Shown here piece by piece: positions 1 to 64,000 of a DNA stretch of 64,000 bases. Numbering within the stretch: the stretch's first letter is position 1; every line of letters begins with the position of its first letter. This DNA is from Maribacter algarum (ex Zhang et al. 2020). Lineage in GTDB: Bacteria; Bacteroidota; Bacteroidia; Flavobacteriales; Flavobacteriaceae. The DNA lies in assembly GCF_005885635.1 (NCBI RefSeq), contig NZ_VATY01000001.1, forward strand, positions 1,922,001 through 1,986,000, read 5' to 3'. Under the pieces are notes generated by a model. The model saw only the letters and a list, made by a program, of their open reading frames with translations, had not been told where the DNA came from and did no database searches. Made by a program: the position numbers and the translations under genes.

Positions 1-38
1 ATTCCCTTAAAATATTCTTTGTTACCTATGATTGCCAT
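1..38 (-). CDS. xylA: Xylose isomerase, N-terminal fragment
   Basis: The minus strand opens with ATG at 36-38 and reads MAIIGNKEYFKG before the window edge. The KEYFKG-type start is characteristic of bacterial xylose isomerase, which converts D-xylose to D-xylulose in the cytoplasm. It begins one base after the xylB stop codon, so the two are almost certainly cotranscribed and act in sequence. Only twelve codons are visible, so the call rests on this short motif plus the xylB neighbour. Confidence 0.7.
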   Translation of the reverse strand, partial: MAIIGNKEYFKG

Positions 39-39
39 A

Positions 40-1524
40 TTAGTTGTTTTTTAAAAGTTGTTCTAATTCGTTTTTCCATTTTTGATATGCCTTAGAATAC
101 GCCTCTTTGTCTTCAGAAGGTTTGAAGCCCGTAACGTAATCATTATCCATAATCTGTTTCCCGAAAGTGTCAAAATCACCTTTATGTAGTTGACAGGCTC
201 TTGCTGCCCCAATTGCCCCGGTAGTATTGTATATTTCGATTTCTTTGCCGATTAATGTGGCTATAGTATTCGAAAAAATTTCTGAACGGAAGAGGTTATC
301 ATTTCCCGCACGTATTACATTGGCTTCAAGTTTATCCGATTTCATGATTTCCATTCCGTAAACAAAGGAAAAGGCAATACCTTCTAAAGCGGCTCTGCAT
401 AAATGGGCCTTCGTATGATTGTTTAAGTTTAGATTGGATAGCTGAGTGCCTAAGGTTTTGTTGTCTAGCATGCGCTCAGCGCCATTCCCAAAAGGATGTA
501 AAGTTACTCCATCAGAACCAATGGGAACAGAGGCTGCCAATACATTCATCTCTTCATAGGATGATACTTTCAGATTGTTCAATAACCAACGGTATTGAAT
601 GCCTGCTCCATTGATGCACAAAAGTTTACCGATTCGAGGATTGCTTATGTCGTAATTGACATGGGCAAAATTGTTGACCCGAGAACTTTCTTTAACAGAG
701 AGACTATCGGTTATGGCATACACAACTCCAGAAGTTCCACCAGTAGCTGCAATTTCTCCTGTGTTGAATACATTTAGCGAAAGAGCATTGTTGGGTTGGT
801 CACCCGCTCTATATAAGATGGGTGTGCCTTCTGTCAAACCTGATTCCATAGCACCTTTTTGTGAAACATTGCCTTGAACCGAAAATGTATCTACGATTTC
901 AGGAACAAGTTCTTTCTGGATACCATAATGTTCTAATAGCCATGTGGCTATTGTATTGGATTTAAAATCCCAAAAAATCCCCTCAGACAATCCAGAAATT
1001 GTCGAACACATGTTTCCCCCTAGTCTATATGCAATATAGTCGCCTGGAAGCATGAACTTACAAATTTTACTATATAGATCAGGCTCATTTTCTTTAACCC
1101 ATTTTAATTTTGAGGCTGTAAAATTTCCTGGGGAATTTAATAGATGCTCCGCGCACTTCTCATTCCCGAGATTATCAAAAGCTTTTTTCCCGATTTCAAC
1201 GGCTCGGCTATCGCACCAGATTATCGAATCTCTTAGAGGATTTCCATCTTTATCGACTACCACCAAGCCATGCATTTGATAAGATATTCCAATGCCGGTA
1301 ACATCTTCCGATTTAATTTCGTTTTCCTTGAGAAGTCTTTTGGTTGCGGTACAAATATGCAACCACCAATTATCAGGGTGTTGTTCAGCCCAGCCATTGT
1401 GTACAGCAAGCATTTTCATTTCCGTTTTGGGCTCATTGACCACAGCAATACTTTTACCTGTTGAAATAGCTACAAGTGCCGCTTTTATTGAAGAACTGCC
1501 AATATCATATCCAATGGAGTACAT
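40..1524 (-). CDS. xylB: Xylulokinase (FGGY family)
   Basis: A 494-residue FGGY carbohydrate kinase that would phosphorylate D-xylulose with ATP to give xylulose 5-phosphate for the pentose phosphate pathway. The N-terminal phosphate loop reads YDIGSSSIKAALV, and the substrate domain contains an AGDQPNNAL segment whose Asp (about residue 242) is the expected general base. The C-terminal nucleotide domain has AGNDNLFRSEIFSNTIA followed by NTTGAIGAARA. Length is typical of the family. The gene ends one base before xylA. Upstream it is separated from susD by a strong terminator, so it probably has its own promoter in 1525-1650, although I recognise no clear promoter there. Other FGGY substrates such as ribulose are possible, but the xylA neighbour argues for xylulose. 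Confidence 0.88.
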   Translation of the reverse strand: MYSIGYDIGSSSIKAALVAISTGKSIAVVNEPKTEMKMLAVHNGWAEQHPDNWWLHICTATKRLLKENEIKSEDVTGIGISYQMHGLVVVDKDGNPLRDSIIWCDSRAVEIGKKAFDNLGNEKCAEHLLNSPGNFTASKLKWVKENEPDLYSKICKFMLPGDYIAYRLGGNMCSTISGLSEGIFWDFKSNTIATWLLEHYGIQKELVPEIVDTFSVQGNVSQKGAMESGLTEGTPILYRAGDQPNNALSLNVFNTGEIAATGGTSGVVYAITDSLSVKESSRVNNFAHVNYDISNPRIGKLLCINGAGIQYRWLLNNLKVSSYEEMNVLAASVPIGSDGVTLHPFGNGAERMLDNKTLGTQLSNLNLNNHTKAHLCRAALEGIAFSFVYGMEIMKSDKLEANVIRAGNDNLFRSEIFSNTIATLIGKEIEIYNTTGAIGAARACQLHKGDFDTFGKQIMDNDYVTGFKPSEDKEAYSKAYQKWKNELEQLLKNN

Positions 1525-1650
1525 AATTGAAAATTTACTAAAACGTTTGCGGAGCGAAAGATATCGTTTTTAGCAGTTTGTCACAAACCGAACTTGAAGC
1601 AATAGCTTAAAACCACAAAAAGATAGAATTTTGAGATTTGAACGGAAACA

Positions 1651-1686
1651 AAAAAAGCCCTGATGAAAGTTCATCAGGGCTTTTTT
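1651..1686 (-). terminator. Intrinsic terminator after susD
   Basis: A perfect 10-bp stem (1657-1666 with 1671-1680) closes an AAGT loop and is flanked by six A on the left and six T on the right, so it can terminate in either direction. It lies 22 bases beyond the susD stop codon and separates susCD from xylBA. Confidence 0.88.
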
Positions 1687-1708
1687 AAAACTTAAAATTT
1701 AAATAATC

Positions 1709-3325
1709 CTAGTATCCTGGGTTTTGAACTAATGCTGGATTAGCAAGTAGTTGAGAAGCAGGGATTGGGAATAACTTGTAGGTGTCATTGCCAATTGAAC
1801 CGGCAGCTTTGAATTGCCAGTCTCTTGTGTATTGGCCGAAACGAATCAAATCTTGTCTTCTCCAAGCCTCAGCATATAGCTCACGCCCTCTTTCATCCAA
1901 TAAATCTTGCTCGCTTACAGAACCTAGAGGAGAAGCTTTTCTTAAAACTCTTAATTCGTTTACCATGGCAGTTGGGTCACCACCACTGCGCATCATGGCT
2001 TCTGCTTTCATCAAATGTGCATCTGCATATCTGAAGAAAATCTCATGTCCGCGGAACGCTCCAAAACGTGGTGCATATTTCATAACACGAATACCAGTGG
2101 TTTCGTCATTATTGATGATGTTGGGAGCACCGTCACCATCTAAGAAATCTCTCTTGAATGTTAAAGGAGCACCAGCTCTATCTGTTAATGCAGTGCCGTC
2201 CAGTGCATATTGTTGTCCTACTAGGAAACCATTACCCACATTGGAACCAACTTCGAATCCATCTTCATCTTCTGTTTGATCTCTTCCTGTAAATGGAATA
2301 CCGCCGGATGGAACACCACCACGTCTTTCTTCTTGCATGTCAAGCGGAGTTTCATCCAACTCAACACGGTTGCTATTTGGATCCCCTTCGAAAAGGTCGT
2401 AGTATTCAGCTAATGTGCTAAATCCATTCCATCCACCACCACCTTGAGAAGTCGAGTTGTAGTGTAACCCGTTGAAGATACGGTTACCAACACCTGATGC
2501 CAATGACCAGATAGTTTCATTATCCGCAGAATCTCTAAAGAGATTAAAATACCCATCTTGAAGTGCGTAGCCTTCACCAGCTATTTCATCAACTAACGAG
2601 ATAACAGCAGACATATCACCGCTATCAACACTTCCACCTAGGTAGATGTGCTTGTTCAAAAGTATTTTCGCTTTTAGATATCTTGCAGCGGCTTTGCTAG
2701 CTCTTCCATTGGCTTCACCACTACCTGCGGCAACGCTAGGAAGGTTCGAAATTGCAGTATCTACATCAGCCATAATAAAGTCTAGCGCAGCTTGACCCGT
2801 AAGAACTTCTGGTAGCGTAGAAGATGGTAATGTCACATCTCTGAAAGGTACTTGGCCATAGAAATCCAAAATAGTCCACATGCTCAATGCACGAATAAAG
2901 CTAGCTTCACCAATGTTTTCGGCAGATGGGTTACTTCTTGAATCTAATATTTGAGAAGCAAGTAGTTGGTTACCATTCCATTGGTTCCATACGGCAATTA
3001 CGAAAACGTGCTCAGGAGTCCATAAGTGTTGGTGTAAGCTAGACCATTGTCCGTTATCACCCCAGTCAGTACCTCTAGTAGGAACGATTGCCGCGTCAGC
3101 GGTTACTTCCATTAGAGCAAAACGGTTACCTTGATCACCGTATTGACCATTCAATCTATTGTATAATTCATCAACAGTAGATGAAGGATCAGCTAATCCT
3201 TGGAAACCAGCACTAATAATAGAATCGGTTTCCTCAAGCTCCAAATCGGTACAGGAAGCTAATCCTACAACCAAAAGGAGGCTGGTAAAATAAATTTTCA
3301 AATTAATTCTTTTCATGATTTTCAA
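1709..3325 (-). CDS. susD: SusD/RagB-family glycan-binding lipoprotein
   Basis: A 538-residue surface lipoprotein that caps a SusC barrel and captures oligosaccharide before TonB-dependent uptake. The signal peptide ends in the lipobox LASC with Cys25 as the lipidation site. Early TPR-like helices (a SFIRALSMWTILDFYGQVPF stretch) and the C-terminal block (EAWRRQDLIRFGQY and KLFPIPASQLLANP) are hallmarks of SusD proteins. It starts nine bases after the susC stop codon, so the pair is cotranscribed and ends at the 1651-1686 terminator. An alternative start three codons in (MKRINLK) is equally possible. The glycan bound cannot be read from sequence. The divergent maltose genes suggest alpha-glucans and the downstream xylBA genes suggest xylosides. 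Confidence 0.93.
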   Translation of the reverse strand: MKIMKRINLKIYFTSLLLVVGLASCTDLELEETDSIISAGFQGLADPSSTVDELYNRLNGQYGDQGNRFALMEVTADAAIVPTRGTDWGDNGQWSSLHQHLWTPEHVFVIAVWNQWNGNQLLASQILDSRSNPSAENIGEASFIRALSMWTILDFYGQVPFRDVTLPSSTLPEVLTGQAALDFIMADVDTAISNLPSVAAGSGEANGRASKAAARYLKAKILLNKHIYLGGSVDSGDMSAVISLVDEIAGEGYALQDGYFNLFRDSADNETIWSLASGVGNRIFNGLHYNSTSQGGGGWNGFSTLAEYYDLFEGDPNSNRVELDETPLDMQEERRGGVPSGGIPFTGRDQTEDEDGFEVGSNVGNGFLVGQQYALDGTALTDRAGAPLTFKRDFLDGDGAPNIINNDETTGIRVMKYAPRFGAFRGHEIFFRYADAHLMKAEAMMRSGGDPTAMVNELRVLRKASPLGSVSEQDLLDERGRELYAEAWRRQDLIRFGQYTRDWQFKAAGSIGNDTYKLFPIPASQLLANPALVQNPGY

Positions 3326-3334
3326 TTTTTTTAA

Positions 3335-6300
3335 TTAGAATGATGCGTTTATACCGAATGTAAAGGTTCTTGGATTTGGAAATCCTGACCAGTCAATACC
3401 TCTAGTAGGAACTCCTGAACCTAAATCTCCAGTAGCCACCGTAATCTCAGGATCTAAACCACTATAATCTGTGATTAAGAATAAGTTCTGTCCTGTTAAA
3501 GATAAACGTAATGACTTAAACAAACCGTCACCACTAAGAGGCCAATTATAACCAAGGGTTGCGTTTTGGAATCGAACAAAATCACCTTTTTCTAAATAAC
3601 GAGTAGAAACATCGGCAGAAGCACCAGAGGCTTCGCCGCTAGTTCTTACATCTTGTGTAACGTTTCTAGCATTGGTGATTGAACCGGCGGTAAAAAGACC
3701 ATTGGCGGTATTGTTGTAAACTGAGAACCCGAACTGGCTAGAAAAATAAGCCGCAAAATCCCAATTTTTAGCATTCAAATTCAATGATAAACCAGCAGTA
3801 ACATCTGGAAGAGCATCTTCTCCTACAAATATCTTGTCTTGGAAAACATCACCAACACCATCACCATTCTGATCTTTAAAAGTTGGTTGGCCAGCGGAAT
3901 CTAATCCTGTGTACTCAGCCATGTAATAAGAGAATAAAGAATGACCTGCAGCAAAACGCTGTGCAAATGCACCTGATAATCCTTGACCGTTAACCGCACC
4001 TGTATCAATTAAACCACCAAAGTCTTGAACTTCGTTTTGGTTGTAGGCTATGTTAAAGGAAGTTGAAAAGTTAAAATCAGCTTTTTGTATCCAATCATAA
4101 CCTAAAGCAAGTTCAATACCTTGGTTAAGAATGGTTGCGTCAACATTACCAAACTGGAAAGGATCAACGGCTGGTGCAGCAGGTGGAGTTCTTAATAAAA
4201 CATCTGTTGTTGTATTACGATATACATCTATACTACCGCTAAATCTATCTTGACCGAATCCGAAGTCAAGACCAACGTTCAAGTTTAACGTTGGCTCCCA
4301 TTTTAAGTCAGGAACATCTGTAGCAACGATGGCTAAACCATTTGGATTGATATCTCCGTTATTTTGAATTCCAATTCCACCAAAACGTTGTCTTGCAACA
4401 AAGTTACCATAACCTAAACCATCTTGGTTACCTGTAACACCTGCACTCAATCGTAATTTTAAAGTAGAAACACTATCTCCGATAAAATCCTCTTCACCCA
4501 ATTGCCATGCAAAAGCTCCTGAAGGGAAGATTCCATATTGATTTTCAGGTCCAAAACGAGACGAACCATCTGCTCTAACCGTAGCTGTAAATAAATATTT
4601 ACTGGCTATTGAATAGTTAATCCTTCCGAAGAACGATTGCAATTCATCTGTATTGTCGAAAGTGTCAACAGCAAGTGCACGTACTCTTTGACTAAAAAGT
4701 CTCGGCACCTCCTCACCAGCAACTACCGTCGGTAGTAATCTGTTGATAAATAAAGTACTTGAATTCGTTCCGTAGTAAAACTGTTGGAAAGGACCGCTAA
4801 TTGTTGCTTGTGCATCGTTCACAGTACGTTGTAAATCACTAACCATTCCATTTAGTGCGGTAGTTCCAAAACCACGAGCGGTTGCATTTCTACCACTTGT
4901 CTTAAAATCTTGGAAAGAGTATCCAACAAGAAAATCTAGTTTTGAATTACCCAAATCTTTATTGTAGTTCAACGTTATTTCCATTAGGCTATTTTCGCGC
5001 TCTAGAGTATTGTATGTTCCAAAACCAATACCTTGTATACCGTCTATATTTCTGACGGATGAGGCAATAACAGAGTTGTTCTCACCTTCCGACTTGTCAT
5101 AACCTAAGTTAACTTTACCCGTAAGTTCTGAGGTAATCTTGTATTCAGCAGAACCATTAAGAAGGAGTCTATTCGTGTTCGTTCTAATTTGGCTGTTTGC
5201 CAAATAGTTCGCAGGAGATATGAGCCCTCCTTCTATATTTCTGACGGATGAGGCAATAACAGAGTTGTTCTCACCTTCCGACTTGTCATAACCTAAGTTA
5301 ACTTTACCCGTAAGTTCTGAGGTAATCTTGTATTCAGCAGAACCATTAAGAAGGAGTCTATTCGTGTTCGTTCTAATTTGGCTGTTTGCCAAATAGTTCG
5401 CAGGAGATATGAGCCCTCCTTGAGCACCGAAATTTGATCCAGTTGTCCAAGTTGGATTCGCTGAATAAGCAGCACCCAGTATGTCACCTCTAAAACCGGC
5501 ACCACCAGCTAGTGGGGCAGTTTCATCATTTACACGTGAAATGGTAGCAGAAAGACCAACGGTTAATTTGTCATCTAAAAAGCGGTGTCTTAGATTTACT
5601 CTACCTGTAATTCTTTCCAAATCGGTTTTTTCAATAACACCAAATTGCTTGCTATAACCAAAAGTTGCACGAATATTTCCTTTTCCGTAGTTATTAGAAT
5701 ACGAAAGGTTATTGTTTGTAGAAGCAGCTGTTCTTGTTATAAAGTCTTGCCAATCTGTATCGTTTCCAAAATCCGTTGTAGCCAAATCTGCGTTAGGATT
5801 GAATTGAAAAACAGTAGAAACGAATTCATCTCTATTTAAAAGGTCATATTCTCTCGCTGGACTTGCAACACTCAAATTAGATGACCATTCGAAAACACCT
5901 CCTTGAGCAGATTTTCCACTTTTCGTTGTTATGATTACAACACCATTCGCACCTCTAGAACCATAGATGGCAGTTGCGGAAGCATCTTTTAAGACACTAA
6001 TACTTTCAATATCTGATGGATTTAAAAAGTTTAAAGGGTTTCTTGTGCTAGTTGCTCCTCCGTTACCAGCGTTACCGTCTGGTGAAGTGTTTTCCCCTGA
6101 AAGTGGCACACCATCAACTACAAAAAGTGGATTGTTATTTGCACGAACCGAGTTTGAACCCCTAACGTTAATAGAGATTCCCGCACCTGGCTCACCACTT
6201 GTTTGCTGAATGTTAACACCGGCAGTTTTACCCTGTATTAACTGTTCTGGCGAAGCAATTACACCGCCATTAAAGTCTTTTGCTGTAACCGCAGTAACTG

Positions 6301-6655
6301 ATCCTGTCGCATCTTTGACGGTAGTCGTACCGTATCCAATAACAACAACCTCTTCCAACGCTTCTGCATCTTCTTGCATAATAGCGTTAATTGTAGATTG
6401 TCCATTCACCGCAATTTCTTGGGTTTTAAAGCCAACATAGCTAAAAACTAAGGTGGCATCACTTTCTGCATTAATGGTGTAGTTACCATCAAAGTCAGTT
6501 TGGGTTCCCGTGGTGGTTCCTTTGACCACCACACTAGCACCAGGTAAGGGGCCATTGGCGTCGGAAACAGTTCCGGTTACTTCCTGTGCCTGCGTAAGTC
6601 CAAAGCATAAAAATGCTCCGACCATGAACAAGCTTCTAAGTAGCGTAATCTTCAT
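3335..6655 (-). CDS. susC: SusC/RagA-family TonB-dependent receptor
   Basis: A 1,106-residue outer-membrane transporter. After a signal peptide (cleavage near LTQAQ) comes a carboxypeptidase-like domain (about 24-105; VTGTVSDANGPLPGASVVVK), then the TonB box and plug containing IRGSNSVR-like and DASATAIYGSRGANGVV motifs (about 110-240). The rest is a 22-strand-type beta barrel ending in an aromatic residue (GINASF). It imports the oligosaccharide delivered by SusD. Residues about 413-475 are repeated exactly at 476-538, adding 63 residues to the barrel; without that repeat the length would be close to the family norm. No SusE or SusF gene follows susD. A LacI-type operator lies about 100 bases upstream of the start. 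Confidence 0.95.
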   Translation of the reverse strand: MKITLLRSLFMVGAFLCFGLTQAQEVTGTVSDANGPLPGASVVVKGTTTGTQTDFDGNYTINAESDATLVFSYVGFKTQEIAVNGQSTINAIMQEDAEALEEVVVIGYGTTTVKDATGSVTAVTAKDFNGGVIASPEQLIQGKTAGVNIQQTSGEPGAGISINVRGSNSVRANNNPLFVVDGVPLSGENTSPDGNAGNGGATSTRNPLNFLNPSDIESISVLKDASATAIYGSRGANGVVIITTKSGKSAQGGVFEWSSNLSVASPAREYDLLNRDEFVSTVFQFNPNADLATTDFGNDTDWQDFITRTAASTNNNLSYSNNYGKGNIRATFGYSKQFGVIEKTDLERITGRVNLRHRFLDDKLTVGLSATISRVNDETAPLAGGAGFRGDILGAAYSANPTWTTGSNFGAQGGLISPANYLANSQIRTNTNRLLLNGSAEYKITSELTGKVNLGYDKSEGENNSVIASSVRNIEGGLISPANYLANSQIRTNTNRLLLNGSAEYKITSELTGKVNLGYDKSEGENNSVIASSVRNIDGIQGIGFGTYNTLERENSLMEITLNYNKDLGNSKLDFLVGYSFQDFKTSGRNATARGFGTTALNGMVSDLQRTVNDAQATISGPFQQFYYGTNSSTLFINRLLPTVVAGEEVPRLFSQRVRALAVDTFDNTDELQSFFGRINYSIASKYLFTATVRADGSSRFGPENQYGIFPSGAFAWQLGEEDFIGDSVSTLKLRLSAGVTGNQDGLGYGNFVARQRFGGIGIQNNGDINPNGLAIVATDVPDLKWEPTLNLNVGLDFGFGQDRFSGSIDVYRNTTTDVLLRTPPAAPAVDPFQFGNVDATILNQGIELALGYDWIQKADFNFSTSFNIAYNQNEVQDFGGLIDTGAVNGQGLSGAFAQRFAAGHSLFSYYMAEYTGLDSAGQPTFKDQNGDGVGDVFQDKIFVGEDALPDVTAGLSLNLNAKNWDFAAYFSSQFGFSVYNNTANGLFTAGSITNARNVTQDVRTSGEASGASADVSTRYLEKGDFVRFQNATLGYNWPLSGDGLFKSLRLSLTGQNLFLITDYSGLDPEITVATGDLGSGVPTRGIDWSGFPNPRTFTFGINASF
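5043..5420. repeat. Perfect 189-bp tandem duplication inside susC
   Basis: Two adjacent copies, 5043-5231 and 5232-5420, are identical base for base. The unit is 63 codons, so the reading frame is kept. The only protein difference at the junctions is that one copy ends in NIE and the other in NID. Identity at silent sites implies a very recent duplication or an assembly artefact. Confidence 0.97.
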
Positions 6656-6758
6656 AGATGTTAATTTAAAGTTGAGTTAATTTAATTTTAAGTAAATACA
6701 AGCGTTAAAAATATGTAAAAAAAGTGTTAAATTGATTTTAAGAGAGATTTGAAAAACT

Positions 6759-6774
6759 ACGAAAACGGTTTCGT
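6759..6774. promoter_or_regulatory. Candidate LacI-family operator
   Basis: The 16-bp near-palindrome ACGAAAACGGTTTCGT is centred on CG, the usual centre of LacI-family operators, and has one mismatched pair out of seven flanking the CG. It lies between the divergent susC and lacI-like genes, about 104 bases from susC. I infer that the regulator encoded at 7020 binds it. The rest of the 6656-7019 gap is AT-rich and shows only the promoter candidate listed next. Confidence 0.5.
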
Positions 6775-6872
6775 GTTGATAACTTTTCCAAAATAAGAGT
6801 TTTCTGGTTTAAAGAGCTGTAAATTAAACATTTCGCATGTTTGTCTTATGAAAAACGAAAAATATGCAATTT

Positions 6873-6900
6873 TTGGCAAATATAATGTTTTTTATTTTTG
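6873..6900 (+). promoter_or_regulatory. Candidate promoter of the lacI-like gene
   Basis: A TTG at 6873-6875 and TATTTTTG at 6893-6900 match the Bacteroidota sigma consensus (TTG, 17-23 bases, TAnnTTTG) with a 17-base spacer. Transcription would start near 6907, leaving a leader of roughly 110 bases. Confidence 0.4.
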
Positions 6901-7019
6901 AACCAGAATATTGGAATTTGCATTGTAGCAGTTCTAAGAATGTTAAAAAATAACATTTTATTAATAAAACTGGTTTAAACAAGTACATTGGATTTGTTAA
7001 ACCCCATAATACAATCACA

Positions 7020-8051
7020 TTGCGGCGAAAAATCACTTTAAAAGATATTGCTCGAGAACTTGAGGTTTCAATCTCAACAGTATCTAAGGCTTTAAAGAAT
7101 AGCGAGGAAATAGGCAGGGATACCAAGGAAAAGGTGCAGGCCTTTGCCAAATTATACAATTATAAGCCAAACAATATTGCGATAAGCCTTAAAAATAAGT
7201 ACACTAAAAATATCGGTGTAATCATTCCAGATATTGTTCATCATTTTTTTACTACCGTATTTAGAGGCATTGAAAAGTATGCTAATAGCAAAGGTTATAA
7301 TGTTATCATTTGCGTTTCTGATGAATCATTCGATAAAGAGGTGATTAATATGGAATTGCTGGCAAATGGCAGCATTGACGGCTTTATCATGTCTTTATCT
7401 GCAGAAACAGAAGAGAAAAATGATTTTAGTCATTTAATTGAAGTTACAAATCAGGGTATTCCTTTGGTTTTATTTGATAGGGTGACCGACGTGATAAACT
7501 GTGATAAGGTAATACTGAACGATAAAGAAATATCATTTAGTGTGGTACAAAAATTCATTCAGTCAGGTAGAAAAAATATTGCTTTGGTTACCACAGATAA
7601 CTATTTTAATGTGAGTAAGAAGAGAATGGAAGGGTATAAGAGTGCTCTCGAACATAACGGTATACCCTTAAATGAGAATAGAATTCTGACACTGCCTTAT
7701 CATGATGAAATAGAAGACACCCAAATAACTGATTTTTTCAACTCCAATGAGATAGATGCTGTTCTTTGTGTAAATGAAATATTTGCCATACGTTGTATGA
7801 GAGTTGTGCAAAAAATGGGCATTAAAATACCAGAAGACATTTCATTTGTTGGATTTACTAATGGGATGTTGTCGAGGTATGCTTCGCCAAAACTGTCTTC
7901 AATTGCCCAGCATGGTGATAAAATGGGAGAAATAGCAGCTCAAATGTTAATAGAAAAGATAGAGAGAGAATATATAGAGGAGGAGGATGAGGCATATCGA
8001 ACTGAGGTAATTGAAGGTACTTTAATAGAAAGAGAATCTACCATTAACTAA
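7020..8051 (+). CDS. LacI/GalR-family transcriptional regulator of the sugar locus
   Basis: A 343-residue cytoplasmic regulator. The N-terminal helix-turn-helix reads ITLKDIARELEVSISTVSKA (residues 4-23) and is followed by a hinge helix and a periplasmic-binding-protein-like sugar domain starting near KNIGVIIPDI (about 62). The start is a TTG codon: the frame is open upstream to 6951 but has no ATG, and the DNA-binding motif begins only three residues after the TTG. It is divergent from susC and heads the run pgmB, maltose phosphorylase, GH13. Flavobacterial maltose loci commonly carry such a regulator, so the expected effector is maltose or a phosphorylated product. It probably acts at the 6759-6774 operator. 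The effector is inferred. Confidence 0.88.
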   Translation: MRRKITLKDIARELEVSISTVSKALKNSEEIGRDTKEKVQAFAKLYNYKPNNIAISLKNKYTKNIGVIIPDIVHHFFTTVFRGIEKYANSKGYNVIICVSDESFDKEVINMELLANGSIDGFIMSLSAETEEKNDFSHLIEVTNQGIPLVLFDRVTDVINCDKVILNDKEISFSVVQKFIQSGRKNIALVTTDNYFNVSKKRMEGYKSALEHNGIPLNENRILTLPYHDEIEDTQITDFFNSNEIDAVLCVNEIFAIRCMRVVQKMGIKIPEDISFVGFTNGMLSRYASPKLSSIAQHGDKMGEIAAQMLIEKIEREYIEEEDEAYRTEVIEGTLIERESTIN

Positions 8052-8070
8052 TTCACAACTATTTTACGAA

Positions 8071-8724
8071 ATGACTAAAACCGGATTTATATTCGATTTG
8101 GATGGTGTTATTGTTGATACTGCCAAATACCATTACCTAGCCTGGCGAAATTTAGCGGAAGAGCTTGGCTTTGAATTCACTGAAGAGCAAAATGAACTTT
8201 TTAAGGGAGTCAGTAGAAAACGCTGCCTAGAAATTTTGCTGGATATTGGAAATGTTGAAGCCTCTCAAGAAGATTTTGATAGATGGATGGTCGAAAAGAA
8301 TGAAGATTATTTAAGATATATTGAAAAGATGAACGCTTCTGAAATTCTTCCTGATGTTACTCGGGTTTTGGAGTTTCTGAAAGAACGAAATATTCCTATT
8401 GCCTTGGGTTCGGCTAGCAAAAATGCCAGACCGATTTTAGAAAAGGTTGAATTATTGCACTATTTCGATGCTATTGTTGACGGAAACAATGTGACCAAAG
8501 CAAAACCAGACCCAGAGGTCTTTTTAATAGCCGCTGATAAATTGGGGGCTTCCCCCGAAAATTGTGTTGTTTTTGAGGATGCAGTAGCCGGAATTGAAGC
8601 GGCCAATACTGCAAAAATGGTCAGTATCGGAATTGGAGATGATAAAGTGCTTTCAGAAGCACATCACAATTTCAAAGATTTCACGGAAATGGATACGGAA
8701 TTTTTAGAAGGCCTTATAAAATAG
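8071..8724 (+). CDS. pgmB: Beta-phosphoglucomutase (HAD superfamily)
   Basis: A 217-residue enzyme converting beta-glucose 1-phosphate, the product of inverting maltose phosphorylase, to glucose 6-phosphate. HAD motif I is FDLDGVIVDT, with Asp9 as nucleophile and Asp11 as general acid/base. The cap domain follows (about 15-90, with a GVSRKRCLEILL helix). Motif II is LGSASKN, and motifs III and IV are KAKPDPEVF and VVFEDAVAGIEAA. It begins 19 bases after the regulator stop codon and precedes the maltose phosphorylase, the classic coupling of these two enzymes. HAD phosphatases with other substrates look similar; context makes this assignment firm. Confidence 0.93.
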   Translation: MTKTGFIFDLDGVIVDTAKYHYLAWRNLAEELGFEFTEEQNELFKGVSRKRCLEILLDIGNVEASQEDFDRWMVEKNEDYLRYIEKMNASEILPDVTRVLEFLKERNIPIALGSASKNARPILEKVELLHYFDAIVDGNNVTKAKPDPEVFLIAADKLGASPENCVVFEDAVAGIEAANTAKMVSIGIGDDKVLSEAHHNFKDFTEMDTEFLEGLIK

Positions 8725-8736
8725 ATAGTAAAGAAG

Positions 8737-8756
8737 ATTCTCGCGAAGACGGGAAT
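8737..8756. repeat. Degenerate GAAG-loop intergenic hairpin
   Basis: ATTCTCGC, GAAG, ACGGGAAT can fold as an 8-bp stem with G-U pairs around a GAAG loop. It is a weaker relative of the perfect hairpin at 36034-36053, which has the same loop and the same stem ends, so both may belong to one dispersed repeat family. It lies in the pgmB to maltose phosphorylase gap. Confidence 0.45.
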
Positions 8757-8773
8757 GATATTAAAAGAATTGC

Positions 8774-11083
8774 ATGAATCAAGATTACATAAAAGCAGAT
8801 AATTGGTCAATTATTGAAGAAGGCTTTGATAAAGAGCGCGTAAAGTCCTCTGAAAGTTTATTTAGTATTGGTAACGGAGCTATGGGGCAACGCGCCAATT
8901 TTGAGGAGCACTATTCGGGAGAAACTTTTCAAGGAAGTTATATCGGTGGAGTGTACTATCCTGATAAAACAAGAGTGGGTTGGTGGAAAAATGGCTATCC
9001 TGAATATTTTGCTAAAGTTTTGAACGCTCCAAATTGGATTGGAATCAAAGTCAGCGTAAACGGGGAAGCTTTAGATTTAAATACTTGCAAATCCGTTTCT
9101 AATTTCAAGCGGGAATTGAATATGAAAGAAGGTTGGTACCAACGTTCTTTTCAGGCCGAAACTTACAATAATATTCAGTTAGAGGTTAAAGTAACTCGTT
9201 TTTTGAGTCTGGACTTAGATGAAGTCGGTGCCATTAAGTACGAAATTACTCCGCTTGAGGATGCTGTTGAAATTCTCTTTGAACCGTATTTGGATTCCGG
9301 AATTACAAATGAAGACAGTAATTGGGATGATAAATTTTGGAATACTACGGATGTTGCATACGAGGGAAATCAAGCTTTTATTCAAGCGCATACAATGAAG
9401 ACGAATTTTGCGACGTGTACTTTTATGCAATCGCAACTTCATCTTAACGGGAAGCCAATCGAACAAAAGCCTATTGAAACGAAAAAAGAACTTTCTATTT
9501 CTCATGGGTATTCGCAAGAGGTAAAAAAAGGAGAAACGCTAGAGCTTCATAAGTTTGGCGGTTATGTCGTTGATACCAATCATAAGAAAGAAGATTTAGT
9601 AGCAGCTGCAAAAAATGTCTTGCAAAAAGCAACTGATTTAGGTTTTGAAGCTTTGTTAGAAAAGCAAAAAGAGGCCTGGAACGATATCTGGGAAATGAGC
9701 GACATTTCTATTGAAGGTGATGTAAAAGCACAACAGGCCATCCGATTTAATATCTTTCAGCTAAATCAAACCTATTCCGGCAAGGATTCCAGACTAAATA
9801 TTGGCCCAAAAGGATTTACTGGAGAAAAATATGGCGGAAGTACCTATTGGGATACCGAGGCCTATTGTATTCCGTTTTACATGGCAACAAAAGACCAAAT
9901 TGTTGCTAGAAATCTCTTGGAATATCGGTACAATCATTTGGAAAAAGCCATTGAAAACGCCGAGAAATTAGGATTTTCAAACGGAGCTGCCTTGTATCCG
10001 ATGGTCACCATGAATGGCGAAGAATGTCATAATGAATGGGAAATTACCTTTGAGGAAATCCATAGAAATGGAGCCATCGCTTTTGCCATTTACAACTACT
10101 ACCGTTTTACGGGGGATTATTCATATATCCCAGAAATGGGATTGGAAGTACTTATTGGAATCGCTCGTTTTTGGCAACAAAGAGCCACATTTTCAAAGCA
10201 AAAAGAGAAGTACGTAATTCTAGGAGTTACCGGCCCCAATGAATATGAGAATAATGTCAATAACAATTGGTACACAAATTATTTGGCAAAATGGTGTATT
10301 AATTATGCCGTCGAGCAATTACAAAAAGTAAAGGATGGGTATCCTGAAGATTATGACCGAATCATTGGAGTTTCAAAACTGACAGACTCGGAAACTTCCA
10401 AATGGAAAAAAGTAGCTGCAAATATGTATTTCCCATTCTCCGAGGAAGAGGATGTTTTTCTGCAACAAGATGGATTCTTAGATAAAGAATTGATTACCGT
10501 TGAAGATTTGCCAAATTCGCAACGCCCCATAAATCAAAAATGGAGTTGGGATAGAATCTTACGTTCTCCTTACATCAAACAAGCTGATGTTTTACAAGGT
10601 TTTTATCTATTCGAAGACCACTTCACGACTGAAGAACTTCAAAAGCATTTCGATTTTTATGAACCTTTTACCGTTCATGAATCTTCACTATCTCCATGTG
10701 TTCATAGTATTCAAGCAGCAAAGTTAGACCGCATGCAACAGGCCTATACTTTCTATCTGCGCACATCGCGCTTGGATTTGGATGATTATAATAAAGAAGT
10801 TGAAGAAGGTTTACACATTACTTCTATGGCGGGTACTTGGATGAGCATTGTAGAAGGTTTTGGAGGAATGCGGGTTCTAGATGATAAATTGTCGTTCACA
10901 CCTCGAATTCCAAAACAATGGAAGGCCTATTCTTTCAAAATCAATTTTAGAAAGCGAGTTTTAAAAGTAACGGTGTCTAACGAAGGGTCAAAATTTGAAT
11001 TAGAGGGAGGCAAAGAAGATATGTCAATTCGTGTAAACGGAGAGCGGGTTGTTTTGGAACCTGCAAAGGTAATATCTATCTAA
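8774..11083 (+). CDS. mapA: Maltose phosphorylase (glycoside hydrolase family 65)
   Basis: A 769-residue inverting GH65 phosphorylase that splits maltose with phosphate into glucose and beta-glucose 1-phosphate. No signal peptide is present, so it acts in the cytoplasm. The N-terminal beta-sandwich includes ESLFSIGNGAMGQRANFEEH (about 28-47). The (alpha/alpha)6 barrel holds GPNEYENNVNNNWYTN, with Glu490 as the expected catalytic acid, and the phosphate-site segment IKQADVLQGFY. The C-terminal lid contains ITSMAGTWMSIVEGFGGMRV. Related GH65 phosphorylases act on trehalose, kojibiose or nigerose; the NGEECHNEWEITFEEIHRNG block and the pgmB neighbour favour maltose. Its substrate must cross the inner membrane, yet no sugar permease is encoded nearby. 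Confidence 0.9.
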   Translation: MNQDYIKADNWSIIEEGFDKERVKSSESLFSIGNGAMGQRANFEEHYSGETFQGSYIGGVYYPDKTRVGWWKNGYPEYFAKVLNAPNWIGIKVSVNGEALDLNTCKSVSNFKRELNMKEGWYQRSFQAETYNNIQLEVKVTRFLSLDLDEVGAIKYEITPLEDAVEILFEPYLDSGITNEDSNWDDKFWNTTDVAYEGNQAFIQAHTMKTNFATCTFMQSQLHLNGKPIEQKPIETKKELSISHGYSQEVKKGETLELHKFGGYVVDTNHKKEDLVAAAKNVLQKATDLGFEALLEKQKEAWNDIWEMSDISIEGDVKAQQAIRFNIFQLNQTYSGKDSRLNIGPKGFTGEKYGGSTYWDTEAYCIPFYMATKDQIVARNLLEYRYNHLEKAIENAEKLGFSNGAALYPMVTMNGEECHNEWEITFEEIHRNGAIAFAIYNYYRFTGDYSYIPEMGLEVLIGIARFWQQRATFSKQKEKYVILGVTGPNEYENNVNNNWYTNYLAKWCINYAVEQLQKVKDGYPEDYDRIIGVSKLTDSETSKWKKVAANMYFPFSEEEDVFLQQDGFLDKELITVEDLPNSQRPINQKWSWDRILRSPYIKQADVLQGFYLFEDHFTTEELQKHFDFYEPFTVHESSLSPCVHSIQAAKLDRMQQAYTFYLRTSRLDLDDYNKEVEEGLHITSMAGTWMSIVEGFGGMRVLDDKLSFTPRIPKQWKAYSFKINFRKRVLKVTVSNEGSKFELEGGKEDMSIRVNGERVVLEPAKVISI

Positions 11084-11096
11084 ATTTATTTTACCA

Positions 11097-12971
11097 ATGA
11101 AAGGGGTCTGGAAACGAACACTTCTATGTATTTCAATTGTATTTTTGGGCTGCCAAACCGATAAAAACACCACTGAGAAAATGACGCAAGGTCAAACCGC
11201 TAAAAAGAAACAAGTCGTTTATCAGGTATTCCCTAGACTTTTTGGAAATACAAATACTAATAATAAACCCTGGGGAACCCTTGAGGAAAACGGAGTTGGG
11301 AAATTTTCGGATTTCTCGAAGGAAGCGCTTAAGGAAATCAAAGATTTAGGGGTAACTTATATCTGGTACACAGGTGTTCCGCACCACGGAGTAATTACCG
11401 ATTACTCCGAATTTGGAATTTCCAACGATGACCCTGATATTTTCAAGGGTCGTGCAGGTTCTCCGTATGCTGTTAAGGATTATTATAATGTGAATCCTGA
11501 TTTGGCGGAAAACCCGGAAAAACGTCTGGAAGAGTTCCAGCAGTTAATAGAACGTACGCACGCCGCGGGTCTGAAATTACTAATCGATATCGTACCGAAT
11601 CATGTTGCCAGAAATTATGAAGGCAAATCAACTCCAAAGGGCTCCGAACCTTTTGGTGCTACAGATAATACTTTAGTGGAATATGAGCGTGATAATAATT
11701 TTTATTATGTACCTGAGGCGGAGTTCAAAGTCCCAAATTGGGAAAATGGATACATTCCTTTAGGTGGAGATACTCATGTTTTATCTGATGGAAAATTCGA
11801 AGAGATTCCTGCAAAATGGACAGGCAATGGTTCTCGGTCACCACAGCCTAGTATGAATGATTGGTATGAAACTGTGAAAATAAATTATGGTGTTCGACCT
11901 GATGGTTCCTACGATTTTGATAGGCTTCCCGATGGATATGATTCAAAAAATTATAAAGAGCACTATCAATTTTGGTCAGATAAAGATGTACCTAGTTCTT
12001 GGAAAAAATTTAAAGATATCGCCCTGTATTGGGTAGAAATGGGAGTTGACGGCTTTCGTTATGATATGGCGGAAATGGTTCCGGTGGAATTCTGGAGTTA
12101 TATGAATTCCCATATAAAAATGAAAAATGCTGATGCTTTCTTACTTGCTGAGGTATATCAACCAAGTTTATATCGGGAGTATCTGCTTAAAGGAAAAATG
12201 GATTACCTCTATGACAAAGTAGAACTTTATGATAGCCTAAAACACATCATGCAGGGTCATGGTTGGACAGATCATATTCCGAAAGTTCAAGAAGGCCTAC
12301 AAGATATTGAGCACAATATGCTACACTTTTTAGAGAATCATGATGAGCAGCGAATTGCTAGTCCTGATTTTGCTGGCAGTGCTGAAAAAGGGAAGCCTGC
12401 AATGGTCGTTTCTGCAACAATAAGTACCTCACCAACAATGCTGTACTTCGGACAAGAAGTAGGGGAAGCCGGTAAAGAAGACGCAGGATTTGGTAAGCCA
12501 ACCCGAACATCCATTTTTGATTATATAGGAGTACCAACACATCAAAGATGGCTTAACGATCGAAAGTTTGATGGAGGCCAACTATTTGAAGAAGAAAAAA
12601 GCTTACGTGATTTTTATAAGCGGCTCTTGAACTTTACTATTGGCAGCGATGCGCTTATGGGCGCATATGAAGATATTCACTATTACAATCGAGAACATAC
12701 TAATAACTATAATCATCGAGTGCTTTCATTTGTGCGCTGGTCAGCAACCGAAAAACTAATTGTAGTTTCCAATTTTGATGCGGATACGGAGTATTCCTTT
12801 GAACTAAAAATACCTAAAGAACAAATTCAAAAATGGAATCTTATGGATGGGGAATATTCTATAAGAGATGTTTTATATGGAAGTGAAAACCTTCTAAAAG
12901 TGAATGATGGCATGGGTAAGATTCAAATCGAATTGAAAGGTTTGGAATCTTTCATTTTTCAGCTGAACTAA
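11097..12971 (+). CDS. GH13 alpha-amylase-family lipoprotein
   Basis: A 624-residue alpha-glucan hydrolase anchored by lipidation: the signal peptide ends FLGC. The four GH13 regions are visible: DIVPNHV (region I), DGFRYDMAE with the nucleophile Asp (region II), FLLAEVY with the acid/base Glu (region III) and FLENHDEQR with the transition-state Asp (region IV). A C-terminal beta domain follows (about 535-624). It should cut starch or maltodextrin in the periplasm or on the cell surface and so feed maltose to the cytoplasmic phosphorylase. It starts 13 bases after mapA and is the last gene before a strong terminator. The long insert after region I (about 175-290) resembles neopullulanase-like members, so exact bond specificity is uncertain. 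Confidence 0.9.
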   Translation: MKGVWKRTLLCISIVFLGCQTDKNTTEKMTQGQTAKKKQVVYQVFPRLFGNTNTNNKPWGTLEENGVGKFSDFSKEALKEIKDLGVTYIWYTGVPHHGVITDYSEFGISNDDPDIFKGRAGSPYAVKDYYNVNPDLAENPEKRLEEFQQLIERTHAAGLKLLIDIVPNHVARNYEGKSTPKGSEPFGATDNTLVEYERDNNFYYVPEAEFKVPNWENGYIPLGGDTHVLSDGKFEEIPAKWTGNGSRSPQPSMNDWYETVKINYGVRPDGSYDFDRLPDGYDSKNYKEHYQFWSDKDVPSSWKKFKDIALYWVEMGVDGFRYDMAEMVPVEFWSYMNSHIKMKNADAFLLAEVYQPSLYREYLLKGKMDYLYDKVELYDSLKHIMQGHGWTDHIPKVQEGLQDIEHNMLHFLENHDEQRIASPDFAGSAEKGKPAMVVSATISTSPTMLYFGQEVGEAGKEDAGFGKPTRTSIFDYIGVPTHQRWLNDRKFDGGQLFEEEKSLRDFYKRLLNFTIGSDALMGAYEDIHYYNREHTNNYNHRVLSFVRWSATEKLIVVSNFDADTEYSFELKIPKEQIQKWNLMDGEYSIRDVLYGSENLLKVNDGMGKIQIELKGLESFIFQLN

Positions 12972-12983
12972 CTTTTATTTTAC

Positions 12984-13013
12984 AAAAAAGGCTTCCATTT
13001 GGAAGCCTTTTTT
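12984..13013. terminator. Bidirectional intrinsic terminator
   Basis: A 7-bp GGCTTCC/GGAAGCC stem around an ATTT loop is extended by six A on the left pairing with six T on the right. It lies between the GH13 gene and the convergent gene at 13032 and can serve both. Confidence 0.9.
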
Positions 13014-13031
13014 AATATGGGTTTCAACGTT

Positions 13032-13448
13032 TCATTTGACTTTATTGTAAATAAGTCCGGCCAAAAAGCCCATTACGGAATAAAAGACAATATAAATCAA
13101 TCCATTAACAAGAGCTCCTGTTAAGTCAAGAACATTGGTTGTAGCATGGTTAATGAGTTCATTTCCTAATCCGACTAAGACACCGATAAGAATCCCATAT
13201 TTCATACCATCTGAGGTCGTATAACGACTCTCATCCCAGTGTCTGAAAATACTTGAAAAGGCAAAGGCCTGAATTAGACATCCAAGTGCAAGTAGTCCCC
13301 ATTCTGGGACTTCTTTTGGCACTCCAGCTGCAGTTCCTAAATGATTGTTAAGAAAGCTGTCAGCCAAAACTCCCCATAAAAGATAACCACCCATAAAGCC
13401 CCAAATGGCAGTTATGATGGTCGAGATTAAATTTGTTTTTGTAAACAT
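13032..13448 (-). CDS. Four-helix integral membrane protein of unknown function
   Basis: A 138-residue protein with four predicted membrane segments, at about residues 8-30, 48-68, 83-102 and 112-133. I do not recognise the family. Between helices 2 and 3 is a conserved-looking polar loop (FRHWDESRYTTSDGMKYG), and helix 3 contains GVLVGLGNELINH. It is transcribed alone, ending near the shared terminator at 12984-13013. The upstream 197-base gap to the next gene is AT-rich and holds a promoter candidate only for the plus-strand gene. Sequence gives no clue to substrate or partner. Confidence 0.7.
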   Translation of the reverse strand: MFTKTNLISTIITAIWGFMGGYLLWGVLADSFLNNHLGTAAGVPKEVPEWGLLALGCLIQAFAFSSIFRHWDESRYTTSDGMKYGILIGVLVGLGNELINHATTNVLDLTGALVNGLIYIVFYSVMGFLAGLIYNKVK

Positions 13449-13619
13449 AATATTGGTTTTAATTGGTTGTTGTGAAATAAATGTAATTAAAAATGAACTA
13501 TTTTTTAAAACTTTAACAATTGTTATCTATCTGATTATATGTGATTTATGAAGTTTTTAGTCTATTTTTTGATTGAGGGGGATATCCATCTATAAATTTC
13601 TAAATTGCAGAACCAATTG

Positions 13620-13627
13620 TATATTTG
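13620..13627 (+). promoter_or_regulatory. Candidate -7 element (TATATTTG)
   Basis: TATATTTG matches TAnnTTTG and sits 19 bases before the phosphodiesterase start. No TTG occurs at the expected 17-23 base distance, so support is partial. Confidence 0.35.
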
Positions 13628-13645
13628 AGGGTTATTTAAATGTAA

Positions 13646-14401
13646 ATGATGATTAAGATGAAATTTGTTGGATTGGTACTTTCACTTTTCCTTTTTTTAA
13701 GCTGTGAAACTATGAACAAACCATTAGTAATTGGCCACAGAGGTGCGATGGGTCATGAAACAGAAAACACGGTAGCATCAGTTCAGAAGGCCTTGGATAT
13801 GGGTGTAGATATGATTGAGATTGATGTCTTTAATGTGAAAAGTGGAGAGACGGTCGTTTTTCATGATGAAACCCTGGACCGTTTATCAAATGCATCTGGT
13901 TTTATTGAAGACTGGACCTATTTTGATCTTACTGCGGTTATTTTGGATGGAGGCCACAAAATACCTATGCTTCAAGACATTCTTAAAACCATTGATCACA
14001 AGGTTAGACTTAATATAGAATTGAAAGGTTCAAATACGACAAATCGGGTGAACTTTATTACCGATTATTACGTCAAAGAGATGGGTTGGAAAATTGATGA
14101 TTTTGTTATCTCCAGTTTTAAATGGGATGAGCTTCGCGAAATGCGGAGAATAAATCCTGATATTCCTATTGCAATTCTCACTGAAAAAGACCCCGCAGAT
14201 GCCATTGAAATAGCAAAGGAACTTAATGCTGAGGCGATTAATCCTAATTTTAGGATGTTAAACGCAGAAAATAATTTAAAAATCAAAGAAGCGGGTTTTA
14301 AGATTTATACATGGACAGTTAATGAGCCAGAAGATATTTTGGCCATGAAACGATTGGGCGTAGATGGCATCATAACAAACTATCCTGAACGGGTTAATTA
14401 A
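13646..14401 (+). CDS. Glycerophosphodiester phosphodiesterase lipoprotein
   Basis: A 251-residue GDPD-family phosphodiesterase that releases an alcohol from glycerophosphodiesters to give glycerol 3-phosphate. The signal peptide ends in a lipobox (FLFLSC), so it is envelope-anchored. Catalytic motifs are clear: IGHRGAMGHETENT (metal and general acid/base His), IEIDVF with metal-binding acids and VVFHDETLDR with the second His. The C-terminal barrel end (AGFKIYTWTVNEPEDI and GVDGIITNYPE) is typical. It overlaps the next gene by one base (TAATG), indicating translational coupling. Several nearby Met codons could serve as start (residues 1, 2 and 5); all keep the signal peptide. Confidence 0.9.
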   Translation: MMIKMKFVGLVLSLFLFLSCETMNKPLVIGHRGAMGHETENTVASVQKALDMGVDMIEIDVFNVKSGETVVFHDETLDRLSNASGFIEDWTYFDLTAVILDGGHKIPMLQDILKTIDHKVRLNIELKGSNTTNRVNFITDYYVKEMGWKIDDFVISSFKWDELREMRRINPDIPIAILTEKDPADAIEIAKELNAEAINPNFRMLNAENNLKIKEAGFKIYTWTVNEPEDILAMKRLGVDGIITNYPERVN

Positions 14402-15678
14402 TGTATGATGTGCTCATTATTGGAGGAGGTGCAGCTGGCTTTTATGCCGCAATTCATATTGCGGAGACGAATCCAAATCTAAAAATTGCCATCCTCGAAC
14501 GGGGCAAGGATGTTCTTTCAAAGGTGAAAGTTTCTGGTGGTGGAAGATGTAATGTTACTCATGCGGAATTTGACCCTGGTGAACTGGTTAAAAACTACCC
14601 AAGAGGAGAGAAAGAACTTTTAGGGCCTTTCCACAACTATTGCAGTGGTGATACCGTTTCTTTTTTTGAAGAACGGGGAATTGCCTTGAAGATAGAAGAG
14701 GATGGTCGAATGTTTCCTGTTTCTAATTCCTCGCAGACCATTATCGATTGCTTTTTAAAAGAGACTGAACGTTTAGGAATTCAAATCCTTAAACATAGTA
14801 GTGTAGTGGGTATCACCACAATTGAAAATGACGGTGAAAATAGATGGGAAGTTACTTCCATTAAAAAAACCTACTACTGCAGAAAATTATTGATAGCTAC
14901 AGGGAGCAATCCAAAAATCTGGAAAATACTTGAAAATTTAGGACACTCCATAGAACCCCCAGTTCCATCGCTCTTTACTTTTAATATCAAGGATGATCGG
15001 ATTAAAGGAATTCCTGGTTTGAGTACCTATGCGAGTGTAGAGGTTTTAGCAAAAAAGGTGTACCAACCTAAAATTACAATACAGTTGAAAACCAAGGTGT
15101 CTGATAAGGTTTTGTTGCGTTCTGATGGACCAGTTTTGATTACGCATTGGGGCTTGAGCGGTCCAGCTATTTTAAAACTTTCTGCTTGGGGTGCAAAGTT
15201 TTTGAATGAAATGAATTATAAATTTCAGTTGAGAATTAATTGGCTTCCCGATTATCACTCGGAAGCTGTTATTAGTTTATTACAGGAAATTAAGACAGTA
15301 GAAGGAAAGAAAACAGTCCTACGTACGAAAGCGGTCGACATTCCAAGACGTTTATGGACTAATCTGGTTCGCGCAACCGGAATCTCTGAGGATACGAAAT
15401 GGGCAGATACGAATAAAGAACAATTACAATCATTAGCCAATCAATTGACGAAATGCCAATTTTCCGTTGACGGGAAAAGTACATTTAAAGAAGAATTCGT
15501 TACAGCGGGAGGAATAAATCTAAAAGAGATTAATTTCAAAACCTTTGAAAGCAAAGTGCTACCCAACTTGTTTTTTGCAGGAGAAGTTCTGAATGTTGAT
15601 GCCATAACAGGGGGATTTAATTTTCAAAACGCTTGGACGGGCGCTTATATAGCCGCCAAAGGAATAACAAAATCGTAA
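14401..15678 (+). CDS. FAD-dependent oxidoreductase, HI0933/YhiN-like family
   Basis: A 425-residue flavoprotein. The N-terminal dinucleotide-binding motif is VLIIGGGAAGFYAAI (about 4-18), followed by the family signature VSGGGRCNVTH (about 47-57). Near the C-terminus lies GEVLNVDAITGGFNFQNAW, which closes the FAD site in this family. Members are named after H. influenzae HI0933 and E. coli YhiN and have no firmly established general reaction, so I do not name a substrate. It is translationally coupled to the phosphodiesterase upstream and followed after three bases by a DUF1697 gene, suggesting a three-gene unit. Confidence 0.88.
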   Translation: MYDVLIIGGGAAGFYAAIHIAETNPNLKIAILERGKDVLSKVKVSGGGRCNVTHAEFDPGELVKNYPRGEKELLGPFHNYCSGDTVSFFEERGIALKIEEDGRMFPVSNSSQTIIDCFLKETERLGIQILKHSSVVGITTIENDGENRWEVTSIKKTYYCRKLLIATGSNPKIWKILENLGHSIEPPVPSLFTFNIKDDRIKGIPGLSTYASVEVLAKKVYQPKITIQLKTKVSDKVLLRSDGPVLITHWGLSGPAILKLSAWGAKFLNEMNYKFQLRINWLPDYHSEAVISLLQEIKTVEGKKTVLRTKAVDIPRRLWTNLVRATGISEDTKWADTNKEQLQSLANQLTKCQFSVDGKSTFKEEFVTAGGINLKEINFKTFESKVLPNLFFAGEVLNVDAITGGFNFQNAWTGAYIAAKGITKS

Positions 15679-15681
15679 GTT

Positions 15682-16227
15682 ATGATAACCTATATAGCCT
15701 TGTTAAGAGGAGTCAACGTCAGTGGTCAAAAGAAAATAAAAATGGCCGATTTAGAAGCCCTGATGGTGAAATTGGGCCTTAAGGATGTGGTAACTTACAT
15801 TCAAAGCGGAAATCTGGTTTTTAGCTCAGAGGAAAGGAAGCTTCAGAATTTAGAAGATAAAATCAAAAAAGCTATTACAAATTCATTTGGTTTTGACGTT
15901 CCAGTTTTGGTGAAAACGAAAACTGAACTAGAGGATATTCTAAAAAAAAGTCCTTACTCTAAAAAAGAGGATTTAGAGGCAAAAAGAATTTATTATGTCT
16001 TATTAAAAAATGCCCCGGAAGGTGAATCCATTGCTAATCTGGTTCAGGAAGACTACCCTAACGAACTGTTTTCTATTAGCAATAAATGTGTCTATCTCAA
16101 CTGTTTAAATGGCGCAGGAAAGGCCAAATTAACTAACAATATTATTGAGCGAAAACTAAAAGTGTCCGCAACTACTAGAAATCATAGAACAATGGTGAAG
16201 TTGTTGGAATTAGCTGATGAAAACTAA
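15682..16227 (+). CDS. DUF1697 family protein
   Basis: A 181-residue cytoplasmic protein with the DUF1697 hallmark N-terminus YIALLRGVNVSGQKKIKMAD and a following YIQSGNLVFSS segment. The C-terminal half has the family pattern NNIIERKLKVSATTRNHRTM (about 152-171). The family is widespread and uncharacterised, so no function is offered. It starts three bases after the flavoprotein gene and is probably cotranscribed with it. Length matches the family. Confidence 0.88.
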   Translation: MITYIALLRGVNVSGQKKIKMADLEALMVKLGLKDVVTYIQSGNLVFSSEERKLQNLEDKIKKAITNSFGFDVPVLVKTKTELEDILKKSPYSKKEDLEAKRIYYVLLKNAPEGESIANLVQEDYPNELFSISNKCVYLNCLNGAGKAKLTNNIIERKLKVSATTRNHRTMVKLLELADEN

Positions 16228-16244
16228 ATTTAACAACCAACAAC

Positions 16245-16252
16245 TATCTTTG
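16245..16252 (+). promoter_or_regulatory. Candidate -7 element (TATCTTTG) of mvaD
   Basis: TATCTTTG fits TAnnTTTG and lies 17 bases before the mvaD ATG, so the message would have a very short leader. No TTG is found at the proper spacing upstream. Confidence 0.42.
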
Positions 16253-16269
16253 CACAAATTCCGTTTTCA

Positions 16270-17352
16270 ATGACAGAAAAAAACTTTATTCCTTCTGAAT
16301 ATTCCAATGAAATTTCAGAGGGGAAAGTGACTTACAAATCACCAAGTAACATTGCATTGGTAAAGTATTGGGGTAAAAAAGAAAATCAAATTCCGGCCAA
16401 CCCTTCCATAAGTTTTACTTTGAATGCTTGTGCCACAACAACATCGATTTCCTATAAAAAATTAGCTTCGAAGACTTCGAATTTCTCATTTGATTTGTTG
16501 TTTGAAGGAAAACTCAAAGAAGATTTCAAACCAAAAATCGAAATCTTTTTGAATCGTATTGAAAAGTACCTTCCCTTCTTAAAGGATTTCCATTTTACCA
16601 TTGAAACCTCGAACTCTTTTCCGCATAGTAGCGGAATAGCTTCTTCCGCCAGTGGTATGTCGGCTTTAGCGCTTTGTTTGATGGCCATTGAACAGGAACT
16701 AAATCCTGAAATGAAAGATGACTTTTTTAATAAAAAGGCATCTTTTTTAGCACGTTTAGGGTCCGGTAGCGCTAGCAGAAGTATTGAAGGCGATTTGATA
16801 CAATGGGGAAATCATACAGACACTGATGGTAGTTCTGATTTATACGGAATCAAATATCCGTATGAAGTACATCCTATTTTTAAGAATTACCATGATACTA
16901 TTTTGTTAGTCGACAAAGGACAAAAACAAGTAAGTAGTACCGTTGGTCATGATTTAATGCACAATCATCCTTTTGCCAAAAACCGGTTCGACCAAGCGCA
17001 TGAAAATCTGACGAAATTAATAACCGTTTTTTCAAAGGGAAATTTAAAATCTTTTATTGAAATTGTTGAAAGTGAGGCGCTAACACTTCATGCAATGATG
17101 ATGACCAGTTTGCCTTATTTTGTTTTGATGAAACCGAATACCCTTGAAATCATCAATAAAATATGGGCATTTCGGGAGTCTTCAAATACAAATGTTTGTT
17201 TTACTTTAGATGCTGGAGCCAATGTACACGTGCTTTATCCGGATTCTGAGAAGGATGAGGTATTTCAATTTATTAAGAATGAGTTGGTTGCATATTGCGA
17301 AAATGGACAGTACCTTTGTGATCGAATTGGTTTTGGTGCCAAAAAGATGTAA
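16270..17352 (+). CDS. mvaD: Diphosphomevalonate decarboxylase
   Basis: A 360-residue GHMP-superfamily enzyme that decarboxylates mevalonate diphosphate with ATP to isopentenyl diphosphate, the last step of the mevalonate pathway. Signature motifs are SPSNIALVKYWGKK (about 20-33), SSGIASSASGMSALAL (the ATP-binding segment), LGSGSASRSIEGDLIQWG and, near the C-terminus, FTLDAGANVHVLYP with the catalytic-site Asp. Flavobacteriaceae make isoprenoids by this route, whereas many other Bacteroidota use the MEP route, which supports the taxonomic placement. A GHMP kinase and a UbiA prenyltransferase follow on the same strand. Confidence 0.95.
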   Translation: MTEKNFIPSEYSNEISEGKVTYKSPSNIALVKYWGKKENQIPANPSISFTLNACATTTSISYKKLASKTSNFSFDLLFEGKLKEDFKPKIEIFLNRIEKYLPFLKDFHFTIETSNSFPHSSGIASSASGMSALALCLMAIEQELNPEMKDDFFNKKASFLARLGSGSASRSIEGDLIQWGNHTDTDGSSDLYGIKYPYEVHPIFKNYHDTILLVDKGQKQVSSTVGHDLMHNHPFAKNRFDQAHENLTKLITVFSKGNLKSFIEIVESEALTLHAMMMTSLPYFVLMKPNTLEIINKIWAFRESSNTNVCFTLDAGANVHVLYPDSEKDEVFQFIKNELVAYCENGQYLCDRIGFGAKKM

Positions 17353-17410
17353 CTTTTTAATCATTAAAGTGTCTTATTAGCGTTACATAGTTAACCATAT
17401 TGAAGATTAT

Positions 17411-18349
17411 ATGAAAGGTCCCTTATTTTATTCTAAGATATTGCTCTTCGGAGAGTACGGAATTATTAAAGATTCGAAAGGTTTATCTATACCTTATAAT
17501 TTTTTTAAAGGTGCTTTGAAGACGGATGAAAATCCATCTAAAGAAGCCTTAGATTCTAATGGTCACCTGAAGAATTTTGTGACTTACTTAGAAGAGGTTT
17601 CGAATGAAGAACCTGAGTTGGTTACGTTCAATTTTGAAGCTTTGAAAAAGGATGTTGAATCAGGAATGTACTTCGATAGCTCTATCCCACAAGGATATGG
17701 CGTAGGAAGCAGCGGAGCTTTAGTGGCTGCCGTTTATGACCAATATGCAAATGATAAGATTACGGTTCTTGAAAATCTTACCCGTGAAAAACTCCTAAAA
17801 TTAAAGCTGATTTTTGGTAAGATGGAATCTTTCTTCCACGGAAAGTCTTCAGGGCTAGACCCTTTGAATAGCTATTTGAGCTTGCCAATCCTTATCAATT
17901 CGCAAGACAATATTGAATCCACTAGCATTCCTAGCCAAAACACTGAAGGTAAAGGTGCTGTATTTTTATTGGACAGTGGTACTACTGGAGAGACTGCTCC
18001 GATGGTTCAGTTGTTTATGGAGAAGATGAAGCAAGAAGGTTTTCGAACCATGCTGAAAAATCAATTCATCAAACATACAGATGCTTGTGTTGAAGATTTC
18101 GTAAATGGTAATGTAAAGTCGCTTTTCGGAAATCTAAAACAACTCTCACATGTGGTTTTAGATAACTTTAAGCCAATGATTCCGACAAAATTTCACCAAC
18201 TTTGGAAACAAGGAATCGATACGAACGACTACTACTTAAAACTTTGTGGTTCAGGTGGTGGTGGGTATATTTTAGGTTTTACACAAGACATCGACAAGGC
18301 GAAATCTGCACTTAAAGATTATAATTTAGAAGTGGTGTACAACTTCTAG
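17411..18349 (+). CDS. mvk: GHMP kinase, probable mevalonate kinase
   Basis: A 312-residue kinase with the GHMP fold. It opens SKILLFGEYGIIKDSKGL (about 8-25), has the ATP loop PQGYGVGSSGALVAAVYDQY (about 96-115), the acidic residue in KSSGLDPLNSYLS and the C-terminal glycine motif CGSGGGGYILGF. It should phosphorylate mevalonate to mevalonate 5-phosphate. The placement between mvaD and a prenyltransferase supports a mevalonate-pathway role. Phosphomevalonate kinase, needed between these steps, is not in the window; GHMP members are hard to separate by eye, so the alternative that this protein performs that step remains open. Confidence 0.82.
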   Translation: MKGPLFYSKILLFGEYGIIKDSKGLSIPYNFFKGALKTDENPSKEALDSNGHLKNFVTYLEEVSNEEPELVTFNFEALKKDVESGMYFDSSIPQGYGVGSSGALVAAVYDQYANDKITVLENLTREKLLKLKLIFGKMESFFHGKSSGLDPLNSYLSLPILINSQDNIESTSIPSQNTEGKGAVFLLDSGTTGETAPMVQLFMEKMKQEGFRTMLKNQFIKHTDACVEDFVNGNVKSLFGNLKQLSHVVLDNFKPMIPTKFHQLWKQGIDTNDYYLKLCGSGGGGYILGFTQDIDKAKSALKDYNLEVVYNF

Positions 18350-18365
18350 TACAACACCCTCAAAA

Positions 18366-19271
18366 ATGCTTAGTAGAAAAAACAAACTCTTACTTTTAAA
18401 GTTATTGAGTCTGTTTTCAGTGGTTCGAGGCTACAATATTCTGATGATTGCTTTGGCGCAGTACCTGGCGTCAATCTATATTCTGTCGCCTGATTTACCG
18501 CTTCGTAAAGTGGTCTTTGATTTAAATCTCTTTTTTATTGTATTAGCATCCGCACTGGTCATTGCTAGTGGATACATCATCAACAACTTTTACGACGCGG
18601 AAAAAGACCTGATTAACAAGCCGAAGAAAAGTATGTTGGATCGATTGGTAAGCCAACGATTTAAGTTGACCACCTATTTCATTTTAAACTTTCTAGCTGT
18701 TTTTGCAGCGAGTTATGTTTCTTTTAGGGCCGTTCTTTTCTTCTCTGCTTATATCTTCGGAATTTGGTTCTATTCCCATAAACTTAAGAAAGTACCTTTC
18801 ATAGGTAATTTTGTTTCTGCGACCTTGGCAATTGCACCCTTCTTTGCCGTATTCGTTTACTACAAGAATTTTGAGAACGTAATTTTTGTGCATGCTATCT
18901 TTTTATTCCTTTTAATTTTAGTTCGAGAAATGATAAAAGATTTGGAGAATATGAAAGGCGACCTCGCACAGAACTATCGAACCATTCCTATCCTATATGA
19001 CCCAAAGGTTTCAAAGTTTATGATTGCAGGTTTGATTTTACTTACCCTTATCCCTTCCCTTTTATTGATTATGAAATTTGATGTTGGCTTGATGAACTAC
19101 TATTTCATGGCATGCATTGCACTTTTGATTTTGTTTCTTGTGTTATTGCTACAGGCGAAAACGAAAAAGCACTATGTTTGGCTACACAACATTTTAAAAT
19201 TTATCATTATTGTCGGTGTCTTTAGTATCCTATTAATTGATATTGATTTGGTGCTAAATCGTATTTTGTAA
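18366..19271 (+). CDS. UbiA-family membrane prenyltransferase
   Basis: A 301-residue protein with about eight membrane helices. The first Asp-rich motif is NNFYDAEKDLINKPKK (about 74-89) and the second lies in VREMIKDLENMKGD (about 180-193), with a conserved YRTIPILYD after it. Both bind the prenyl diphosphate via magnesium. It would transfer a prenyl chain to an aromatic or glycerophosphate acceptor in the membrane. It starts 16 bases after the GHMP kinase, tying it to isoprenoid supply. Flavobacterial proteins of this type are often annotated as geranylgeranylglycerol-phosphate transferases, but the acceptor cannot be determined from sequence. Confidence 0.85.
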   Translation: MLSRKNKLLLLKLLSLFSVVRGYNILMIALAQYLASIYILSPDLPLRKVVFDLNLFFIVLASALVIASGYIINNFYDAEKDLINKPKKSMLDRLVSQRFKLTTYFILNFLAVFAASYVSFRAVLFFSAYIFGIWFYSHKLKKVPFIGNFVSATLAIAPFFAVFVYYKNFENVIFVHAIFLFLLILVREMIKDLENMKGDLAQNYRTIPILYDPKVSKFMIAGLILLTLIPSLLLIMKFDVGLMNYYFMACIALLILFLVLLLQAKTKKHYVWLHNILKFIIIVGVFSILLIDIDLVLNRIL

Positions 19272-19313
19272 GTGCTGATTTTCGGTACGACTCATTATAA
19301 AATTAATTTATCC

Positions 19314-20264
19314 ATGGAAAATATTCTTAAAGTAGCACTAGCGCAGATTTCACCTGTATGGCTTGATAAGGCAGCTACGGTAAAAAAAATAGAAACGACC
19401 TTAAAAGAGGCTGCCGCGCAAAATGCTGAACTTATCGTTTTTGGGGAAGCATTATTGCCTGGATATCCCTTCTGGCTAGCATTAACTGATGGTGCCGAAT
19501 GGGATAAAAAGATTAATAAAGAAATACATGCCCATTACGTTCGAAATTCAATTCAAATTGAAGCTGGTGAATTAGACTCCATTTGTAAGTTAGCTAAGGA
19601 AAATAGTATTGCCATTTACTTGGGGATAATGGAACGCGCCCAGAACAGAGGCGGACATAGTATTTATGCTTCTTTGGTTTACATTAATCAGAAAGGAGAA
19701 ATAAAGTCTGTTCACAGGAAATTACAACCCACCTACGATGAACGTTTAACTTGGGCTCCTGGTGATGGTAATGGCTTGCAAGTGCACCCACTGAAGCAAT
19801 TTACCGTTGGCGGACTCAACTGCTGGGAAAATTGGATGCCATTACCACGAACAGCACTATACGGGCAGGGAGAAAATCTTCATATAGCTGTTTGGCCTGG
19901 GAGTGAACATAACACTAAAGACATAACGCGATTTATAGCCAGAGAGTCGCGCAGCTTTGTGATTTCAGTTTCTTCATTAATGCAGAAATCTGACTTTCCA
20001 AAAGATACACCTCATATGGATGCTATTTTAGCAAAAGCACCCGAAACCCTAGCCAACGGGGGTTCATGTATTGCTGGTCCTGATGGAGAATGGCTTATCG
20101 AACCCGTTCTTTATAAAGAAGGTTTGATATATCAAGACTTGGATTTTAATCGGGTGTATGAAGAGCGTCAAAATTTTGACCCAGTTGGGCATTATTCAAG
20201 ACCTGACGTTACTAAATTGACTGTAAATAGAGAGCGGCAATCTACTGTGGAGTTTGAGGATTAA
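19314..20264 (+). CDS. Nitrilase-family hydrolase
   Basis: A 316-residue member of the carbon-nitrogen hydrolase superfamily. The catalytic triad is visible: Glu45 in VFGEALLPGYPFW, Lys136 in HRKLQPTYDER and Cys170 in LNCWENWMP. The CWEN context is that of true nitrilases, which turn nitriles into acids and ammonia, rather than amidases. I chose ATG 19314. The frame is open from a GTG at 19272, immediately after the prenyltransferase stop, but those 14 residues do not belong to the conserved core. It sits in the same direction as the isoprenoid genes without obvious pathway connection. Aliphatic nitriles or cyanide-type substrates cannot be told apart. Confidence 0.88.
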   Translation: MENILKVALAQISPVWLDKAATVKKIETTLKEAAAQNAELIVFGEALLPGYPFWLALTDGAEWDKKINKEIHAHYVRNSIQIEAGELDSICKLAKENSIAIYLGIMERAQNRGGHSIYASLVYINQKGEIKSVHRKLQPTYDERLTWAPGDGNGLQVHPLKQFTVGGLNCWENWMPLPRTALYGQGENLHIAVWPGSEHNTKDITRFIARESRSFVISVSSLMQKSDFPKDTPHMDAILAKAPETLANGGSCIAGPDGEWLIEPVLYKEGLIYQDLDFNRVYEERQNFDPVGHYSRPDVTKLTVNRERQSTVEFED

Positions 20265-20267
20265 GAC

Positions 20268-20275
20268 TACCTTTG
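20268..20275 (+). promoter_or_regulatory. Candidate -7 element (TACCTTTG)
   Basis: TACCTTTG fits TAnnTTTG and ends 14 bases before the ATG of the pseudouridine synthase gene at 20290, arguing for that start. The nearest upstream TTG is too close for the usual spacer. Confidence 0.4.
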
Positions 20276-20289
20276 TAAAAAAGAACACA

Positions 20290-21132
20290 ATGGGTAGGTC
20301 AGATTCCAATAATGGAGGTAAAAAGAAACCTGAAAAAAAGGTGGGAGCTTTTCGAAATAGAAATATTGGAAAGGGAAAATCTTCAGTTAAAAAAACGGAA
20401 AGGAAACAACCCTCAAATCCGAATGAGATTCGATTGAATCGGTACTTGGCAAACTCAGGTGTATGCTCACGCCGTGAAGCTGATATTTATATCACCGCAG
20501 GTAATGTGACCGTCAATGGAAAACCCATTTCTGAAATGGGCTATAAGGTGAAGTTGACCGATGATGTTCGATTTGACGGTCGTAGGCTGAACCCTATAAA
20601 AAAAGAGTACGTTCTACTGAACAAACCCAAAGACTTTGCGACCAAAGGTAGAGATGAGCGCGGAAGACGTACAGCAGCAAGTTTGGTTGCGGGAGCTTCT
20701 AAATCTGAATTAACCGCAGTTGACAAGTTAGATAAAAGCACTACTGGCCTCATTCTATTTACAAACGATGGAGAACTTTCAAAAAGATTAGCAAGACCAA
20801 AAAACGGACTTCGAAAAATATATCATGTTACTTTGACCAAAGAATTGCGAAGTGCCGATTTAAAGCGCATCAAAGAAGGTTTGTCTGTTGAAGATCACGT
20901 GGTTCGAGTTCAAGATATTAGTTTTATTGATAATACCCCTAAAAATCAAGTAGGGATTGAGATTTATAGCTCAAGAAATAATATCGTAAAGCGTCTATTT
21001 GAAGAGCTTGATTACGAAGTCACGAAACTAGATAGAGTAGTGTATAGTACCCTTACTAAAAAAGATCTTCCCAGAGGACATTGGCGTTATCTTACTAAGC
21101 AAGAAGTTATTAATTTAGGAATGGTTCAGTAG
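20290..21132 (+). CDS. RsuA/RluB-type rRNA pseudouridine synthase
   Basis: A 280-residue RNA-modifying enzyme. A basic Gly/Lys-rich tail (1-48) precedes an S4 RNA-binding domain (IRLNRYLANSGVCSRREAD, 47-65). The catalytic domain carries KLDKSTTGLILFTNDGEL, with Asp148 as the catalytic residue, and then RKIYHVTL. The usual GRLD motif is altered to DKLD, with the essential Asp retained. I chose ATG 20290. A TTG at 20254 would overlap the nitrilase gene and precede the promoter candidate. The product probably isomerises a uridine in ribosomal RNA; which site is not readable. It is convergent with the membrane-protein gene at 21139. Confidence 0.86.
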   Translation: MGRSDSNNGGKKKPEKKVGAFRNRNIGKGKSSVKKTERKQPSNPNEIRLNRYLANSGVCSRREADIYITAGNVTVNGKPISEMGYKVKLTDDVRFDGRRLNPIKKEYVLLNKPKDFATKGRDERGRRTAASLVAGASKSELTAVDKLDKSTTGLILFTNDGELSKRLARPKNGLRKIYHVTLTKELRSADLKRIKEGLSVEDHVVRVQDISFIDNTPKNQVGIEIYSSRNNIVKRLFEELDYEVTKLDRVVYSTLTKKDLPRGHWRYLTKQEVINLGMVQ

Positions 21133-21138
21133 TTTCTT

Positions 21139-21822
21139 TTACACCAACCCAGTTACTGCAGCAATAAAACCAACAATTAGAATCAGAAAAAACAAAGCCA
21201 AACTGATACCGTAAATGACGACTACTTCAGATTTAGTGGAAGTTTTAGTACTGAAATAGTTGTGCACAAAAGGAATTCCTAAAACAGTCCCGAAAATAAA
21301 TAATAGTGTAAAAGGAATGGCTCCAATAAAAGTAGCCGGTTCATTCGTTCGTTTGACCATGGTTGCTCGTGCTGCATAGTGGCAAACTATTGGGTAAGCA
21401 ATTAGAATTCCTCCAAAATTTATGAATTCTCGTGAGGTGTAAATAAGGTATGCATATTCACTCCAACTACTATTTTTTAACGGGATTTCAATAATTGTTG
21501 CAACTAGATTGAAAAGAATGAAAATCCATAGAAAAGTATAAGCGATTTTAAACCATCTTCGAGCTAAACCAATTTCTGTTTCTTGAACTGAATATACCGC
21601 ACTCCTCAACCAGACTAGCCATAGAAGTATGAATACACCCAAAATAAGCGATAGAATGGCTAAAAGAAGACTCGCGAACTGATTTATTTCAGGATTAGAA
21701 ATTGTACGAAAAGCAATGGAGATACCGGTATGAAACAAAAACAAAACCAATGGCCCAAGCACTAAATAAATGGCTAGTTTCTTTGGGGAAAGGTTGAAAA
21801 TGTAATCTGTTAGTTTTTGCAT
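21139..21822 (-). CDS. Multi-pass membrane protein of unknown function
   Basis: A 227-residue protein with six likely membrane segments, at about residues 17-37, 46-70, 88-110, 128-148, 162-182 and 200-225. I do not recognise a family. It begins three bases after the stop codon of the WG-repeat gene upstream, so the two are cotranscribed and possibly act together at the envelope. No catalytic motif is evident. Confidence 0.68.
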   Translation of the reverse strand: MQKLTDYIFNLSPKKLAIYLVLGPLVLFLFHTGISIAFRTISNPEINQFASLLLAILSLILGVFILLWLVWLRSAVYSVQETEIGLARRWFKIAYTFLWIFILFNLVATIIEIPLKNSSWSEYAYLIYTSREFINFGGILIAYPIVCHYAARATMVKRTNEPATFIGAIPFTLLFIFGTVLGIPFVHNYFSTKTSTKSEVVVIYGISLALFFLILIVGFIAAVTGLV

Positions 21823-21825
21823 TGC

Positions 21826-23640
21826 TTATTCTTGTGAAATCAACTTCCCAAAAGCATCATATTTTTTATCGCCCAATTGATAGGTCTTTTGAACTCCCGT
21901 GCCATTAATGAAATATCCGTTACTATCAGTTTTTACGATGACTTTTCCGGTTTTATTAATGAGTAAATAGCCATCGCCTTTGGAAACTAAAGCAATTCCA
22001 TTTTCAAAAGAATTTGCCCTGTTATAGACTAGAGGTAATATAATTTCTCCCGTTTTGTCAACAAACCCATACTGACCTTCGTCATTCTTTATAATGGCTA
22101 GACCTTCTGAAAATGCCTCTGCATCAGCATATGTACAAGGCACAATTACTTTCCCAGAAACATCCATAAAACCATACTTTTCATTTGACCTAACCATTGT
22201 TAGACCTTCTGATTGTATGACTATTTCATCAACGCCTTCAACTTTTTTGATATTTCCTACAGAGTCTATGGTATACACTTCTTTGTCATGACTTAGCGCG
22301 TGAGCATATTCTTTATTTACATACCATACGTTTGAGAATTCAAGGTCAGAAAGTTTTTTGAGGTTGACATCATGGGCAATAAAGCCATGCTCTAAATTTT
22401 GCTGTATAAATACATGTCCGTTGCTAGTTTCATATACGTTTACAGCTTCCATCTTGTTTAGACGTTTGTCCGCTATATTCAGATAAAAATAGGTTTCATC
22501 TTCCATAAAAAAGCGGTTGCCAATACGTTCTAAGGGTCTTTCATCAATTCTAAAGATTTCTTTTGCATCTTCATCCATAAAAATGAGGTGCTCTTTGGTC
22601 TGATTGAGTAGAATTTTTCGGAATAAGCCATTGTTTGTTGCCGTGAATGGTACCGTTTGAAAACCTTCTTCAGTTTGAAAATAAAGCATTATCGTATCAA
22701 TGTTTCCTCTAAAAAAGTATTTTCTGTGGTTAACTCCGTCGGTATCTTTTCCACCTTCAATTTTTGAAACATTTTTGATTAAATACTTTTTGAGCTCTTC
22801 TACATCATTAAATTTATCCTTTTTCAGTCTGCCTTGCACATCTTCTAAAAGTGAAAGCATTGCTGCCATAGTATCCCCTGCAGAATCATCAGCGGTGGGG
22901 GAGAATGAACTGCTATTTTGACCTAAGGGTTTGCCATCTTTGTTGAAAGCTCTAAGGTACATTCCGTCTGCATATGCATCGCTAATCGTTATATAGAGGT
23001 GGTTTTTTTCAATCTTTTTAACTTTTACGACACCCTGCTTGTAATTCAGTTTTTTTGTTTTCTTGGTTAATTGTAAGGAGTCATAGGCCTTGGTATAACG
23101 AATGTTGTAATCAATTTCAATGCTATCAATGACCTTAATGTCACCCCAGTCTTCCTCCCAGAAAAAACTAATTTTGTTGTTTTCAATTCCGCTCATTACG
23201 GGCGTACTATTTCTATAATAGATTTTCCTCGGAACAAACCACTCTTCCATACTTTCAGATAAATCGGCTTGATTCCAATAGTCATCATCGATTTTATCAA
23301 ATTTCAAGTGCGATTTATTTTCCTTAAAAGTTTGTAGAAAACCCATGTTTTCAAACTGTTGGGTCATCACTTTAACTACTGAAGTATCAATTCGGAAAGG
23401 TTCCGTAAGGCGTTCTTCTTCGTCCGTTATCATTTTTGGTTCTTCACCCGGAGCATCAAAAAACCCCATAAAGGCCTTTATTCCCTCAATACCTTCATCT
23501 AGTTCTTTTTCAAGTTCCTCAAGACTTGCGCCGTCTATTCTTTCAAGAAAAGCTTCCATTTCAGGATTTATATCTTGCGCCTGCATCGGGGCAAACAGGG
23601 ATAGTAAAATGATACTAAAAGTTAGAACACTATTCTTCAT
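21826..23640 (-). CDS. Exported WG-repeat protein
   Basis: A 604-residue protein with a signal peptide (cleavage near FAPMQAQ) and at least three C-terminal WG (KWG-type) repeats from about residue 480, such as KYGFMDVSGKVIVPCTYADA and QYGFVDKTGEIILPLVYN. The middle region (about 60-470) is mixed alpha/beta with no family I recognise. WG repeats form extracytoplasmic or binding modules without a fixed function. The start follows a promoter-like element at 23683-23690. The small membrane protein at 21139 is coupled behind it. Confidence 0.78.
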   Translation of the reverse strand: MKNSVLTFSIILLSLFAPMQAQDINPEMEAFLERIDGASLEELEKELDEGIEGIKAFMGFFDAPGEEPKMITDEEERLTEPFRIDTSVVKVMTQQFENMGFLQTFKENKSHLKFDKIDDDYWNQADLSESMEEWFVPRKIYYRNSTPVMSGIENNKISFFWEEDWGDIKVIDSIEIDYNIRYTKAYDSLQLTKKTKKLNYKQGVVKVKKIEKNHLYITISDAYADGMYLRAFNKDGKPLGQNSSSFSPTADDSAGDTMAAMLSLLEDVQGRLKKDKFNDVEELKKYLIKNVSKIEGGKDTDGVNHRKYFFRGNIDTIMLYFQTEEGFQTVPFTATNNGLFRKILLNQTKEHLIFMDEDAKEIFRIDERPLERIGNRFFMEDETYFYLNIADKRLNKMEAVNVYETSNGHVFIQQNLEHGFIAHDVNLKKLSDLEFSNVWYVNKEYAHALSHDKEVYTIDSVGNIKKVEGVDEIVIQSEGLTMVRSNEKYGFMDVSGKVIVPCTYADAEAFSEGLAIIKNDEGQYGFVDKTGEIILPLVYNRANSFENGIALVSKGDGYLLINKTGKVIVKTDSNGYFINGTGVQKTYQLGDKKYDAFGKLISQE

Positions 23641-23682
23641 TTCGGTTGGTTGGTTTGAAAATTTTCGGAGGTAACTTTACTA

Positions 23683-23690
23683 CAAACGTA
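23683..23690 (-). promoter_or_regulatory. Candidate -7 element (TACGTTTG) of the WG-repeat gene
   Basis: Read on the minus strand this is TACGTTTG, a match to TAnnTTTG, 42 bases before the ATG. No TTG at proper distance was found, so support is partial. Confidence 0.38.
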
Positions 23691-23763
23691 GCTACCGTTA
23701 TATTATTTCGGTAAAACTAAACCGTTATCTTCCATCGTTTTACACTGAAAACCGTGAAATATC

Positions 23764-24696
23764 TTAATTATTGGAATATCCTTTTCCAAAACGATAACTC
23801 AAAATAAAGCCTGGAGTATTTCCAATCGGAGAATCTTTTAATGCTAGGTTATAATAAAAGATAAATCGAAAATTATTGATAAGATATAATCCTGCTGTTA
23901 GATTTACCGAAGAACTGGTACGATACCCTGCGCCTAGCTCGAATTTATTTCGATAGCTCACAGAAATGTTAGCATCAACTTGAAGCGGAGCGCCTTTTTC
24001 ACTTTTGATAAGCACACTTGGCTTCAGCATGAAATCTTCAAAACGGTTGTTGAAAAAACGATAGCCAAAGTATCCGTAAATCGGACTGTTCAATTCCAAA
24101 TTATCATCGTTTGCCAATCGGTCGCCTAAGACATTGGGCATAGAAACACCAGCGTAGAAACGGGCATGATTGAATAAAAATCCAATGCCGACCGTAGGTA
24201 TGGTTGCATTGATATTTTGTGCGAATCTAGGGTCGCCGGTAATACCTAAATCTAATAAATTGTCTTGGTATTGCTGAAGGCCTGCCGTTATTCCGAATGA
24301 CAATGTTCCGGGTTGATAGATTTGCCAATACGGTCTATTGTCTTTAAAATCAAAGAAGATTTTATATGAATAGGCCGCGAATGCACTTGTTGACGTAGTA
24401 ACCCCAATTTCGTCGCGAATGAATCCGGCGCCTAACCCGATTTTACCATCGTTAAGTGGCGTGTGAAAACTCATACTGAAGTTTTTAGGGCTACCCTCAA
24501 ATTCTTTAAGAATTCCGGTATAGCTTATGGTCGCCTCAGTGTCGGGTAATAATCCCGCATAAGCAGAATTAATAATAAACGGATTAAAATTGTATTCCGG
24601 AAAAGCAGCGGTTTGCTGACCGAAAATTGACTGTATTGATAAGAATGACAGCAAAACACCTAGTGCAAGCGTGCCAATTTTGTGATTTGGTTTCAT
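23764..24696 (-). CDS. sprF: PorP/SprF-family T9SS outer-membrane protein
   Basis: A 310-residue outer-membrane beta-barrel with a signal peptide (cleavage after SIFGQ). The family signature is FPEYNFNPFIINSAYAGLLP (about 32-51), followed by GLGAGFIRDEIGV and a C-terminal FILSYRFGKGY. PorP/SprF proteins work with the type IX secretion system and are commonly encoded next to a giant type B cargo protein, as SprF is next to SprB in gliding flavobacteria. Here the gene starts four bases after the stop of such a protein. The specific pairing is inferred from position. Confidence 0.93.
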   Translation of the reverse strand: MKPNHKIGTLALGVLLSFLSIQSIFGQQTAAFPEYNFNPFIINSAYAGLLPDTEATISYTGILKEFEGSPKNFSMSFHTPLNDGKIGLGAGFIRDEIGVTTSTSAFAAYSYKIFFDFKDNRPYWQIYQPGTLSFGITAGLQQYQDNLLDLGITGDPRFAQNINATIPTVGIGFLFNHARFYAGVSMPNVLGDRLANDDNLELNSPIYGYFGYRFFNNRFEDFMLKPSVLIKSEKGAPLQVDANISVSYRNKFELGAGYRTSSSVNLTAGLYLINNFRFIFYYNLALKDSPIGNTPGFILSYRFGKGYSNN

Positions 24697-24700
24697 TGGT

Positions 24701-27700
24701 TTATCGCTTTATAACTACGTATCCTTTTGTTTTTCTTAGTATGTTTTCACCTTCAATTTGTATATCGAAGAAATAGGTTCCTGCGGGAAGTGTTCCGGCC
24801 CCCATTTTGGTTTTCATATTCGCTTCACCTCTAAAGACATTTTGGCCATTATCATAATTGTCAATTCGGAACACAGCATCACCCCAGCGGTTATAAATCA
24901 TTACCGTGTTTTCAGGATGATATTCGATATTTTCAATATGCCAGTATTCATTAATCCCATCACCATCTGGTGAAAAACCATATTTGGTATTGTCTTCGGG
25001 AACAAGCGTTGTAAACGACTGATCCTCACATTGAACTGCATCGCCAGCACTGTTGTACGGAATAATAGTCACATAAATTTGGGTATCAAAAGGAAACTCC
25101 CCAATATGTGAATAGCTAGTTTCAGCTCCCATATCTTGATTGTTTACAATATCTGTTCCGCCGGAAGTTGTCCCAATAGAAATACGATAACCGTCCGTTT
25201 TTTCAACTTCGTTCCAGCTAATCGTGCTTTCCAAGGGAATATCTACCTCCCCATTAAACGGACTAGATAGCTCCGTACATGATGGAGCTATAACTTCTGT
25301 GGTAAAGCTTTCAGAAGTACATCCATCAGCATCGCCTGAAGTATTGTAAGGTGTAATGGTTACATATATTAAAGTTTCAGAGGGTAAGTCCTGACCAAAA
25401 GTATAGCTCGTTAAAGAGGCTACATCTTCATTGTTTATAATATCAGTTCCATTTGGAGATGTTCCAACGGAAATGCGATATCCGTCTGCGTCAAAACTTG
25501 GGTTCCAAGAAATATCCGTCATCACGGAAACCTGCCCGACATTATTTGAAGGTGAAACAAGGTTTGTACAATTCGGCACGGGTCGAATGGTAAAACTTTC
25601 CGAAGTACATCCAACGGCATCACCAACTTCATTGTACGGTATGATGGTAACCGTTACAACTTCCCCTTGGGTAAAGTCATTAGGGAAAACATAAGTTGTT
25701 CCGACAAATTCGAAGTCTGTAATATTGTTGATGGTTGTATTGCTGCCGCTTATTGTTAATTTATAACCATTGGCATTTGCTATGGCATTCCATGAAATAT
25801 CTCGAGCTTGAGCAACTACTGCTCCATTTGCTGGTGTCGTCAAGTTTGTACATACCGGAACTGATTTTATGGTGAAAGTTTCTGAAGTACATCCAAGGGC
25901 ATCACCGACTTCATTGTATGGAGTAATTGTAACCGTAACAGTTTCTCCTTGCCCGAAGTCATTTGAGAAATCATAAGATGTTGCAGCGGTGACATCAAAT
26001 TCGGTCAAAATGTTGGCCGTGCTGTTACTAGCCGTTACGGTCAATTTATAGCCGGTAGCATCTGCAATAGGTGTCCATGAAATATCGGTATCAACTGGTA
26101 CATCAATTGTTCCGTTTGCAGGTGCAATCAAGTTAGTACAGCTAGGTACAGGTTTAATGGTAAAGTTTTCCGAAGTACATCCGATAGCATCACCAACTTC
26201 GTTATATGGCGTTATAGTTACTGTGACTGTTTCTCCTTGTTCAAAGTCACCTGGAAAAGCATATGTGTTTCCTACAGTAATATCGAGGTCTGTTACATTG
26301 TTGGCTGTACTGCTGCTAGCTGATACGTTCAGTTTATATCCAGTGGCTTCAGCAATTGCATTCCACTCGATATTCGTATCTAGTGCAACATCTATTGCTC
26401 CGTTGGCAGGAGTCAATAGATTTGTACAGGCAGGAACTGGTTTAATAGTCCAGCCTTCGGTTGCACAACCAATAGCATCACCTGATTCGTTATATGGAGT
26501 GATAGTTACCGTTACTGTTTCTCCTTGTTCAAAGTCATTTGGAAAATTATACGTATTGCCTGATGTGATGTCTAAATCCGTAACGTTATTCGCGGCACTG
26601 CTGCTTGCCACAACCGTAAGCCTGTATCCCGTTGCATTCGTAACCACCGTCCAAGACATATTCGTGTCAACTGCAACATCTACTGCTCCATCAGCTGGCA
26701 TAATTAAGCTATTACAAACAGGAACTGGTCGAATCGTAAAGGTTTCAATAGTACATCCGATAGCGTCCCCTTGGTCATTATAAGGAACGATGGTTACCGA
26801 AACTGTTTCACCCTGTTCGAAATCATTTGCAAAACTATGCGTAGTACCAGATGTCACATCGAAATCTGTTAGATTGTTTGCCGTACTACTGCTTCCAGAA
26901 ACGTTTAATTTATAACCACCTGCTCCTGTAACGGCATTCCATTCAATGCCGGTATCACGAGCGATATTCGTAGTTCCATTTGCTGGGGTCATAAGTGTGG
27001 TACACAGTGGTACTGGTGGAGGAATTATTGAGAAGCTTTCTGAAGTACATGGTCCTGTTGCATCACCAATACTATTATATGGCGTAATTGTCACGGTAAT
27101 AGTTTCTCCTCTATTGAAGTCATTTGCGAACGCATATGTCGTTCCGGCAGGCACGTCTAAATCTGTGAAAGTATTAGAAGCAACACTACTGCCAGAAACA
27201 GTCAACTTGTAACCATCGGCATTTGAGCTTGCATTCCACTCGATACCAGTATCAACTGCAATATTAGCATCTCCGTTTGCTGGAGTCATCAAAGTGGTAC
27301 ACAAAGGTGGTCCGTCAGTAGTAAAGCTTTCTTCTGTACAAGCAAGAGCATCGCCGTTATCGTTATACGGAGTGATAGTAACGTAAATGACTGTGCTTTC
27401 TGGTAGATCAGCAGCAAGGTCATGGATTGTAACATCGCCTACATCGTCTGTGTAAATATCTGTTCCACCTGAAGTAGTTCCTACGGATAATTTATATCCG
27501 GTAGCTCTTGTTAGTGCTGTCCATGAAAGATTAGTACCTGGGGCAACTCCAGCCGCATTATTCAATGGCATCGTAAGTGCGGTACACGAAGGCGGACTAG
27601 TTGAGTTTCCTGTGGTAAAAGTTTCTTCAATACAACCCATCGCGTCGCCTTCGTCGTTATATGGAATGATAGTTACATAGTGTAATCTATCTTCTTGTAG

Positions 27701-30700
27701 GTCAGTGGGAATACTATAGGTTGTGAAATTTCCAGCATCGATATTGTTAACTACTTCAATACCACCCGATGTAGTTCCAACAACTACAAGATAGCCAGTT
27801 GCGTTTGAAACTGCTGTCCAACTCAAAGGTGTATCGATAGGTACATCAGTAGCATTGTTTAAAGGACTGGTCAAATTGGTACATACCGGTGGAACGGGAA
27901 TCAATTCGGTTTTAAAGCTTTCTTCTGTACAACCTGTCGCGTCTCCTTCATCATTGTAAGGGATTATCGCGACATAAATATCACTATCCTCAGGAAGGTC
28001 TGCAGCGAATTCATAGGTAGTCATATTACCAACATCTTCAGAATTGAGTATATCACTGCTACCTGTTGAGGTACCTACGGTTAATTTATAACCATCAGCA
28101 TTCGAAATCGGGTCCCAACTTAAATCGCTGGTGACAAGCACGTCATTTGCACCATTTAAAGGGTAGGTCAATGAAGTACAGTCAGGTATAGTTGCTGGGT
28201 CACTTGATATGGTAAAACTTTCTTCCGCACAAGGTCCAACGGCATCTCCTTCATCATTAAAAGGAATTAAAGTTACATAGACGATATCACCTGTGCTAAA
28301 ATCAGTTGCGAATTCATACGAGGTCTCGTTTGTGATTGTTAGGTTGTTCACAACATCATTTCCGCCAGCAGATGTTCCAACCGTCAATCGATATCCTTGT
28401 GCGAAAAGAGTGGCATCCCAGGTGATGTTGGTATTTACAGGTACATCTGTATCACCATTTAGTGGTGACGCGAGTTGGGTACATTCAGGTATAGGACAAT
28501 CACGTATATCCAGACTGAAAGTCCAGCCAAAAGTATCTATCATTGACTGTCTTTCTTCTTGTGCATCGCAATAGGGTAATCCTTCGGCACCTAGTGTAAT
28601 ACCAATAGTTAAGGTCTGTTCAGACCAAGCAATTAAAGTATTATCATAGTTTTCTCGAATTAAAGCCGTATTGTCAAGCATATCGCGCATGTCTGATACT
28701 CCACTAACATCCCACGCCCCCAAGTCTTGGTTTAAGGAAGTAGCGTTGTAAAAAGCTGACCGCATACTGACGTTTCCTAAATTCCATAAATCCATAGCTT
28801 GGTTGTAAGCTGATGCACCGCTGAACATATAATCCATATCGCTCACTCCAGCTACCCGCCAGTCATTAATGATTTGATTAAATGCCGCAGCTCCACTGAA
28901 CATTTCTCTCATGGTTTCCACTCCTCTCACGTTCCATGTGTCAATAGTTCCATTAAATGCTGTTGCACCTTTGAACATTTTTTCCATAGTGGTAACCGAG
29001 GCTACGTTCCATGAGTTTAGTTGCTGATTAAATGTAGTGGCATCTTCGAACATGGCTTCCATAGTTTGCACAAATGAAACATCCCAAAGGTCTATGGGCT
29101 GATTAAAGGCAGAAGCACCTTTAAACATTTCTTCCATGTTGAGTACTTCTCCAGTATCCCAGTTTTGAATAGCTTCATCAAAAACTATTGCCTCTTTGAA
29201 CATTTCTTTCATAGTGGTTACCGAAGCTACATTCCAGTTACCAATACTGCCGTTGAAAGCTTCAGCACCTTCAAACATTGAAGGCATTAGCGTAACTGAT
29301 GAAACATCCCAAGAATTTAGTGGTTGGTCAAATAACAGGGCGTCTTGAAACATTGAGGACATATTTGCTACTGCACTAACATCCCATGAATTTAAGGGTT
29401 GATTAAAGACCTCAGCATTTTGGAACATAGAAGTCATATTCACAACGGAGTTAACATTCCAGTTTTCTATAGGTTGATTAAATGATTGGGCTCTATTAAA
29501 CATCGATTGCATGGTAACAACTCTAGAAACGTTCCAGCTAGCTATCGGTTGATTGAATGAAACCGAGCTTTGAAACATTGAAGCCATATTGGTTACTGCC
29601 GCTACATTCCAACTATCAATAGGTTGGTTAAAGCTTTCTGCAGATGCAAACATTGAAGCCGTATTAGTTACCGCACTCACATCCCAAACACCAATGGGTT
29701 GATTAAAGGCCGTAGAACTCTGAAACATACTGCCCATATTGGTTACGTTGCTGACATCCCAACTAGCGAGTGGACGATTAAATACAGAGGCTTGGCTGAA
29801 CATAGAACTCATGTCGGTTACACTACTGACATCCCAAACATTTATATTTTGATTGAACGAAGAGGTCGAACTGAACATCGAACTCATATTGGTGACATTG
29901 CTAACATCCCAATTATTCAAGGGTTGATTGAAATCTTCTGTTCTTCTAAACATCAATGCCATATTAGTTACATTACTAACATCCCAACTATTTAAGGGTT
30001 GATTGAAGTCCATGTTGCGTACAAAACCATCGAACATTCTATACATATTGGTTACACTACTAACATCCCAATTATCTAATGGCTGATTAAAGAGCTCAGC
30101 TCTTTCGAACATTGAAGACATGTCAGTAACGTTGCTAACATCCCAACTATTTAGTGGTTGATTAAATTCATAAGCTTCAGAAAACATTTCGGACATGTCG
30201 GTCACATTGCTAACATCCCAAGCGTCAATATTTCCATTAAAAAGTTCTGCCTCTTTGAACATTTCGGACATATCGGAAACTTGTGTTAGATCAGGTATGT
30301 CTGTCGCATTGTAAAGCATATTTTCACAATCTTCGAAGGAACTTCTCATGGATTGCCACTGTTGCGTACCCCATTGGTCAATTGAAATAAGCTTGATTTC
30401 ATCCTGTATTCCACTACCGTAATAATGGGCTGGATAGTTTCCTATTATTGCGATTGTGTACGTGCCTGGACTAAGATAGGTATGCGTGATTTCACCAGAA
30501 ACATTGTTGTCGAACTGGTCATCTCCCCAATCGATAGAATAATCATAAGTGAAATATCCTGGGTAACCGGTATTGGCACTAACTTTAAGTTGCCTGTTTG
30601 ATGTACTACCGGTATCAGCCAAAGTAGTATCATAGGTGAGCTTAAATGCATCAGGACTATTTACCCATGTCGGCACTACGGTAAAACTTTCTTCGGTACA

Positions 30701-32740
30701 GCCCACTGCGCGACCATCTGTATTATTATAAGGTACTATTGTAACGAATACCTCGTCACCAGGTTCTAGCAAATCATCTCCACCGGGGGTTTCAAGATTA
30801 AGGCCAACGATATTTCCGCCAACCACTTGGTGATCGTCAAAAGGTATTGATTCTACGCCTCCGCGTATGATTCGAACTGTAATATAGTACCCAGTCGCAC
30901 CAGGTGTTTGTGCCCAAGTAAGGTTGGCACTCGCGGGCACATTGGTGTCACCGTCCACGGGAGATACCAAATTTGTACATAGTACAAAAGAACAATTTAT
31001 GATGTCATTGGTGACATTCCAGTTAGAATTATCAATGAGTGCCTGTCGGGCATCACGTCCATCACAATAGTTAAGACCAGTTGCTCCCAAAGTCACATTT
31101 GATTGCACGGTTTGTGCTTCCCATCCGATAAGTGCATTGTCATAATTGGTTTGTGACAATCCTGAATTGGATAGCATATTGCTCATGTTGGTTATACTAC
31201 CCACATTCCATGACGCGAGATTTTGATCGAAAGCTGTGGCAGTCAAAAACATTTCGTTCATACTGACCACAGCCCCAGTATCCCAATTATTCAAGGGTTG
31301 GTTGAAAATAGGGTTTTGTCTGAACATTGTCGTCATAGATGTCACTTGGGCGACATTCCAACTATTTAATGGTCGGTTAAATACAACTGCTCTGTAGAAC
31401 ATAGCACTCATATTGGTCACATTGCTAACATTCCAACTGTCTAAAGGTTGATTGAAAACATCAGCACGAAAAAACATACTTGACATATTGGTCACATTAC
31501 CAACATTCCAAGCACTGATGTCTTGATTAAAACTTTGGGTTTCACTAAACATACCCTGCATGTTGGTAACATTACTGACATCCCAATTTCCAATGGGTTG
31601 ATTAAAATCAGAATTGTCCCGAAACATATAACTCATGTCGGTGACGTTACCGACATTCCAATTATCTAGGGGTTGATTATAAATATCACCCCAAATCCAA
31701 CCATCGAACATACTTGCCATATTCGTGACATTGCTAACATCCCAATTATTAAGTGGTTGATTAAAGGTTCGGTGTCTTTGGAACATTAGCGACATGTCGG
31801 TAACAGAAGACACGTCCCAACTTTCTATGGGATGGTTGAACCGCGCATGTCTGAACATACTACTCATGTTGGTCACATTACTAACATTCCAGTTTCCGAT
31901 AGGTTGGTTGAATCCTGAACCATCGAACATAGTTGACATATCAGTTACGTTGGCAACATCCCAATTATTTAAAGGCCGATTGAAAGAGTTGGTATAGGCG
32001 AAGGTTGACGACATGTTCGTAACCTGGCTAACGTTCCAATTATTGATGTTTTGGTCGAACCTCCCGGCACCTCGGAACATACCGGCCATGTTGGTTACCG
32101 ATGCTGTATTCCAATTGTCGAGCGGTTCATTGAACTGACCAGCACCTGAAAAGGTCTCCGACATGTCTGTAATGGCATTCGTACTCCAATTATCAAGTGG
32201 TCTGTTAAATACACTAGTACCGTAGAACATACCAGATATATCTGTGATAGTGCTAACATCCCAATTATTGATAATTCCGTTAAATAGACTCCCGCCCCTG
32301 AACATATTTTTCATACTGGTCACTTGGGAAAGGTCTGGAGGGGCTATAGCATCAAAATTTAGGTTGGCACAGCCGTAAAAAGCGTTTTCCATGCTTTGCC
32401 ATTGAATAGTACCCCAATCTAAAATCTCAATAATCTTAAGCTTGTCACTTGCATTGTTAAAATTAATAGCAGGAAAATCACCGGAGATAGTAATGGTATA
32501 AGTGCCTGGGGCGGCATAGGTGTGCGTTATGTTACCTGTAACATTAGTATCTGTATTGGTATCACCCCAATCTACCGTATAATTGTAAGTAGTGAATGCC
32601 GGGTTTGTAGGTATTTCAATTTCGTTATCAGCTGAAGACTGATAATTTGTATTGTTCGTATTCCAAATTGAAGTGAATGATTGGGAGAAAACATTGGAGC
32701 TAACGAATAGTGCCAACAGTAGGTACAGGTTTTTGGTCAT
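24701..32740 (-). CDS. Giant T9SS type B surface protein with DUF285 and Fn3-like repeats
   Basis: A 2,679-residue exported protein, probably a cell-surface adhesin. A signal peptide (cleavage near VFSQ) leads to a PKD-like domain (about 55-95). About 16 DUF285 (BspA-like leucine-rich) units follow (about 135-550), of the pattern FNQPLNNWDVSNVTNMSSMF. A Cys-starting fibronectin-like domain (about 586-692), a second PKD-like domain (about 695-775), about 21 more DUF285 units (to about 1365) and twelve Fn3-like domains of about 95 residues come next (about 1415-2580; each CTxLxxPxNG...W...GYKLTV). The C-terminal 95 residues (YGFSPDGDGINEYW ... IYNRWGDAVF ... GTYFF) are a type B sorting domain. 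It is cotranscribed with the PorP/SprF gene; a TPR-AraC regulator lies upstream. Confidence 0.93.
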   Translation of the reverse strand: MTKNLYLLLALFVSSNVFSQSFTSIWNTNNTNYQSSADNEIEIPTNPAFTTYNYTVDWGDTNTDTNVTGNITHTYAAPGTYTITISGDFPAINFNNASDKLKIIEILDWGTIQWQSMENAFYGCANLNFDAIAPPDLSQVTSMKNMFRGGSLFNGIINNWDVSTITDISGMFYGTSVFNRPLDNWSTNAITDMSETFSGAGQFNEPLDNWNTASVTNMAGMFRGAGRFDQNINNWNVSQVTNMSSTFAYTNSFNRPLNNWDVANVTDMSTMFDGSGFNQPIGNWNVSNVTNMSSMFRHARFNHPIESWDVSSVTDMSLMFQRHRTFNQPLNNWDVSNVTNMASMFDGWIWGDIYNQPLDNWNVGNVTDMSYMFRDNSDFNQPIGNWDVSNVTNMQGMFSETQSFNQDISAWNVGNVTNMSSMFFRADVFNQPLDSWNVSNVTNMSAMFYRAVVFNRPLNSWNVAQVTSMTTMFRQNPIFNQPLNNWDTGAVVSMNEMFLTATAFDQNLASWNVGSITNMSNMLSNSGLSQTNYDNALIGWEAQTVQSNVTLGATGLNYCDGRDARQALIDNSNWNVTNDIINCSFVLCTNLVSPVDGDTNVPASANLTWAQTPGATGYYITVRIIRGGVESIPFDDHQVVGGNIVGLNLETPGGDDLLEPGDEVFVTIVPYNNTDGRAVGCTEESFTVVPTWVNSPDAFKLTYDTTLADTGSTSNRQLKVSANTGYPGYFTYDYSIDWGDDQFDNNVSGEITHTYLSPGTYTIAIIGNYPAHYYGSGIQDEIKLISIDQWGTQQWQSMRSSFEDCENMLYNATDIPDLTQVSDMSEMFKEAELFNGNIDAWDVSNVTDMSEMFSEAYEFNQPLNSWDVSNVTDMSSMFERAELFNQPLDNWDVSSVTNMYRMFDGFVRNMDFNQPLNSWDVSNVTNMALMFRRTEDFNQPLNNWDVSNVTNMSSMFSSTSSFNQNINVWDVSSVTDMSSMFSQASVFNRPLASWDVSNVTNMGSMFQSSTAFNQPIGVWDVSAVTNTASMFASAESFNQPIDSWNVAAVTNMASMFQSSVSFNQPIASWNVSRVVTMQSMFNRAQSFNQPIENWNVNSVVNMTSMFQNAEVFNQPLNSWDVSAVANMSSMFQDALLFDQPLNSWDVSSVTLMPSMFEGAEAFNGSIGNWNVASVTTMKEMFKEAIVFDEAIQNWDTGEVLNMEEMFKGASAFNQPIDLWDVSFVQTMEAMFEDATTFNQQLNSWNVASVTTMEKMFKGATAFNGTIDTWNVRGVETMREMFSGAAAFNQIINDWRVAGVSDMDYMFSGASAYNQAMDLWNLGNVSMRSAFYNATSLNQDLGAWDVSGVSDMRDMLDNTALIRENYDNTLIAWSEQTLTIGITLGAEGLPYCDAQEERQSMIDTFGWTFSLDIRDCPIPECTQLASPLNGDTDVPVNTNITWDATLFAQGYRLTVGTSAGGNDVVNNLTITNETSYEFATDFSTGDIVYVTLIPFNDEGDAVGPCAEESFTISSDPATIPDCTSLTYPLNGANDVLVTSDLSWDPISNADGYKLTVGTSTGSSDILNSEDVGNMTTYEFAADLPEDSDIYVAIIPYNDEGDATGCTEESFKTELIPVPPVCTNLTSPLNNATDVPIDTPLSWTAVSNATGYLVVVGTTSGGIEVVNNIDAGNFTTYSIPTDLQEDRLHYVTIIPYNDEGDAMGCIEETFTTGNSTSPPSCTALTMPLNNAAGVAPGTNLSWTALTRATGYKLSVGTTSGGTDIYTDDVGDVTIHDLAADLPESTVIYVTITPYNDNGDALACTEESFTTDGPPLCTTLMTPANGDANIAVDTGIEWNASSNADGYKLTVSGSSVASNTFTDLDVPAGTTYAFANDFNRGETITVTITPYNSIGDATGPCTSESFSIIPPPVPLCTTLMTPANGTTNIARDTGIEWNAVTGAGGYKLNVSGSSSTANNLTDFDVTSGTTHSFANDFEQGETVSVTIVPYNDQGDAIGCTIETFTIRPVPVCNSLIMPADGAVDVAVDTNMSWTVVTNATGYRLTVVASSSAANNVTDLDITSGNTYNFPNDFEQGETVTVTITPYNESGDAIGCATEGWTIKPVPACTNLLTPANGAIDVALDTNIEWNAIAEATGYKLNVSASSSTANNVTDLDITVGNTYAFPGDFEQGETVTVTITPYNEVGDAIGCTSENFTIKPVPSCTNLIAPANGTIDVPVDTDISWTPIADATGYKLTVTASNSTANILTEFDVTAATSYDFSNDFGQGETVTVTITPYNEVGDALGCTSETFTIKSVPVCTNLTTPANGAVVAQARDISWNAIANANGYKLTISGSNTTINNITDFEFVGTTYVFPNDFTQGEVVTVTIIPYNEVGDAVGCTSESFTIRPVPNCTNLVSPSNNVGQVSVMTDISWNPSFDADGYRISVGTSPNGTDIINNEDVASLTSYTFGQDLPSETLIYVTITPYNTSGDADGCTSESFTTEVIAPSCTELSSPFNGEVDIPLESTISWNEVEKTDGYRISIGTTSGGTDIVNNQDMGAETSYSHIGEFPFDTQIYVTIIPYNSAGDAVQCEDQSFTTLVPEDNTKYGFSPDGDGINEYWHIENIEYHPENTVMIYNRWGDAVFRIDNYDNGQNVFRGEANMKTKMGAGTLPAGTYFFDIQIEGENILRKTKGYVVIKR
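25020..28500. repeat. Twelve tandem Fn3-like coding repeats
   Basis: On the minus strand, units of roughly 280-300 bases each encode a domain starting with a Cys/Leu/Pro pattern and ending VTITPYNxxGDAxGCTxESFT. Protein similarity is high but DNA identity is only partial, so these are diverged duplications, unlike the perfect susC repeat. Boundaries are approximate. Confidence 0.88.
28650..30295. repeat. Second block of DUF285 coding repeats
   Basis: About 21 units of 75 bases (some longer) on the minus strand encode the 25-residue BspA-like motif, including near-consensus NVTNMSSMF and SVTDMSSMF. Boundaries are approximate. Confidence 0.88.
31150..32340. repeat. First block of DUF285 coding repeats
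   Basis: About 16 units encode the same 25-residue motif as the block at 28650-30295. The two blocks are separated by one Fn3-like and one PKD-like domain. Boundaries are approximate. Confidence 0.88.
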
Positions 32741-32804
32741 GGTTGGAAACGTAGGTTAATTAGATTTGAGAGGTAATAACGGGAGGAAGGGCTGTAGATT
32801 GTCT

Positions 32805-32841
32805 AAAAAAGGTGCCATTCTAGCGAGTGAACCCCTTTTTT
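32805..32841 (-). terminator. Possible terminator after the TPR-AraC gene
   Basis: AAAAAAGG (32805-32812) can pair with CCTTTTTT (32834-32841) across a 21-base loop, 24 bases beyond the regulator stop. The long loop and short GC core make it a weak candidate. Confidence 0.3.
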
Positions 32842-32864
32842 GTGTATTTCAACAACTAAGTGAG

Positions 32865-34484
32865 CTAGATTTTAGCCCTATATTCTGAAGGAGTTTGGCC
32901 GGAATACTTTTTGAAAACACGGTTGAACGAAGTCTTACTTTTAAAACCGGAATCAAAAGCAATTGCAATTATTTTGGCATTCCTGTATTTCCCTTCTTTC
33001 ATCAACTTTTGGGCTTCGATGATACGATACGAGTTTAAGAAGTTGTAAAAATTCTGTTTGAAACCATAGTGTAAAACTTCTGAAAAGTGATGGGTACTTA
33101 TACCAATACTTGAAGCTAAATCAGATTGATTCAAATCAGGATTAAGAAAGGGCTTCTCTTCATCCATAAAGGCTAATATCTTGTTTTTAAAGACTTCTCT
33201 TTTCTCAGGTGTTAAAGAGGAATTTTTATAAGGTTTTATATCGTCATCTCCATTGGCAATATTCACTACCTCATTACTAAATGACCCCTTCTCCTTATTT
33301 AAAATAGTTTGCTGTAAACTGAGATATTGGGCCCTTAATTTCTTTTCTTCGACTTCTATTGCTTTTTTTCTCTTTATATAAAAGAAAAGTAAACTGCTTA
33401 AAAGAATAACCACAATAGTACTCCAAATAATGAATTTATTTCTATTGCTTTTCGCAGCCTGTAGTGCTTCTTCGTTTTCAGTTATCGCCTCCTCCTTTGA
33501 AGTAATTTCCATTTTTAAATCTGCATTCGAAGCATCTTTATTATCCTTAAGATATTTGTCCCTTAATAATGAATACTGCTTTTGTGAGGCAAATGAGGCT
33601 TTGTAATCTTGTTTGAGTTCATATAGTTTTGCAAGATATTCATGACCATACATTTCAATTTCAGATAGCTCTTTTTCTTGAGCAAGTGCTACACCATCTT
33701 TTAGGAAATTTAAGGAGGTATCAAATTCTTCAATATGGTAGTTTGCAATACCCAAATTTACCAACAACCAACCCCTACTTTTCGTAGATTTCTCTGGTGA
33801 AGAGAGTTTTAGCGCTTTTTCGCCTATTTCAATTGCCTTATCATATTCCGCCATATTCACATGCGCATCTATAATGCTATTAAGAGATGCAGTGATAGCC
33901 ACCGTATTTTGAACATGCTCCCCCAACGTATTCGCATTCTGAGCGTATTCCAAGGTCTTTTCATAATTTCCCAATTCAGCATAATTGGTCGCCAAGCCAA
34001 TAAGTGCAGCTGCCTTTATTCTGTCTGAATTTTCAGTACTATCCGCAACAACCAGAACTTCTTTCATGGTGGTTATGGCTTTATCATAAGAACCAATGTT
34101 ATTATACGTATTCCCCATATTGACTAATACGACGGTTCTTGAACGAAAATCTTCGGGAATTAATTTGCACTGCTCCAAAGCCTCATGATATAATTCGATG
34201 GACTTAGATCTTTCGTTTCTATTATTGTGAAAAACAGCTTGGTTTACGAGAGCAAGCACATGCATTTTGGTAAGAGAGTGTTCTCTGGCAATTAACAAAA
34301 GGGAATCACTGTAATCTTTGTGTAATTGGTAGTCCCCTGCTGCATAATGTTCTTGAAGAACCCTCAGGTATCTTCCTGCTTTTTTCACAGCGGGACTCTC
34401 TTGATTCTTATGAACTACGTCTTGAGAAAATACGGTGGGGAACGAAACTAAAATAAGTATTAGCGCAAGTATTGGTTTGGTCAT
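32865..34484 (-). CDS. TPR-containing membrane-spanning AraC-family regulator
   Basis: A 539-residue regulator of a Bacteroidota-type architecture: signal peptide (LILVSFPTVFSQ), a periplasmic array of tetratricopeptide-like repeats (about 35-330), one membrane helix (FIIWSTIVVILLSSLLFFYI, about 364-383), a basic linker and a cytoplasmic AraC DNA-binding domain at the end (NAKIIAIAFDSGFKSKTSF and RVFKKYSGQTPSEYR). It would sense an envelope signal and control transcription. I chose ATG 34484 because it gives a clean signal peptide; the frame extends 12 codons upstream. It lies 124 bases upstream of the giant adhesin on the same strand, so it may regulate that gene; this is inference from position. 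Confidence 0.87.
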   Translation of the reverse strand: MTKPILALILILVSFPTVFSQDVVHKNQESPAVKKAGRYLRVLQEHYAAGDYQLHKDYSDSLLLIAREHSLTKMHVLALVNQAVFHNNRNERSKSIELYHEALEQCKLIPEDFRSRTVVLVNMGNTYNNIGSYDKAITTMKEVLVVADSTENSDRIKAAALIGLATNYAELGNYEKTLEYAQNANTLGEHVQNTVAITASLNSIIDAHVNMAEYDKAIEIGEKALKLSSPEKSTKSRGWLLVNLGIANYHIEEFDTSLNFLKDGVALAQEKELSEIEMYGHEYLAKLYELKQDYKASFASQKQYSLLRDKYLKDNKDASNADLKMEITSKEEAITENEEALQAAKSNRNKFIIWSTIVVILLSSLLFFYIKRKKAIEVEEKKLRAQYLSLQQTILNKEKGSFSNEVVNIANGDDDIKPYKNSSLTPEKREVFKNKILAFMDEEKPFLNPDLNQSDLASSIGISTHHFSEVLHYGFKQNFYNFLNSYRIIEAQKLMKEGKYRNAKIIAIAFDSGFKSKTSFNRVFKKYSGQTPSEYRAKI

Positions 34485-34621
34485 TGTTTGGAAGGGAATT
34501 AAGTAAAAATATAAAATCAATCAATCGTAAACAAAGGTCGATTGGTTTTAAAGCATATAATTCCCTGTAAACAGTGAAAATTCCATTTGGTTAAGAGAAT
34601 CATTTGTTTTAGAGACTTCTA

Positions 34622-34777
34622 TTATTGTTTTTCTTCAAACAACAACCAAAGATTTAAGTCTAGAACGATAGTATCTGGCTTTAGATCAACATTACTTTCA
34701 AATGTGGATTTTTTATCGCTAACTTGAATTATGGAGGTTATAGATTTGCCATTTTCATCTTGATATCCTCTAGACAT
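34622..34777 (-). pseudogene. Possible 3' remnant of an M1-type aminopeptidase
   Basis: A 51-codon frame starts at an ATG inside the last codons of argH (34775-34777) and runs beyond the argH stop to TAA at 34622-34624. Its composition is protein-like: ENGKSITSIIQVSDKKSTFE, then KPDTIVLDLNLWLLFEEK. The ending resembles the tail of Bacteroidota M1 aminopeptidases, which close with a valine-leucine-aspartate stretch and an aromatic WLLF-like end. No upstream peptidase body is present in this frame. I read it as the scar of a deletion that joined argH to the end of another gene. A chance open frame is the alternative. Confidence 0.4.
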
Positions 34778-36015
34778 AGATTACCCAAACTACCTTCATG
34801 AGTGTGTTTGATATTTCGTTTTGGGGTGAAAGTCCCGGCCTGAATTTCTTGACCCATATGTTTATAGGCATCACGGAAAGGCATTCCGTTTTGAACTAAT
34901 TCGTTTAGTGTGTCCACACTAAATAAATAGTCATACTTTGGGTCTTCTACTATGTTTTCATTGATTCGGATTTCTCGCAAACTAAAGGTCAGAATCTCCA
35001 GACACGCTTTCATATCTTGAATTGCAGGTACTAAAATTTCTTTGACCAATTGTAAATCACGATGGTATCCACTAGGGAGATTATTAATCACCAAAGTCAA
35101 TTGATTGGGAATGGACTGCAGCTTATTGCATTTGCCTCTAACCAATTCAAAAACATCGGGATTCTTCTTGTGTGGCATGATGCTTGAACCTGTAGTCAAT
35201 TCATCTGGGAATGAGATGAAATCGAAATTTTGGCTCATATACAAACAAATGTCCATGGCCATTTTTGATAGGGTGGCAGCGATATTGGCCATTCCGAAAG
35301 CTGTTGCTTTTTCGACTTTTCCACGACCCATCTGTGCGGCAACCACATTGTATTTCATGGTTTCAAAACCCATTTCCTGGGTGGTAAAAGTTCTGTCGAT
35401 AGGGAAGGAACTTCCATAGCCTGCGGCACTACCTAATGGATTTTGGTCAGCAACCTTGAAAGCAGCATCAACAAAGTACAAATCATCAATCAAACTTTCC
35501 GCATAGGCTGAAAACCAAAGTCCAAAGGATGAAGGCATGGCAATTTGTAAATGGGTATACCCTGGAAGCAAAATGGTTTTATGCTTTTCAGCTAAATCCA
35601 TAAGCAAATTAAAGAGTGTTTTCGTTTGCGATTTGATTTCTGAAAGTTCAGCCTTCAGGTATAAGTGCATCGCCACTAAAACTTGGTCGTTTCGTGAACG
35701 TGCACTATGGATTTTTTTACCTGCATCACCCAATTTCTCTATTAATAGGAATTCGATTTTTGAATGCATATCCTCAAAAGAATCCTCAATAGTGAACTCT
35801 CCTTTTTCGATAGACGAACCTATTTCGTTAAGTTCTCGTACCAAAGCATCGGTTTCATCAGAAGAGATTAAACCTATTTTCCCTAACATTTTGGCATGAG
35901 CTTTTGAAGCAATTACATCATATTTTGCCAAATGCAAATCAAGTTCACGGTCATTACCTACCGTGAAATGGTCTATTTTTTTATCGGTACTAAATCCTTT
36001 ATCCCAGAGTCGCAT
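34738..36015 (-). CDS. argH: Argininosuccinate lyase
   Basis: A 425-residue enzyme that splits argininosuccinate into arginine and fumarate, the final step of arginine synthesis. It starts LWDKGFSTDKKIDHFTVGND and has the active-site segments IHSARSRNDQV (about 100-110) and LPGYTHLQIAMP. The superfamily signature is GSSIMPHKKNPD, on the flexible loop with the catalytic Ser. It is the last gene of the arginine operon, separated from argE' by a 145-base gap filled with palindromic repeats. Its final codons overlap, in another frame, the possible M1 peptidase remnant. Length is slightly shorter than the enterobacterial enzyme but usual for this phylum. Confidence 0.96.
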   Translation of the reverse strand: MRLWDKGFSTDKKIDHFTVGNDRELDLHLAKYDVIASKAHAKMLGKIGLISSDETDALVRELNEIGSSIEKGEFTIEDSFEDMHSKIEFLLIEKLGDAGKKIHSARSRNDQVLVAMHLYLKAELSEIKSQTKTLFNLLMDLAEKHKTILLPGYTHLQIAMPSSFGLWFSAYAESLIDDLYFVDAAFKVADQNPLGSAAGYGSSFPIDRTFTTQEMGFETMKYNVVAAQMGRGKVEKATAFGMANIAATLSKMAMDICLYMSQNFDFISFPDELTTGSSIMPHKKNPDVFELVRGKCNKLQSIPNQLTLVINNLPSGYHRDLQLVKEILVPAIQDMKACLEILTFSLREIRINENIVEDPKYDYLFSVDTLNELVQNGMPFRDAYKHMGQEIQAGTFTPKRNIKHTHEGSLGNLCLEDIKMKMANL

Positions 36016-36033
36016 AATTTTATTTTTTATGTC

Positions 36034-36053
36034 ATTCCGGCGAAGGCCGGAAT
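36034..36053. repeat. Perfect GAAG-loop intergenic hairpin
   Basis: ATTCCGGC, GAAG, GCCGGAAT forms a perfect 8-bp stem with a four-base loop. No T-run follows, so it is not a typical terminator. Similar palindromes are frequent dispersed repeats in flavobacterial genomes, and a decayed relative is at 8737-8756. Confidence 0.65.
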
Positions 36054-36073
36054 CTGTTTATTTTAGTTTGTAT

Positions 36074-36154
36074 CTGTCAGTTCGAGTGTCCCGAAGATTC
36101 GGAAGAGAACGAATTCGAGGGTAGAAAGCATCTCGACTCCGCTCGATGTGACAG
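36074..36154. repeat. 81-bp palindrome-ended intergenic repeat
   Basis: The ends CTGTCAGTTCGAG (36074-36086) and CTCGATGTGACAG (36142-36154) are complementary at 11 of 13 positions. Inside are smaller palindromes around GATTCGG and ATCTCGACTCCGCTCGAT. The layout suggests a small non-coding mobile or REP-like element in the argE' to argH gap. Confidence 0.55.
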
Positions 36155-36160
36155 TTGTAT

Positions 36161-37225
36161 TTATTTCAAAAACCCATTTAAAATCTTGATATAAAGATCA
36201 ATGCCTTCCTCAATTTCACGAACGTAAATATACTCATCTGCAGAATGCGAACGTGTGCTATCTCCTGGTCCTAACTTTAAGGATTGACATGTCAATGCTG
36301 CTTGGTCGGAAAGGGTAGGGGAACCATAGGTTTTTCTCCCTAAAGCAATTCCAGATTGTACCAAAGGATGGTCTTTGTCGATTTTCGAGGAACCTAATTT
36401 TAGTCCTCGTTCTTGTATTTCACATGGGGCTTCCGATTTTAGTAAGTCCGCAATCTCTTTATTTAAATAGGCGTGGTTTACGCGAACATCTATCACTAAT
36501 TCAACTTGCGCAGGTACGACATTGTGTTGACTACCCGCATTGATTTGGGTAACGGTCATTTTCACATCTCCAAGAGCTTCCGAGGTCTTTTCGAATTTGT
36601 AATTCTTAAACCATTCCAACACTTCTATGGTGTTGTAAATGGAATTGTTGTCATTCGGATGTGCTGCGTGAGAGGGAGTTCCTTTAATAATAGCATCGAA
36701 TACAATCAGTCCTTTTTCGGCAATGGCTAAATCCATCAAAGTGGGTTCGCCAACAATGGCCACATCAATTTCTGGAAGGCTGGGAAGGAGTCCTCTTAAA
36801 CTATTTTCTCCGGCACTTTCTTCTTCCATAGAAGCCACCATTAAAATATTATGATTCAGATTTTCTGCGGCATAATAATGTGTGAATGTGGCAATAAGCG
36901 AAACTAAACAACCACCTGCATCGTTGCTGCCCAAGCCGTACAATTTGCCATCCTCGATATGTGGATGAAATGGGTCTTTGGTGTAAGCCTTGTTGGGTTT
37001 TACAGTATCGTGATGGGAATTAAGAAGAAGTGTAGGTTTGGAGTCATCCCAAAATTTATTCTTGGCAAATACATTGTTATGAATACGTTCAAATGGAATG
37101 TCAAAAGCCTTAAACCAATCTTGAATGGTATCCGCGGTTTTATCTTCTTCAGACGAAAAGGATTGTATTGAAATCAGCTGCTTCAATAATTCTATGGCCT
37201 TGATAGTAAGTTGTTGTTGTGTCAT
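36161..37225 (-). CDS. argE: N-acyl-citrulline deacylase (M20 peptidase family)
   Basis: A 354-residue M20 metallohydrolase. Metal-site motifs are LLNSHHDTVKP, GLGSNDAGGCLVS and the catalytic MEEESAGENS. In E. coli, ArgE deacylates acetylornithine. Here the operon carries an acyl-ornithine transcarbamylase, so the expected substrate is N-succinyl- or N-acetylcitrulline, giving citrulline for argG. I chose ATG 37225: the frame continues 20 codons upstream but would overlap argB, and the ATG one base after the argB stop gives the conserved length. The related M20 enzymes DapE and carboxypeptidase G2 are less likely in this context. Confidence 0.88.
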   Translation of the reverse strand: MTQQQLTIKAIELLKQLISIQSFSSEEDKTADTIQDWFKAFDIPFERIHNNVFAKNKFWDDSKPTLLLNSHHDTVKPNKAYTKDPFHPHIEDGKLYGLGSNDAGGCLVSLIATFTHYYAAENLNHNILMVASMEEESAGENSLRGLLPSLPEIDVAIVGEPTLMDLAIAEKGLIVFDAIIKGTPSHAAHPNDNNSIYNTIEVLEWFKNYKFEKTSEALGDVKMTVTQINAGSQHNVVPAQVELVIDVRVNHAYLNKEIADLLKSEAPCEIQERGLKLGSSKIDKDHPLVQSGIALGRKTYGSPTLSDQAALTCQSLKLGPGDSTRSHSADEYIYVREIEEGIDLYIKILNGFLK

Positions 37226-37226
37226 T

Positions 37227-38006
37227 TTAAATGGTAATCGTTGTAAAAAGTTCATTTTTAGAATCCAACATAGAATGGTGCCCAATACATACTTTTTCTA
37301 CGCCTCTTTCAATAGCATTAAAACAATTATCGATTTTCGGGATCATTCCGTCAGCTATTATTCCCTCGCTTAAAAGTTTTGTATAACTCGGATTGTCAAT
37401 TTGAGCAATCACAGAATCTTCATCGGAAATATCCTTTAAAACTCCCTTTTTCTCAAAGCAATAGTAAAGCGTAGTATCGTAGAAACTACTCATATGAATA
37501 GCCACTTCGGCCGCTATGGTATCCGCATTTGTATTCAAAAGTTGGCCGTGTCCGTCATGGCTCATAGCACAGAAAACAGGGGTTAAGTCAGCCTTCAAAA
37601 GTTTTGAAATCATTTTTTTGTTCACACCGTCTACATCTCCGGCAAAACCATAGTCGATTTCCTCTACGGGGCGTTTGTGTGCTAAAATAGCATTACCATC
37701 AGCGCCACTCAAACCAATAGCATTACATTTATTTGCCTGTAATTGGGCTACGATATTTTTATTAGTTAATCCTGCATACACCATAGTGATTACTTCAAGT
37801 GTTTCGGCATCGGTAATTCTTCTTCCGTCGACCATTTTTGATTCAATACCAAGCTTAGTAGCTAATTGGGTGGCTAATTTTCCACCACCATGGACTAGTA
37901 TTTTGAAACCATCAAAGTCGGCAAAAAGCTTCAGGAACTTCGAAAGCTCCGTTTTGTTTTCAATGACGTTACCGCCGATTTTTATTATGGATAGTTTTTG
38001 CGTCAT
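37227..38006 (-). CDS. argB: N-acylglutamate kinase
   Basis: A 259-residue amino-acid-kinase-fold enzyme that phosphorylates N-acetyl- (or N-succinyl-) glutamate with ATP. The phosphate-binding start is IIKIGGNVIEN (about 7-17), then LVHGGGKLATQLATKLGI binds substrate. ISKLLKADLTPVFCAMSHDG and NADTIAAEVAIHM match the family. Its ATG overlaps the argF' stop codon by four bases (ATGA) and its own stop is one base before the argE' start, so translation is coupled across three genes. It lacks the N-terminal extension linked to arginine feedback inhibition in some bacteria, consistent with control acting elsewhere, such as on the leader peptide. Confidence 0.95.
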   Translation of the reverse strand: MTQKLSIIKIGGNVIENKTELSKFLKLFADFDGFKILVHGGGKLATQLATKLGIESKMVDGRRITDAETLEVITMVYAGLTNKNIVAQLQANKCNAIGLSGADGNAILAHKRPVEEIDYGFAGDVDGVNKKMISKLLKADLTPVFCAMSHDGHGQLLNTNADTIAAEVAIHMSSFYDTTLYYCFEKKGVLKDISDEDSVIAQIDNPSYTKLLSEGIIADGMIPKIDNCFNAIERGVEKVCIGHHSMLDSKNELFTTITI

Positions 38007-38938
38007 GATTCCAATATCTTTTTCAAAACAACCTGCGCAGCAAAAGTTCTGTTATTCGCTTGTTCAATTACTAAAGATTGTTCTCCATCTAAAACCGCAT
38101 CCTCGACTACCACATTTCTTCGAACGGGAAGGCAATGCATGAATTTAGCATTTCCCAATTTTTCGGAGGTCATCATCCAATCGGAATCTTGACTCAGAAC
38201 TTTTCCGTAATCTGAATAACTACTCCAGTTTTTCACGTAGATGAAATCCGCATTTTTACAGGCTTTTTTCTGGTTGTATTCAATCACCATGTCTTTAGTA
38301 ATTTGAGGATTTAATTCATATCCTTCGGGATGAGTAATTACAAAATCTACGTCTTGTAATTGCATCATTTCAACAAAAGAATTGGCAACTGCGTGTGGCA
38401 GAGCTTTAGGATGTGGTGCCCAAGAAAGCACAACTTTTGGCTTTGCTTTGGTATTTTGTTCATCCAATGTAATAGCATCAGCCAGTGCTTGCAGCGGATG
38501 CGCAACAGAACTTTCCATATTGACCACTGGAATGGATGCAAACTTTGTAAATCCATTTAGTACAACTTCCGCTTCGTCTTTTTCTTTATTGGTTAGTGAT
38601 GCAAAGGCACGAATAGCAACAATATCACAAAATTGAGAAACCACTTTCGTTGCTTCTTTGATGTGCTCAGACTTTCCTTGATTCATTACTACTCCATCTT
38701 CAAATTCCAATTGCCAACCTTCGCTTCCGAAGTTCATTACCATCACTTCCATACCCAAATTCAAAGCTGCTTTTTGAGTACTGAGCCGTGTTCGTAGACT
38801 ATTGTTGAAAAACAATAAACATATGGTTTTTCCTTTACCAAGATATTCGAATGCTCTTGGGTTACTCTTGAGTTTTCTTGCTTCTGACACCCAATCGGGA
38901 AGGGAATCTATATCTTTTACGGATAAATAGTGTTTCAT
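38003..38938 (-). CDS. argF': N-succinylornithine (or acetylornithine) carbamoyltransferase
   Basis: A 311-residue transcarbamylase of the Bacteroidota/Xanthomonas acyl-ornithine type. The carbamoyl-phosphate loop reads FFNNSLRTRLSTQKAALNLG (about 43-62) instead of the ornithine enzyme STRT motif. The C-terminal loop has FMHCLPVRRNVVVEDAV. Ornithine-specific motifs are missing. The residue that separates the acetyl- and succinylornithine enzymes (Glu92 in Xanthomonas, Pro90 in B. fragilis) is Ser90 here, within NQGKSEH. Published mutagenesis, as I recall it, showed that Ser at this position gives succinylornithine activity. It overlaps argB by four bases. Confidence 0.92.
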   Translation of the reverse strand: MKHYLSVKDIDSLPDWVSEARKLKSNPRAFEYLGKGKTICLLFFNNSLRTRLSTQKAALNLGMEVMVMNFGSEGWQLEFEDGVVMNQGKSEHIKEATKVVSQFCDIVAIRAFASLTNKEKDEAEVVLNGFTKFASIPVVNMESSVAHPLQALADAITLDEQNTKAKPKVVLSWAPHPKALPHAVANSFVEMMQLQDVDFVITHPEGYELNPQITKDMVIEYNQKKACKNADFIYVKNWSSYSDYGKVLSQDSDWMMTSEKLGNAKFMHCLPVRRNVVVEDAVLDGEQSLVIEQANNRTFAAQVVLKKILES

Positions 38939-38946
38939 AATATTCG

Positions 38947-40077
38947 CTATTGGCTGAGTGCTATTTCTAATTTTTCAAAGAATACATCTAAATCTTCTTT
39001 AGTAATATTTAGGGCGGGTAAAATCCGAAGCACCTGTTTGTCTTTGGCTCCTCCTGTAAACAAATGTTGTTTGTAAATCAGTTTTTTACGGAGTTCGGCT
39101 ACTTCGAAATCAAATTCGAGGCCGAGCATCAATCCACGTCCTTTAGTGCGTTTTACTTGTGGGATTGTCGTTGCTTTTTTATTAAAATAGTCACCTAGTT
39201 TTCTTGCATTTTCGATAAGATTTTCGTTTTCCATGATTTCAAGAACAGCTGTTGTCGCGACACAGGCAAGATGGTTCCCACCAAAAGTAGTTCCCAACAA
39301 TCCATAGGAAGCTTTAATGTTTTCATGAATTAATATACCTCCAACGGGAAAGCCATTGCCCATGCCTTTTGCTATGGAAATAATATCTGGTTGTATACCG
39401 TGATGTTGAAATCCGAAGAATTTACCACTACGCCCAAATCCGGATTGTACTTCGTCCGCTATCAAGACCACTTCGTTTTCCTTACACATTCGACCAATTT
39501 CTTGATAGAATTCGGTAGTGGGTTCGTCTAATCCTCCAACGCCCTGAATCGCTTCAATGATAACTCCACAAACATCTCCTTTTTCGATTTCTGTTTTGAA
39601 AGTAGAAATATTATTTAGAGGAAGAATCGTAACCTTTTGTTGCTTGTTCAGCGGAGCATTGATTTTCTCATTATCCGTTGCAGCAACAGCGGCAGAAGTT
39701 CTTCCATGGAAACCATTTTTAAACGCAATAATTCTGGTTTTTCCTGTATGGAAGGATGCCATTTTCAAGGCATTTTCATTTGCTTCTGCCCCGGAATTGC
39801 ATAAGAACAAATTGTAATTCTCACAATCCGATAACGCACCTAGTTTGGTCGCCAGTTCACCTTGCAACGGATTCTGAACTGCATTACTATAGAAACCGAT
39901 TTTATCTAATTGGTCTTTTAGTCGTTTTACATAATGTGGATGAGAGTGTCCTACGGAAATCACAGCATGACCGCCATAGAAATCTAGATATTCTTGTCCT
40001 TTGTCATCTGTTACTACGATTCCATCCGCGGAAACAGGAGTTACATCATAAAGGGGATATACATCGAATAGGTTCAT
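38947..40077 (-). CDS. argD: N-acylornithine aminotransferase
   Basis: A 376-residue PLP-dependent class III aminotransferase that makes N-acylornithine from the N-acylglutamate semialdehyde. It begins MNLFDVYPLYDVTPVSADG and contains FLCNSGAEANENALKMA (about 85-101), FHGRTSAAVAATDN and the cofactor region IADEVQSGFGRSGKFF, followed by ISIAKGMGNGFPVGG with the PLP-binding Lys. I chose ATG 40077. The frame is open upstream, but those codons lie in a 7-bp periodic repeat, not in conserved protein. It lies eight bases before argF'. Confidence 0.94.
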   Translation of the reverse strand: MNLFDVYPLYDVTPVSADGIVVTDDKGQEYLDFYGGHAVISVGHSHPHYVKRLKDQLDKIGFYSNAVQNPLQGELATKLGALSDCENYNLFLCNSGAEANENALKMASFHTGKTRIIAFKNGFHGRTSAAVAATDNEKINAPLNKQQKVTILPLNNISTFKTEIEKGDVCGVIIEAIQGVGGLDEPTTEFYQEIGRMCKENEVVLIADEVQSGFGRSGKFFGFQHHGIQPDIISIAKGMGNGFPVGGILIHENIKASYGLLGTTFGGNHLACVATTAVLEIMENENLIENARKLGDYFNKKATTIPQVKRTKGRGLMLGLEFDFEVAELRKKLIYKQHLFTGGAKDKQVLRILPALNITKEDLDVFFEKLEIALSQ

Positions 40078-40083
40078 ATTTTT

Positions 40084-40153
40084 TGCTTTTCGCTTTACGC
40101 TTATCGCTCTACCCCAACCTTTAGTGCGATTAGCGTGCGGCAATTAGCGTTTA
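40084..40153. repeat. Heptanucleotide periodic repeat between proC and argD
   Basis: Ten consecutive 7-base units stay in register on the plus strand, for example TGCTTTT, CGCTTTA, CGCTTAT, CGCTCTA, then GCGATTA, GCGTGCG, GCAATTA, GCGTTTA. Units are degenerate, but the periodicity holds throughout. The array fills nearly the whole gap (40078-40155). Confidence 0.72.
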
Positions 40154-40155
40154 GC

Positions 40156-40950
40156 CTATTTTGTTTTAAACTCCGTTATTTTATCAAATGAGGCTACGAT
40201 TCCGCGAATCAAAGAAGAACTCAAACCTTGATGTTCCATTTCGTTAAGACCTTTAATCGTGCAACCCATTGGGGTGGTTACTCTATCGATTTCCTCTTCG
40301 GGATGATTACCTGATTCTATCAACAAACTAGCTGCCCCATTACAGGTGTGCATAGCTAATTCTTGAGCCTCTTTGGCATCGAAACCAAGTTGAATTGCAC
40401 CTTGTGTTGTTGCACGAATCAAACGCATCCAGAAGGCGATTCCACTTGCGCAGATAACTGTAGCAGCTTGCATTTGTTCTTCTGGAATTTCCAAGGAATG
40501 TCCCATTCGATTAAAAATAGCTTTGGTTAAATCAATACGTTTTCTCCCTTTTTCATTACCACAAATACAAGTCATTGACTTTCCAACTGAAATGGCTGTA
40601 TTGGGCATACTTCGAACAATGTAATTATCGGCGCCAATGATGCTTTCCATCTTTGCAATGCTAAAACCGGTAATGGTCGAAATGACTACATGTTTCTCAT
40701 TTAATAAATCTTTGATGTCCTCTAAGATTTGACCAAAATGTGAAGGTTGTACAGCAAAAATTAAAATGTCAGAGTTTTGAACCGCTATTCGGTTATCGGA
40801 AGTGACCGTAACATTTCCGTAGCTTTCAAATTCTTTGATGCTTTCAACATTCCTTTTGGTCATGTACATGTTGGTGGCACCATTGCTGTGTAGCACTCCT
40901 TTTGCAATGGACAATCCTAAGTTTCCTGTTCCTATTATTGCTATTTTCAT
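40156..40950 (-). CDS. proC: Pyrroline-5-carboxylate reductase
   Basis: A 264-residue enzyme reducing pyrroline-5-carboxylate to proline with NAD(P)H. The Rossmann motif is IAIIGTGNLGLSIAKGVLHS (about 2-21) with the C-terminal dimer helix segment GAASLLIESGNHPEEEIDRV and then TTPMGCTIKGLNEME, the P5C reductase signature. It is embedded between argC and argD. Since the pathway's glutamate-semialdehyde chemistry is shared between arginine and proline synthesis, co-regulation is plausible. Heptanucleotide repeats border it on both sides. Confidence 0.93.
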   Translation of the reverse strand: MKIAIIGTGNLGLSIAKGVLHSNGATNMYMTKRNVESIKEFESYGNVTVTSDNRIAVQNSDILIFAVQPSHFGQILEDIKDLLNEKHVVISTITGFSIAKMESIIGADNYIVRSMPNTAISVGKSMTCICGNEKGRKRIDLTKAIFNRMGHSLEIPEEQMQAATVICASGIAFWMRLIRATTQGAIQLGFDAKEAQELAMHTCNGAASLLIESGNHPEEEIDRVTTPMGCTIKGLNEMEHQGLSSSLIRGIVASFDKITEFKTK

Positions 40951-40957
40951 TTTCTCT

Positions 40958-40992
40958 GGCTTTTCGCAAAACGCTATTCGCTTTGCGCTTTT
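40958..40992. repeat. Heptanucleotide periodic repeat between argC and proC
   Basis: Five in-register units, GGCTTTT, CGCAAAA, CGCTATT, CGCTTTG, CGCTTTT, resemble those at 40084-40153 and likewise precede a start codon (proC, minus strand). Confidence 0.68.
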
Positions 40993-41002
40993 CTATATAG
41001 AT

Positions 41003-41977
41003 TTAATAAACTCCTGCTTTCAATTGTAATCCTTCGCATTCTTCGAAATCGAACATCAAATTCATATTTTGAACGGCTTGTCCTGATGCACCTTTTAGGA
41101 GGTTATCGATAGCTGAGGTTACTAATAAAGTTCCCTCATATTTATGTAAATGAATATGACATTGATTCGTATTCACAACCTGCTTTAAATTAATGGGTTC
41201 TTTAGCGATTTGTGCGAATTTTGCGTCCTTATAAAAATCTTCGAAAAGCTGAATGGCTTCTTCTTCTGTTCCTTCGTATTTTGTGTATGCTGTTGCCAAA
41301 ATACCTCTTGTGAAATTCCCTCTGTTGGGAAGGAAGAACAACTCGCCAACATCTGTTTGTAATGCGTTCAAGCTCTCGTTGATTTCTCCTAAATGCTGAT
41401 GAGTAAAAGGTTTATACCAACTTACATTGTTGTTTCGCCAGCTGAAGTGTGTGGTTTCTGATGGAATAACGCCCGCTCCCGTACTTCCGGTTACGGCATT
41501 TACATGAATAGCTGCACCAAGTAAACCAGCTTTTGCTAGTGGAATCAAGCCTAACTGAATAGCTGTCGCAAAACATCCAGGGTTCGCGATGTATTTGGCT
41601 TCTTCAATTTCATTTTTATAGAGTTCAGGTAATCCGTAAATAAAGTTCTTCCCATTTAAGGTAGCATCTTTTTGAAGACGAAAGTCATTGCTTAAATCAA
41701 TGATTTTAGTTGTTTCTGAAAAGGTGTACTCTCCTAAAAACTTAGTAGAATTTCCATGTCCTAAACAAAGAAAAACTACATCTACATCGGCGTTAACATT
41801 TCCTGTAAAGTGTAAATCCGTGGTGCCCAACAAATCAGGATGTGCTGAAAAAACTGATTTCCCTGCTCTTGTTGTACTGTAAACAAAATCGATTTCAACT
41901 TCTGAGTGATGTAGGAGAATTCGAATCAATTCGCCTCCTGTATATCCTGAACCACCTATTATTCCTGCTTTAATCAT
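41003..41977 (-). CDS. argC: N-acyl-gamma-glutamyl-phosphate reductase
   Basis: A 324-residue NADPH-dependent reductase making N-acylglutamate semialdehyde. It starts IKAGIIGGSGYTGGELIRIL (nucleotide-binding loop), and the catalytic Cys lies in YIANPGCFATAIQLGLIPL (about 130-148). GSTGAGVIPSETTHF and YKPFTHQHLGEI match the ArgC family. I chose ATG 41977, which overlaps the argG end by eight bases; the longer frame would run 68 bases into argG. Coupled translation with argG is likely. Confidence 0.95.
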   Translation of the reverse strand: MIKAGIIGGSGYTGGELIRILLHHSEVEIDFVYSTTRAGKSVFSAHPDLLGTTDLHFTGNVNADVDVVFLCLGHGNSTKFLGEYTFSETTKIIDLSNDFRLQKDATLNGKNFIYGLPELYKNEIEEAKYIANPGCFATAIQLGLIPLAKAGLLGAAIHVNAVTGSTGAGVIPSETTHFSWRNNNVSWYKPFTHQHLGEINESLNALQTDVGELFFLPNRGNFTRGILATAYTKYEGTEEEAIQLFEDFYKDAKFAQIAKEPINLKQVVNTNQCHIHLHKYEGTLLVTSAIDNLLKGASGQAVQNMNLMFDFEECEGLQLKAGVY

Positions 41978-43154
41978 TATTAACGTGATTGTAAATTTTT
42001 CCTGAATTCGACAATATTTTGATAAACCCTTTTGCATCGTCTGCTGACCATCCTTTGTTCATTTCACCGTAGCTTCCGAAGGATGCATTCATCAAATCAT
42101 GTTTTGAGGAGATTCCGTTTAGTCTAAACTGGAACGGATATAATCCTACAAAAACATCTCCTGAAACTGTCTTTTGGGTATCTGTCAAGAAAGCTTCGAT
42201 ATTTCGCATTACGGCATCCAAATAATTTCCTTCATGTAATAACATTCCATAGAAATTACCTTGTTGTTCCTTTTGAAATTGTTGCCATTTGGTTAGGGTG
42301 TGCTTTTCTAATAAATGATGCGCTTTTATAATAATTAAAGCTGCCGCAGCTTCAAAACCAACTCGGCCTTTAATTCCGATAATGGTGTCACCCACATGAA
42401 TATCTCGTCCAATGGCATACTTTGATGCTATGGCTTCCATTTTCTCAATATTGGCTACAGGATTGTCTTTTACACCATCAATAGATACTAGCTCACCCTT
42501 TTCAAAAGTCAACTTAACTTCAGTGGGTTCTTTCTCTTGCAACTGACTCGGATACGCTGAATCAGGTAACGGTTTTTCAGAAGTTAAGGTCTCATCACCG
42601 CCAACAGAAGTTCCCCAAAGTCCACGATTAACGGAGTATTTTGCTTTTTCCCAAGGATAATCTACGCCATTAGCTTTGAGGTATTCAATTTCTTCTTCCC
42701 GTGCCAGTTTGTTATCCCGAATAGGAGTGATAATTTCAATTTCTGGTGCTATAATTTGAAAAATCATATCAAACCTGACTTGGTCGTTACCCGCACCTGT
42801 ACTTCCATGGGCGATATATTTTGCCCCTACTTTTTTTGCATAGTTGACGATTTCAATGGCTTGAACAATTCTTTCAGAACTAACCGAAAGGGGGTATGTA
42901 TTATTCTTCAGAACATTTCCGAAGATGAGGTATTTAACCACTTTTTCGTAGAAGGTCTGCACGGCGTCAATGGATGTATAAGACGTTGCGCCTAACTGTA
43001 AGGCCTTATTTTCAATGGATTTGATTTCTTCGGATGAAAACCCGCCAGTATCGACGCTGACGGCATGTACTTCATATCCTTTTTCTTTACTCAGATATTT
43101 GGCGCAGTAACTGGTATCCAATCCACCGCTATATGCTAAAACTAATTTGTTCAT
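41970..43154 (-). CDS. argG: Argininosuccinate synthase
   Basis: A 394-residue ATP-dependent enzyme joining citrulline and aspartate. The ATP-pyrophosphatase loop is LVLAYSGGLDTSYCAKYL (about 3-20). AHGSTGAGNDQVRF is the citrulline/aspartate-binding signature, and KYSVNRGLWGTSVGG follows. The start ATG overlaps the stop of the GNAT gene by four bases (ATGA), so both are translated together. It is the second gene of the operon even though its reaction comes near the end of the pathway. Confidence 0.96.
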   Translation of the reverse strand: MNKLVLAYSGGLDTSYCAKYLSKEKGYEVHAVSVDTGGFSSEEIKSIENKALQLGATSYTSIDAVQTFYEKVVKYLIFGNVLKNNTYPLSVSSERIVQAIEIVNYAKKVGAKYIAHGSTGAGNDQVRFDMIFQIIAPEIEIITPIRDNKLAREEEIEYLKANGVDYPWEKAKYSVNRGLWGTSVGGDETLTSEKPLPDSAYPSQLQEKEPTEVKLTFEKGELVSIDGVKDNPVANIEKMEAIASKYAIGRDIHVGDTIIGIKGRVGFEAAAALIIIKAHHLLEKHTLTKWQQFQKEQQGNFYGMLLHEGNYLDAVMRNIEAFLTDTQKTVSGDVFVGLYPFQFRLNGISSKHDLMNASFGSYGEMNKGWSADDAKGFIKILSNSGKIYNHVNND

Positions 43155-43765
43155 TTCTTATTCTTTTTGAGGAACAATTGTTCCTTAATACTTTTTAATC
43201 GATTAAATGCCTTTCCATTTACTTTCTTTTCTTTCTTAGGTTTTGTTGCAGGGTCATAGAGCATGCCTGTACACAAACACATTTTTTGTTCTGTTCTCGT
43301 TAAAACGTCAAAGTTCTTACAGGTTTGACAACCTTTCCAGAATTCGGGGTCATCGGTGAGTTCAGAAAAGGTTACGGGTTTATAGCCCAACTCATAGTTG
43401 ATTTTCATGACGGGTAATCCTGTCGTAATCCCGAATATTTTCGCATCTGGAAATTTTTCCTTCGACAACTCGAAAATCTTCTGCTTGATACTTTTTGCAA
43501 GTCCTTTTCCACGAAAATCAGGATGTACGATAAGTCCCGAATTAGCGACATACTTTGCATGCCCCCAAATTTCTATATAGCAAAAACCAGCAAACGTATC
43601 GCCATCCAAAGCGATTACGGCATTGCCATTTTCAAGCTTTCCGCGGATATACTCAGGTGTACGTTTTGCAATTCCCGTACCGCGAACTTTGGCAGAAACG
43701 GCTATGGTATCGCAAATGATTTGCGCGTATTTGAAATGTGATGTGTTAGCAACAACAATATTCAT
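43151..43765 (-). CDS. GNAT acyltransferase, candidate N-acylglutamate synthase
   Basis: A 204-residue acyl-CoA-dependent acyltransferase. The GNAT core spans about 1-135: the acyl-CoA loop is VHPDFRGKGLAKSIKQKIF (90-108; RGKGLA). A C-terminal extension holds four cysteines, Cys146, Cys149, Cys163 and Cys165 (CxxC ... CxC), followed by a very basic tail. It is the first gene of the arginine operon behind the leader peptide, and no argA or argJ gene is present. I therefore infer that it makes N-succinyl- or N-acetylglutamate, the step otherwise missing. The Cys set could bind zinc or an iron-sulfur centre. Similar GNAT genes sit at the head of arginine loci in other Bacteroidota, to my knowledge. 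Confidence 0.85.
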   Translation of the reverse strand: MNIVVANTSHFKYAQIICDTIAVSAKVRGTGIAKRTPEYIRGKLENGNAVIALDGDTFAGFCYIEIWGHAKYVANSGLIVHPDFRGKGLAKSIKQKIFELSKEKFPDAKIFGITTGLPVMKINYELGYKPVTFSELTDDPEFWKGCQTCKNFDVLTRTEQKMCLCTGMLYDPATKPKKEKKVNGKAFNRLKSIKEQLFLKKNKK

Positions 43766-43820
43766 TGCTATGAAAATTTAAAAGAGTTAAAGAAAAATTT
43801 GATGGTTTGTGCGGAACTGG

Positions 43821-43830
43821 ACTCACCTAA
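43821..43830. repeat. Direct repeat ACTCACCTAA, copy 1
   Basis: ACTCACCTAA here is repeated exactly at 43966-43975, and the identity reaches GRACTCACCTAA with one ambiguous base. In the arginine transcript (minus strand) this copy lies between the leader-peptide stop and the GNAT start. Confidence 0.7.
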
Positions 43831-43848
43831 ATTCCATGAAATGTATAG

Positions 43849-43914
43849 TACCCTTACGGGCGACGGCGACGGGGCGCGAATGGACGTACGGGAGCAGTAA
43901 TGCTCGTTAGGGTA
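43849..43914 (-). promoter_or_regulatory. Candidate attenuator fold of the arginine leader
   Basis: In the minus-strand RNA, UACCCUAACG (43905-43914) can pair with CGUAAGGGUA (43849-43858) at nine of ten positions, the 3' half spanning the leader stop codon. A competing local hairpin, GAGCA-UUAC-UGCUC (43892-43905), lies inside. A ribosome held at the Arg run (43860-43871) would block the long-range stem. No strong terminator with a U-run is evident, so the output step is unclear. Confidence 0.45.
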
Positions 43915-43937
43915 GATATGTTATTCTGTGCGTTCAT
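43854..43937 (-). CDS. Arginine-rich leader peptide of the arginine operon
   Basis: A 27-codon open frame that is far too short for routine gene calling. It begins ATG at 43935-43937, reads MNAQNNIST at the start and ends PVRPFAPRRRRP before TAA at 43854-43856. Residues 23-26 are four consecutive Arg codons (CGT CGC CGT CGC), with a fifth Arg at 18. The frame lies 88 bases upstream of the first gene of a nine-gene arginine operon, on the same strand. This is the layout of an amino-acid attenuator: slow decoding of Arg codons in arginine starvation would stall the ribosome and alter folding of the downstream RNA. Its 3' half is strikingly GC-rich in an AT-rich region. The mechanism is inferred; the reading frame is directly seen. 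Confidence 0.8.
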   Translation of the reverse strand: MNAQNNISTLTSITAPVRPFAPRRRRP

Positions 43938-43965
43938 TATGAGGTAAATGTACAAATTATCTTGA

Positions 43966-43975
43966 ACTCACCTAA
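43966..43975. repeat. Direct repeat ACTCACCTAA, copy 2
   Basis: The second copy of the repeat at 43821-43830, starting 145 bases from the first. In the minus-strand message it precedes the leader-peptide ATG by 28 bases, so the two copies bracket the leader frame. Confidence 0.7.
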
Positions 43976-44001
43976 TCCTGATGATATTTTTTACAAAAAC
44001 T

Positions 44002-45345
44002 TCAAGTTTTGTTACGATATGCAACCAATTCATAAATTAGGAAGGTCAAAACTGCTAGATACTCAATTGCCAATAACCATAAGTTCTCTTTGAAGTCAGT
44101 TAGGGAATACGCGAAATAACTTAAAACAATCGCAGCTGACCAGATGATAGGAAAGCGATATTTTGAGAAGCCAGTTAAAACCAAAAGGAAAATAACATAC
44201 CAGGGATGTACAGTCGCCGACATGAAATAATAGAGCGTCAAGACCCAAAGCATAGAAGTTAACAGAACAGATAATTTCTGATTTTTTCTCAGGAATGTGT
44301 ATAGTAGAACGATAACAATGGTTAGTATAGGAGTAATTTTTCCATAAGTTTTAATCAACTCCCAAGGTTTGGCATCGAATTGAACTCCGATTTTTTTGAC
44401 CACATTCCATAGGCTAGCATTGAATTCGAAGTTTGAAAACCATAGTCCGATAGTCTGAGAATAGTTATGGACAAATTCTGAAGAATAAAACGGGGCAAAG
44501 AGCAGGAGAGAAGTCACACCAATAATCGCATAAAACGCAATTGCTCTATCGAATTTGAAATGCTTTAGGAATAAGGGAAGAAATAAAAGCGGTACCAATT
44601 TCACCGAAATGGAACAGGCATAAACTACTGCTGCCCATTGCCATTTGTGTATTGAAAGTAAATAGAGTGCCCAAACAAAAAAGAAAAGCATGACGCCTTC
44701 AAAATGCAAGTTTCCGGTCAATTCGATTATCACTAGCGGATTCAGAAAATACCAGAAAATCAAGTGCGGTGACTGATTGATATTTTTTAGCAGCTTGCGC
44801 CCGAAATAGAAAATTCCGATATCGGCAAGAATTATTATTCCTCGCATTACGATAACCGAGCCCAAAATGCTTTTCCCACCTAGCAATGCAGCTAGCGCAA
44901 ACATAAGTTGATTTAATGGAGGATAGTTACTAAAGTGTTTTGCACTTAAACTACCCATGCCATTATATAGTTCTTGTGCATTGGCAATTATCAAATCAGG
45001 TTGTTCAATCAGGGTATTTGGGACATTCAAATACGGATTAATAAAATGGCTTACCAGTTCGCCGTCCCAAATGAAGCGGTAGAAATCTTGAGAGAGGTTG
45101 GGTTCTGCTAATAGAAAGGCCAAACGAAAGAGAATGCCAACCCCTAATAAGAACTTAAAATTCCATTTTTCAAATTGAACGAGTTTGAAACATAAAACGA
45201 AAAGTGCTGCAAAAAGGCCAAGAAGTTTTACAAAGTCCGTTCGCTCTAAATGATAGGCAAAAGTGAAATAAAAAGCCGCGCTTAGAAATGCTAAAAGAAT
45301 GGATACTTTGTGGAGGTTCCAGTATTTAAGTATTCGGTCGGGCAT
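44002..45345 (-). CDS. Polyprenol-dependent mannosyltransferase-like membrane protein
   Basis: A 447-residue multi-pass protein (about 11-12 helices) resembling GT-C glycosyltransferases that use polyprenyl-phosphate sugars. After the second helices comes the loop LSQDFYRFIWDGELVSHFIN with an Asp in the position expected for GT-C catalysis, then NPYLNVPN. KHFSNYPPLNQLMF and a SISVKLVPLLFLPLF segment match bacterial mannosyltransferase-type families. It would act on the periplasmic side. It lies behind a small NTF2-like gene (gap 37 bases) and upstream of the arginine leader in the same direction, so readthrough into the arg operon is possible. The sugar and acceptor are unknown. Confidence 0.75.
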   Translation of the reverse strand: MPDRILKYWNLHKVSILLAFLSAAFYFTFAYHLERTDFVKLLGLFAALFVLCFKLVQFEKWNFKFLLGVGILFRLAFLLAEPNLSQDFYRFIWDGELVSHFINPYLNVPNTLIEQPDLIIANAQELYNGMGSLSAKHFSNYPPLNQLMFALAALLGGKSILGSVIVMRGIIILADIGIFYFGRKLLKNINQSPHLIFWYFLNPLVIIELTGNLHFEGVMLFFFVWALYLLSIHKWQWAAVVYACSISVKLVPLLFLPLFLKHFKFDRAIAFYAIIGVTSLLLFAPFYSSEFVHNYSQTIGLWFSNFEFNASLWNVVKKIGVQFDAKPWELIKTYGKITPILTIVIVLLYTFLRKNQKLSVLLTSMLWVLTLYYFMSATVHPWYVIFLLVLTGFSKYRFPIIWSAAIVLSYFAYSLTDFKENLWLLAIEYLAVLTFLIYELVAYRNKT

Positions 45346-45382
45346 TTTTCGGTTGAATAGTGGTACTGCTAAGAAACGAAAA

Positions 45383-45832
45383 TTATTTGTTGCATGTATC
45401 TTGTTCTACTGAGTAAGTAAGAGATGCTATTTTCCATCCTGCTTTTTTCTTGATAAGGGTAAACACTTCATAGCCGCAATGCGAATGTTTGTCATCAATC
45501 CAAAAATCATAGGGCGCCCACACGGCTGCTACATTTTTATTGACATGAATTGTAATTTCTTCTTCACTGAGCCGCTCTTCTAGTATATTTTCTGAGTTAC
45601 TAGCTTTTAGAATTGAACTCTTGACCCGTGCTGAATCTCCTTGTCCTCTAATTGAATAAGCATAGGCGTTTTTCAGAAACAAGTTGTTAAAGGCGATAGA
45701 ATCTTTCTCTTGCATGGTTTTGAAAAAGGTGTTGACCACATTTAGGACCTCTTGTTTTGAATCTTGTGCTATGCAATTTGCTGAGATTATTGCCACAAAA
45801 AGGATTGTAAATAGTCGCTGGTTATGGTTCAT
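45383..45832 (-). CDS. Exported NTF2-like (SnoaL-type) protein
   Basis: A 149-residue protein with a signal peptide (cleavage near ANCIAQ) and the cone-shaped NTF2-like fold pattern: an N-terminal helix EVLNVVNTFFKTMQEKDSIA, a middle strand set, then AAVWAPYDFWIDDKHSHCGY and GWKIASLTYSV at the end. This fold serves as a binding or catalytic pocket with varied roles; none can be named here. It is followed after 37 bases by the mannosyltransferase-like gene and is divergent from the paraoxonase-like gene across an 84-base gap. Confidence 0.75.
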   Translation of the reverse strand: MNHNQRLFTILFVAIISANCIAQDSKQEVLNVVNTFFKTMQEKDSIAFNNLFLKNAYAYSIRGQGDSARVKSSILKASNSENILEERLSEEEITIHVNKNVAAVWAPYDFWIDDKHSHCGYEVFTLIKKKAGWKIASLTYSVEQDTCNK

Positions 45833-45916
45833 ATCAAAATAGTTTTTCCATTACAATGTATTAATTGCAATAGATATTTGAAAAGATTAAATTCAAAGCT
45901 ACTTATAAAAACTCTT

Positions 45917-46963
45917 ATGAAACGTTTAAAGAAAATAATCGGCTACTGCTTGCTTCTCATTCTCTTGTATGCAGGATATGTTGTTGTTACAACCGGATAT
46001 TTTAGAACCATCGAAAATACTTTTAATGGAGAAGTTGTAAAAGAACTACCCCTTGAAGGTGCTGAAGATATTATGTTAGTTCCGGGAACTAGTTTAGCTT
46101 TGATCTCTGCATCTCCGCGTAAAAAATCACTTGTTGAGCAAGAAAAACTAGGAGGATTATTCTTGATGGATTTAAATTCAAAAGACTTTTCCACTACAAA
46201 GTTGACTACAAACCTAGATATTCCTTTCGCTCCTCACGGAATTTCTATGCATCAAAGTGATGGTTTCTATACGGTGATGGCGGTCAATCATACTTTAAAA
46301 GGGCATTCATTTGAAGTTTTCAAGCTACAGGATAGTGTTTTGACCTTTGAAAGAACGATAACTAATCCTGCCTTGGTGAGTCCGAATGATGTGGTTATGT
46401 TAGATGAGAATCGTTTTTACTTTACTAACGACCATAAATATGAAGATGGGTTAGGAAGACTGTTAGAGGATTATGGCGGTTTGGGTTTATCGAATGTGAT
46501 GTATTTTGATGGCGAAAAATATACTGAAGTAGCTAACGGTATTGGTTACGCGAATGGCATAAATTATGATAAAGAGCGAAATTTACTTTTTGTGGCATCG
46601 CCAAGAAATTTTGAAGTGAAAGTGTATTCACCGAATGAAGATGGGACTTTAAATTTTTTTGAAGATATTGATTGTGCAACTGGAGTTGATAACATAGAAT
46701 TTGATTCCGAGGGAAACTTATTGATAGGCGCTCACCCAAACTTACTAGGGTTCTCATCTTATGCTGACGGTAAGAAAGAAATAGCTCCATCGGAAATTAT
46801 AAAAATCAACTATCGTGGTAAAGGTGATTATACCATTGAAATGATTTATTTGAATGATGGTGCTGAGATGTCTGCTTCAACCGTTGCGGTGCCTTATCAA
46901 GATATTATCTTAACAGGAAATGTTATGGATGAACATTTTTTGGTGTTGAAACCAAACAAGTAG
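45917..46963 (+). CDS. Paraoxonase/SMP-30-like beta-propeller hydrolase
   Basis: A 348-residue protein with an N-terminal membrane anchor (IIGYCLLLILLYAGYVVV, about 6-23) and a six-bladed propeller resembling serum paraoxonase/arylesterase. Conserved calcium-site motifs are present: PFAPHGISM, SPNDVVMLDEN, GYANGINYD and GVDNIEFDSEGNLLIGAHPN. Such enzymes hydrolyse lactones or esters outside the cytoplasm. I chose ATG 45917. The frame is open from 45824 but would overlap the divergent NTF2-like gene and lacks a usual start context. The natural substrate is unknown. Confidence 0.83.
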   Translation: MKRLKKIIGYCLLLILLYAGYVVVTTGYFRTIENTFNGEVVKELPLEGAEDIMLVPGTSLALISASPRKKSLVEQEKLGGLFLMDLNSKDFSTTKLTTNLDIPFAPHGISMHQSDGFYTVMAVNHTLKGHSFEVFKLQDSVLTFERTITNPALVSPNDVVMLDENRFYFTNDHKYEDGLGRLLEDYGGLGLSNVMYFDGEKYTEVANGIGYANGINYDKERNLLFVASPRNFEVKVYSPNEDGTLNFFEDIDCATGVDNIEFDSEGNLLIGAHPNLLGFSSYADGKKEIAPSEIIKINYRGKGDYTIEMIYLNDGAEMSASTVAVPYQDIILTGNVMDEHFLVLKPNK

Positions 46964-46967
46964 CTAA

Positions 46968-48452
46968 CTAAGCACGCGCAGTAAGCGACTTCGTAAAAAC
47001 ATACCCAAAGCCAATAAAGAGCATAAAATGAAACGGAAAGAGTCCGAAATCATTTAAGGGTATTGCACTATACATTCCAAAGAGAAAATACCCCATAAGG
47101 CCAAATTCTAGAATCATATTTGGTGATAGCTTTTTAGCTAAATATTTGTTACCCTTCCATGTTTCCTTCAGGCTATTTATATTGAACTTCGGAGTACGCA
47201 CAAACTCACTACGCTTGCCCATGTGGCCTTCTAGAACCGCAATTGAGTTATGTAGTGAAAATCCGAGGGCAACCGAGAAAAAGGTAAAAAAGAGTTTGAT
47301 ATAGTCCACAAAATTGTCAAAGCTACTTCCTTGAATACTTTTATAGGTAAACCAATAACAAACAAAGAGTATGATAGTACTTAAAACAAAGAAACTAAGG
47401 GTTGTAAATACCCAGTCCAAATGTGGGTAAATCGCCTTGATATACATCGCAGGAATGCTTAAAAGAGCTACCATAAATACACATAAAAACATTGAACTGT
47501 TCAACAAGTGCATTACACCATGGAATTTTGTTTTGAAGTTGATGTTTTTAGCCGTCACAACACTCCATACGGTTTTTCTAAAGTTTTCCGCACCACCTTT
47601 GTTCCAACGGAATTGCTGCGAACGAGCCGCACTTATAACAACGGGTAGCTCAGCAGGAGTTTCGACATCTTCCAAATACTTGAATTTCCAATCTTTCAAT
47701 TGTGCGCGGTAACTTAAATCAAGATCTTCGGTAAGGGTGTCACCTTCCCAGTTTCCAGCATCAAGAATACATTCTTTACGCCAAATTCCTGCGGTACCAT
47801 TAAAGTTAATGAAATGCCCTTTTGAATTTCTTCCGACTTGCTCTAAGGTAAAATGTGCATCTAACGCGAAAGCTTGAATTTTCGTAAGTGTAGAATAGTC
47901 TCTATTGATATGACCCCATCGCGTTTGAACAACGCCAATTTCAGGGTCTTTAAAATAGATAACTGTTTTTTTCAACCAATCACTATCTGGAAGGAAATCT
48001 GCATCGAAAATGGCTACAAATTCTCCCTTGGCAATTTCTAGTCCTTCTTTTAATGCACCCGCTTTAAAACCTTGGCGGTTTGTGCGGCGTATATGAGTAA
48101 TATCTAATCCTGTTGCCTTGAGTGCTTCGACATGTTTAGCGGTATCAATAACCGTATCATCGGTAGAATCATCCAAAACCTGAATTTCTAACTTGCTTGT
48201 TGGGTATTCTATTTTCGAAATGTTTTCCAACAAACGATCCATTACATACTCCTCGTTATAGACAGGAAGTTGTATGGTCACGTACGGAATCTCTTTTGGA
48301 TCTAAAAGGTTGAATTTCGGTGCAGTTTGATTTTGGCGCTTATTACTTAGGTAGTTAACCAAAAGGTTCAACTGCGCAAGGCTATAGAAAAAAATCAACA
48401 ACAGCGCAATACTGTAGATTGCCAAGATGACGTAAGCGATTATTAAGCCCAT
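46968..48452 (-). CDS. Processive family-2 glycosyltransferase (cellulose-synthase-like)
   Basis: A 494-residue integral membrane glycosyltransferase. One N-terminal helix (about 4-27) is followed by a GT2 domain with VTIQLPVYNEEYVMDRLLEN (about 58-77), LDDSTDDT, FDADFLPD, the catalytic TEDLDLSYRA and the processivity motif QQFRW. Four or more C-terminal helices follow (about 315-490). These are the D, D, D, QxxRW residues of enzymes that polymerise polysaccharides from nucleotide sugars. The next gene upstream is a small GT2 only one base away, so they work in one unit. The polymer made (mannan, glucomannan or other) is not readable. Confidence 0.87.
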   Translation of the reverse strand: MGLIIAYVILAIYSIALLLIFFYSLAQLNLLVNYLSNKRQNQTAPKFNLLDPKEIPYVTIQLPVYNEEYVMDRLLENISKIEYPTSKLEIQVLDDSTDDTVIDTAKHVEALKATGLDITHIRRTNRQGFKAGALKEGLEIAKGEFVAIFDADFLPDSDWLKKTVIYFKDPEIGVVQTRWGHINRDYSTLTKIQAFALDAHFTLEQVGRNSKGHFINFNGTAGIWRKECILDAGNWEGDTLTEDLDLSYRAQLKDWKFKYLEDVETPAELPVVISAARSQQFRWNKGGAENFRKTVWSVVTAKNINFKTKFHGVMHLLNSSMFLCVFMVALLSIPAMYIKAIYPHLDWVFTTLSFFVLSTIILFVCYWFTYKSIQGSSFDNFVDYIKLFFTFFSVALGFSLHNSIAVLEGHMGKRSEFVRTPKFNINSLKETWKGNKYLAKKLSPNMILEFGLMGYFLFGMYSAIPLNDFGLFPFHFMLFIGFGYVFTKSLTARA

Positions 48453-48453
48453 A

Positions 48454-49137
48454 TTATTTTAAACTATATTTAAAAATCCAACCAAGGATTTTTATGCCTG
48501 CAAATATACTACCTTTTACGGTACCTGACACTTTTGAAATGCCAATTCTCCTCTTGTAACGCACTGGTACTTCGGTATATGCCAGTTTCTTTTTAAGTGC
48601 CTTTAGCTGCATTTCAACTGTCCAGCCATAGGTCTTGTCTTCCATCTCAAGTGTTAATAACTTGTCATATTTTATGGCTCTAAACGGTCCTAAGTCAGTA
48701 AATGTTGCCCGAAAGAACAGTTTCATTAAAAAGGTAGCTAGCCAATTTCCAAAAATTTGCTGGGGGGTCATACTCCCCTCCTCCCTTAGTCTCTTTACTC
48801 GCGAACCTATTACAAAATCATAACCCTTATTTAAAATAGGATCAACGATTTTGATGAGTTCTTCTGGATAATCAGAATAGTCTCCGTCGATAAATACGAT
48901 AATTTGAGGTGGATTGGATTGTTCTGCTATGTAATCCATCCCCTTCAAACAAGCATATCCATACCCTTTTCTATTCTCTGTTAATACCGTAGCGCCTGCC
49001 GCTTCTGCATTTCGGACCGTTTCATCAGTGGAGTTGTTATTCACAACAATTACTTCTTCAACGGAATCAGGAATCTCTTTAATTACTTCGGCTATGGAAT
49101 CCGCTTCATTAAAAGCGGGAATGATGACTTTTATCAT
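48454..49137 (-). CDS. Dolichol-phosphate-mannose-synthase-like GT2 glycosyltransferase
   Basis: A 227-residue cytoplasmic GT-A glycosyltransferase: VIIPAFNEADSIAEVIKEIP (about 4-23), VVNNNSTDET, the metal motif FIDGDYSDYPEEL, GSRVKRLREEGSM and FTDLGPFRAI. No membrane helix follows the catalytic domain. Proteins of this type load mannose or glucose on a polyprenyl phosphate, which would supply the GT-C enzyme at 44002. It shares one base with the MORN-like gene upstream and is one base from the processive GT2 downstream. Confidence 0.85.
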   Translation of the reverse strand: MIKVIIPAFNEADSIAEVIKEIPDSVEEVIVVNNNSTDETVRNAEAAGATVLTENRKGYGYACLKGMDYIAEQSNPPQIIVFIDGDYSDYPEELIKIVDPILNKGYDFVIGSRVKRLREEGSMTPQQIFGNWLATFLMKLFFRATFTDLGPFRAIKYDKLLTLEMEDKTYGWTVEMQLKALKKKLAYTEVPVRYKRRIGISKVSGTVKGSIFAGIKILGWIFKYSLK

Positions 49138-49643
49138 TACTTTAAATCGGAAAGGTTATTTTCGCGCCTAAAACTACTGAAACTGAACCATTCTTTAATT
49201 TTTTTCCCATTTTTATATTTTTCTGCCGAGGTTAATTTGGTATTATTATACATAAGGCAATAGCCATTTTTAATACCGTTGCTGAGCTGACACTTGTGAT
49301 TGATATTCCCGTTTTGGTCATAGAAAAGCCACCAATTGGCTCTTTTGCCTTCGGTATAATGCCCCTCTGATTGCTTCTTTCCTTGAGAGCTGTAAAAGTA
49401 CCAGTATTTAATGCGTTGATTGTTTTGGTAGTACCCCTGTTCGGAAATTTTACCATTGGGATGGTAAAATCGCCAGTAGCCAGTTTTGATTCCATTATAA
49501 ATCCAACCTTCAGCCTTTGTTTTGCCCGTTTCATAGTATTCTTTGTGATACAGGCTATTCTCCCGACCCTCATGAAATACCGCTTCGGATGAATTTCCGA
49601 AGGATAAAAAGAATGTCAGAAGTAAAAATACTTTGGCAAACAC
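49137..49643 (-). CDS. Exported MORN-like repeat protein
   Basis: A 168-residue protein with a signal peptide (FLSFGNSSEA) followed by about five tandem units of roughly 23 residues, such as YYETGKTKAEGWIYNGIKTG, YHPNGKISEQGYYQNNQRI and SSQGKKQSEGHYTEGKRANW. This is the variant MORN/YwqK-type repeat found in Bacteroidota, of unclear role. It overlaps the small GT2 gene by a single base, so it is translated with the glycosyltransferases and may help their assembly at the envelope; that is inference. Confidence 0.8.
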   Translation of the reverse strand: MFAKVFLLLTFFLSFGNSSEAVFHEGRENSLYHKEYYETGKTKAEGWIYNGIKTGYWRFYHPNGKISEQGYYQNNQRIKYWYFYSSQGKKQSEGHYTEGKRANWWLFYDQNGNINHKCQLSNGIKNGYCLMYNNTKLTSAEKYKNGKKIKEWFSFSSFRRENNLSDLK

Positions 49644-49756
49644 GCGATTGCTTTTTAGATTATGTCGGAAGTTTTGAAGCTACCTAACAAGTTTATTATA
49701 ATTGGGCTCTCCGTGAGCGAAAGGAGGGGAGCTTCTTATCTTTTTTATCTTCCGTA

Positions 49757-51346
49757 TTACCTCTTATTCACCAACTCCATCAAATCAACATCATTTCCTA
49801 ACAATACTTCAGTAGGATTAATTCGTCCTTCTTCAGGCCCGTTTTCTAGTTTTAGAACTCCGCGCGGGCAAACTGCGGAACATACGCCACAGCCGACACA
49901 ACTTGAACGTACTATATTTTCACCCTTTTGGGCATAGGCACGAACATCGATACCTTGCTCGCAGTAGGTCGAACAGTTTCCGCAAGAAATACATTGACCA
50001 CCATTGGTAGTAATTCTAAAACGAGATTTAAAGCGTTGCACGAACCCTAAATAAGCCGCTAAGGGGCAACCAAAGCGACACCAAACCCTGTTTCCAAAAA
50101 TAGGATAGAAGCCTGTTCCTATTACTCCGGCAAAAATAGCTCCTATTAGAAAGCTATAGGTGTTCATGATACTTTGGACTTTGATTCCAAGAACAGTCCC
50201 TGTTTCTGCAAAAAAGCCATACAAAGTGAAGCCTGTCATTACCAAAGCGAATAGTAATACCCCATGAATTAGCCAACGTTCAACTTTCCATGAAAAAAGG
50301 GACTTGCTGGAATGTTGTCGATATGGGTCACCAAGGGTTTCGGCCAATCCCCCACATCCACAAACCCATGAACAGTACCATCTTTTTCCAAAGAAATATA
50401 CCATTACAGGAACTATAACCACAGTTAAAACAATTCCCCAAACTAGAATGAATAATCCTAGCCCTCCACCAGCTATTAGTTCTTTTAAGTTCCAGTTAAA
50501 GAAAAAATCATAGTCTAAAGGAAATGCATTTTTGAAATCATAGCCTTTTGAATAGGACAATTGCAAGCGCACCATTATTTCTGGGATTAAGAATGCGAAG
50601 ACAATTTGAAAGAACAATACTGAGGTAGTGCGTACCATTTGATACATATTGTGACGGTACTTTATATACATTCGTACGGCCATTACAGTCATAACAACGC
50701 AATACATGAAACCATAAACAAACCAATGACCAGCAGGATTGCCACTAAGGCTTTCACTTATTGGATCTACCAAGTAGGTCCAGTTTACTGCATATTCTGA
50801 TTTGAAATACAAAACGAGATAGAAGCTTACCAGAAATATAAACACCAACCAAGCTATCCAACCTTTATTTGTAGAGCTTTGGTGATAGATGTGGTCATTC
50901 TTAATACCTTTTTTTCCTAAGGTAACTACTTGTGGAAGAATGAACATTAAAGCACCGATAATTCCAAGTCCGAATGTTAAGAACCACATTAATCCTTTAT
51001 TTTGAGGAACATAACCGTAGCCCGATTTTTTGCGAATAGTCGTTGCTAGATCATCACTTCCGGCGTAAACCTTTTTTCCCCATTCCTTGTTTTTGGTATG
51101 TTCAGTATTTGCTTTGTCAATAGATTCCTCAACCAAAGGAGCCAAGGGTTGGAAACCTGAGAAATTCTTGTTTACCAATTTACTTTTAAGGTCTGAAACG
51201 AAAATTTCACTTTTGATACCCTGACTGTCAATCAATTCGTCGAAAGAACTTTGGTCAAGTTTAAAATCTCCTATGAAAGGAAGTGTTGTGAAAACCCCCA
51301 AACCGATTAAAAAGATTGCTATGCCTATATTTTGTATTACTTTCAT
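49757..51346 (-). CDS. NosR/NapH-like membrane polyferredoxin
   Basis: A 529-residue integral membrane iron-sulfur protein with about eight helices. Two CxxxCP-like membrane-edge motifs appear (WYCSWVCGCGGLAETLGDP, about 348-366, and VWCRFGCPLAAYLG). At the C-terminus are two [4Fe-4S] sets: CISCGNCSTYCEQGID and CVGCGVCSAVCPRG. Similar proteins move electrons from the quinone pool or a flavoprotein across the membrane. It lies 12 bases after the FAD oxidoreductase gene, forming a flavoprotein-polyferredoxin pair. The N-terminal extracytoplasmic part (about 30-130) is not a standard NosR FMN domain. The electron acceptor is unknown. Confidence 0.85.
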   Translation of the reverse strand: MKVIQNIGIAIFLIGLGVFTTLPFIGDFKLDQSSFDELIDSQGIKSEIFVSDLKSKLVNKNFSGFQPLAPLVEESIDKANTEHTKNKEWGKKVYAGSDDLATTIRKKSGYGYVPQNKGLMWFLTFGLGIIGALMFILPQVVTLGKKGIKNDHIYHQSSTNKGWIAWLVFIFLVSFYLVLYFKSEYAVNWTYLVDPISESLSGNPAGHWFVYGFMYCVVMTVMAVRMYIKYRHNMYQMVRTTSVLFFQIVFAFLIPEIMVRLQLSYSKGYDFKNAFPLDYDFFFNWNLKELIAGGGLGLFILVWGIVLTVVIVPVMVYFFGKRWYCSWVCGCGGLAETLGDPYRQHSSKSLFSWKVERWLIHGVLLFALVMTGFTLYGFFAETGTVLGIKVQSIMNTYSFLIGAIFAGVIGTGFYPIFGNRVWCRFGCPLAAYLGFVQRFKSRFRITTNGGQCISCGNCSTYCEQGIDVRAYAQKGENIVRSSCVGCGVCSAVCPRGVLKLENGPEEGRINPTEVLLGNDVDLMELVNKR

Positions 51347-51358
51347 TTTTATTATCGG

Positions 51359-52705
51359 TTAAGCGTTGCTAAAAATTCGTTTCCAACTTTTTTTCTTTAG
51401 GGAAATACTGGTTCCGAATTCAGAATTGAATTTTGAAACAATTTTGTTTTCATATTGCGAATAGAACTCAGGGTCAAAATTGGCATCTTTCAAATATTCC
51501 ATTACGTGATTTACATCACGTTTTTCTGTCAGCCAGCGGTCAAAGATTTCGTGTCGCATACGAATACCGAAAGTATTGATGCCTAAAAATTGTTTCGTTT
51601 TTTTATCAAAAGCTACGGTAACACAAATTTTCTCCTTGTCATCACGCCAGTGAAAATGTTGTTCATTTTCCTTCATTCCGCGTTCGCTAAAGACCCATCC
51701 ATAGGTCTGATATTCAAGATCTAGGAATTTGGCAGAATTGAACCAGTGCCCCGGTTTGTACTCAATCTTGTTTCCGCATATAGTCTGAGCAACTGTTTCG
51801 CCCATCATCCTACCGGTATACCACACCGCTTCGATTGGTCTTCTTTGGCCAATGCCTTCATACTGTTCTGCGCAATCGCCAATAGCATAAATATCTGTAA
51901 TGTTAGTCTCAAGATGTCGATTGACTTTGATTCCACGGCCAAGTTCAATACCAGAGTCCTTTAGAAAATCAATATTAGGAGATACACCCGCCGTGAGTCC
52001 GACTACCGAGCATTCTATAGTTTCACCTTTATCCGTGGTGACGGCCTTTGCTCTTCCCGTTTCATCAGCCAATATTTCAACAAGGTTAGTGGCTAACTTT
52101 AGGTCTATATGATGTTCTAGAATATGTTCGTTGATCATTGCAGATTCACCGGCGGGTAAAACCCCGTTCCAAAAACTGGTTTCGCGAACCAAAAATGTAA
52201 CAGGGATTTTTCTGCTTCGAAGCATTTCTGCCATTTCGATTCCGATTAGTCCACCACCTACAATCACAGCTCTTTTACAAACTTTATTGTCTGGTGCATT
52301 AGCTTCCAGTTGGTCTAAATCTTGTTTGGAATACAAACCCTGAACGCCAAGTAAGTCTTGACCAGGCCAGCCAAATTTGTTGGGTTTTGAACCAGTGGCT
52401 AAAATAAGCTTGTCGTAACCTATGGTATTTCCATCGGCTAAAACCAACTTCTTATTTTGATGGTCAACAGTATTGACATACCCATTTTTCAATTCAATTC
52501 TGTTCTTTTTCCAGAACCAATTTTCATAGGGTTGCGTATGTTCGAATTTCATATGCCCCATGTAAACGTACATAAGGGCGGTACGCGAGAAGAAATAATC
52601 GGTTTCCGCAGAAACGATGGTAATTCTTTTGTCGGAATTTTTTCGAATATGTCTGGCCGCTGTTACCCCAGCAATTCCGTTACCTATTATAACAATATGC
52701 TCCAT
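51359..52705 (-). CDS. NAD(P)H/FAD-dependent oxidoreductase
   Basis: A 448-residue flavoprotein of the pyridine-nucleotide-disulfide oxidoreductase class II type, related to the NirB N-terminus and rubredoxin reductases. The FAD site is HIVIIGNGIAGVTAARHIRK (about 3-22), the NAD site AVIVGGGLIGIEMAEMLRSR (about 145-164) and the second FAD site TDIYAIGDCAE. No CxxC disulfide is visible. A C-terminal extension (about 335-448) is atypical. It is coupled to the membrane polyferredoxin, to which it probably passes electrons. Its start is divergent from the DUF547 gene over a 238-base intergenic region that shows only one promoter candidate. Confidence 0.87.
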   Translation of the reverse strand: MEHIVIIGNGIAGVTAARHIRKNSDKRITIVSAETDYFFSRTALMYVYMGHMKFEHTQPYENWFWKKNRIELKNGYVNTVDHQNKKLVLADGNTIGYDKLILATGSKPNKFGWPGQDLLGVQGLYSKQDLDQLEANAPDNKVCKRAVIVGGGLIGIEMAEMLRSRKIPVTFLVRETSFWNGVLPAGESAMINEHILEHHIDLKLATNLVEILADETGRAKAVTTDKGETIECSVVGLTAGVSPNIDFLKDSGIELGRGIKVNRHLETNITDIYAIGDCAEQYEGIGQRRPIEAVWYTGRMMGETVAQTICGNKIEYKPGHWFNSAKFLDLEYQTYGWVFSERGMKENEQHFHWRDDKEKICVTVAFDKKTKQFLGINTFGIRMRHEIFDRWLTEKRDVNHVMEYLKDANFDPEFYSQYENKIVSKFNSEFGTSISLKKKSWKRIFSNA

Positions 52706-52874
52706 ATGTATATTTTGGGAATGAAAATTAGGTCGCTGTAAAATTCAAGAACTTAATCACATTGCTTAATTTAGAAAGAATTTAAATATTAACCTATTAT
52801 GTAAGGTTTGCACATGGTTCTCGAACTTGTAAGCCCCTGATTTTGAAAATCTTAAAAAAAGCATAAAAGTAGAT

Positions 52875-52882
52875 TAATTTTG
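52875..52882 (+). promoter_or_regulatory. Candidate -7 element (TAATTTTG) of the DUF547 gene
   Basis: TAATTTTG fits TAnnTTTG; transcription would begin near 52889. The nearest good TTG is 29 bases upstream, outside the usual range. Apart from this, 52706-52943 is AT-rich with no other recognisable site. Confidence 0.35.
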
Positions 52883-52943
52883 TAGGGATGTTAAAATGCT
52901 TTCGACAGAGGTTTCAGTTTTGAATGACAATACCAATTTTATT

Positions 52944-53663
52944 ATGAGAAAAAATATAAGTTTAGTAATCGTTTTATTTCTTACAGCTTCTTTTACCTTC
53001 GCACAGAGCACTTCAGAATTCTTTTCAAAGTCTGACGCCTTTTTTAAAGCGAATGTCAAAAATGGAAGAGTCGCATACAAATCAATAAAGGATAATCCCG
53101 AAGCTTTGAATGAGCTATTAGAAATGGCAAAAGCGATTTCAGTTTCGAAAGACAATGCTGCCGAGTATCAATCTTTTTGGATTAATGGCTATAACCTTTT
53201 AGTTATTAACGGAATTGTAAAGAACTACCCGATAAAATCACCTTTAGATAAACCTGGTTTTTTTGATGGCAACAAGAACGAAATCGGAGGAACAAAAATC
53301 ACATTAAACGATATCGAGAATAAATTACTGCGTAAAAACTTTCCTAAAGAACCACGCTTTCACTTCGTTTTGGTGTGTGGTGGATTAGGTTGTCCCCCCA
53401 TAATAAATGAAGCTTATACTCCATCAAAATTGGATTCTCAGCTAGAAAAACAGACAAAGTTAGCCATTAATGACCCGAATTTCATTCGAGTAAATAAGAA
53501 TAAGGTCAAGGTTTCCCAGATTTTTGAATGGTATCCAGGAGATTTCAAACAAGATGGGCAGCAACTTGTTGATTTTATTAATAAATATAAATCCGAAAAA
53601 CTTCCGGAGAAATCAAAAGTATCTTACTATCCGTACGACTGGACGTTGAACGAAGTCAAATAA
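52944..53663 (+). CDS. Exported DUF547 protein (paralog 1)
   Basis: A 239-residue exported protein of the DUF547 family: a signal peptide (FLTASFTFAQ), then YQSFWINGYNLLVINGIVKN (about 73-92), DIENKLLRKNFPKEPRFHFV and the Cys-containing LVCGGLGCPP, ending YYPYDWTLNEVK. I chose ATG 52944 because it begins a clean signal peptide; the frame is open 16 codons earlier. A second DUF547 lipoprotein lies in the arsenosugar operon at 60173 and ends with the similar LKYDWNLNEAQ. The family's function is not established. It is followed by an outer-membrane barrel gene. Confidence 0.87.
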   Translation: MRKNISLVIVLFLTASFTFAQSTSEFFSKSDAFFKANVKNGRVAYKSIKDNPEALNELLEMAKAISVSKDNAAEYQSFWINGYNLLVINGIVKNYPIKSPLDKPGFFDGNKNEIGGTKITLNDIENKLLRKNFPKEPRFHFVLVCGGLGCPPIINEAYTPSKLDSQLEKQTKLAINDPNFIRVNKNKVKVSQIFEWYPGDFKQDGQQLVDFINKYKSEKLPEKSKVSYYPYDWTLNEVK

Positions 53664-53766
53664 TAAATTAAGAAAGAAGCAAAAGAATTTTCCTAAATCC
53701 ATTACATATTTGGATAGGACTGGGCTTCTATTGTAAAACAATATCCAACAATAAAAATTAAGAAAA

Positions 53767-54699
53767 ATGAAATCATTAAGAAATTACATAACAGTAGCAG
53801 GCGTTCTTTTCGCAACCTCGATAGGTTTTGCACAAGATGATATGAAAGACAAGGAGGAGATGGTCGATGAACCTGCTCAGGAGCAAAGTAATATTCAACA
53901 GTACACTCCTTCTAAACTTATAGGAAAAGGACAGGTAGATTTAAAGTGGTTCAACAACCTATATACCCAAACGAAAAGTACCTTTTCAGAAGGTGATGAA
54001 CCAAGACAAACGTTTTTCACTTCTACCTTCGAATTTTATACTGGGGTAGGGCAAAATAAGAGAGTGAATCTTGGCCTTATCGCTAGGGTGCGCTCAAATG
54101 TTATCGCTGACCGTGGTGCTTTGGATGTTTTTAGCTTTGATGGTGAAACCGGCACGGCCCGTTCTGGTTTGACTGCAATTGCCCCTTCTATAAAGTTTGT
54201 GCCTTTTCCTTCGGTAAGTAATTTCAGTATTCAAAGTTCTGTTTTTATTCCACTAATTGATAATGAGAGTGAAGATTTTCTTCCCATAAACAACGGTAAT
54301 GGCGTATTTCTAGAACAAAACGGCTTCGTATGGCAAAATCGACTATTTTATGATTATACCTTTCCAGGGAATAAATGGCAGTTGTTTACCGAACTTACAA
54401 CAGAACTCAATTTGGGTGATGGGGAAAAGAGTTTTGCCAACAATAGTTTGAATATCAATCCGGGAGTTTTTCTCAGCTATTTTCCAAGTTCGAAATTTAC
54501 CGTATTGGCCTTGGCCCAACACTCTTCAAGAGTGGATTTGGGAAATAATTTTGGACAGAATTTCACGGCTGTAGGTGGGGGAGCGAAATATCAATTAACA
54601 AAAGCCTTGAATCTTGAATTGTTATACACCAATTTTGTGAGAGGTAATAACACAGGTTTGGGTCAAACGTTTAATCTTGGGTTGAGAGGTATTTTTTAG
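53767..54699 (+). CDS. Predicted outer-membrane beta-barrel protein
   Basis: A 310-residue exported protein: the signal peptide ends SIGFAQ, followed by an acidic linker (about 24-45). Alternating hydrophobic strands then run to a C-terminal aromatic (LGLRGIF), typical of outer-membrane barrels. I do not recognise a named family. It follows the DUF547 gene by 103 bases in the same direction; no promoter or terminator is obvious between them. It may be a small porin or an accessory to the redox pair next door, but that is a guess from position. Confidence 0.7.
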   Translation: MKSLRNYITVAGVLFATSIGFAQDDMKDKEEMVDEPAQEQSNIQQYTPSKLIGKGQVDLKWFNNLYTQTKSTFSEGDEPRQTFFTSTFEFYTGVGQNKRVNLGLIARVRSNVIADRGALDVFSFDGETGTARSGLTAIAPSIKFVPFPSVSNFSIQSSVFIPLIDNESEDFLPINNGNGVFLEQNGFVWQNRLFYDYTFPGNKWQLFTELTTELNLGDGEKSFANNSLNINPGVFLSYFPSSKFTVLALAQHSSRVDLGNNFGQNFTAVGGGAKYQLTKALNLELLYTNFVRGNNTGLGQTFNLGLRGIF

Positions 54700-54700
54700 T

Positions 54701-54800
54701 CCCCTCCCTAACCCTCCCTCGGGGGAGGGAACTTCTTTCATAACGTTAAGAAATTCTCGGATTAATTTATTCCCCCTCCATTCGGTGGAGGTTAGGGGCA
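54701..54800. repeat. C/G-rich double-hairpin intergenic element
   Basis: Two hairpins, CCCTCCC-TCGG-GGGAGGG (54712-54729) and CCTCCA-TTCGG-TGGAGG (54775-54791), flank an AT-rich spacer. The outer arms CCCTAACC (54706-54713) and GGTTAGGG (54790-54797) are exact complements. The sequence fills most of the 54700-54868 gap and begins one base after a stop codon. It looks like a dispersed repeat element, possibly also a terminator. Confidence 0.62.
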
Positions 54801-54868
54801 GGACTTTCTCTTCAAATTTTAAAAGATTCACTCAAAAACCCTTATTTTTGCAGGCTAAGTGCAAATGA

Positions 54869-55870
54869 ATGAGGGTTTTAGGTTTCTTATTGCTTTCCTT
54901 GCTACAGTTTTCATGTGCTAGTCAGGTCATTCCAAAAATCAATGGAGTTAGTTTTGTTGCATCTCGCGAAGAGGCAAAGCAAGAACATGTTGACGAGGTA
55001 CTGTCAGTGAATGCAAATCATGCGGCAGTCATGCCCTTTGGGTTTATACGCAATATCAATTCCCCTGAAATCATTCATAATACAGACCGACAATGGTTTG
55101 GAGAAACAAAAAGGGGTGCCAAACAATATATTGAACTCCTTCAGAAAAACGGGGTGCAAGTTATGGTGAAGCCCCAAATATGGATTTCGCGCGGAGAGTT
55201 TACAGGTACGCTTAAGATGAACACCGAGGAAGAATGGAAAACTTTGGAAAAGTCATATGATAACTTCATTCTTACTTATGCTGAATTGGCTGAGGAAACC
55301 AAAGCCGATATTTTATGTATTGGCACCGAACTTGAGCAGTTCGTAAAGAACAGACCGGACTATTGGAAGAATCTTGTTCAAAAAATCAGAAAGGTCTATA
55401 AGGGAAAACTGACCTATGCAGCTAACTGGGACGAGTACACAAGAACTACTTTTTGGGAAGACCTTGATTATATAGGCATAGACGCATACTTTCCACTATC
55501 AGAAGAAAAAACGCCGTCGATTAAACAGTTAAAAAAAGGATGGAAGCCCTGGAAAACAAAGATTGCCAATCTTTCAAAAACTAAGAATAAACCTGTTCTT
55601 TTCACTGAATTTGGATATCGAAGTATGGACTATACAGCAAAAAAACCTTGGGAAGTAGATCGTCATGAGGAGGGCGTCAATCTAGAAGGTCAAGTCAATG
55701 CCAAAAAAGCCATTTTTGAGGAATTCTGGAAGGAAGATTGGTTCGCAGGAGGATATGTATGGAAGTGGTTTATCAATCATCAAAAATCAGGCGGTACTGA
55801 CGACAATCGCTTTACCCCTCAAAATAAACCTGCTCAAAAAATAATAACCGAATATTATAAAACCAATTAA
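54869..55870 (+). CDS. GH113-like glycoside hydrolase lipoprotein
   Basis: A 333-residue protein with a lipobox (LLQFSC) and a TIM-barrel resembling family 113 glycoside hydrolases, which include beta-mannanases. The probable acid/base Glu is in LCIGTELEQF and the nucleophile in VLFTEFGYRS. Other conserved segments are KPQIWISRGEFTG, LDYIGIDAYFPL and GGYVWKWF. It would hydrolyse a beta-linked glycan outside the cytoplasm. Next to the glycosyltransferases at 44002-49137 it may act in envelope-polysaccharide turnover. It is two bases from the next lipoprotein gene. Confidence 0.8.
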   Translation: MRVLGFLLLSLLQFSCASQVIPKINGVSFVASREEAKQEHVDEVLSVNANHAAVMPFGFIRNINSPEIIHNTDRQWFGETKRGAKQYIELLQKNGVQVMVKPQIWISRGEFTGTLKMNTEEEWKTLEKSYDNFILTYAELAEETKADILCIGTELEQFVKNRPDYWKNLVQKIRKVYKGKLTYAANWDEYTRTTFWEDLDYIGIDAYFPLSEEKTPSIKQLKKGWKPWKTKIANLSKTKNKPVLFTEFGYRSMDYTAKKPWEVDRHEEGVNLEGQVNAKKAIFEEFWKEDWFAGGYVWKWFINHQKSGGTDDNRFTPQNKPAQKIITEYYKTN

Positions 55871-55871
55871 T

Positions 55872-56600
55872 ATGTTCCGATTTTGTCCCCTCATTATCGC
55901 ATTTCTAATTCTCAGTTGTTCTACTGACGCAGAAAATATTTTGGCGCCTACTTTGGATTCATCTATAGCGAGTAAAGAAGTGGTTGTAGATAATGTAATC
56001 GCTTGTGCAGCAAGTAATGCAGACGATGATTTGATAAGCGTATTTTTTTATCCGAGGCCAAGTACTACGAATTTCAAATATTATGAGACTGAAGATGTGA
56101 GTGTTGACAAGAATGATTTTGAAAATTATATTCCCGTAGAATTTCCGATTCGAGACGTTTTCAATGGTTTTTTAAAGAAATTCGAAGTGTCGACAATAAA
56201 TGAAAAATGGGTCATTGTCGCTTTCGATGAAGGTGGAAAAACGCATCTGTCAAACCCGATTCGATTGAAGCAAAATACGAAACCTACGGAATATCTTTCG
56301 CAGAATGTATCGGTAGAGGCTTCTACAAATATGCCTGACTTTTCTTGGCAGGATGGAAGTTATTCAGATACGAAAATTTACTTCCATGTGGTGTCTGATG
56401 CTACAAACAAATTGCTCTCGGGCACCTATACTTTTGAAAGAAATTTTCAGTATTATAATCTCGATAATGTGGTATTAAATGTTACCCGTGGAACACCTCC
56501 CACCTTAAAATCTGGGTCATCTTATAACTTTACCTTACTCGGTGTGAGCGAAGACAATTGGGTTAATCTTTTTTCTGAGATACCATTTCAGGTTGAATAG
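55872..56600 (+). CDS. Lipoprotein of unknown function
   Basis: A 242-residue protein with a lipobox (FLILSC; Cys16). I recognise no family. The body has several aromatic beta-strand segments (about 40-235) that could form two Ig-like domains, for example FSWQDGSYSDTKIYFHV and SYNFTLLGVSEDNWVNLF. It starts one base after the GH113-like stop codon, so the two are coproduced and probably work together at the same membrane. Confidence 0.7.
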   Translation: MFRFCPLIIAFLILSCSTDAENILAPTLDSSIASKEVVVDNVIACAASNADDDLISVFFYPRPSTTNFKYYETEDVSVDKNDFENYIPVEFPIRDVFNGFLKKFEVSTINEKWVIVAFDEGGKTHLSNPIRLKQNTKPTEYLSQNVSVEASTNMPDFSWQDGSYSDTKIYFHVVSDATNKLLSGTYTFERNFQYYNLDNVVLNVTRGTPPTLKSGSSYNFTLLGVSEDNWVNLFSEIPFQVE

Positions 56601-56632
56601 TTGTCTGTGATCTCTTTGTAAGACCTATAATG

Positions 56633-56640
56633 TATCTTTG
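56633..56640 (+). promoter_or_regulatory. Candidate -7 element (TATCTTTG) of the Omp85-like gene
   Basis: TATCTTTG fits TAnnTTTG and ends 22 bases before the ATG. A TTG at 56616-56618 is closer (14-base spacer) than the usual 17-23. Confidence 0.4.
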
Positions 56641-56662
56641 GCGAGATTAACACAAAATATTC

Positions 56663-57928
56663 ATGTCGAGGTCTTTTCTCTCCATTTTGGTTTTTTTGAT
56701 AATGACTTTGGGCCATGCTCAGGAAAACCTAGTAGCCGACGTTAAGGTTCAAGGTGCCAAAAGAACAAAGACTTCCTTCATAAAGAAGATTATCAGGTTG
56801 CAGTCTGGAATGGTATTGGATTCTACCATTATACTTGAAGACATGGAACGCTTAAAACGACTCCCTGCTATTTCACATGCGTATTTTCAGGTTTTTTCTG
56901 CCGATGATAAAGGGAGGCATAATGTCTTTTATAATATCGAGGAAAATTTCACTTTGATTCCCTTTGCAAATTTATTTTCTTCATCGAATGATGATTTTGC
57001 CTTCAGAATCGGACTCCAAGAATTTAATCTTTTAGGTAGGAATATTACCCTAGGTGGTTTTTACCAGCATGATGTTTTCAATTCCTATGGAATAAGCGTC
57101 AGAGCCCCCTATTTGTTTTCGAATAAATTAGGGTTAGCCATTACGTATCAAGATTTTACCACTCAAGAACCTGTTTTTTTTGATAATACCACGGCCGATT
57201 ACAGATATAACAACAAAGGTTTTGAGGTCTTAGGATTATACGAGTTTAACTTTCAAAACAGAATTGAACTCGGTTTTAGCCTATTTACCGAGGATTATTC
57301 GTATCTATCAGGTGCGACGAATGAACAAGTACCTCAAGCCCTTAATGTCGATAAACATTTATTCAAACTTATTTATGAGTTCAATGATTTGGAATACTTC
57401 TACCAATATTTAGAAGGATTTCGAAGTCAGTTGAATTTTCAATATGTAGGAAGTTCAGATACAAGCCTACCAGAGTTTTTAATTGGCTTTAACGATTTCA
57501 CCTATTTTCATCGTATCGGTCAAAAAGGGAACTGGGCCAATCGATTACGTTTAGGATTGGCAAGTAATGTAGAAACTCCGTTTGCGCCGTTTACCGTTGA
57601 CAACAATCTAAATATTCGTGGAGTAGGAAACACTATTGATAGAGGAACCGGTGCGATTGTTTTTAATACCGAGTACCGCCATACGCTGGTAGATAAAAAC
57701 TGGTTCGTGCTTCAGGGCAACGTTTTTGTAGATGGTGGTTCATGGCGCAACCCTGGTGGAGGTTTTGGTGATTTTGCTGATAGCCAGAATATTCGAATCT
57801 ACCCCGGTGTTGGAGTTAGATTTATTCACAAGAAAATTTTCAATGCAATCTTTCGCATTGATTACGGTTATGGTATTACAAGGGATGCTTCACGAGGTGT
57901 GGTTTTTGGCATAGGACAGTATTTCTAG
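56663..57928 (+). CDS. Omp85/BamA-like outer-membrane protein
   Basis: A 421-residue protein with a signal peptide (TLGHAQ), one POTRA-like domain (about 24-95; VADVKVQGAKRTKTSFIKKI) and a 16-strand-type barrel. The barrel end carries the family segment NIRGVGNTIDRGTGAIVFNTEYRH (in part), VFVDGGSW and IRIYPGVGVRFI. It is shorter than BamA, which has five POTRA domains, so it is an accessory Omp85 paralog rather than the essential assembly factor. It stands alone before a cell-wall amidase. Whether it inserts or exports specific proteins or lipids is unknown. Confidence 0.82.
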   Translation: MSRSFLSILVFLIMTLGHAQENLVADVKVQGAKRTKTSFIKKIIRLQSGMVLDSTIILEDMERLKRLPAISHAYFQVFSADDKGRHNVFYNIEENFTLIPFANLFSSSNDDFAFRIGLQEFNLLGRNITLGGFYQHDVFNSYGISVRAPYLFSNKLGLAITYQDFTTQEPVFFDNTTADYRYNNKGFEVLGLYEFNFQNRIELGFSLFTEDYSYLSGATNEQVPQALNVDKHLFKLIYEFNDLEYFYQYLEGFRSQLNFQYVGSSDTSLPEFLIGFNDFTYFHRIGQKGNWANRLRLGLASNVETPFAPFTVDNNLNIRGVGNTIDRGTGAIVFNTEYRHTLVDKNWFVLQGNVFVDGGSWRNPGGGFGDFADSQNIRIYPGVGVRFIHKKIFNAIFRIDYGYGITRDASRGVVFGIGQYF

Positions 57929-57978
57929 AGTTTCGATATTGTTAAGTAAATCGTTAACTATTTTTCAAAACCGACGAC

Positions 57979-58006
57979 TTGATTTCAAAAAACGTATTTA
58001 ATTTTG
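57979..58006 (+). promoter_or_regulatory. Promoter of the amidase gene
   Basis: TTG (57979-57981) and TAATTTTG (57999-58006) are spaced 17 bases apart, a full match to the Bacteroidota promoter consensus. The predicted start is about 50 bases before the ATG at 58067. Confidence 0.55.
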
Positions 58007-58066
58007 TAGAAGGGTGCTTTTCTAGGCATCATTTTTGAAGTTGAATTGAAGGTTAGATTACACTAT

Positions 58067-59131
58067 ATGATTTTTAGAGTTTTTCATAGGATTGCTTTTC
58101 TTTTGTTTTTTGCCATTATAGGCTTAGCTGGTTATGCTCAGGATTCTTTGACAACTGTCAAGGCTGAAAAGGGAGATGGTATTCTTTCGCTGTTAAGAAA
58201 GCAGGGAATGAATCCCTATGAGGCTTACGATGACTTTATTGCGATGAATATGGATAATTTGAGGGATAGCGTCCATTTGTATGCAGGACGTAACTACTTC
58301 ATTCCTCCAGTAAAACTTGATACAGTTGCTATTGTAGATTCTATTCAAAAGAAATCCACGGAAATAAAAAAAATTGAAACCAAGGAATTTTCCATTTTTG
58401 GAGACAAGCACGCTGCTGTTCTGACGAAAAGTGAAAAATTAAAAGGCGCGGTGTACTATTTGGTTTCAGGACACGGTGGTCCTGATCCAGGTGCGATGGC
58501 AAACTATGCGGGCAAATCTCTTGCTGAGGATGAATATGCCTATGATATTACCCTACGATTGGCAAAAGAGTTACTTTCCCATGGGGCTACGGTTTACATT
58601 ATAATTCGAGATCCAAATGATGGTATCCGTGATGAACGTATTTTGGAAATCGACCGCGATGAGGTTGCTTATGGTGATAAAGTCATTCCACTGAACCAAG
58701 TGGCTAGATTAAAACAACGTGTGGATATAATAAATGAGCTGCACAGAAAGAATCGAGGTAAGTTTCAACGATTGATAGTTACACATGTAGATAGTAGAAG
58801 TAAGGGTCAAAATATTGATGTTTTCTTCTATCACCATGAAAAAAGTAAAAATGGCAAAAAACTAGCGGAGAATGTGCATAAGACTTTTCAGAAAAAGTAT
58901 AAGAAATACCAGCCCAACCGAACATATACCGGCACCTTTGAAGACCGAACAAATTTGTATTTGGTTCGAAAAACACATCCGGCAATGACCTTTATAGAAA
59001 TTGGAAATATCAGAAATAAAAAGGATCAAAAGCGAATCTTGGTTCCTGATAACCGCCAAGCTCTGGCCAAATGGATTTCTGAAGGAGTCATATTGGATTA
59101 TGAAACAGGGGAGATAGGACGTATTCGATAG
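58067..59131 (+). CDS. N-acetylmuramoyl-L-alanine amidase (Amidase_3)
   Basis: A 354-residue exported zinc amidase that cleaves the bond between N-acetylmuramic acid and the stem peptide of peptidoglycan. A signal peptide (cleavage near AGYAQ) leads to a LysM-like segment (about 30-85; VKAEKGDGILSLLRKQGM). The catalytic domain (about 130-345) has LVSGHGGPDPGA (zinc His), EDEYAYDITLRLAKEL (zinc Glu), IVTHVDSRSK and MTFIEIGNIRNKKDQ (catalytic Glu). I chose ATG 58067 over the TTG at 58046. It is convergent with the arsenosugar operon. Confidence 0.9.
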   Translation: MIFRVFHRIAFLLFFAIIGLAGYAQDSLTTVKAEKGDGILSLLRKQGMNPYEAYDDFIAMNMDNLRDSVHLYAGRNYFIPPVKLDTVAIVDSIQKKSTEIKKIETKEFSIFGDKHAAVLTKSEKLKGAVYYLVSGHGGPDPGAMANYAGKSLAEDEYAYDITLRLAKELLSHGATVYIIIRDPNDGIRDERILEIDRDEVAYGDKVIPLNQVARLKQRVDIINELHRKNRGKFQRLIVTHVDSRSKGQNIDVFFYHHEKSKNGKKLAENVHKTFQKKYKKYQPNRTYTGTFEDRTNLYLVRKTHPAMTFIEIGNIRNKKDQKRILVPDNRQALAKWISEGVILDYETGEIGRIR

Positions 59132-59482
59132 TCAACGCTTGTTTTTGGTCTTCGGAATATTGCCTACCAATACACTATTCTTTTTTATCAGTTCCGATAG
59201 TTTGTTAGCCTCTTCTTCAAAATACTCAAATTCTTCAGGCAGCACTAACCAACTTTTGATGCCATAACTTTTGATTGCATTCAAACCTCGGATTTTGTGT
59301 TTCAATTTTTGATGATATTCAATTTTTGATGCAATCCAAATTCCATTATCTTCCAACAGGTTATCTTTTTTGCGAAGGGCAAAAACGATTTTTTCACCAA
59401 TATAATAGGAGTCTACCCCAAACATTTTTTTATGCCTTAAAGACAAAGGAAATAAGAGTTCTAAAAAAAATTCATAGGGCAT
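59132..59482 (-). CDS. Small protein of unknown function in the arsenosugar operon
   Basis: A 116-residue protein, probably cytoplasmic, last in the arsenosugar operon. A segment (KKMFGVDSYYIGEKIVFALR, about 18-37) is weakly reminiscent of TfoX/YjbR N-terminal domains, but I do not recognise it with confidence. Its start overlaps the stop of the TIGR04283 glycosyltransferase by one base, so it is coupled. A role in arsenolipid or arsenosugar assembly would be inference from position only. Confidence 0.65.
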   Translation of the reverse strand: MPYEFFLELLFPLSLRHKKMFGVDSYYIGEKIVFALRKKDNLLEDNGIWIASKIEYHQKLKHKIRGLNAIKSYGIKSWLVLPEEFEYFEEEANKLSELIKKNSVLVGNIPKTKNKR

Positions 59483-60186
59483 TATGAAACAATTTTTCGT
59501 TTGTAGTAATCGTACAATTGCTCGGGCCCCGCTCCCAAGTAGTTTTTCAAATGAATCATTCCAAAGTGGTATTGTAGCGCAACTTCACCTCGTTCCTCAT
59601 ACCTTCTTGCGGATGTTTTTACATGACGCGTCAAGACTGTAAAACTTGTCATGGTATAAATTCTATTGATGAATTCATTGTCTTCAAAAACAATATAGTC
59701 TTCATTAAAACCTTTAGCCTCTGCGAACAGCTTTTTTGTAATAAAGAGTGATTGGTCACCGCCTCGGCAAAGTTTAATGTTGATTCGAGTAAACCAAGCA
59801 AAAAAAGCTAGGAATCTACTTTTACTGTCAAACTTCATTTGAAAACAACCTACTTCTTTTTTTAATTGAACGGTATCAATAATGCTTTGGTCGAAATTTC
59901 TTGGGGGAAGCGTGTCTACATGAAGAAAGTAAAGTATTTCTCCAGTAGCGTTTTGTGCTCCAAAATTCATTTGTTTTGCCCTTCCTTTTTTTGAGTGAAG
60001 TACACTTACATTTTGATTGAAAGCAATATTCACGGTATTGTCCGAACTGCCCCCATCGACCACAATAATTTCCTTAATATTCTCAGAAGAACTATTTGAC
60101 TTTAGATATCTCAATATCTTGGCAATGGAAGTCGCTTCGTTTAATACAGGAATTATTATGCTGATTCGGGGGTTATTGGGCTTCAT
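59482..60186 (-). CDS. Arsenosugar biosynthesis glycosyltransferase (TIGR04283 type)
   Basis: A 234-residue GT2-like transferase of the kind found beside arsM/arsS: SIIIPVLNEATSIAKILRYL (about 9-28), IVVDGGSSDNT, the FLHVDT metal motif and a terminal EQLYDYYKRKI. No membrane segment. It would glycosylate an arsenic-containing intermediate. It overlaps the DUF547 lipoprotein gene by 14 bases upstream and the small gene at 59132 by one. Assignment to the arsenosugar subfamily relies on the neighbouring ArsM, nucleoside phosphorylase and TIGR04282 genes as well as the motif pattern. Confidence 0.86.
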   Translation of the reverse strand: MKPNNPRISIIIPVLNEATSIAKILRYLKSNSSSENIKEIIVVDGGSSDNTVNIAFNQNVSVLHSKKGRAKQMNFGAQNATGEILYFLHVDTLPPRNFDQSIIDTVQLKKEVGCFQMKFDSKSRFLAFFAWFTRINIKLCRGGDQSLFITKKLFAEAKGFNEDYIVFEDNEFINRIYTMTSFTVLTRHVKTSARRYEERGEVALQYHFGMIHLKNYLGAGPEQLYDYYKRKIVS

Positions 60187-61099
60187 TTAAATTCCAGTCG
60201 TATTTGAGATAGTTGATATCTGTATCTACGTCGATATTAACTTCTGTATAGGGTTTTATATAGTCAATCAACGAACCATTTTCTGTAAAATCCTTTTTGT
60301 ACCATTTGAAAATATTCGATAATTGTATTTTATGTTTTGAAATGATATTTCTTGTCTTATCATTTATGAAGTCATGGGTGGTCTTTTGTAATTGTGCCTC
60401 CATTTGACTCGCGGTGAAAGCCTTGTTTAATAATTTAGGACACGAAAAGGATGCGCAGTTGATGGCAAAATGAATACGAGGTTCGTTCATTTTACGAAGA
60501 ACCTTGTGTTCGATATCTCCTAAAGATAGCAAGCCTTTACCAATTTTAACCCAATCTTTCCCCCAAGGGTTTTTAATGTCTTTGATGCTTTTGGTTGGAT
60601 AATTATCTAAAATCAATTTCACCGTTGCTGCATTATAAAGATTGATATAATACGCTAACTTTTCATTTTTTGACCAATCTTTTTTCGGGCTATTTTCTGC
60701 TAAATGGCCAAGGTATTCTTCTAAAGAAGAAATGTCGTTTAAAAAGCTTTTATAATCAACGTCACCTTTATCATTTACGTAAGTTGTAAGAAGCGTGTTC
60801 CATAGTTCATGATTTGGTAATGAAATTGTGTTCTCCATTACTTCCGGCTCTTCTTGGAGGGACTCAGTTGGTGCTACAGATTTTTCTTTTTCCGTTACAA
60901 CCTCTTCTATAGGCGGTTCACTTTCCTTTATTTCTTCGGAAGGAACAACCGTACCTTCTAAATCAATTGTATCCGAGGTTATCACTTGAACAGTTTCCAC
61001 TTTTTGTTCAGATGTAGCAGTTTCTTTTTGGGCCACTTCTTGGGTATTCCCACAAGCCAGCCAAAATGAACCTAAAAAAACAAATAGTAATTTAACCAT
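60173..61099 (-). CDS. DUF547 lipoprotein in the arsenosugar operon (paralog 2)
   Basis: A 308-residue lipoprotein (lipobox FWLACG, Cys16) with an acidic, Thr/Glu-rich linker (about 20-95) and a DUF547 domain (about 97-308). The domain has YINLYNAATVKLILDNYPTK, DIEHKVLRKMNEPRIHFAIN and CASFSCPKLLNKAF. It parallels paralog 1 at 52944, which has the same blocks. DUF547 genes recur in arsenosugar loci, to my knowledge. It lies 21 bases after arsM. Its role may be at the membrane, for example in sensing or export; no reaction is known. Confidence 0.87.
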   Translation of the reverse strand: MVKLLFVFLGSFWLACGNTQEVAQKETATSEQKVETVQVITSDTIDLEGTVVPSEEIKESEPPIEEVVTEKEKSVAPTESLQEEPEVMENTISLPNHELWNTLLTTYVNDKGDVDYKSFLNDISSLEEYLGHLAENSPKKDWSKNEKLAYYINLYNAATVKLILDNYPTKSIKDIKNPWGKDWVKIGKGLLSLGDIEHKVLRKMNEPRIHFAINCASFSCPKLLNKAFTASQMEAQLQKTTHDFINDKTRNIISKHKIQLSNIFKWYKKDFTENGSLIDYIKPYTEVNIDVDTDINYLKYDWNLNEAQ

Positions 61100-61120
61100 T
61101 ATGCGTTTTGTCAGAATATA

Positions 61121-62086
61121 TTAACAGCATCCACCACCATTATAATGCCAAGTGCTTTCACTAATATGAATTTGATCATTTGCTTTGGCCAAGGCCGCGG
61201 CCGTTTTATCACATACTGCCAAAGGCTGATTTTGCATTAACACATGTCCCGCTTTATCATCAAAATACTCTTCGTCTCCGTAATAGATTGCAGTTTTTCC
61301 AGTGAACATACAAGGTCCGTCTTCTGGCATTGGGTCTTTGATGGCTGCAATTTCTATGGATTCTATAAAAATCAACTCATCCGTCGGGTAATGATTTGGA
61401 GATAAAACACGGTATGATTTTCTAGCGCGGATTTCAATAGTTCCGAAGCCAGCGTCAGTCAATACTTTTACGTAATCTTTGATAGGAATACTTCCACTTA
61501 AACATAATGCTCGCAATCGGTCATCATTACGCAATTCATCATTCATGGGTTGTTCGCAAGTTGGATCGCTCATGACCAATCTTCCGTGAGGTTTAAGAAC
61601 ACGGTACATTTCCGCAACCGCTTTTTTCAAATCTTCCATTTTAAAGATATTGAACAAACAGTTTTGGGCGGCAACATCAATACTCTCATCCCCGACTGGA
61701 AGATTCAAGGCATCCCCTTTAACCAGATTTACATATTCACTCTTGAACCAATCATTTTCAATTTCTGCAATCTTAAAATTTTGCCGGGAAGCTTCCAGCA
61801 TTTCATCAACCACATCAACACCAGTAACGCCTCCTTTTTGTCTTGAGAAATATGAGAATTGAAGTAGTTCCATTCCTCCCCCAACACCTACGTAAAGAAC
61901 TTTAGGGTTATTAACTAAATCTTGGGCAGAAACCGTACTTCCACAACCATAATTCATCTCTTGCATTATCTTCGGAATCGAAAGCCCAGGGAACTGCCAA
62001 ATCGGATTCGTGGTGCAACAAAGACCAACATCGGGGGTTAAAGCTGCTTCTTTATATAAATCGTTCGTTGTTTCTAAATAACTCAT
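61121..62086 (-). CDS. arsM: Arsenite methyltransferase of arsenosugar biosynthesis
   Basis: A 321-residue SAM-dependent methyltransferase that converts arsenite to methylated arsenicals. N-terminal cysteines (Cys23, Cys24 in VGLCCTTN and Cys48 in MNYGCGS) and later ones (DPTCEQP, RALCLSGS) fit As(III) binding. The SAM motif is VLYVGVGGGMELLQF. The protein ends GGGCC, an unusual Cys pair also seen in this subfamily. I chose ATG 62086: the frame continues 28 codons upstream, but those codons lie in a 7-bp repeat array. Dimethylarsenite would feed the radical-SAM ArsS (not in the window). Confidence 0.93.
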   Translation of the reverse strand: MSYLETTNDLYKEAALTPDVGLCCTTNPIWQFPGLSIPKIMQEMNYGCGSTVSAQDLVNNPKVLYVGVGGGMELLQFSYFSRQKGGVTGVDVVDEMLEASRQNFKIAEIENDWFKSEYVNLVKGDALNLPVGDESIDVAAQNCLFNIFKMEDLKKAVAEMYRVLKPHGRLVMSDPTCEQPMNDELRNDDRLRALCLSGSIPIKDYVKVLTDAGFGTIEIRARKSYRVLSPNHYPTDELIFIESIEIAAIKDPMPEDGPCMFTGKTAIYYGDEEYFDDKAGHVLMQNQPLAVCDKTAAALAKANDQIHISESTWHYNGGGCC

Positions 62087-62097
62087 GTCTTTTATTT

Positions 62098-62174
62098 GTG
62101 ATTCGTTTGAGGTTTGATGTTTGAAGCACGATGCGCGAAGTTTTGACATCGAGCATCTGACATCTGGCATCAGA
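62098..62174. repeat. Heptanucleotide periodic repeat between punA and arsM
   Basis: Eleven consecutive 7-base units in register fill the gap (plus strand: GTGATTC, GTTTGAG, GTTTGAT, GTTTGAA, GCACGAT, GCGCGAA, GTTTTGA, CATCGAG, CATCTGA, CATCTGG, CATCAGA). The first half centres on GTTTGAN and the second on CATCNGA, so it is a drifting array rather than a simple microsatellite. Confidence 0.75.
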
Positions 62175-62181
62175 CCATTAT

Positions 62182-63003
62182 TTATATTTCTTTTATCAAT
62201 TCTCTAAATAACTTCACCATTTTCGGTTCTGTTTTTTCTGCAATTTCTATAATCTCTTGAATATTAACGGCTTGTAAATTATCTGGATCACATTCATCCG
62301 TCAAAACTGATACCGCTATAATGGGTAGTCGTAAATGATTGGCAACAATTACTTCTGGCACCGTACTCATTCCTACCGCATCGGCCCCAAGTGTCTTTAA
62401 CATGCGATATTCGGCCCTTGTTTCCAACTGTGGGCCGACAACAGAAGCATACACACCTTTCCTAAGGGAAATATTTTCTTTTTTGGCGATTGTCATCAAT
62501 TTTTTACCCATATCCGCATCATAAGGTTCCGCCATATCTACAAATCGATCTCCGAATTCCGCAACGTTTTTGAATGCCAATGGCGAACCGCCTTGCAAAT
62601 TGATATGATCTTCAATGAGCATCATGTCTCCTTTTTTGAAGTCCAGATTAATGGCTCCGGCAGCATTGGAAATGAATAGTTTTTGAATACCCAATCGATG
62701 CATAACGCGAATCGGGTAGGTGACATCCATAAGATCATAACCTTCATATAGGTGAAAGCGACCCTGCATGACCACCACTTTTTTACCTTCAAAAGTCCCG
62801 AATAATAGTTTGCCCGTATGAAACTCAACGGTTGCTAATGGAAAAAACGGAATATGGTTGTAATGTGCTACAACAGGGTTTTCAATTTCGTCAGCCAGCT
62901 TTCCTAACCCCGTGCCGAGTACTATACCTATTTCTGGATTATCGAACCCTTTGCTTTTAAGGTATTCAGTAGATTCTTGTAATTGCTTTTCTGTAAGTCT
63001 CAT
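62182..63003 (-). CDS. punA: Purine nucleoside phosphorylase
   Basis: A 273-residue trimeric-type purine nucleoside phosphorylase. It has GIVLGTGLGKLADEI (phosphate site, about 26-40), FHLYEGYDLMDVTYPIRVM (about 83-101), LFISNAAGAIN and GPQLETRAEYRMLKTLGADAVGMSTVPE (in part). It splits purine nucleosides with phosphate. Between ArsM and TIGR04282 genes it probably removes adenine from a deoxyadenosyl-arsenical made by ArsS. It is coupled to the upstream gene by an ATGA overlap. Confidence 0.92.
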   Translation of the reverse strand: MRLTEKQLQESTEYLKSKGFDNPEIGIVLGTGLGKLADEIENPVVAHYNHIPFFPLATVEFHTGKLLFGTFEGKKVVVMQGRFHLYEGYDLMDVTYPIRVMHRLGIQKLFISNAAGAINLDFKKGDMMLIEDHINLQGGSPLAFKNVAEFGDRFVDMAEPYDADMGKKLMTIAKKENISLRKGVYASVVGPQLETRAEYRMLKTLGADAVGMSTVPEVIVANHLRLPIIAVSVLTDECDPDNLQAVNIQEIIEIAEKTEPKMVKLFRELIKEI

Positions 63004-63680
63004 TTAGAATTCATATTTTTCAAAAAAGGTTGAAACACTTTTATATCCTTGATATCTTCATATATATCAATATCATTTCGCTCTTCCAATAATTGTACGT
63101 TTTCGTTTTTTAAATCGTTTAAGGTATCTTTCAAAACAGTTTCGGTGCCCCAAGTTTTATTTTGGAATACATTCGCATTGAAAGCATTCATTCCGAATAA
63201 ATAATAGCCACCATCTTCTGCAGGACCTATTACAAAATCTTTGGATTTAAGAACATCAAAGGCGTTTTCAATATCTGATTTGTCAAGGTCGTGCATATCG
63301 CTTCCAATAATGATGATACGTTCAAATCCCGAAGCAAATCCTTCTTGAAACGCATTGGCCATTCTGATGCCTAAATCACTTCCCTGCTGCAATCTTTTGT
63401 CGAAAAAAGTAGTATCCCAAATATCATCTGTCCAGATTTCTTCGGAATACCAAACCTGTTTCGCAGCATTAACATCTTGGGTCAATGCAGCGGTATGATT
63501 CAGTAAAAATTTATAAATCTCCAAAGCACTTTGATCACCAATGGTTGCGGCCAATCTAGTCTTACATTTTCCCAATTCAGGGTTGCGAGTAAAAATGAGC
63601 AACAAATTCTTTGAAACCATATTCGTATAGTTCACCGTAGGAGCTTCTTTCTTTTTTGTTGAGGGGAGGATAATAGACAT
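63000..63680 (-). CDS. Arsenosugar biosynthesis glycosyltransferase-like protein (TIGR04282 type)
   Basis: A 226-residue protein with a nucleotide-sugar-transferase-like fold: LLIFTRNPELGKCKTRLAA (about 27-45; the opening of this family), WTDDIWDTTFFDKRLQQGSDL, IIIGSDMHDLDKSDIENAFD and FVIGPAEDGGYYLFGMNAF. It probably joins the arsenosugar pathway before or with the TIGR04283 enzyme. A shorter start at Met22 (MVSKNLLLIF) would put the conserved motif nearer the N-terminus. Its stop overlaps the punA ATG by four bases. Confidence 0.86.
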   Translation of the reverse strand: MSIILPSTKKKEAPTVNYTNMVSKNLLLIFTRNPELGKCKTRLAATIGDQSALEIYKFLLNHTAALTQDVNAAKQVWYSEEIWTDDIWDTTFFDKRLQQGSDLGIRMANAFQEGFASGFERIIIIGSDMHDLDKSDIENAFDVLKSKDFVIGPAEDGGYYLFGMNAFNANVFQNKTWGTETVLKDTLNDLKNENVQLLEERNDIDIYEDIKDIKVFQPFLKNMNSK

Positions 63681-63723
63681 TCGTAAAGTTTAGAAATTAT
63701 AGCTATTAGAAAGGTGAATCAAC

Positions 63724-64000
63724 TTAATAAACTTTAATACCTGTTTTGAGAAGCTTACCCCATTGTTTGTCGAAGGTATGCACACTATCGGTTTCTACAG
63801 TGTTGTTTTTATAAACGTTTTTACCTTGATTTTTCCATTCGAAAATGCCGCCGTATAGGTTTTTTACATTCGTAAAACCTGCTTTTTGAAGCTTTTCGCC
63901 AATATCCTCAGAACGAACTCCAATGGAACAGTAGACTATGATAGGTGTATCTTTACTTGGAATCTTTTGTACAACAGCATCATGTTCAAAATTTTCATAG
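63724..64000 (-). CDS. Rhodanese-like domain protein, C-terminal fragment
   Basis: The last 91 codons of a gene that runs off the right edge. The active-site loop is IIVYCSIGVRSEDIGEKLQK, with catalytic Cys followed by SIGVRS, and NLYGGIFEWKNQG is the usual rhodanese ending. A short tail (about 35 residues) follows, ending KTGIKVY. Rhodanese domains transfer sulfur or act as thiol sensors. Rhodanese genes occur in arsenosugar loci and this one is 44 bases from the TIGR04282 gene, but its exact role there is unknown. Confidence 0.82.
   Translation of the reverse strand, partial: YENFEHDAVVQKIPSKDTPIIVYCSIGVRSEDIGEKLQKAGFTNVKNLYGGIFEWKNQGKNVYKNNTVETDSVHTFDKQWGKLLKTGIKVY

Follow-up and report, generated by a model that had tools for sequence, protein, structure and literature searches.

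A nine-gene arginine operon lies on the minus strand of the 64,000-nucleotide stretch of Maribacter algarum DNA that was analysed here as a whole (the window). Its first gene (43151..43765, on the minus strand, as are all features of the window given below) encodes a GNAT acetyltransferase recognised by Pfam PF00583/PF13508, with no NCBIfam model above cut-off, whose product perhaps, judging from the gene's place, carries out the acetylglutamate-forming step. The other genes comprise argG (41970..43154, TIGR00032), argC (41003..42037, TIGR01850, with a listed ORF start that is probably too early), proC (40156..40950, TIGR00112), argB (37227..38006, TIGR00761) and argH (34738..36015, TIGR00838), all above the model cut-off, together with an argD-like transaminase gene (38947..40143, TIGR00707) and an ArgE/DapE-like deacylase gene (36161..37285, TIGR01910), both under the curated cut-off, and an N-acetylornithine carbamoyltransferase-like gene (38003..38938, NF003384, scoring 279.4 against a cut-off of 288). 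A GNAT match with an internal TAA was seen in three other loci (L019, L175 and L182).

Upstream of the GNAT gene is a short frame containing consecutive codons for the pathway product; it encodes the leader peptide MNAQNNISTLTSITAPVRPFAPRRRRP (43854..43937), and its stop codon lies 88 nt upstream of the GNAT ATG at 43765. The original prediction had drawn attention to this frame, and re-reading of the sequence bore out its coordinates, its peptide, its four consecutive Arg codons (43860-43871) and the extra Arg codon nearby; the sequence and the gene models likewise agree with the 88-nt gap that it gave between the leader and the first gene of the nine-gene operon. Of the window's 809 ATG frames with 8-60 aa, one contains RRRR, and since first-order Markov sequence gives 0.27 such frames per 64 kb, with no more than 2 in any of 60 runs, the Arg run by itself is weak evidence. 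The hairpin core downstream of the leader is found in 102 of 110 loci, and on this conservation the leader frame counts as real, an assignment that is also in keeping with its conserved end and its bias towards CGY codons.

A promoter −7 box, TACATTTA, precedes the frame (43945..43952) and agrees with the flavobacterial consensus TAnnTTTG. Because the published text places this box at −12 to −5 (PMC9723704), we predict a transcription start approximately 3 nt upstream of the leader ATG, which would make the mRNA nearly leaderless. Among 59 ATG leaders of 24-33 aa, TAnnTTTN stands 5-10 nt upstream of the ATG in 43, the distance being 7 nt in 38. Further upstream of the promoter, ATTAGGTGAGTTCAAG (43961-43976) resembles TTTAGGTGAGTCCAGT in the hairpin-2 region (43816-43831), a likeness which by eye is common only to L004 and, partly, L006 and is probably due to chance.

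The RNA contains two hairpins. Hairpin 1 (GCCC-GUAA-GGGU, 43850..43861), recognised from the alignment, the consensus fold and a match to covariance model R1, extends from within the last Arg codon across the Pro and stop codons. Hairpin 2 (GGAAUU-UA-GG-UGAGU-CC-AGUUCC, with the core GG-UGNGY-CC, 43813..43835), recognised from covariation and an R1 match, begins 18 nt past the leader stop. From hairpin 2 to the first start codon runs a G-poor stretch (43766..43812), which in the comparison of 99 loci has a G content of 5.9% and a median length of 47 nt.

Conservation of the leader and its hairpins

A GNAT gene is present in 35 of 59 related genomes. The comparison used 110 loci picked by likeness of the GNAT gene, 30 from related genomes and the top-ranking 80 of 587 confirmed loci in named genomes; among these best 80 of 587 the closest GNAT genes were those of Maribacter, at 82-85% identity. 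The hairpin-2 core GGTGNGYCC stands upstream of GNAT in 102 of the 110 loci (99 distinct, the other three being exact duplicates), a constancy that is partly by construction because GGTGNGYCC served as the search motif itself. The eight loci without the core are L026-L030, from other families of the order, and L074, L104 and L124, in which by eye a hairpin-1-like stem is kept and a hairpin with a different loop replaces hairpin 2; changed loops were seen in L074, L104, L124 and also L176. Two loci from another family of the order, L027 and L028, have similar Arg-rich frames (...TRRCAM...RRRPVR) upstream of GNAT with no hairpin-2 core.

Conservation of a short frame with an Arg run ahead of the GNAT-argG pair had been proposed as a check on the original prediction, and relatives do have one: in 98 of the 102 core-bearing loci the frame has paired Arg codons. 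A script placed a frame at 99 of these loci (duplicates included), of which 79 end in RRP-stop, two in RPRP-stop and 18 otherwise, and among these 18 the script frame of L125 is wrong, its real frame ending in RVRRFFPRPLGL and a stop. The three loci left unassigned by the script (L021, L073 and L108) end in FPRP-stop or RPRP-stop, outside the RR pattern. The stop does not directly follow the Pro codon in 17 of the 98 correctly framed loci (e.g. RRPLGV-stop) and then often lies just past hairpin 1; by eye these 17 retain a hairpin-1-like stem. Where frames end at the Pro codon, the stop and the core are 22-27 nt apart.

Both the frame and the sensed codons are conserved, with drift at synonymous sites. 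CGT and CGC account for 373 of the 389 Arg codons (96%) among the last 11 leader codons, and CGY for 203 of 217 at codons −12 to −5, ahead of hairpin 1 (97 distinct frames), against 205 of 636 (32%) in the 46 ORFs of the window that reach 200 aa or more, whose most frequent Arg codon is AGA. In all 54 RRRP-stop leaders, positions 1 and 2 of the Arg codons are invariant C-G, position 3 being variable in the first two and fixed in the last, which sits in hairpin 1. Such a pattern is what selection on codons, plus RNA pairing at the leader end, would leave.

Alignment and consensus folding give hairpin 1 as CGCCC-GUAA-GGGUG. It is near-invariant across the 40 sequences of alignment A3, with covariation silent and pairing not proved there; by eye, compensated variants occur in L124, L017, L090, L023 and L024, with CGACC/GGUCG in L124, where CGA codons preserve RRP-stop, and GCAC/GUGC in L017 and L090. 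Hairpin 2 covaries clearly: own arms pair at −7.24 kcal/mol and swapped arms at −4.67 (sd 0.17; 99 distinct loci), and the best among 200 permutations reached −5.03. A3 consists of 40 of the 60 loci, among the 99, whose hairpin-2 stem fits one register, and shows two-sided changes at five hairpin-2 pairs, with 96.7% of cells pairing as opposed to at most 59.2% in slid versions, figures that lean towards the hairpin-2 structure because the loci were chosen to fit one register. The register is shifted by one in 31 of the 99 loci, the window included, and eight fit neither. The core reads GGTGAGTCC in 74 of the 99 and otherwise GGTG[TC]GTCC or GGTG[CT]GCCC. The M. algarum genome has GGTGAGTCC at 15 sites, with the hairpin-2 stem at the arg site alone, which rules out a second copy of the element among the other sites.

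Folding of the free RNA predicts hairpin 1 with a probability of 0.07 and hairpin 2 with 0.08 in the window; over 94 loci the predicted probability exceeds 0.5 for hairpin 1 in 72% and for hairpin 2 in 55%. Hairpin 1, the structure over the sensed codons, which shares the stop and part of the last Arg codon with the frame, barely varies and is weakly predicted in the window RNA, and these low fold probabilities count against a simple reading for the window sequence itself.

Model R1, built from A3 with the window left out, scored the window at 66.2 bits (43812-43873), L104 at 27.8 bits and L124 at 14.6 bits, and gave no match at the L074 leader. Across 246 genomes of the order it matched 18 at E ≤ 0.01, 15 in the family and three, near threshold, in other families; its matches in families f7 and f9 (E 0.005-0.008), and a second match in genome G195 (0.003), are probably chance. 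Among the genomes listed without an R1 match, the core was absent from all 15 with a GNAT relative, one of which (L176) has a hairpin-1-like stem with a changed loop and 13 of which are from genus g146. The strict pattern CGYCGCCCNTWRGGG...GGTGNGYCC was found in 166 of 397 family genomes, representing 113 of 237 genera, and was absent from the other 231; among the matches listed it occurs at most once per genome, with none for a reversed-pattern control. When 30 of the 166 sites were fetched, all had the GNAT motif downstream, at a distance of 128-143 nt in 28 and of 328 nt and 230 nt in L143 and L158, respectively. The element is common, yet far from universal in the family.

No Rfam family reached its gathering threshold in the window, and no leader match was obtained at relaxed E-values in sets of 18 and nine loci. 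In the flank of L098 (5973-6097) there is a near-threshold match to the Flavo-1 RNA (RF01705, 40.2 bits against 42). Other roles for the conserved core were considered. Kissing of its GGUG with the CGCC of the Arg codons is conceivable in principle but unsupported, L017 and L090 by eye keeping the core without the hairpin-1 CGCC, and a Shine-Dalgarno role of AGGUGA, though still conceivable, is likewise unsupported since the fifth core base, which is A, T or C, would weaken pairing. Mini-frames within hairpin 2 are, by eye, not conserved in appearance.

Terminator search and other leaders

In the window, a simple consensus scan between the leader and GNAT found no intrinsic terminator, with 0.4 expected in shuffles. 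Pairing of the leader start, and of hairpin 1 with the spacer, with the downstream stretch was no better for own than for swapped partners (57 loci, a few of them tandem), and between the spacer or hairpin-2 arms and that stretch there was no conserved pairing, own partners doing no better than a relative's (99 loci). Hairpin 1 with the spacer paired with its own hairpin 2 at −7.03 and with swapped ones at −7.09 (sd 0.11; 60 single-leader loci); over all 99 loci it did slightly better with its own 5′ arm of hairpin 2 (−6.80, against −6.56 for swapped arms; sd 0.11) and no better with its own 3′ arm. With an empty scan and swap tests giving no conserved long-range pairing, a terminator in the window-type leader was rejected, and a window fold in which the 5′ arm of hairpin 2 is taken up by the pre-start stretch, hiding the start site, was rejected as a general mechanism, being unconserved. 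The original prediction had presented the leader as an attenuator: a conserved Arg-codon leader before the arg operon is indeed there, but in the window-type leaders these searches showed neither an intrinsic terminator nor conserved alternative pairing, and as they yielded no terminator we do not file the element as a classical attenuator. The two hairpins, the codon bias, the tandem leaders of relatives and the parallel Thr leader lie beyond what that prediction had noticed.

Approximately 38-39 of the 99 loci have a second, upstream Arg-rich leader (e.g. MKNLKNKIRCSVPGLPARNYRRCF), a count in which L064 is probably wrongly classed and other starts are uncertain. A U-rich stretch downstream of the stop of this tandem leader 1 pairs with its first codons (AAAATACGT or variants of it), this long-range stem reaching −13.4 kcal/mol with own and −10.2 with swapped partners (sd 0.39; 39 loci), and in L092, L109 and L111 the arms are changed yet matching. 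Judged from its sequence, this stem resembles an intrinsic terminator, one that a stalled ribosome would keep from closing. The window-type leader is without it. Operons with tandem leaders probably have two attenuators in series, and by parsimony an ancestral attenuator pair may have been trimmed differently between lineages. The tandem loci include L016-L021, L070-L072, L076, L080-L084, L087, L089-L094 and L096-L101, besides others; the upstream leader is often of the form K-N-K-I-R-P/C...RRRF-stop with A-rich first codons, and by eye GTG or TTG is often the start codon of the second leader.

Other amino acid operons of the same genome were also inspected. A Thr-rich leader before the aspartate kinase operon (L129/L190, contig C14 near 161,600) ends in TTPMG-stop over the hairpin ACCCCTATGGGGT, which with its tail AATTTGCTAT is terminator-like by scan (1 found, 0.2 expected). 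At the Thr leader end, ACCCC-N3-GGGGT occurs in 14 of the 16 loci examined (of 30), the M. algarum locus included; among the 16, L205 is without the hairpin and the leader start of L204 was not found. This leader and its counterparts in relatives (L191-L203) end in a Thr run followed by PLG-stop or PMG-stop, and approximately 40 nt further on comes another small hairpin (by eye; e.g. GCCTnTTTAGGC), an arrangement resembling that of the arg leader. The stop-codon hairpin recurs in Arg and Thr leaders, and the GGUGNGYCC hairpin 2 is seen only before the arg operon. The his operon (L126 2030-2330, contig C12) has a His leader, MRNKNTHHHLVTGCQAR, followed before hisG by a 12-bp terminator with a T-rich tail, and for ilvD nothing clear was found in the way of a leader in this genome.

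Genus g146 has another, conserved leader before the operon (e.g. MNKTSLHITSLSRTNRPTTSPEVRML), with few Arg codons and without the two hairpins, in 11 of 13 loci. Its long-range stem gave −7.7 with own, −7.9 with swapped and −6.2 with shuffled partners (sd 0.57), the 11 sequences being too alike for this comparison. These leaders (L175, L177-L186) contain SPEVRML or SPEVRTL and no GGTGNGYCC hairpin.

A candidate switch for arginine synthesis

In the best-studied bacteria arginine biosynthesis is under the control of the ArgR repressor. The ArgR C-terminal domain (PF02863) was found in none of 58 genomes of the order, that of M. algarum included, and a control search for it was positive in eight of 14 reference genomes, a Bacteroides among them. 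Instead of ArgR, the arg operon of many Flavobacteriaceae has an Arg-codon leader with a covarying RNA, and from their sequences the leader and its two hairpins probably form a switch that tunes arginine synthesis in flavobacteria in which no ArgR was found. Some form of sensing in which a ribosome stalls on the Arg codons is likely, and is the best-supported step; that the leader is a sensor of arginine charging for the arg operon which works by opening a hairpin, as set out below, we consider reasonably likely.

Transcription would begin a few nt upstream of the leader ATG, and a ribosome would load immediately. With ample arginine it would pass the CGY Arg codons, halt at the UAA within hairpin 1 and depart, upon which hairpin 1 could fold beside hairpin 2 and downstream expression would drop. 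When charged Arg-tRNA is scarce, a ribosome stalled on the last Arg codons would mask hairpin 1 and hold it open, leaving the operon on. We infer translation, stalling and the direction of the response alike. The likeliest outputs of such a switch are termination, whether by Rho or at a weak site with the aid of factors, and mRNA processing, favoured because neither an intrinsic terminator nor a pairing that sequesters the start is conserved in window-type leaders; we rank them above a hidden intrinsic terminator, and that in turn above readings that invoke an arrest peptide or RNA alone. More tentatively, and on balance doubtfully, the arrangement may belong to a wider terminator-free form of leader control, common to Arg and Thr operons and replacing ArgR, in which a nearly leaderless frame, a C/G hairpin at the stop codon and, at a nearly constant distance from it, an output hairpin act via Rho, RNA processing or an RNA-binding factor.

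Transcription attenuation of the classical trp/his type, with hairpin 1 or 2 as a weak intrinsic terminator aided by NusA/NusG, seems unlikely. The His leader of the same genome does have a textbook terminator, and the stop-codon hairpin of the Thr leader is terminator-like, so that hairpin 1 might be a weak one; the covarying long-range stem after leader 1 in tandem loci ends in a U-rich stretch, short U runs follow hairpin 2 in some relatives, and hairpin 1 with the spacer slightly favours its own hairpin-2 5′ arm over the 99 loci. Against this, the window has no terminator-like site, hairpin 2 being followed there by GCACAAACC, and the single-leader loci show no conserved pairing of the antiterminator type. 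The same ribosome could alternatively be stalled while terminating, by free arginine or ornithine and not by uncharged tRNA, through arrest of the nascent chain at RRRRP-stop as in TnaC and SpeFL. Pro-stop is a known arrest context and RRP-stop ends 79 of the 99 frames, but conservation across genera does not extend to the residues upstream, the frames range from 9 aa (MRRIFPRRP) to more than 30 aa, the stop lies elsewhere, often just past hairpin 1, in 17 of the 98 correctly framed loci, and the strict preference for CGY codons points towards sensing of tRNA. The conserved arrest residues and fixed stop context of TnaC and SpeFL were not found, the Arg-Pro end alone being widely common, and we regard arrest as improbable here.

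It is very improbable, to our minds, that hairpins 1 and 2 act chiefly as an RNA element bound by a protein, a part of the ribosome or a metabolite, with the short frame secondary. Such a role would suit the core GGTGAGTCC in 74 of 99 loci, which is more constant than the peptide (within the motif searched), as well as a hairpin 1 that stays put where the stop moves and the AGGUGA of hairpin 2, which resembles the complement of the 16S tail. It would not account for Arg codons ahead of hairpin 1 that are kept as codons with synonymous drift, for a tandem leader 1 that is likewise Arg-rich without these hairpins, or for a Thr leader that couples Thr codons with a similar stop hairpin. A chance frame without function has next to no probability: the Markov expectation of 0.27 RRRR short frames per 64 kb leaves room for one, but it is refuted by conservation at a single location, the strict pattern being present in 113 genera.

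Comparison with known systems

An Arg-codon leader with a covarying RNA, in an order where 58 genomes yielded no ArgR, offers a testable answer to how Flavobacteriaceae, a large environmental family, may control arginine synthesis, and the single leader, the tandem leaders and the leader with another structure form a natural series in which the construction and exchange of attenuators can be studied.

The trp, his, thr and leu operons of E. coli are governed by amino acid leader-peptide attenuators. The arg element is like these leaders in its short 5′ frame, rich in codons for the product, and in an RNA structure that overlaps those codons. Unlike them, it would sense arginine on an mRNA that is predicted to be nearly leaderless, and it has a conserved hairpin-2 core and, in window-type arg leaders, no intrinsic terminator or antiterminator that we could find.

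The published text on rbfL of Staphylococcus aureus describes a short frame that senses arginine limitation when ribosomes pause at its Arg codons (PMC13009471). There the peptide has 8 aa with AGA and AGG codons, covers the Shine-Dalgarno sequence of the next gene and lowers a biofilm regulator (PMC13009471), whereas the arg leader has a run of CGY codons, lies 88 nt from the next gene and precedes arginine biosynthesis. Pseudomonas aeruginosa carA, which serves arginine as well as pyrimidine synthesis, likewise has a leader peptide (PMC4997734); for this gene the text consulted describes arginine control of transcription and possible pyrimidine attenuation and does not mention Arg codons (PMC4997734).

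Within the phylum, leader-peptide attenuation has been proposed upstream of amino acid operons in Flavobacterium psychrophilum, of the same family, and structured 5′ elements stand upstream of pheA and hisG in other genera (PMC9723704); arginine is not named in the section of that main text on leader-type elements (PMC9723704). Possible leader peptides are also noted in the part of the literature on Bacteroides thetaiotaomicron that was consulted (PMC7366714), and no arginine leader of the Bacteroidetes was found in the main-text literature searched. The Bacteroid-trp RNA (RF01692) is a cis-regulatory RNA of the Bacteroidetes, upstream of trp genes judging by its name (PMC2864571), and the arg element matches neither it nor any other Rfam family. 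For the GUCCY-hairpin motif, compared by name only, name and phylum suggest a hairpin with a conserved GUCC (PMC2864571), whereas in the arg hairpin GUCC is mostly followed by A or G, not Y. An Arg-codon leader joined to a covarying RNA element that is absent from Rfam would be a new variation on leader-peptide control.
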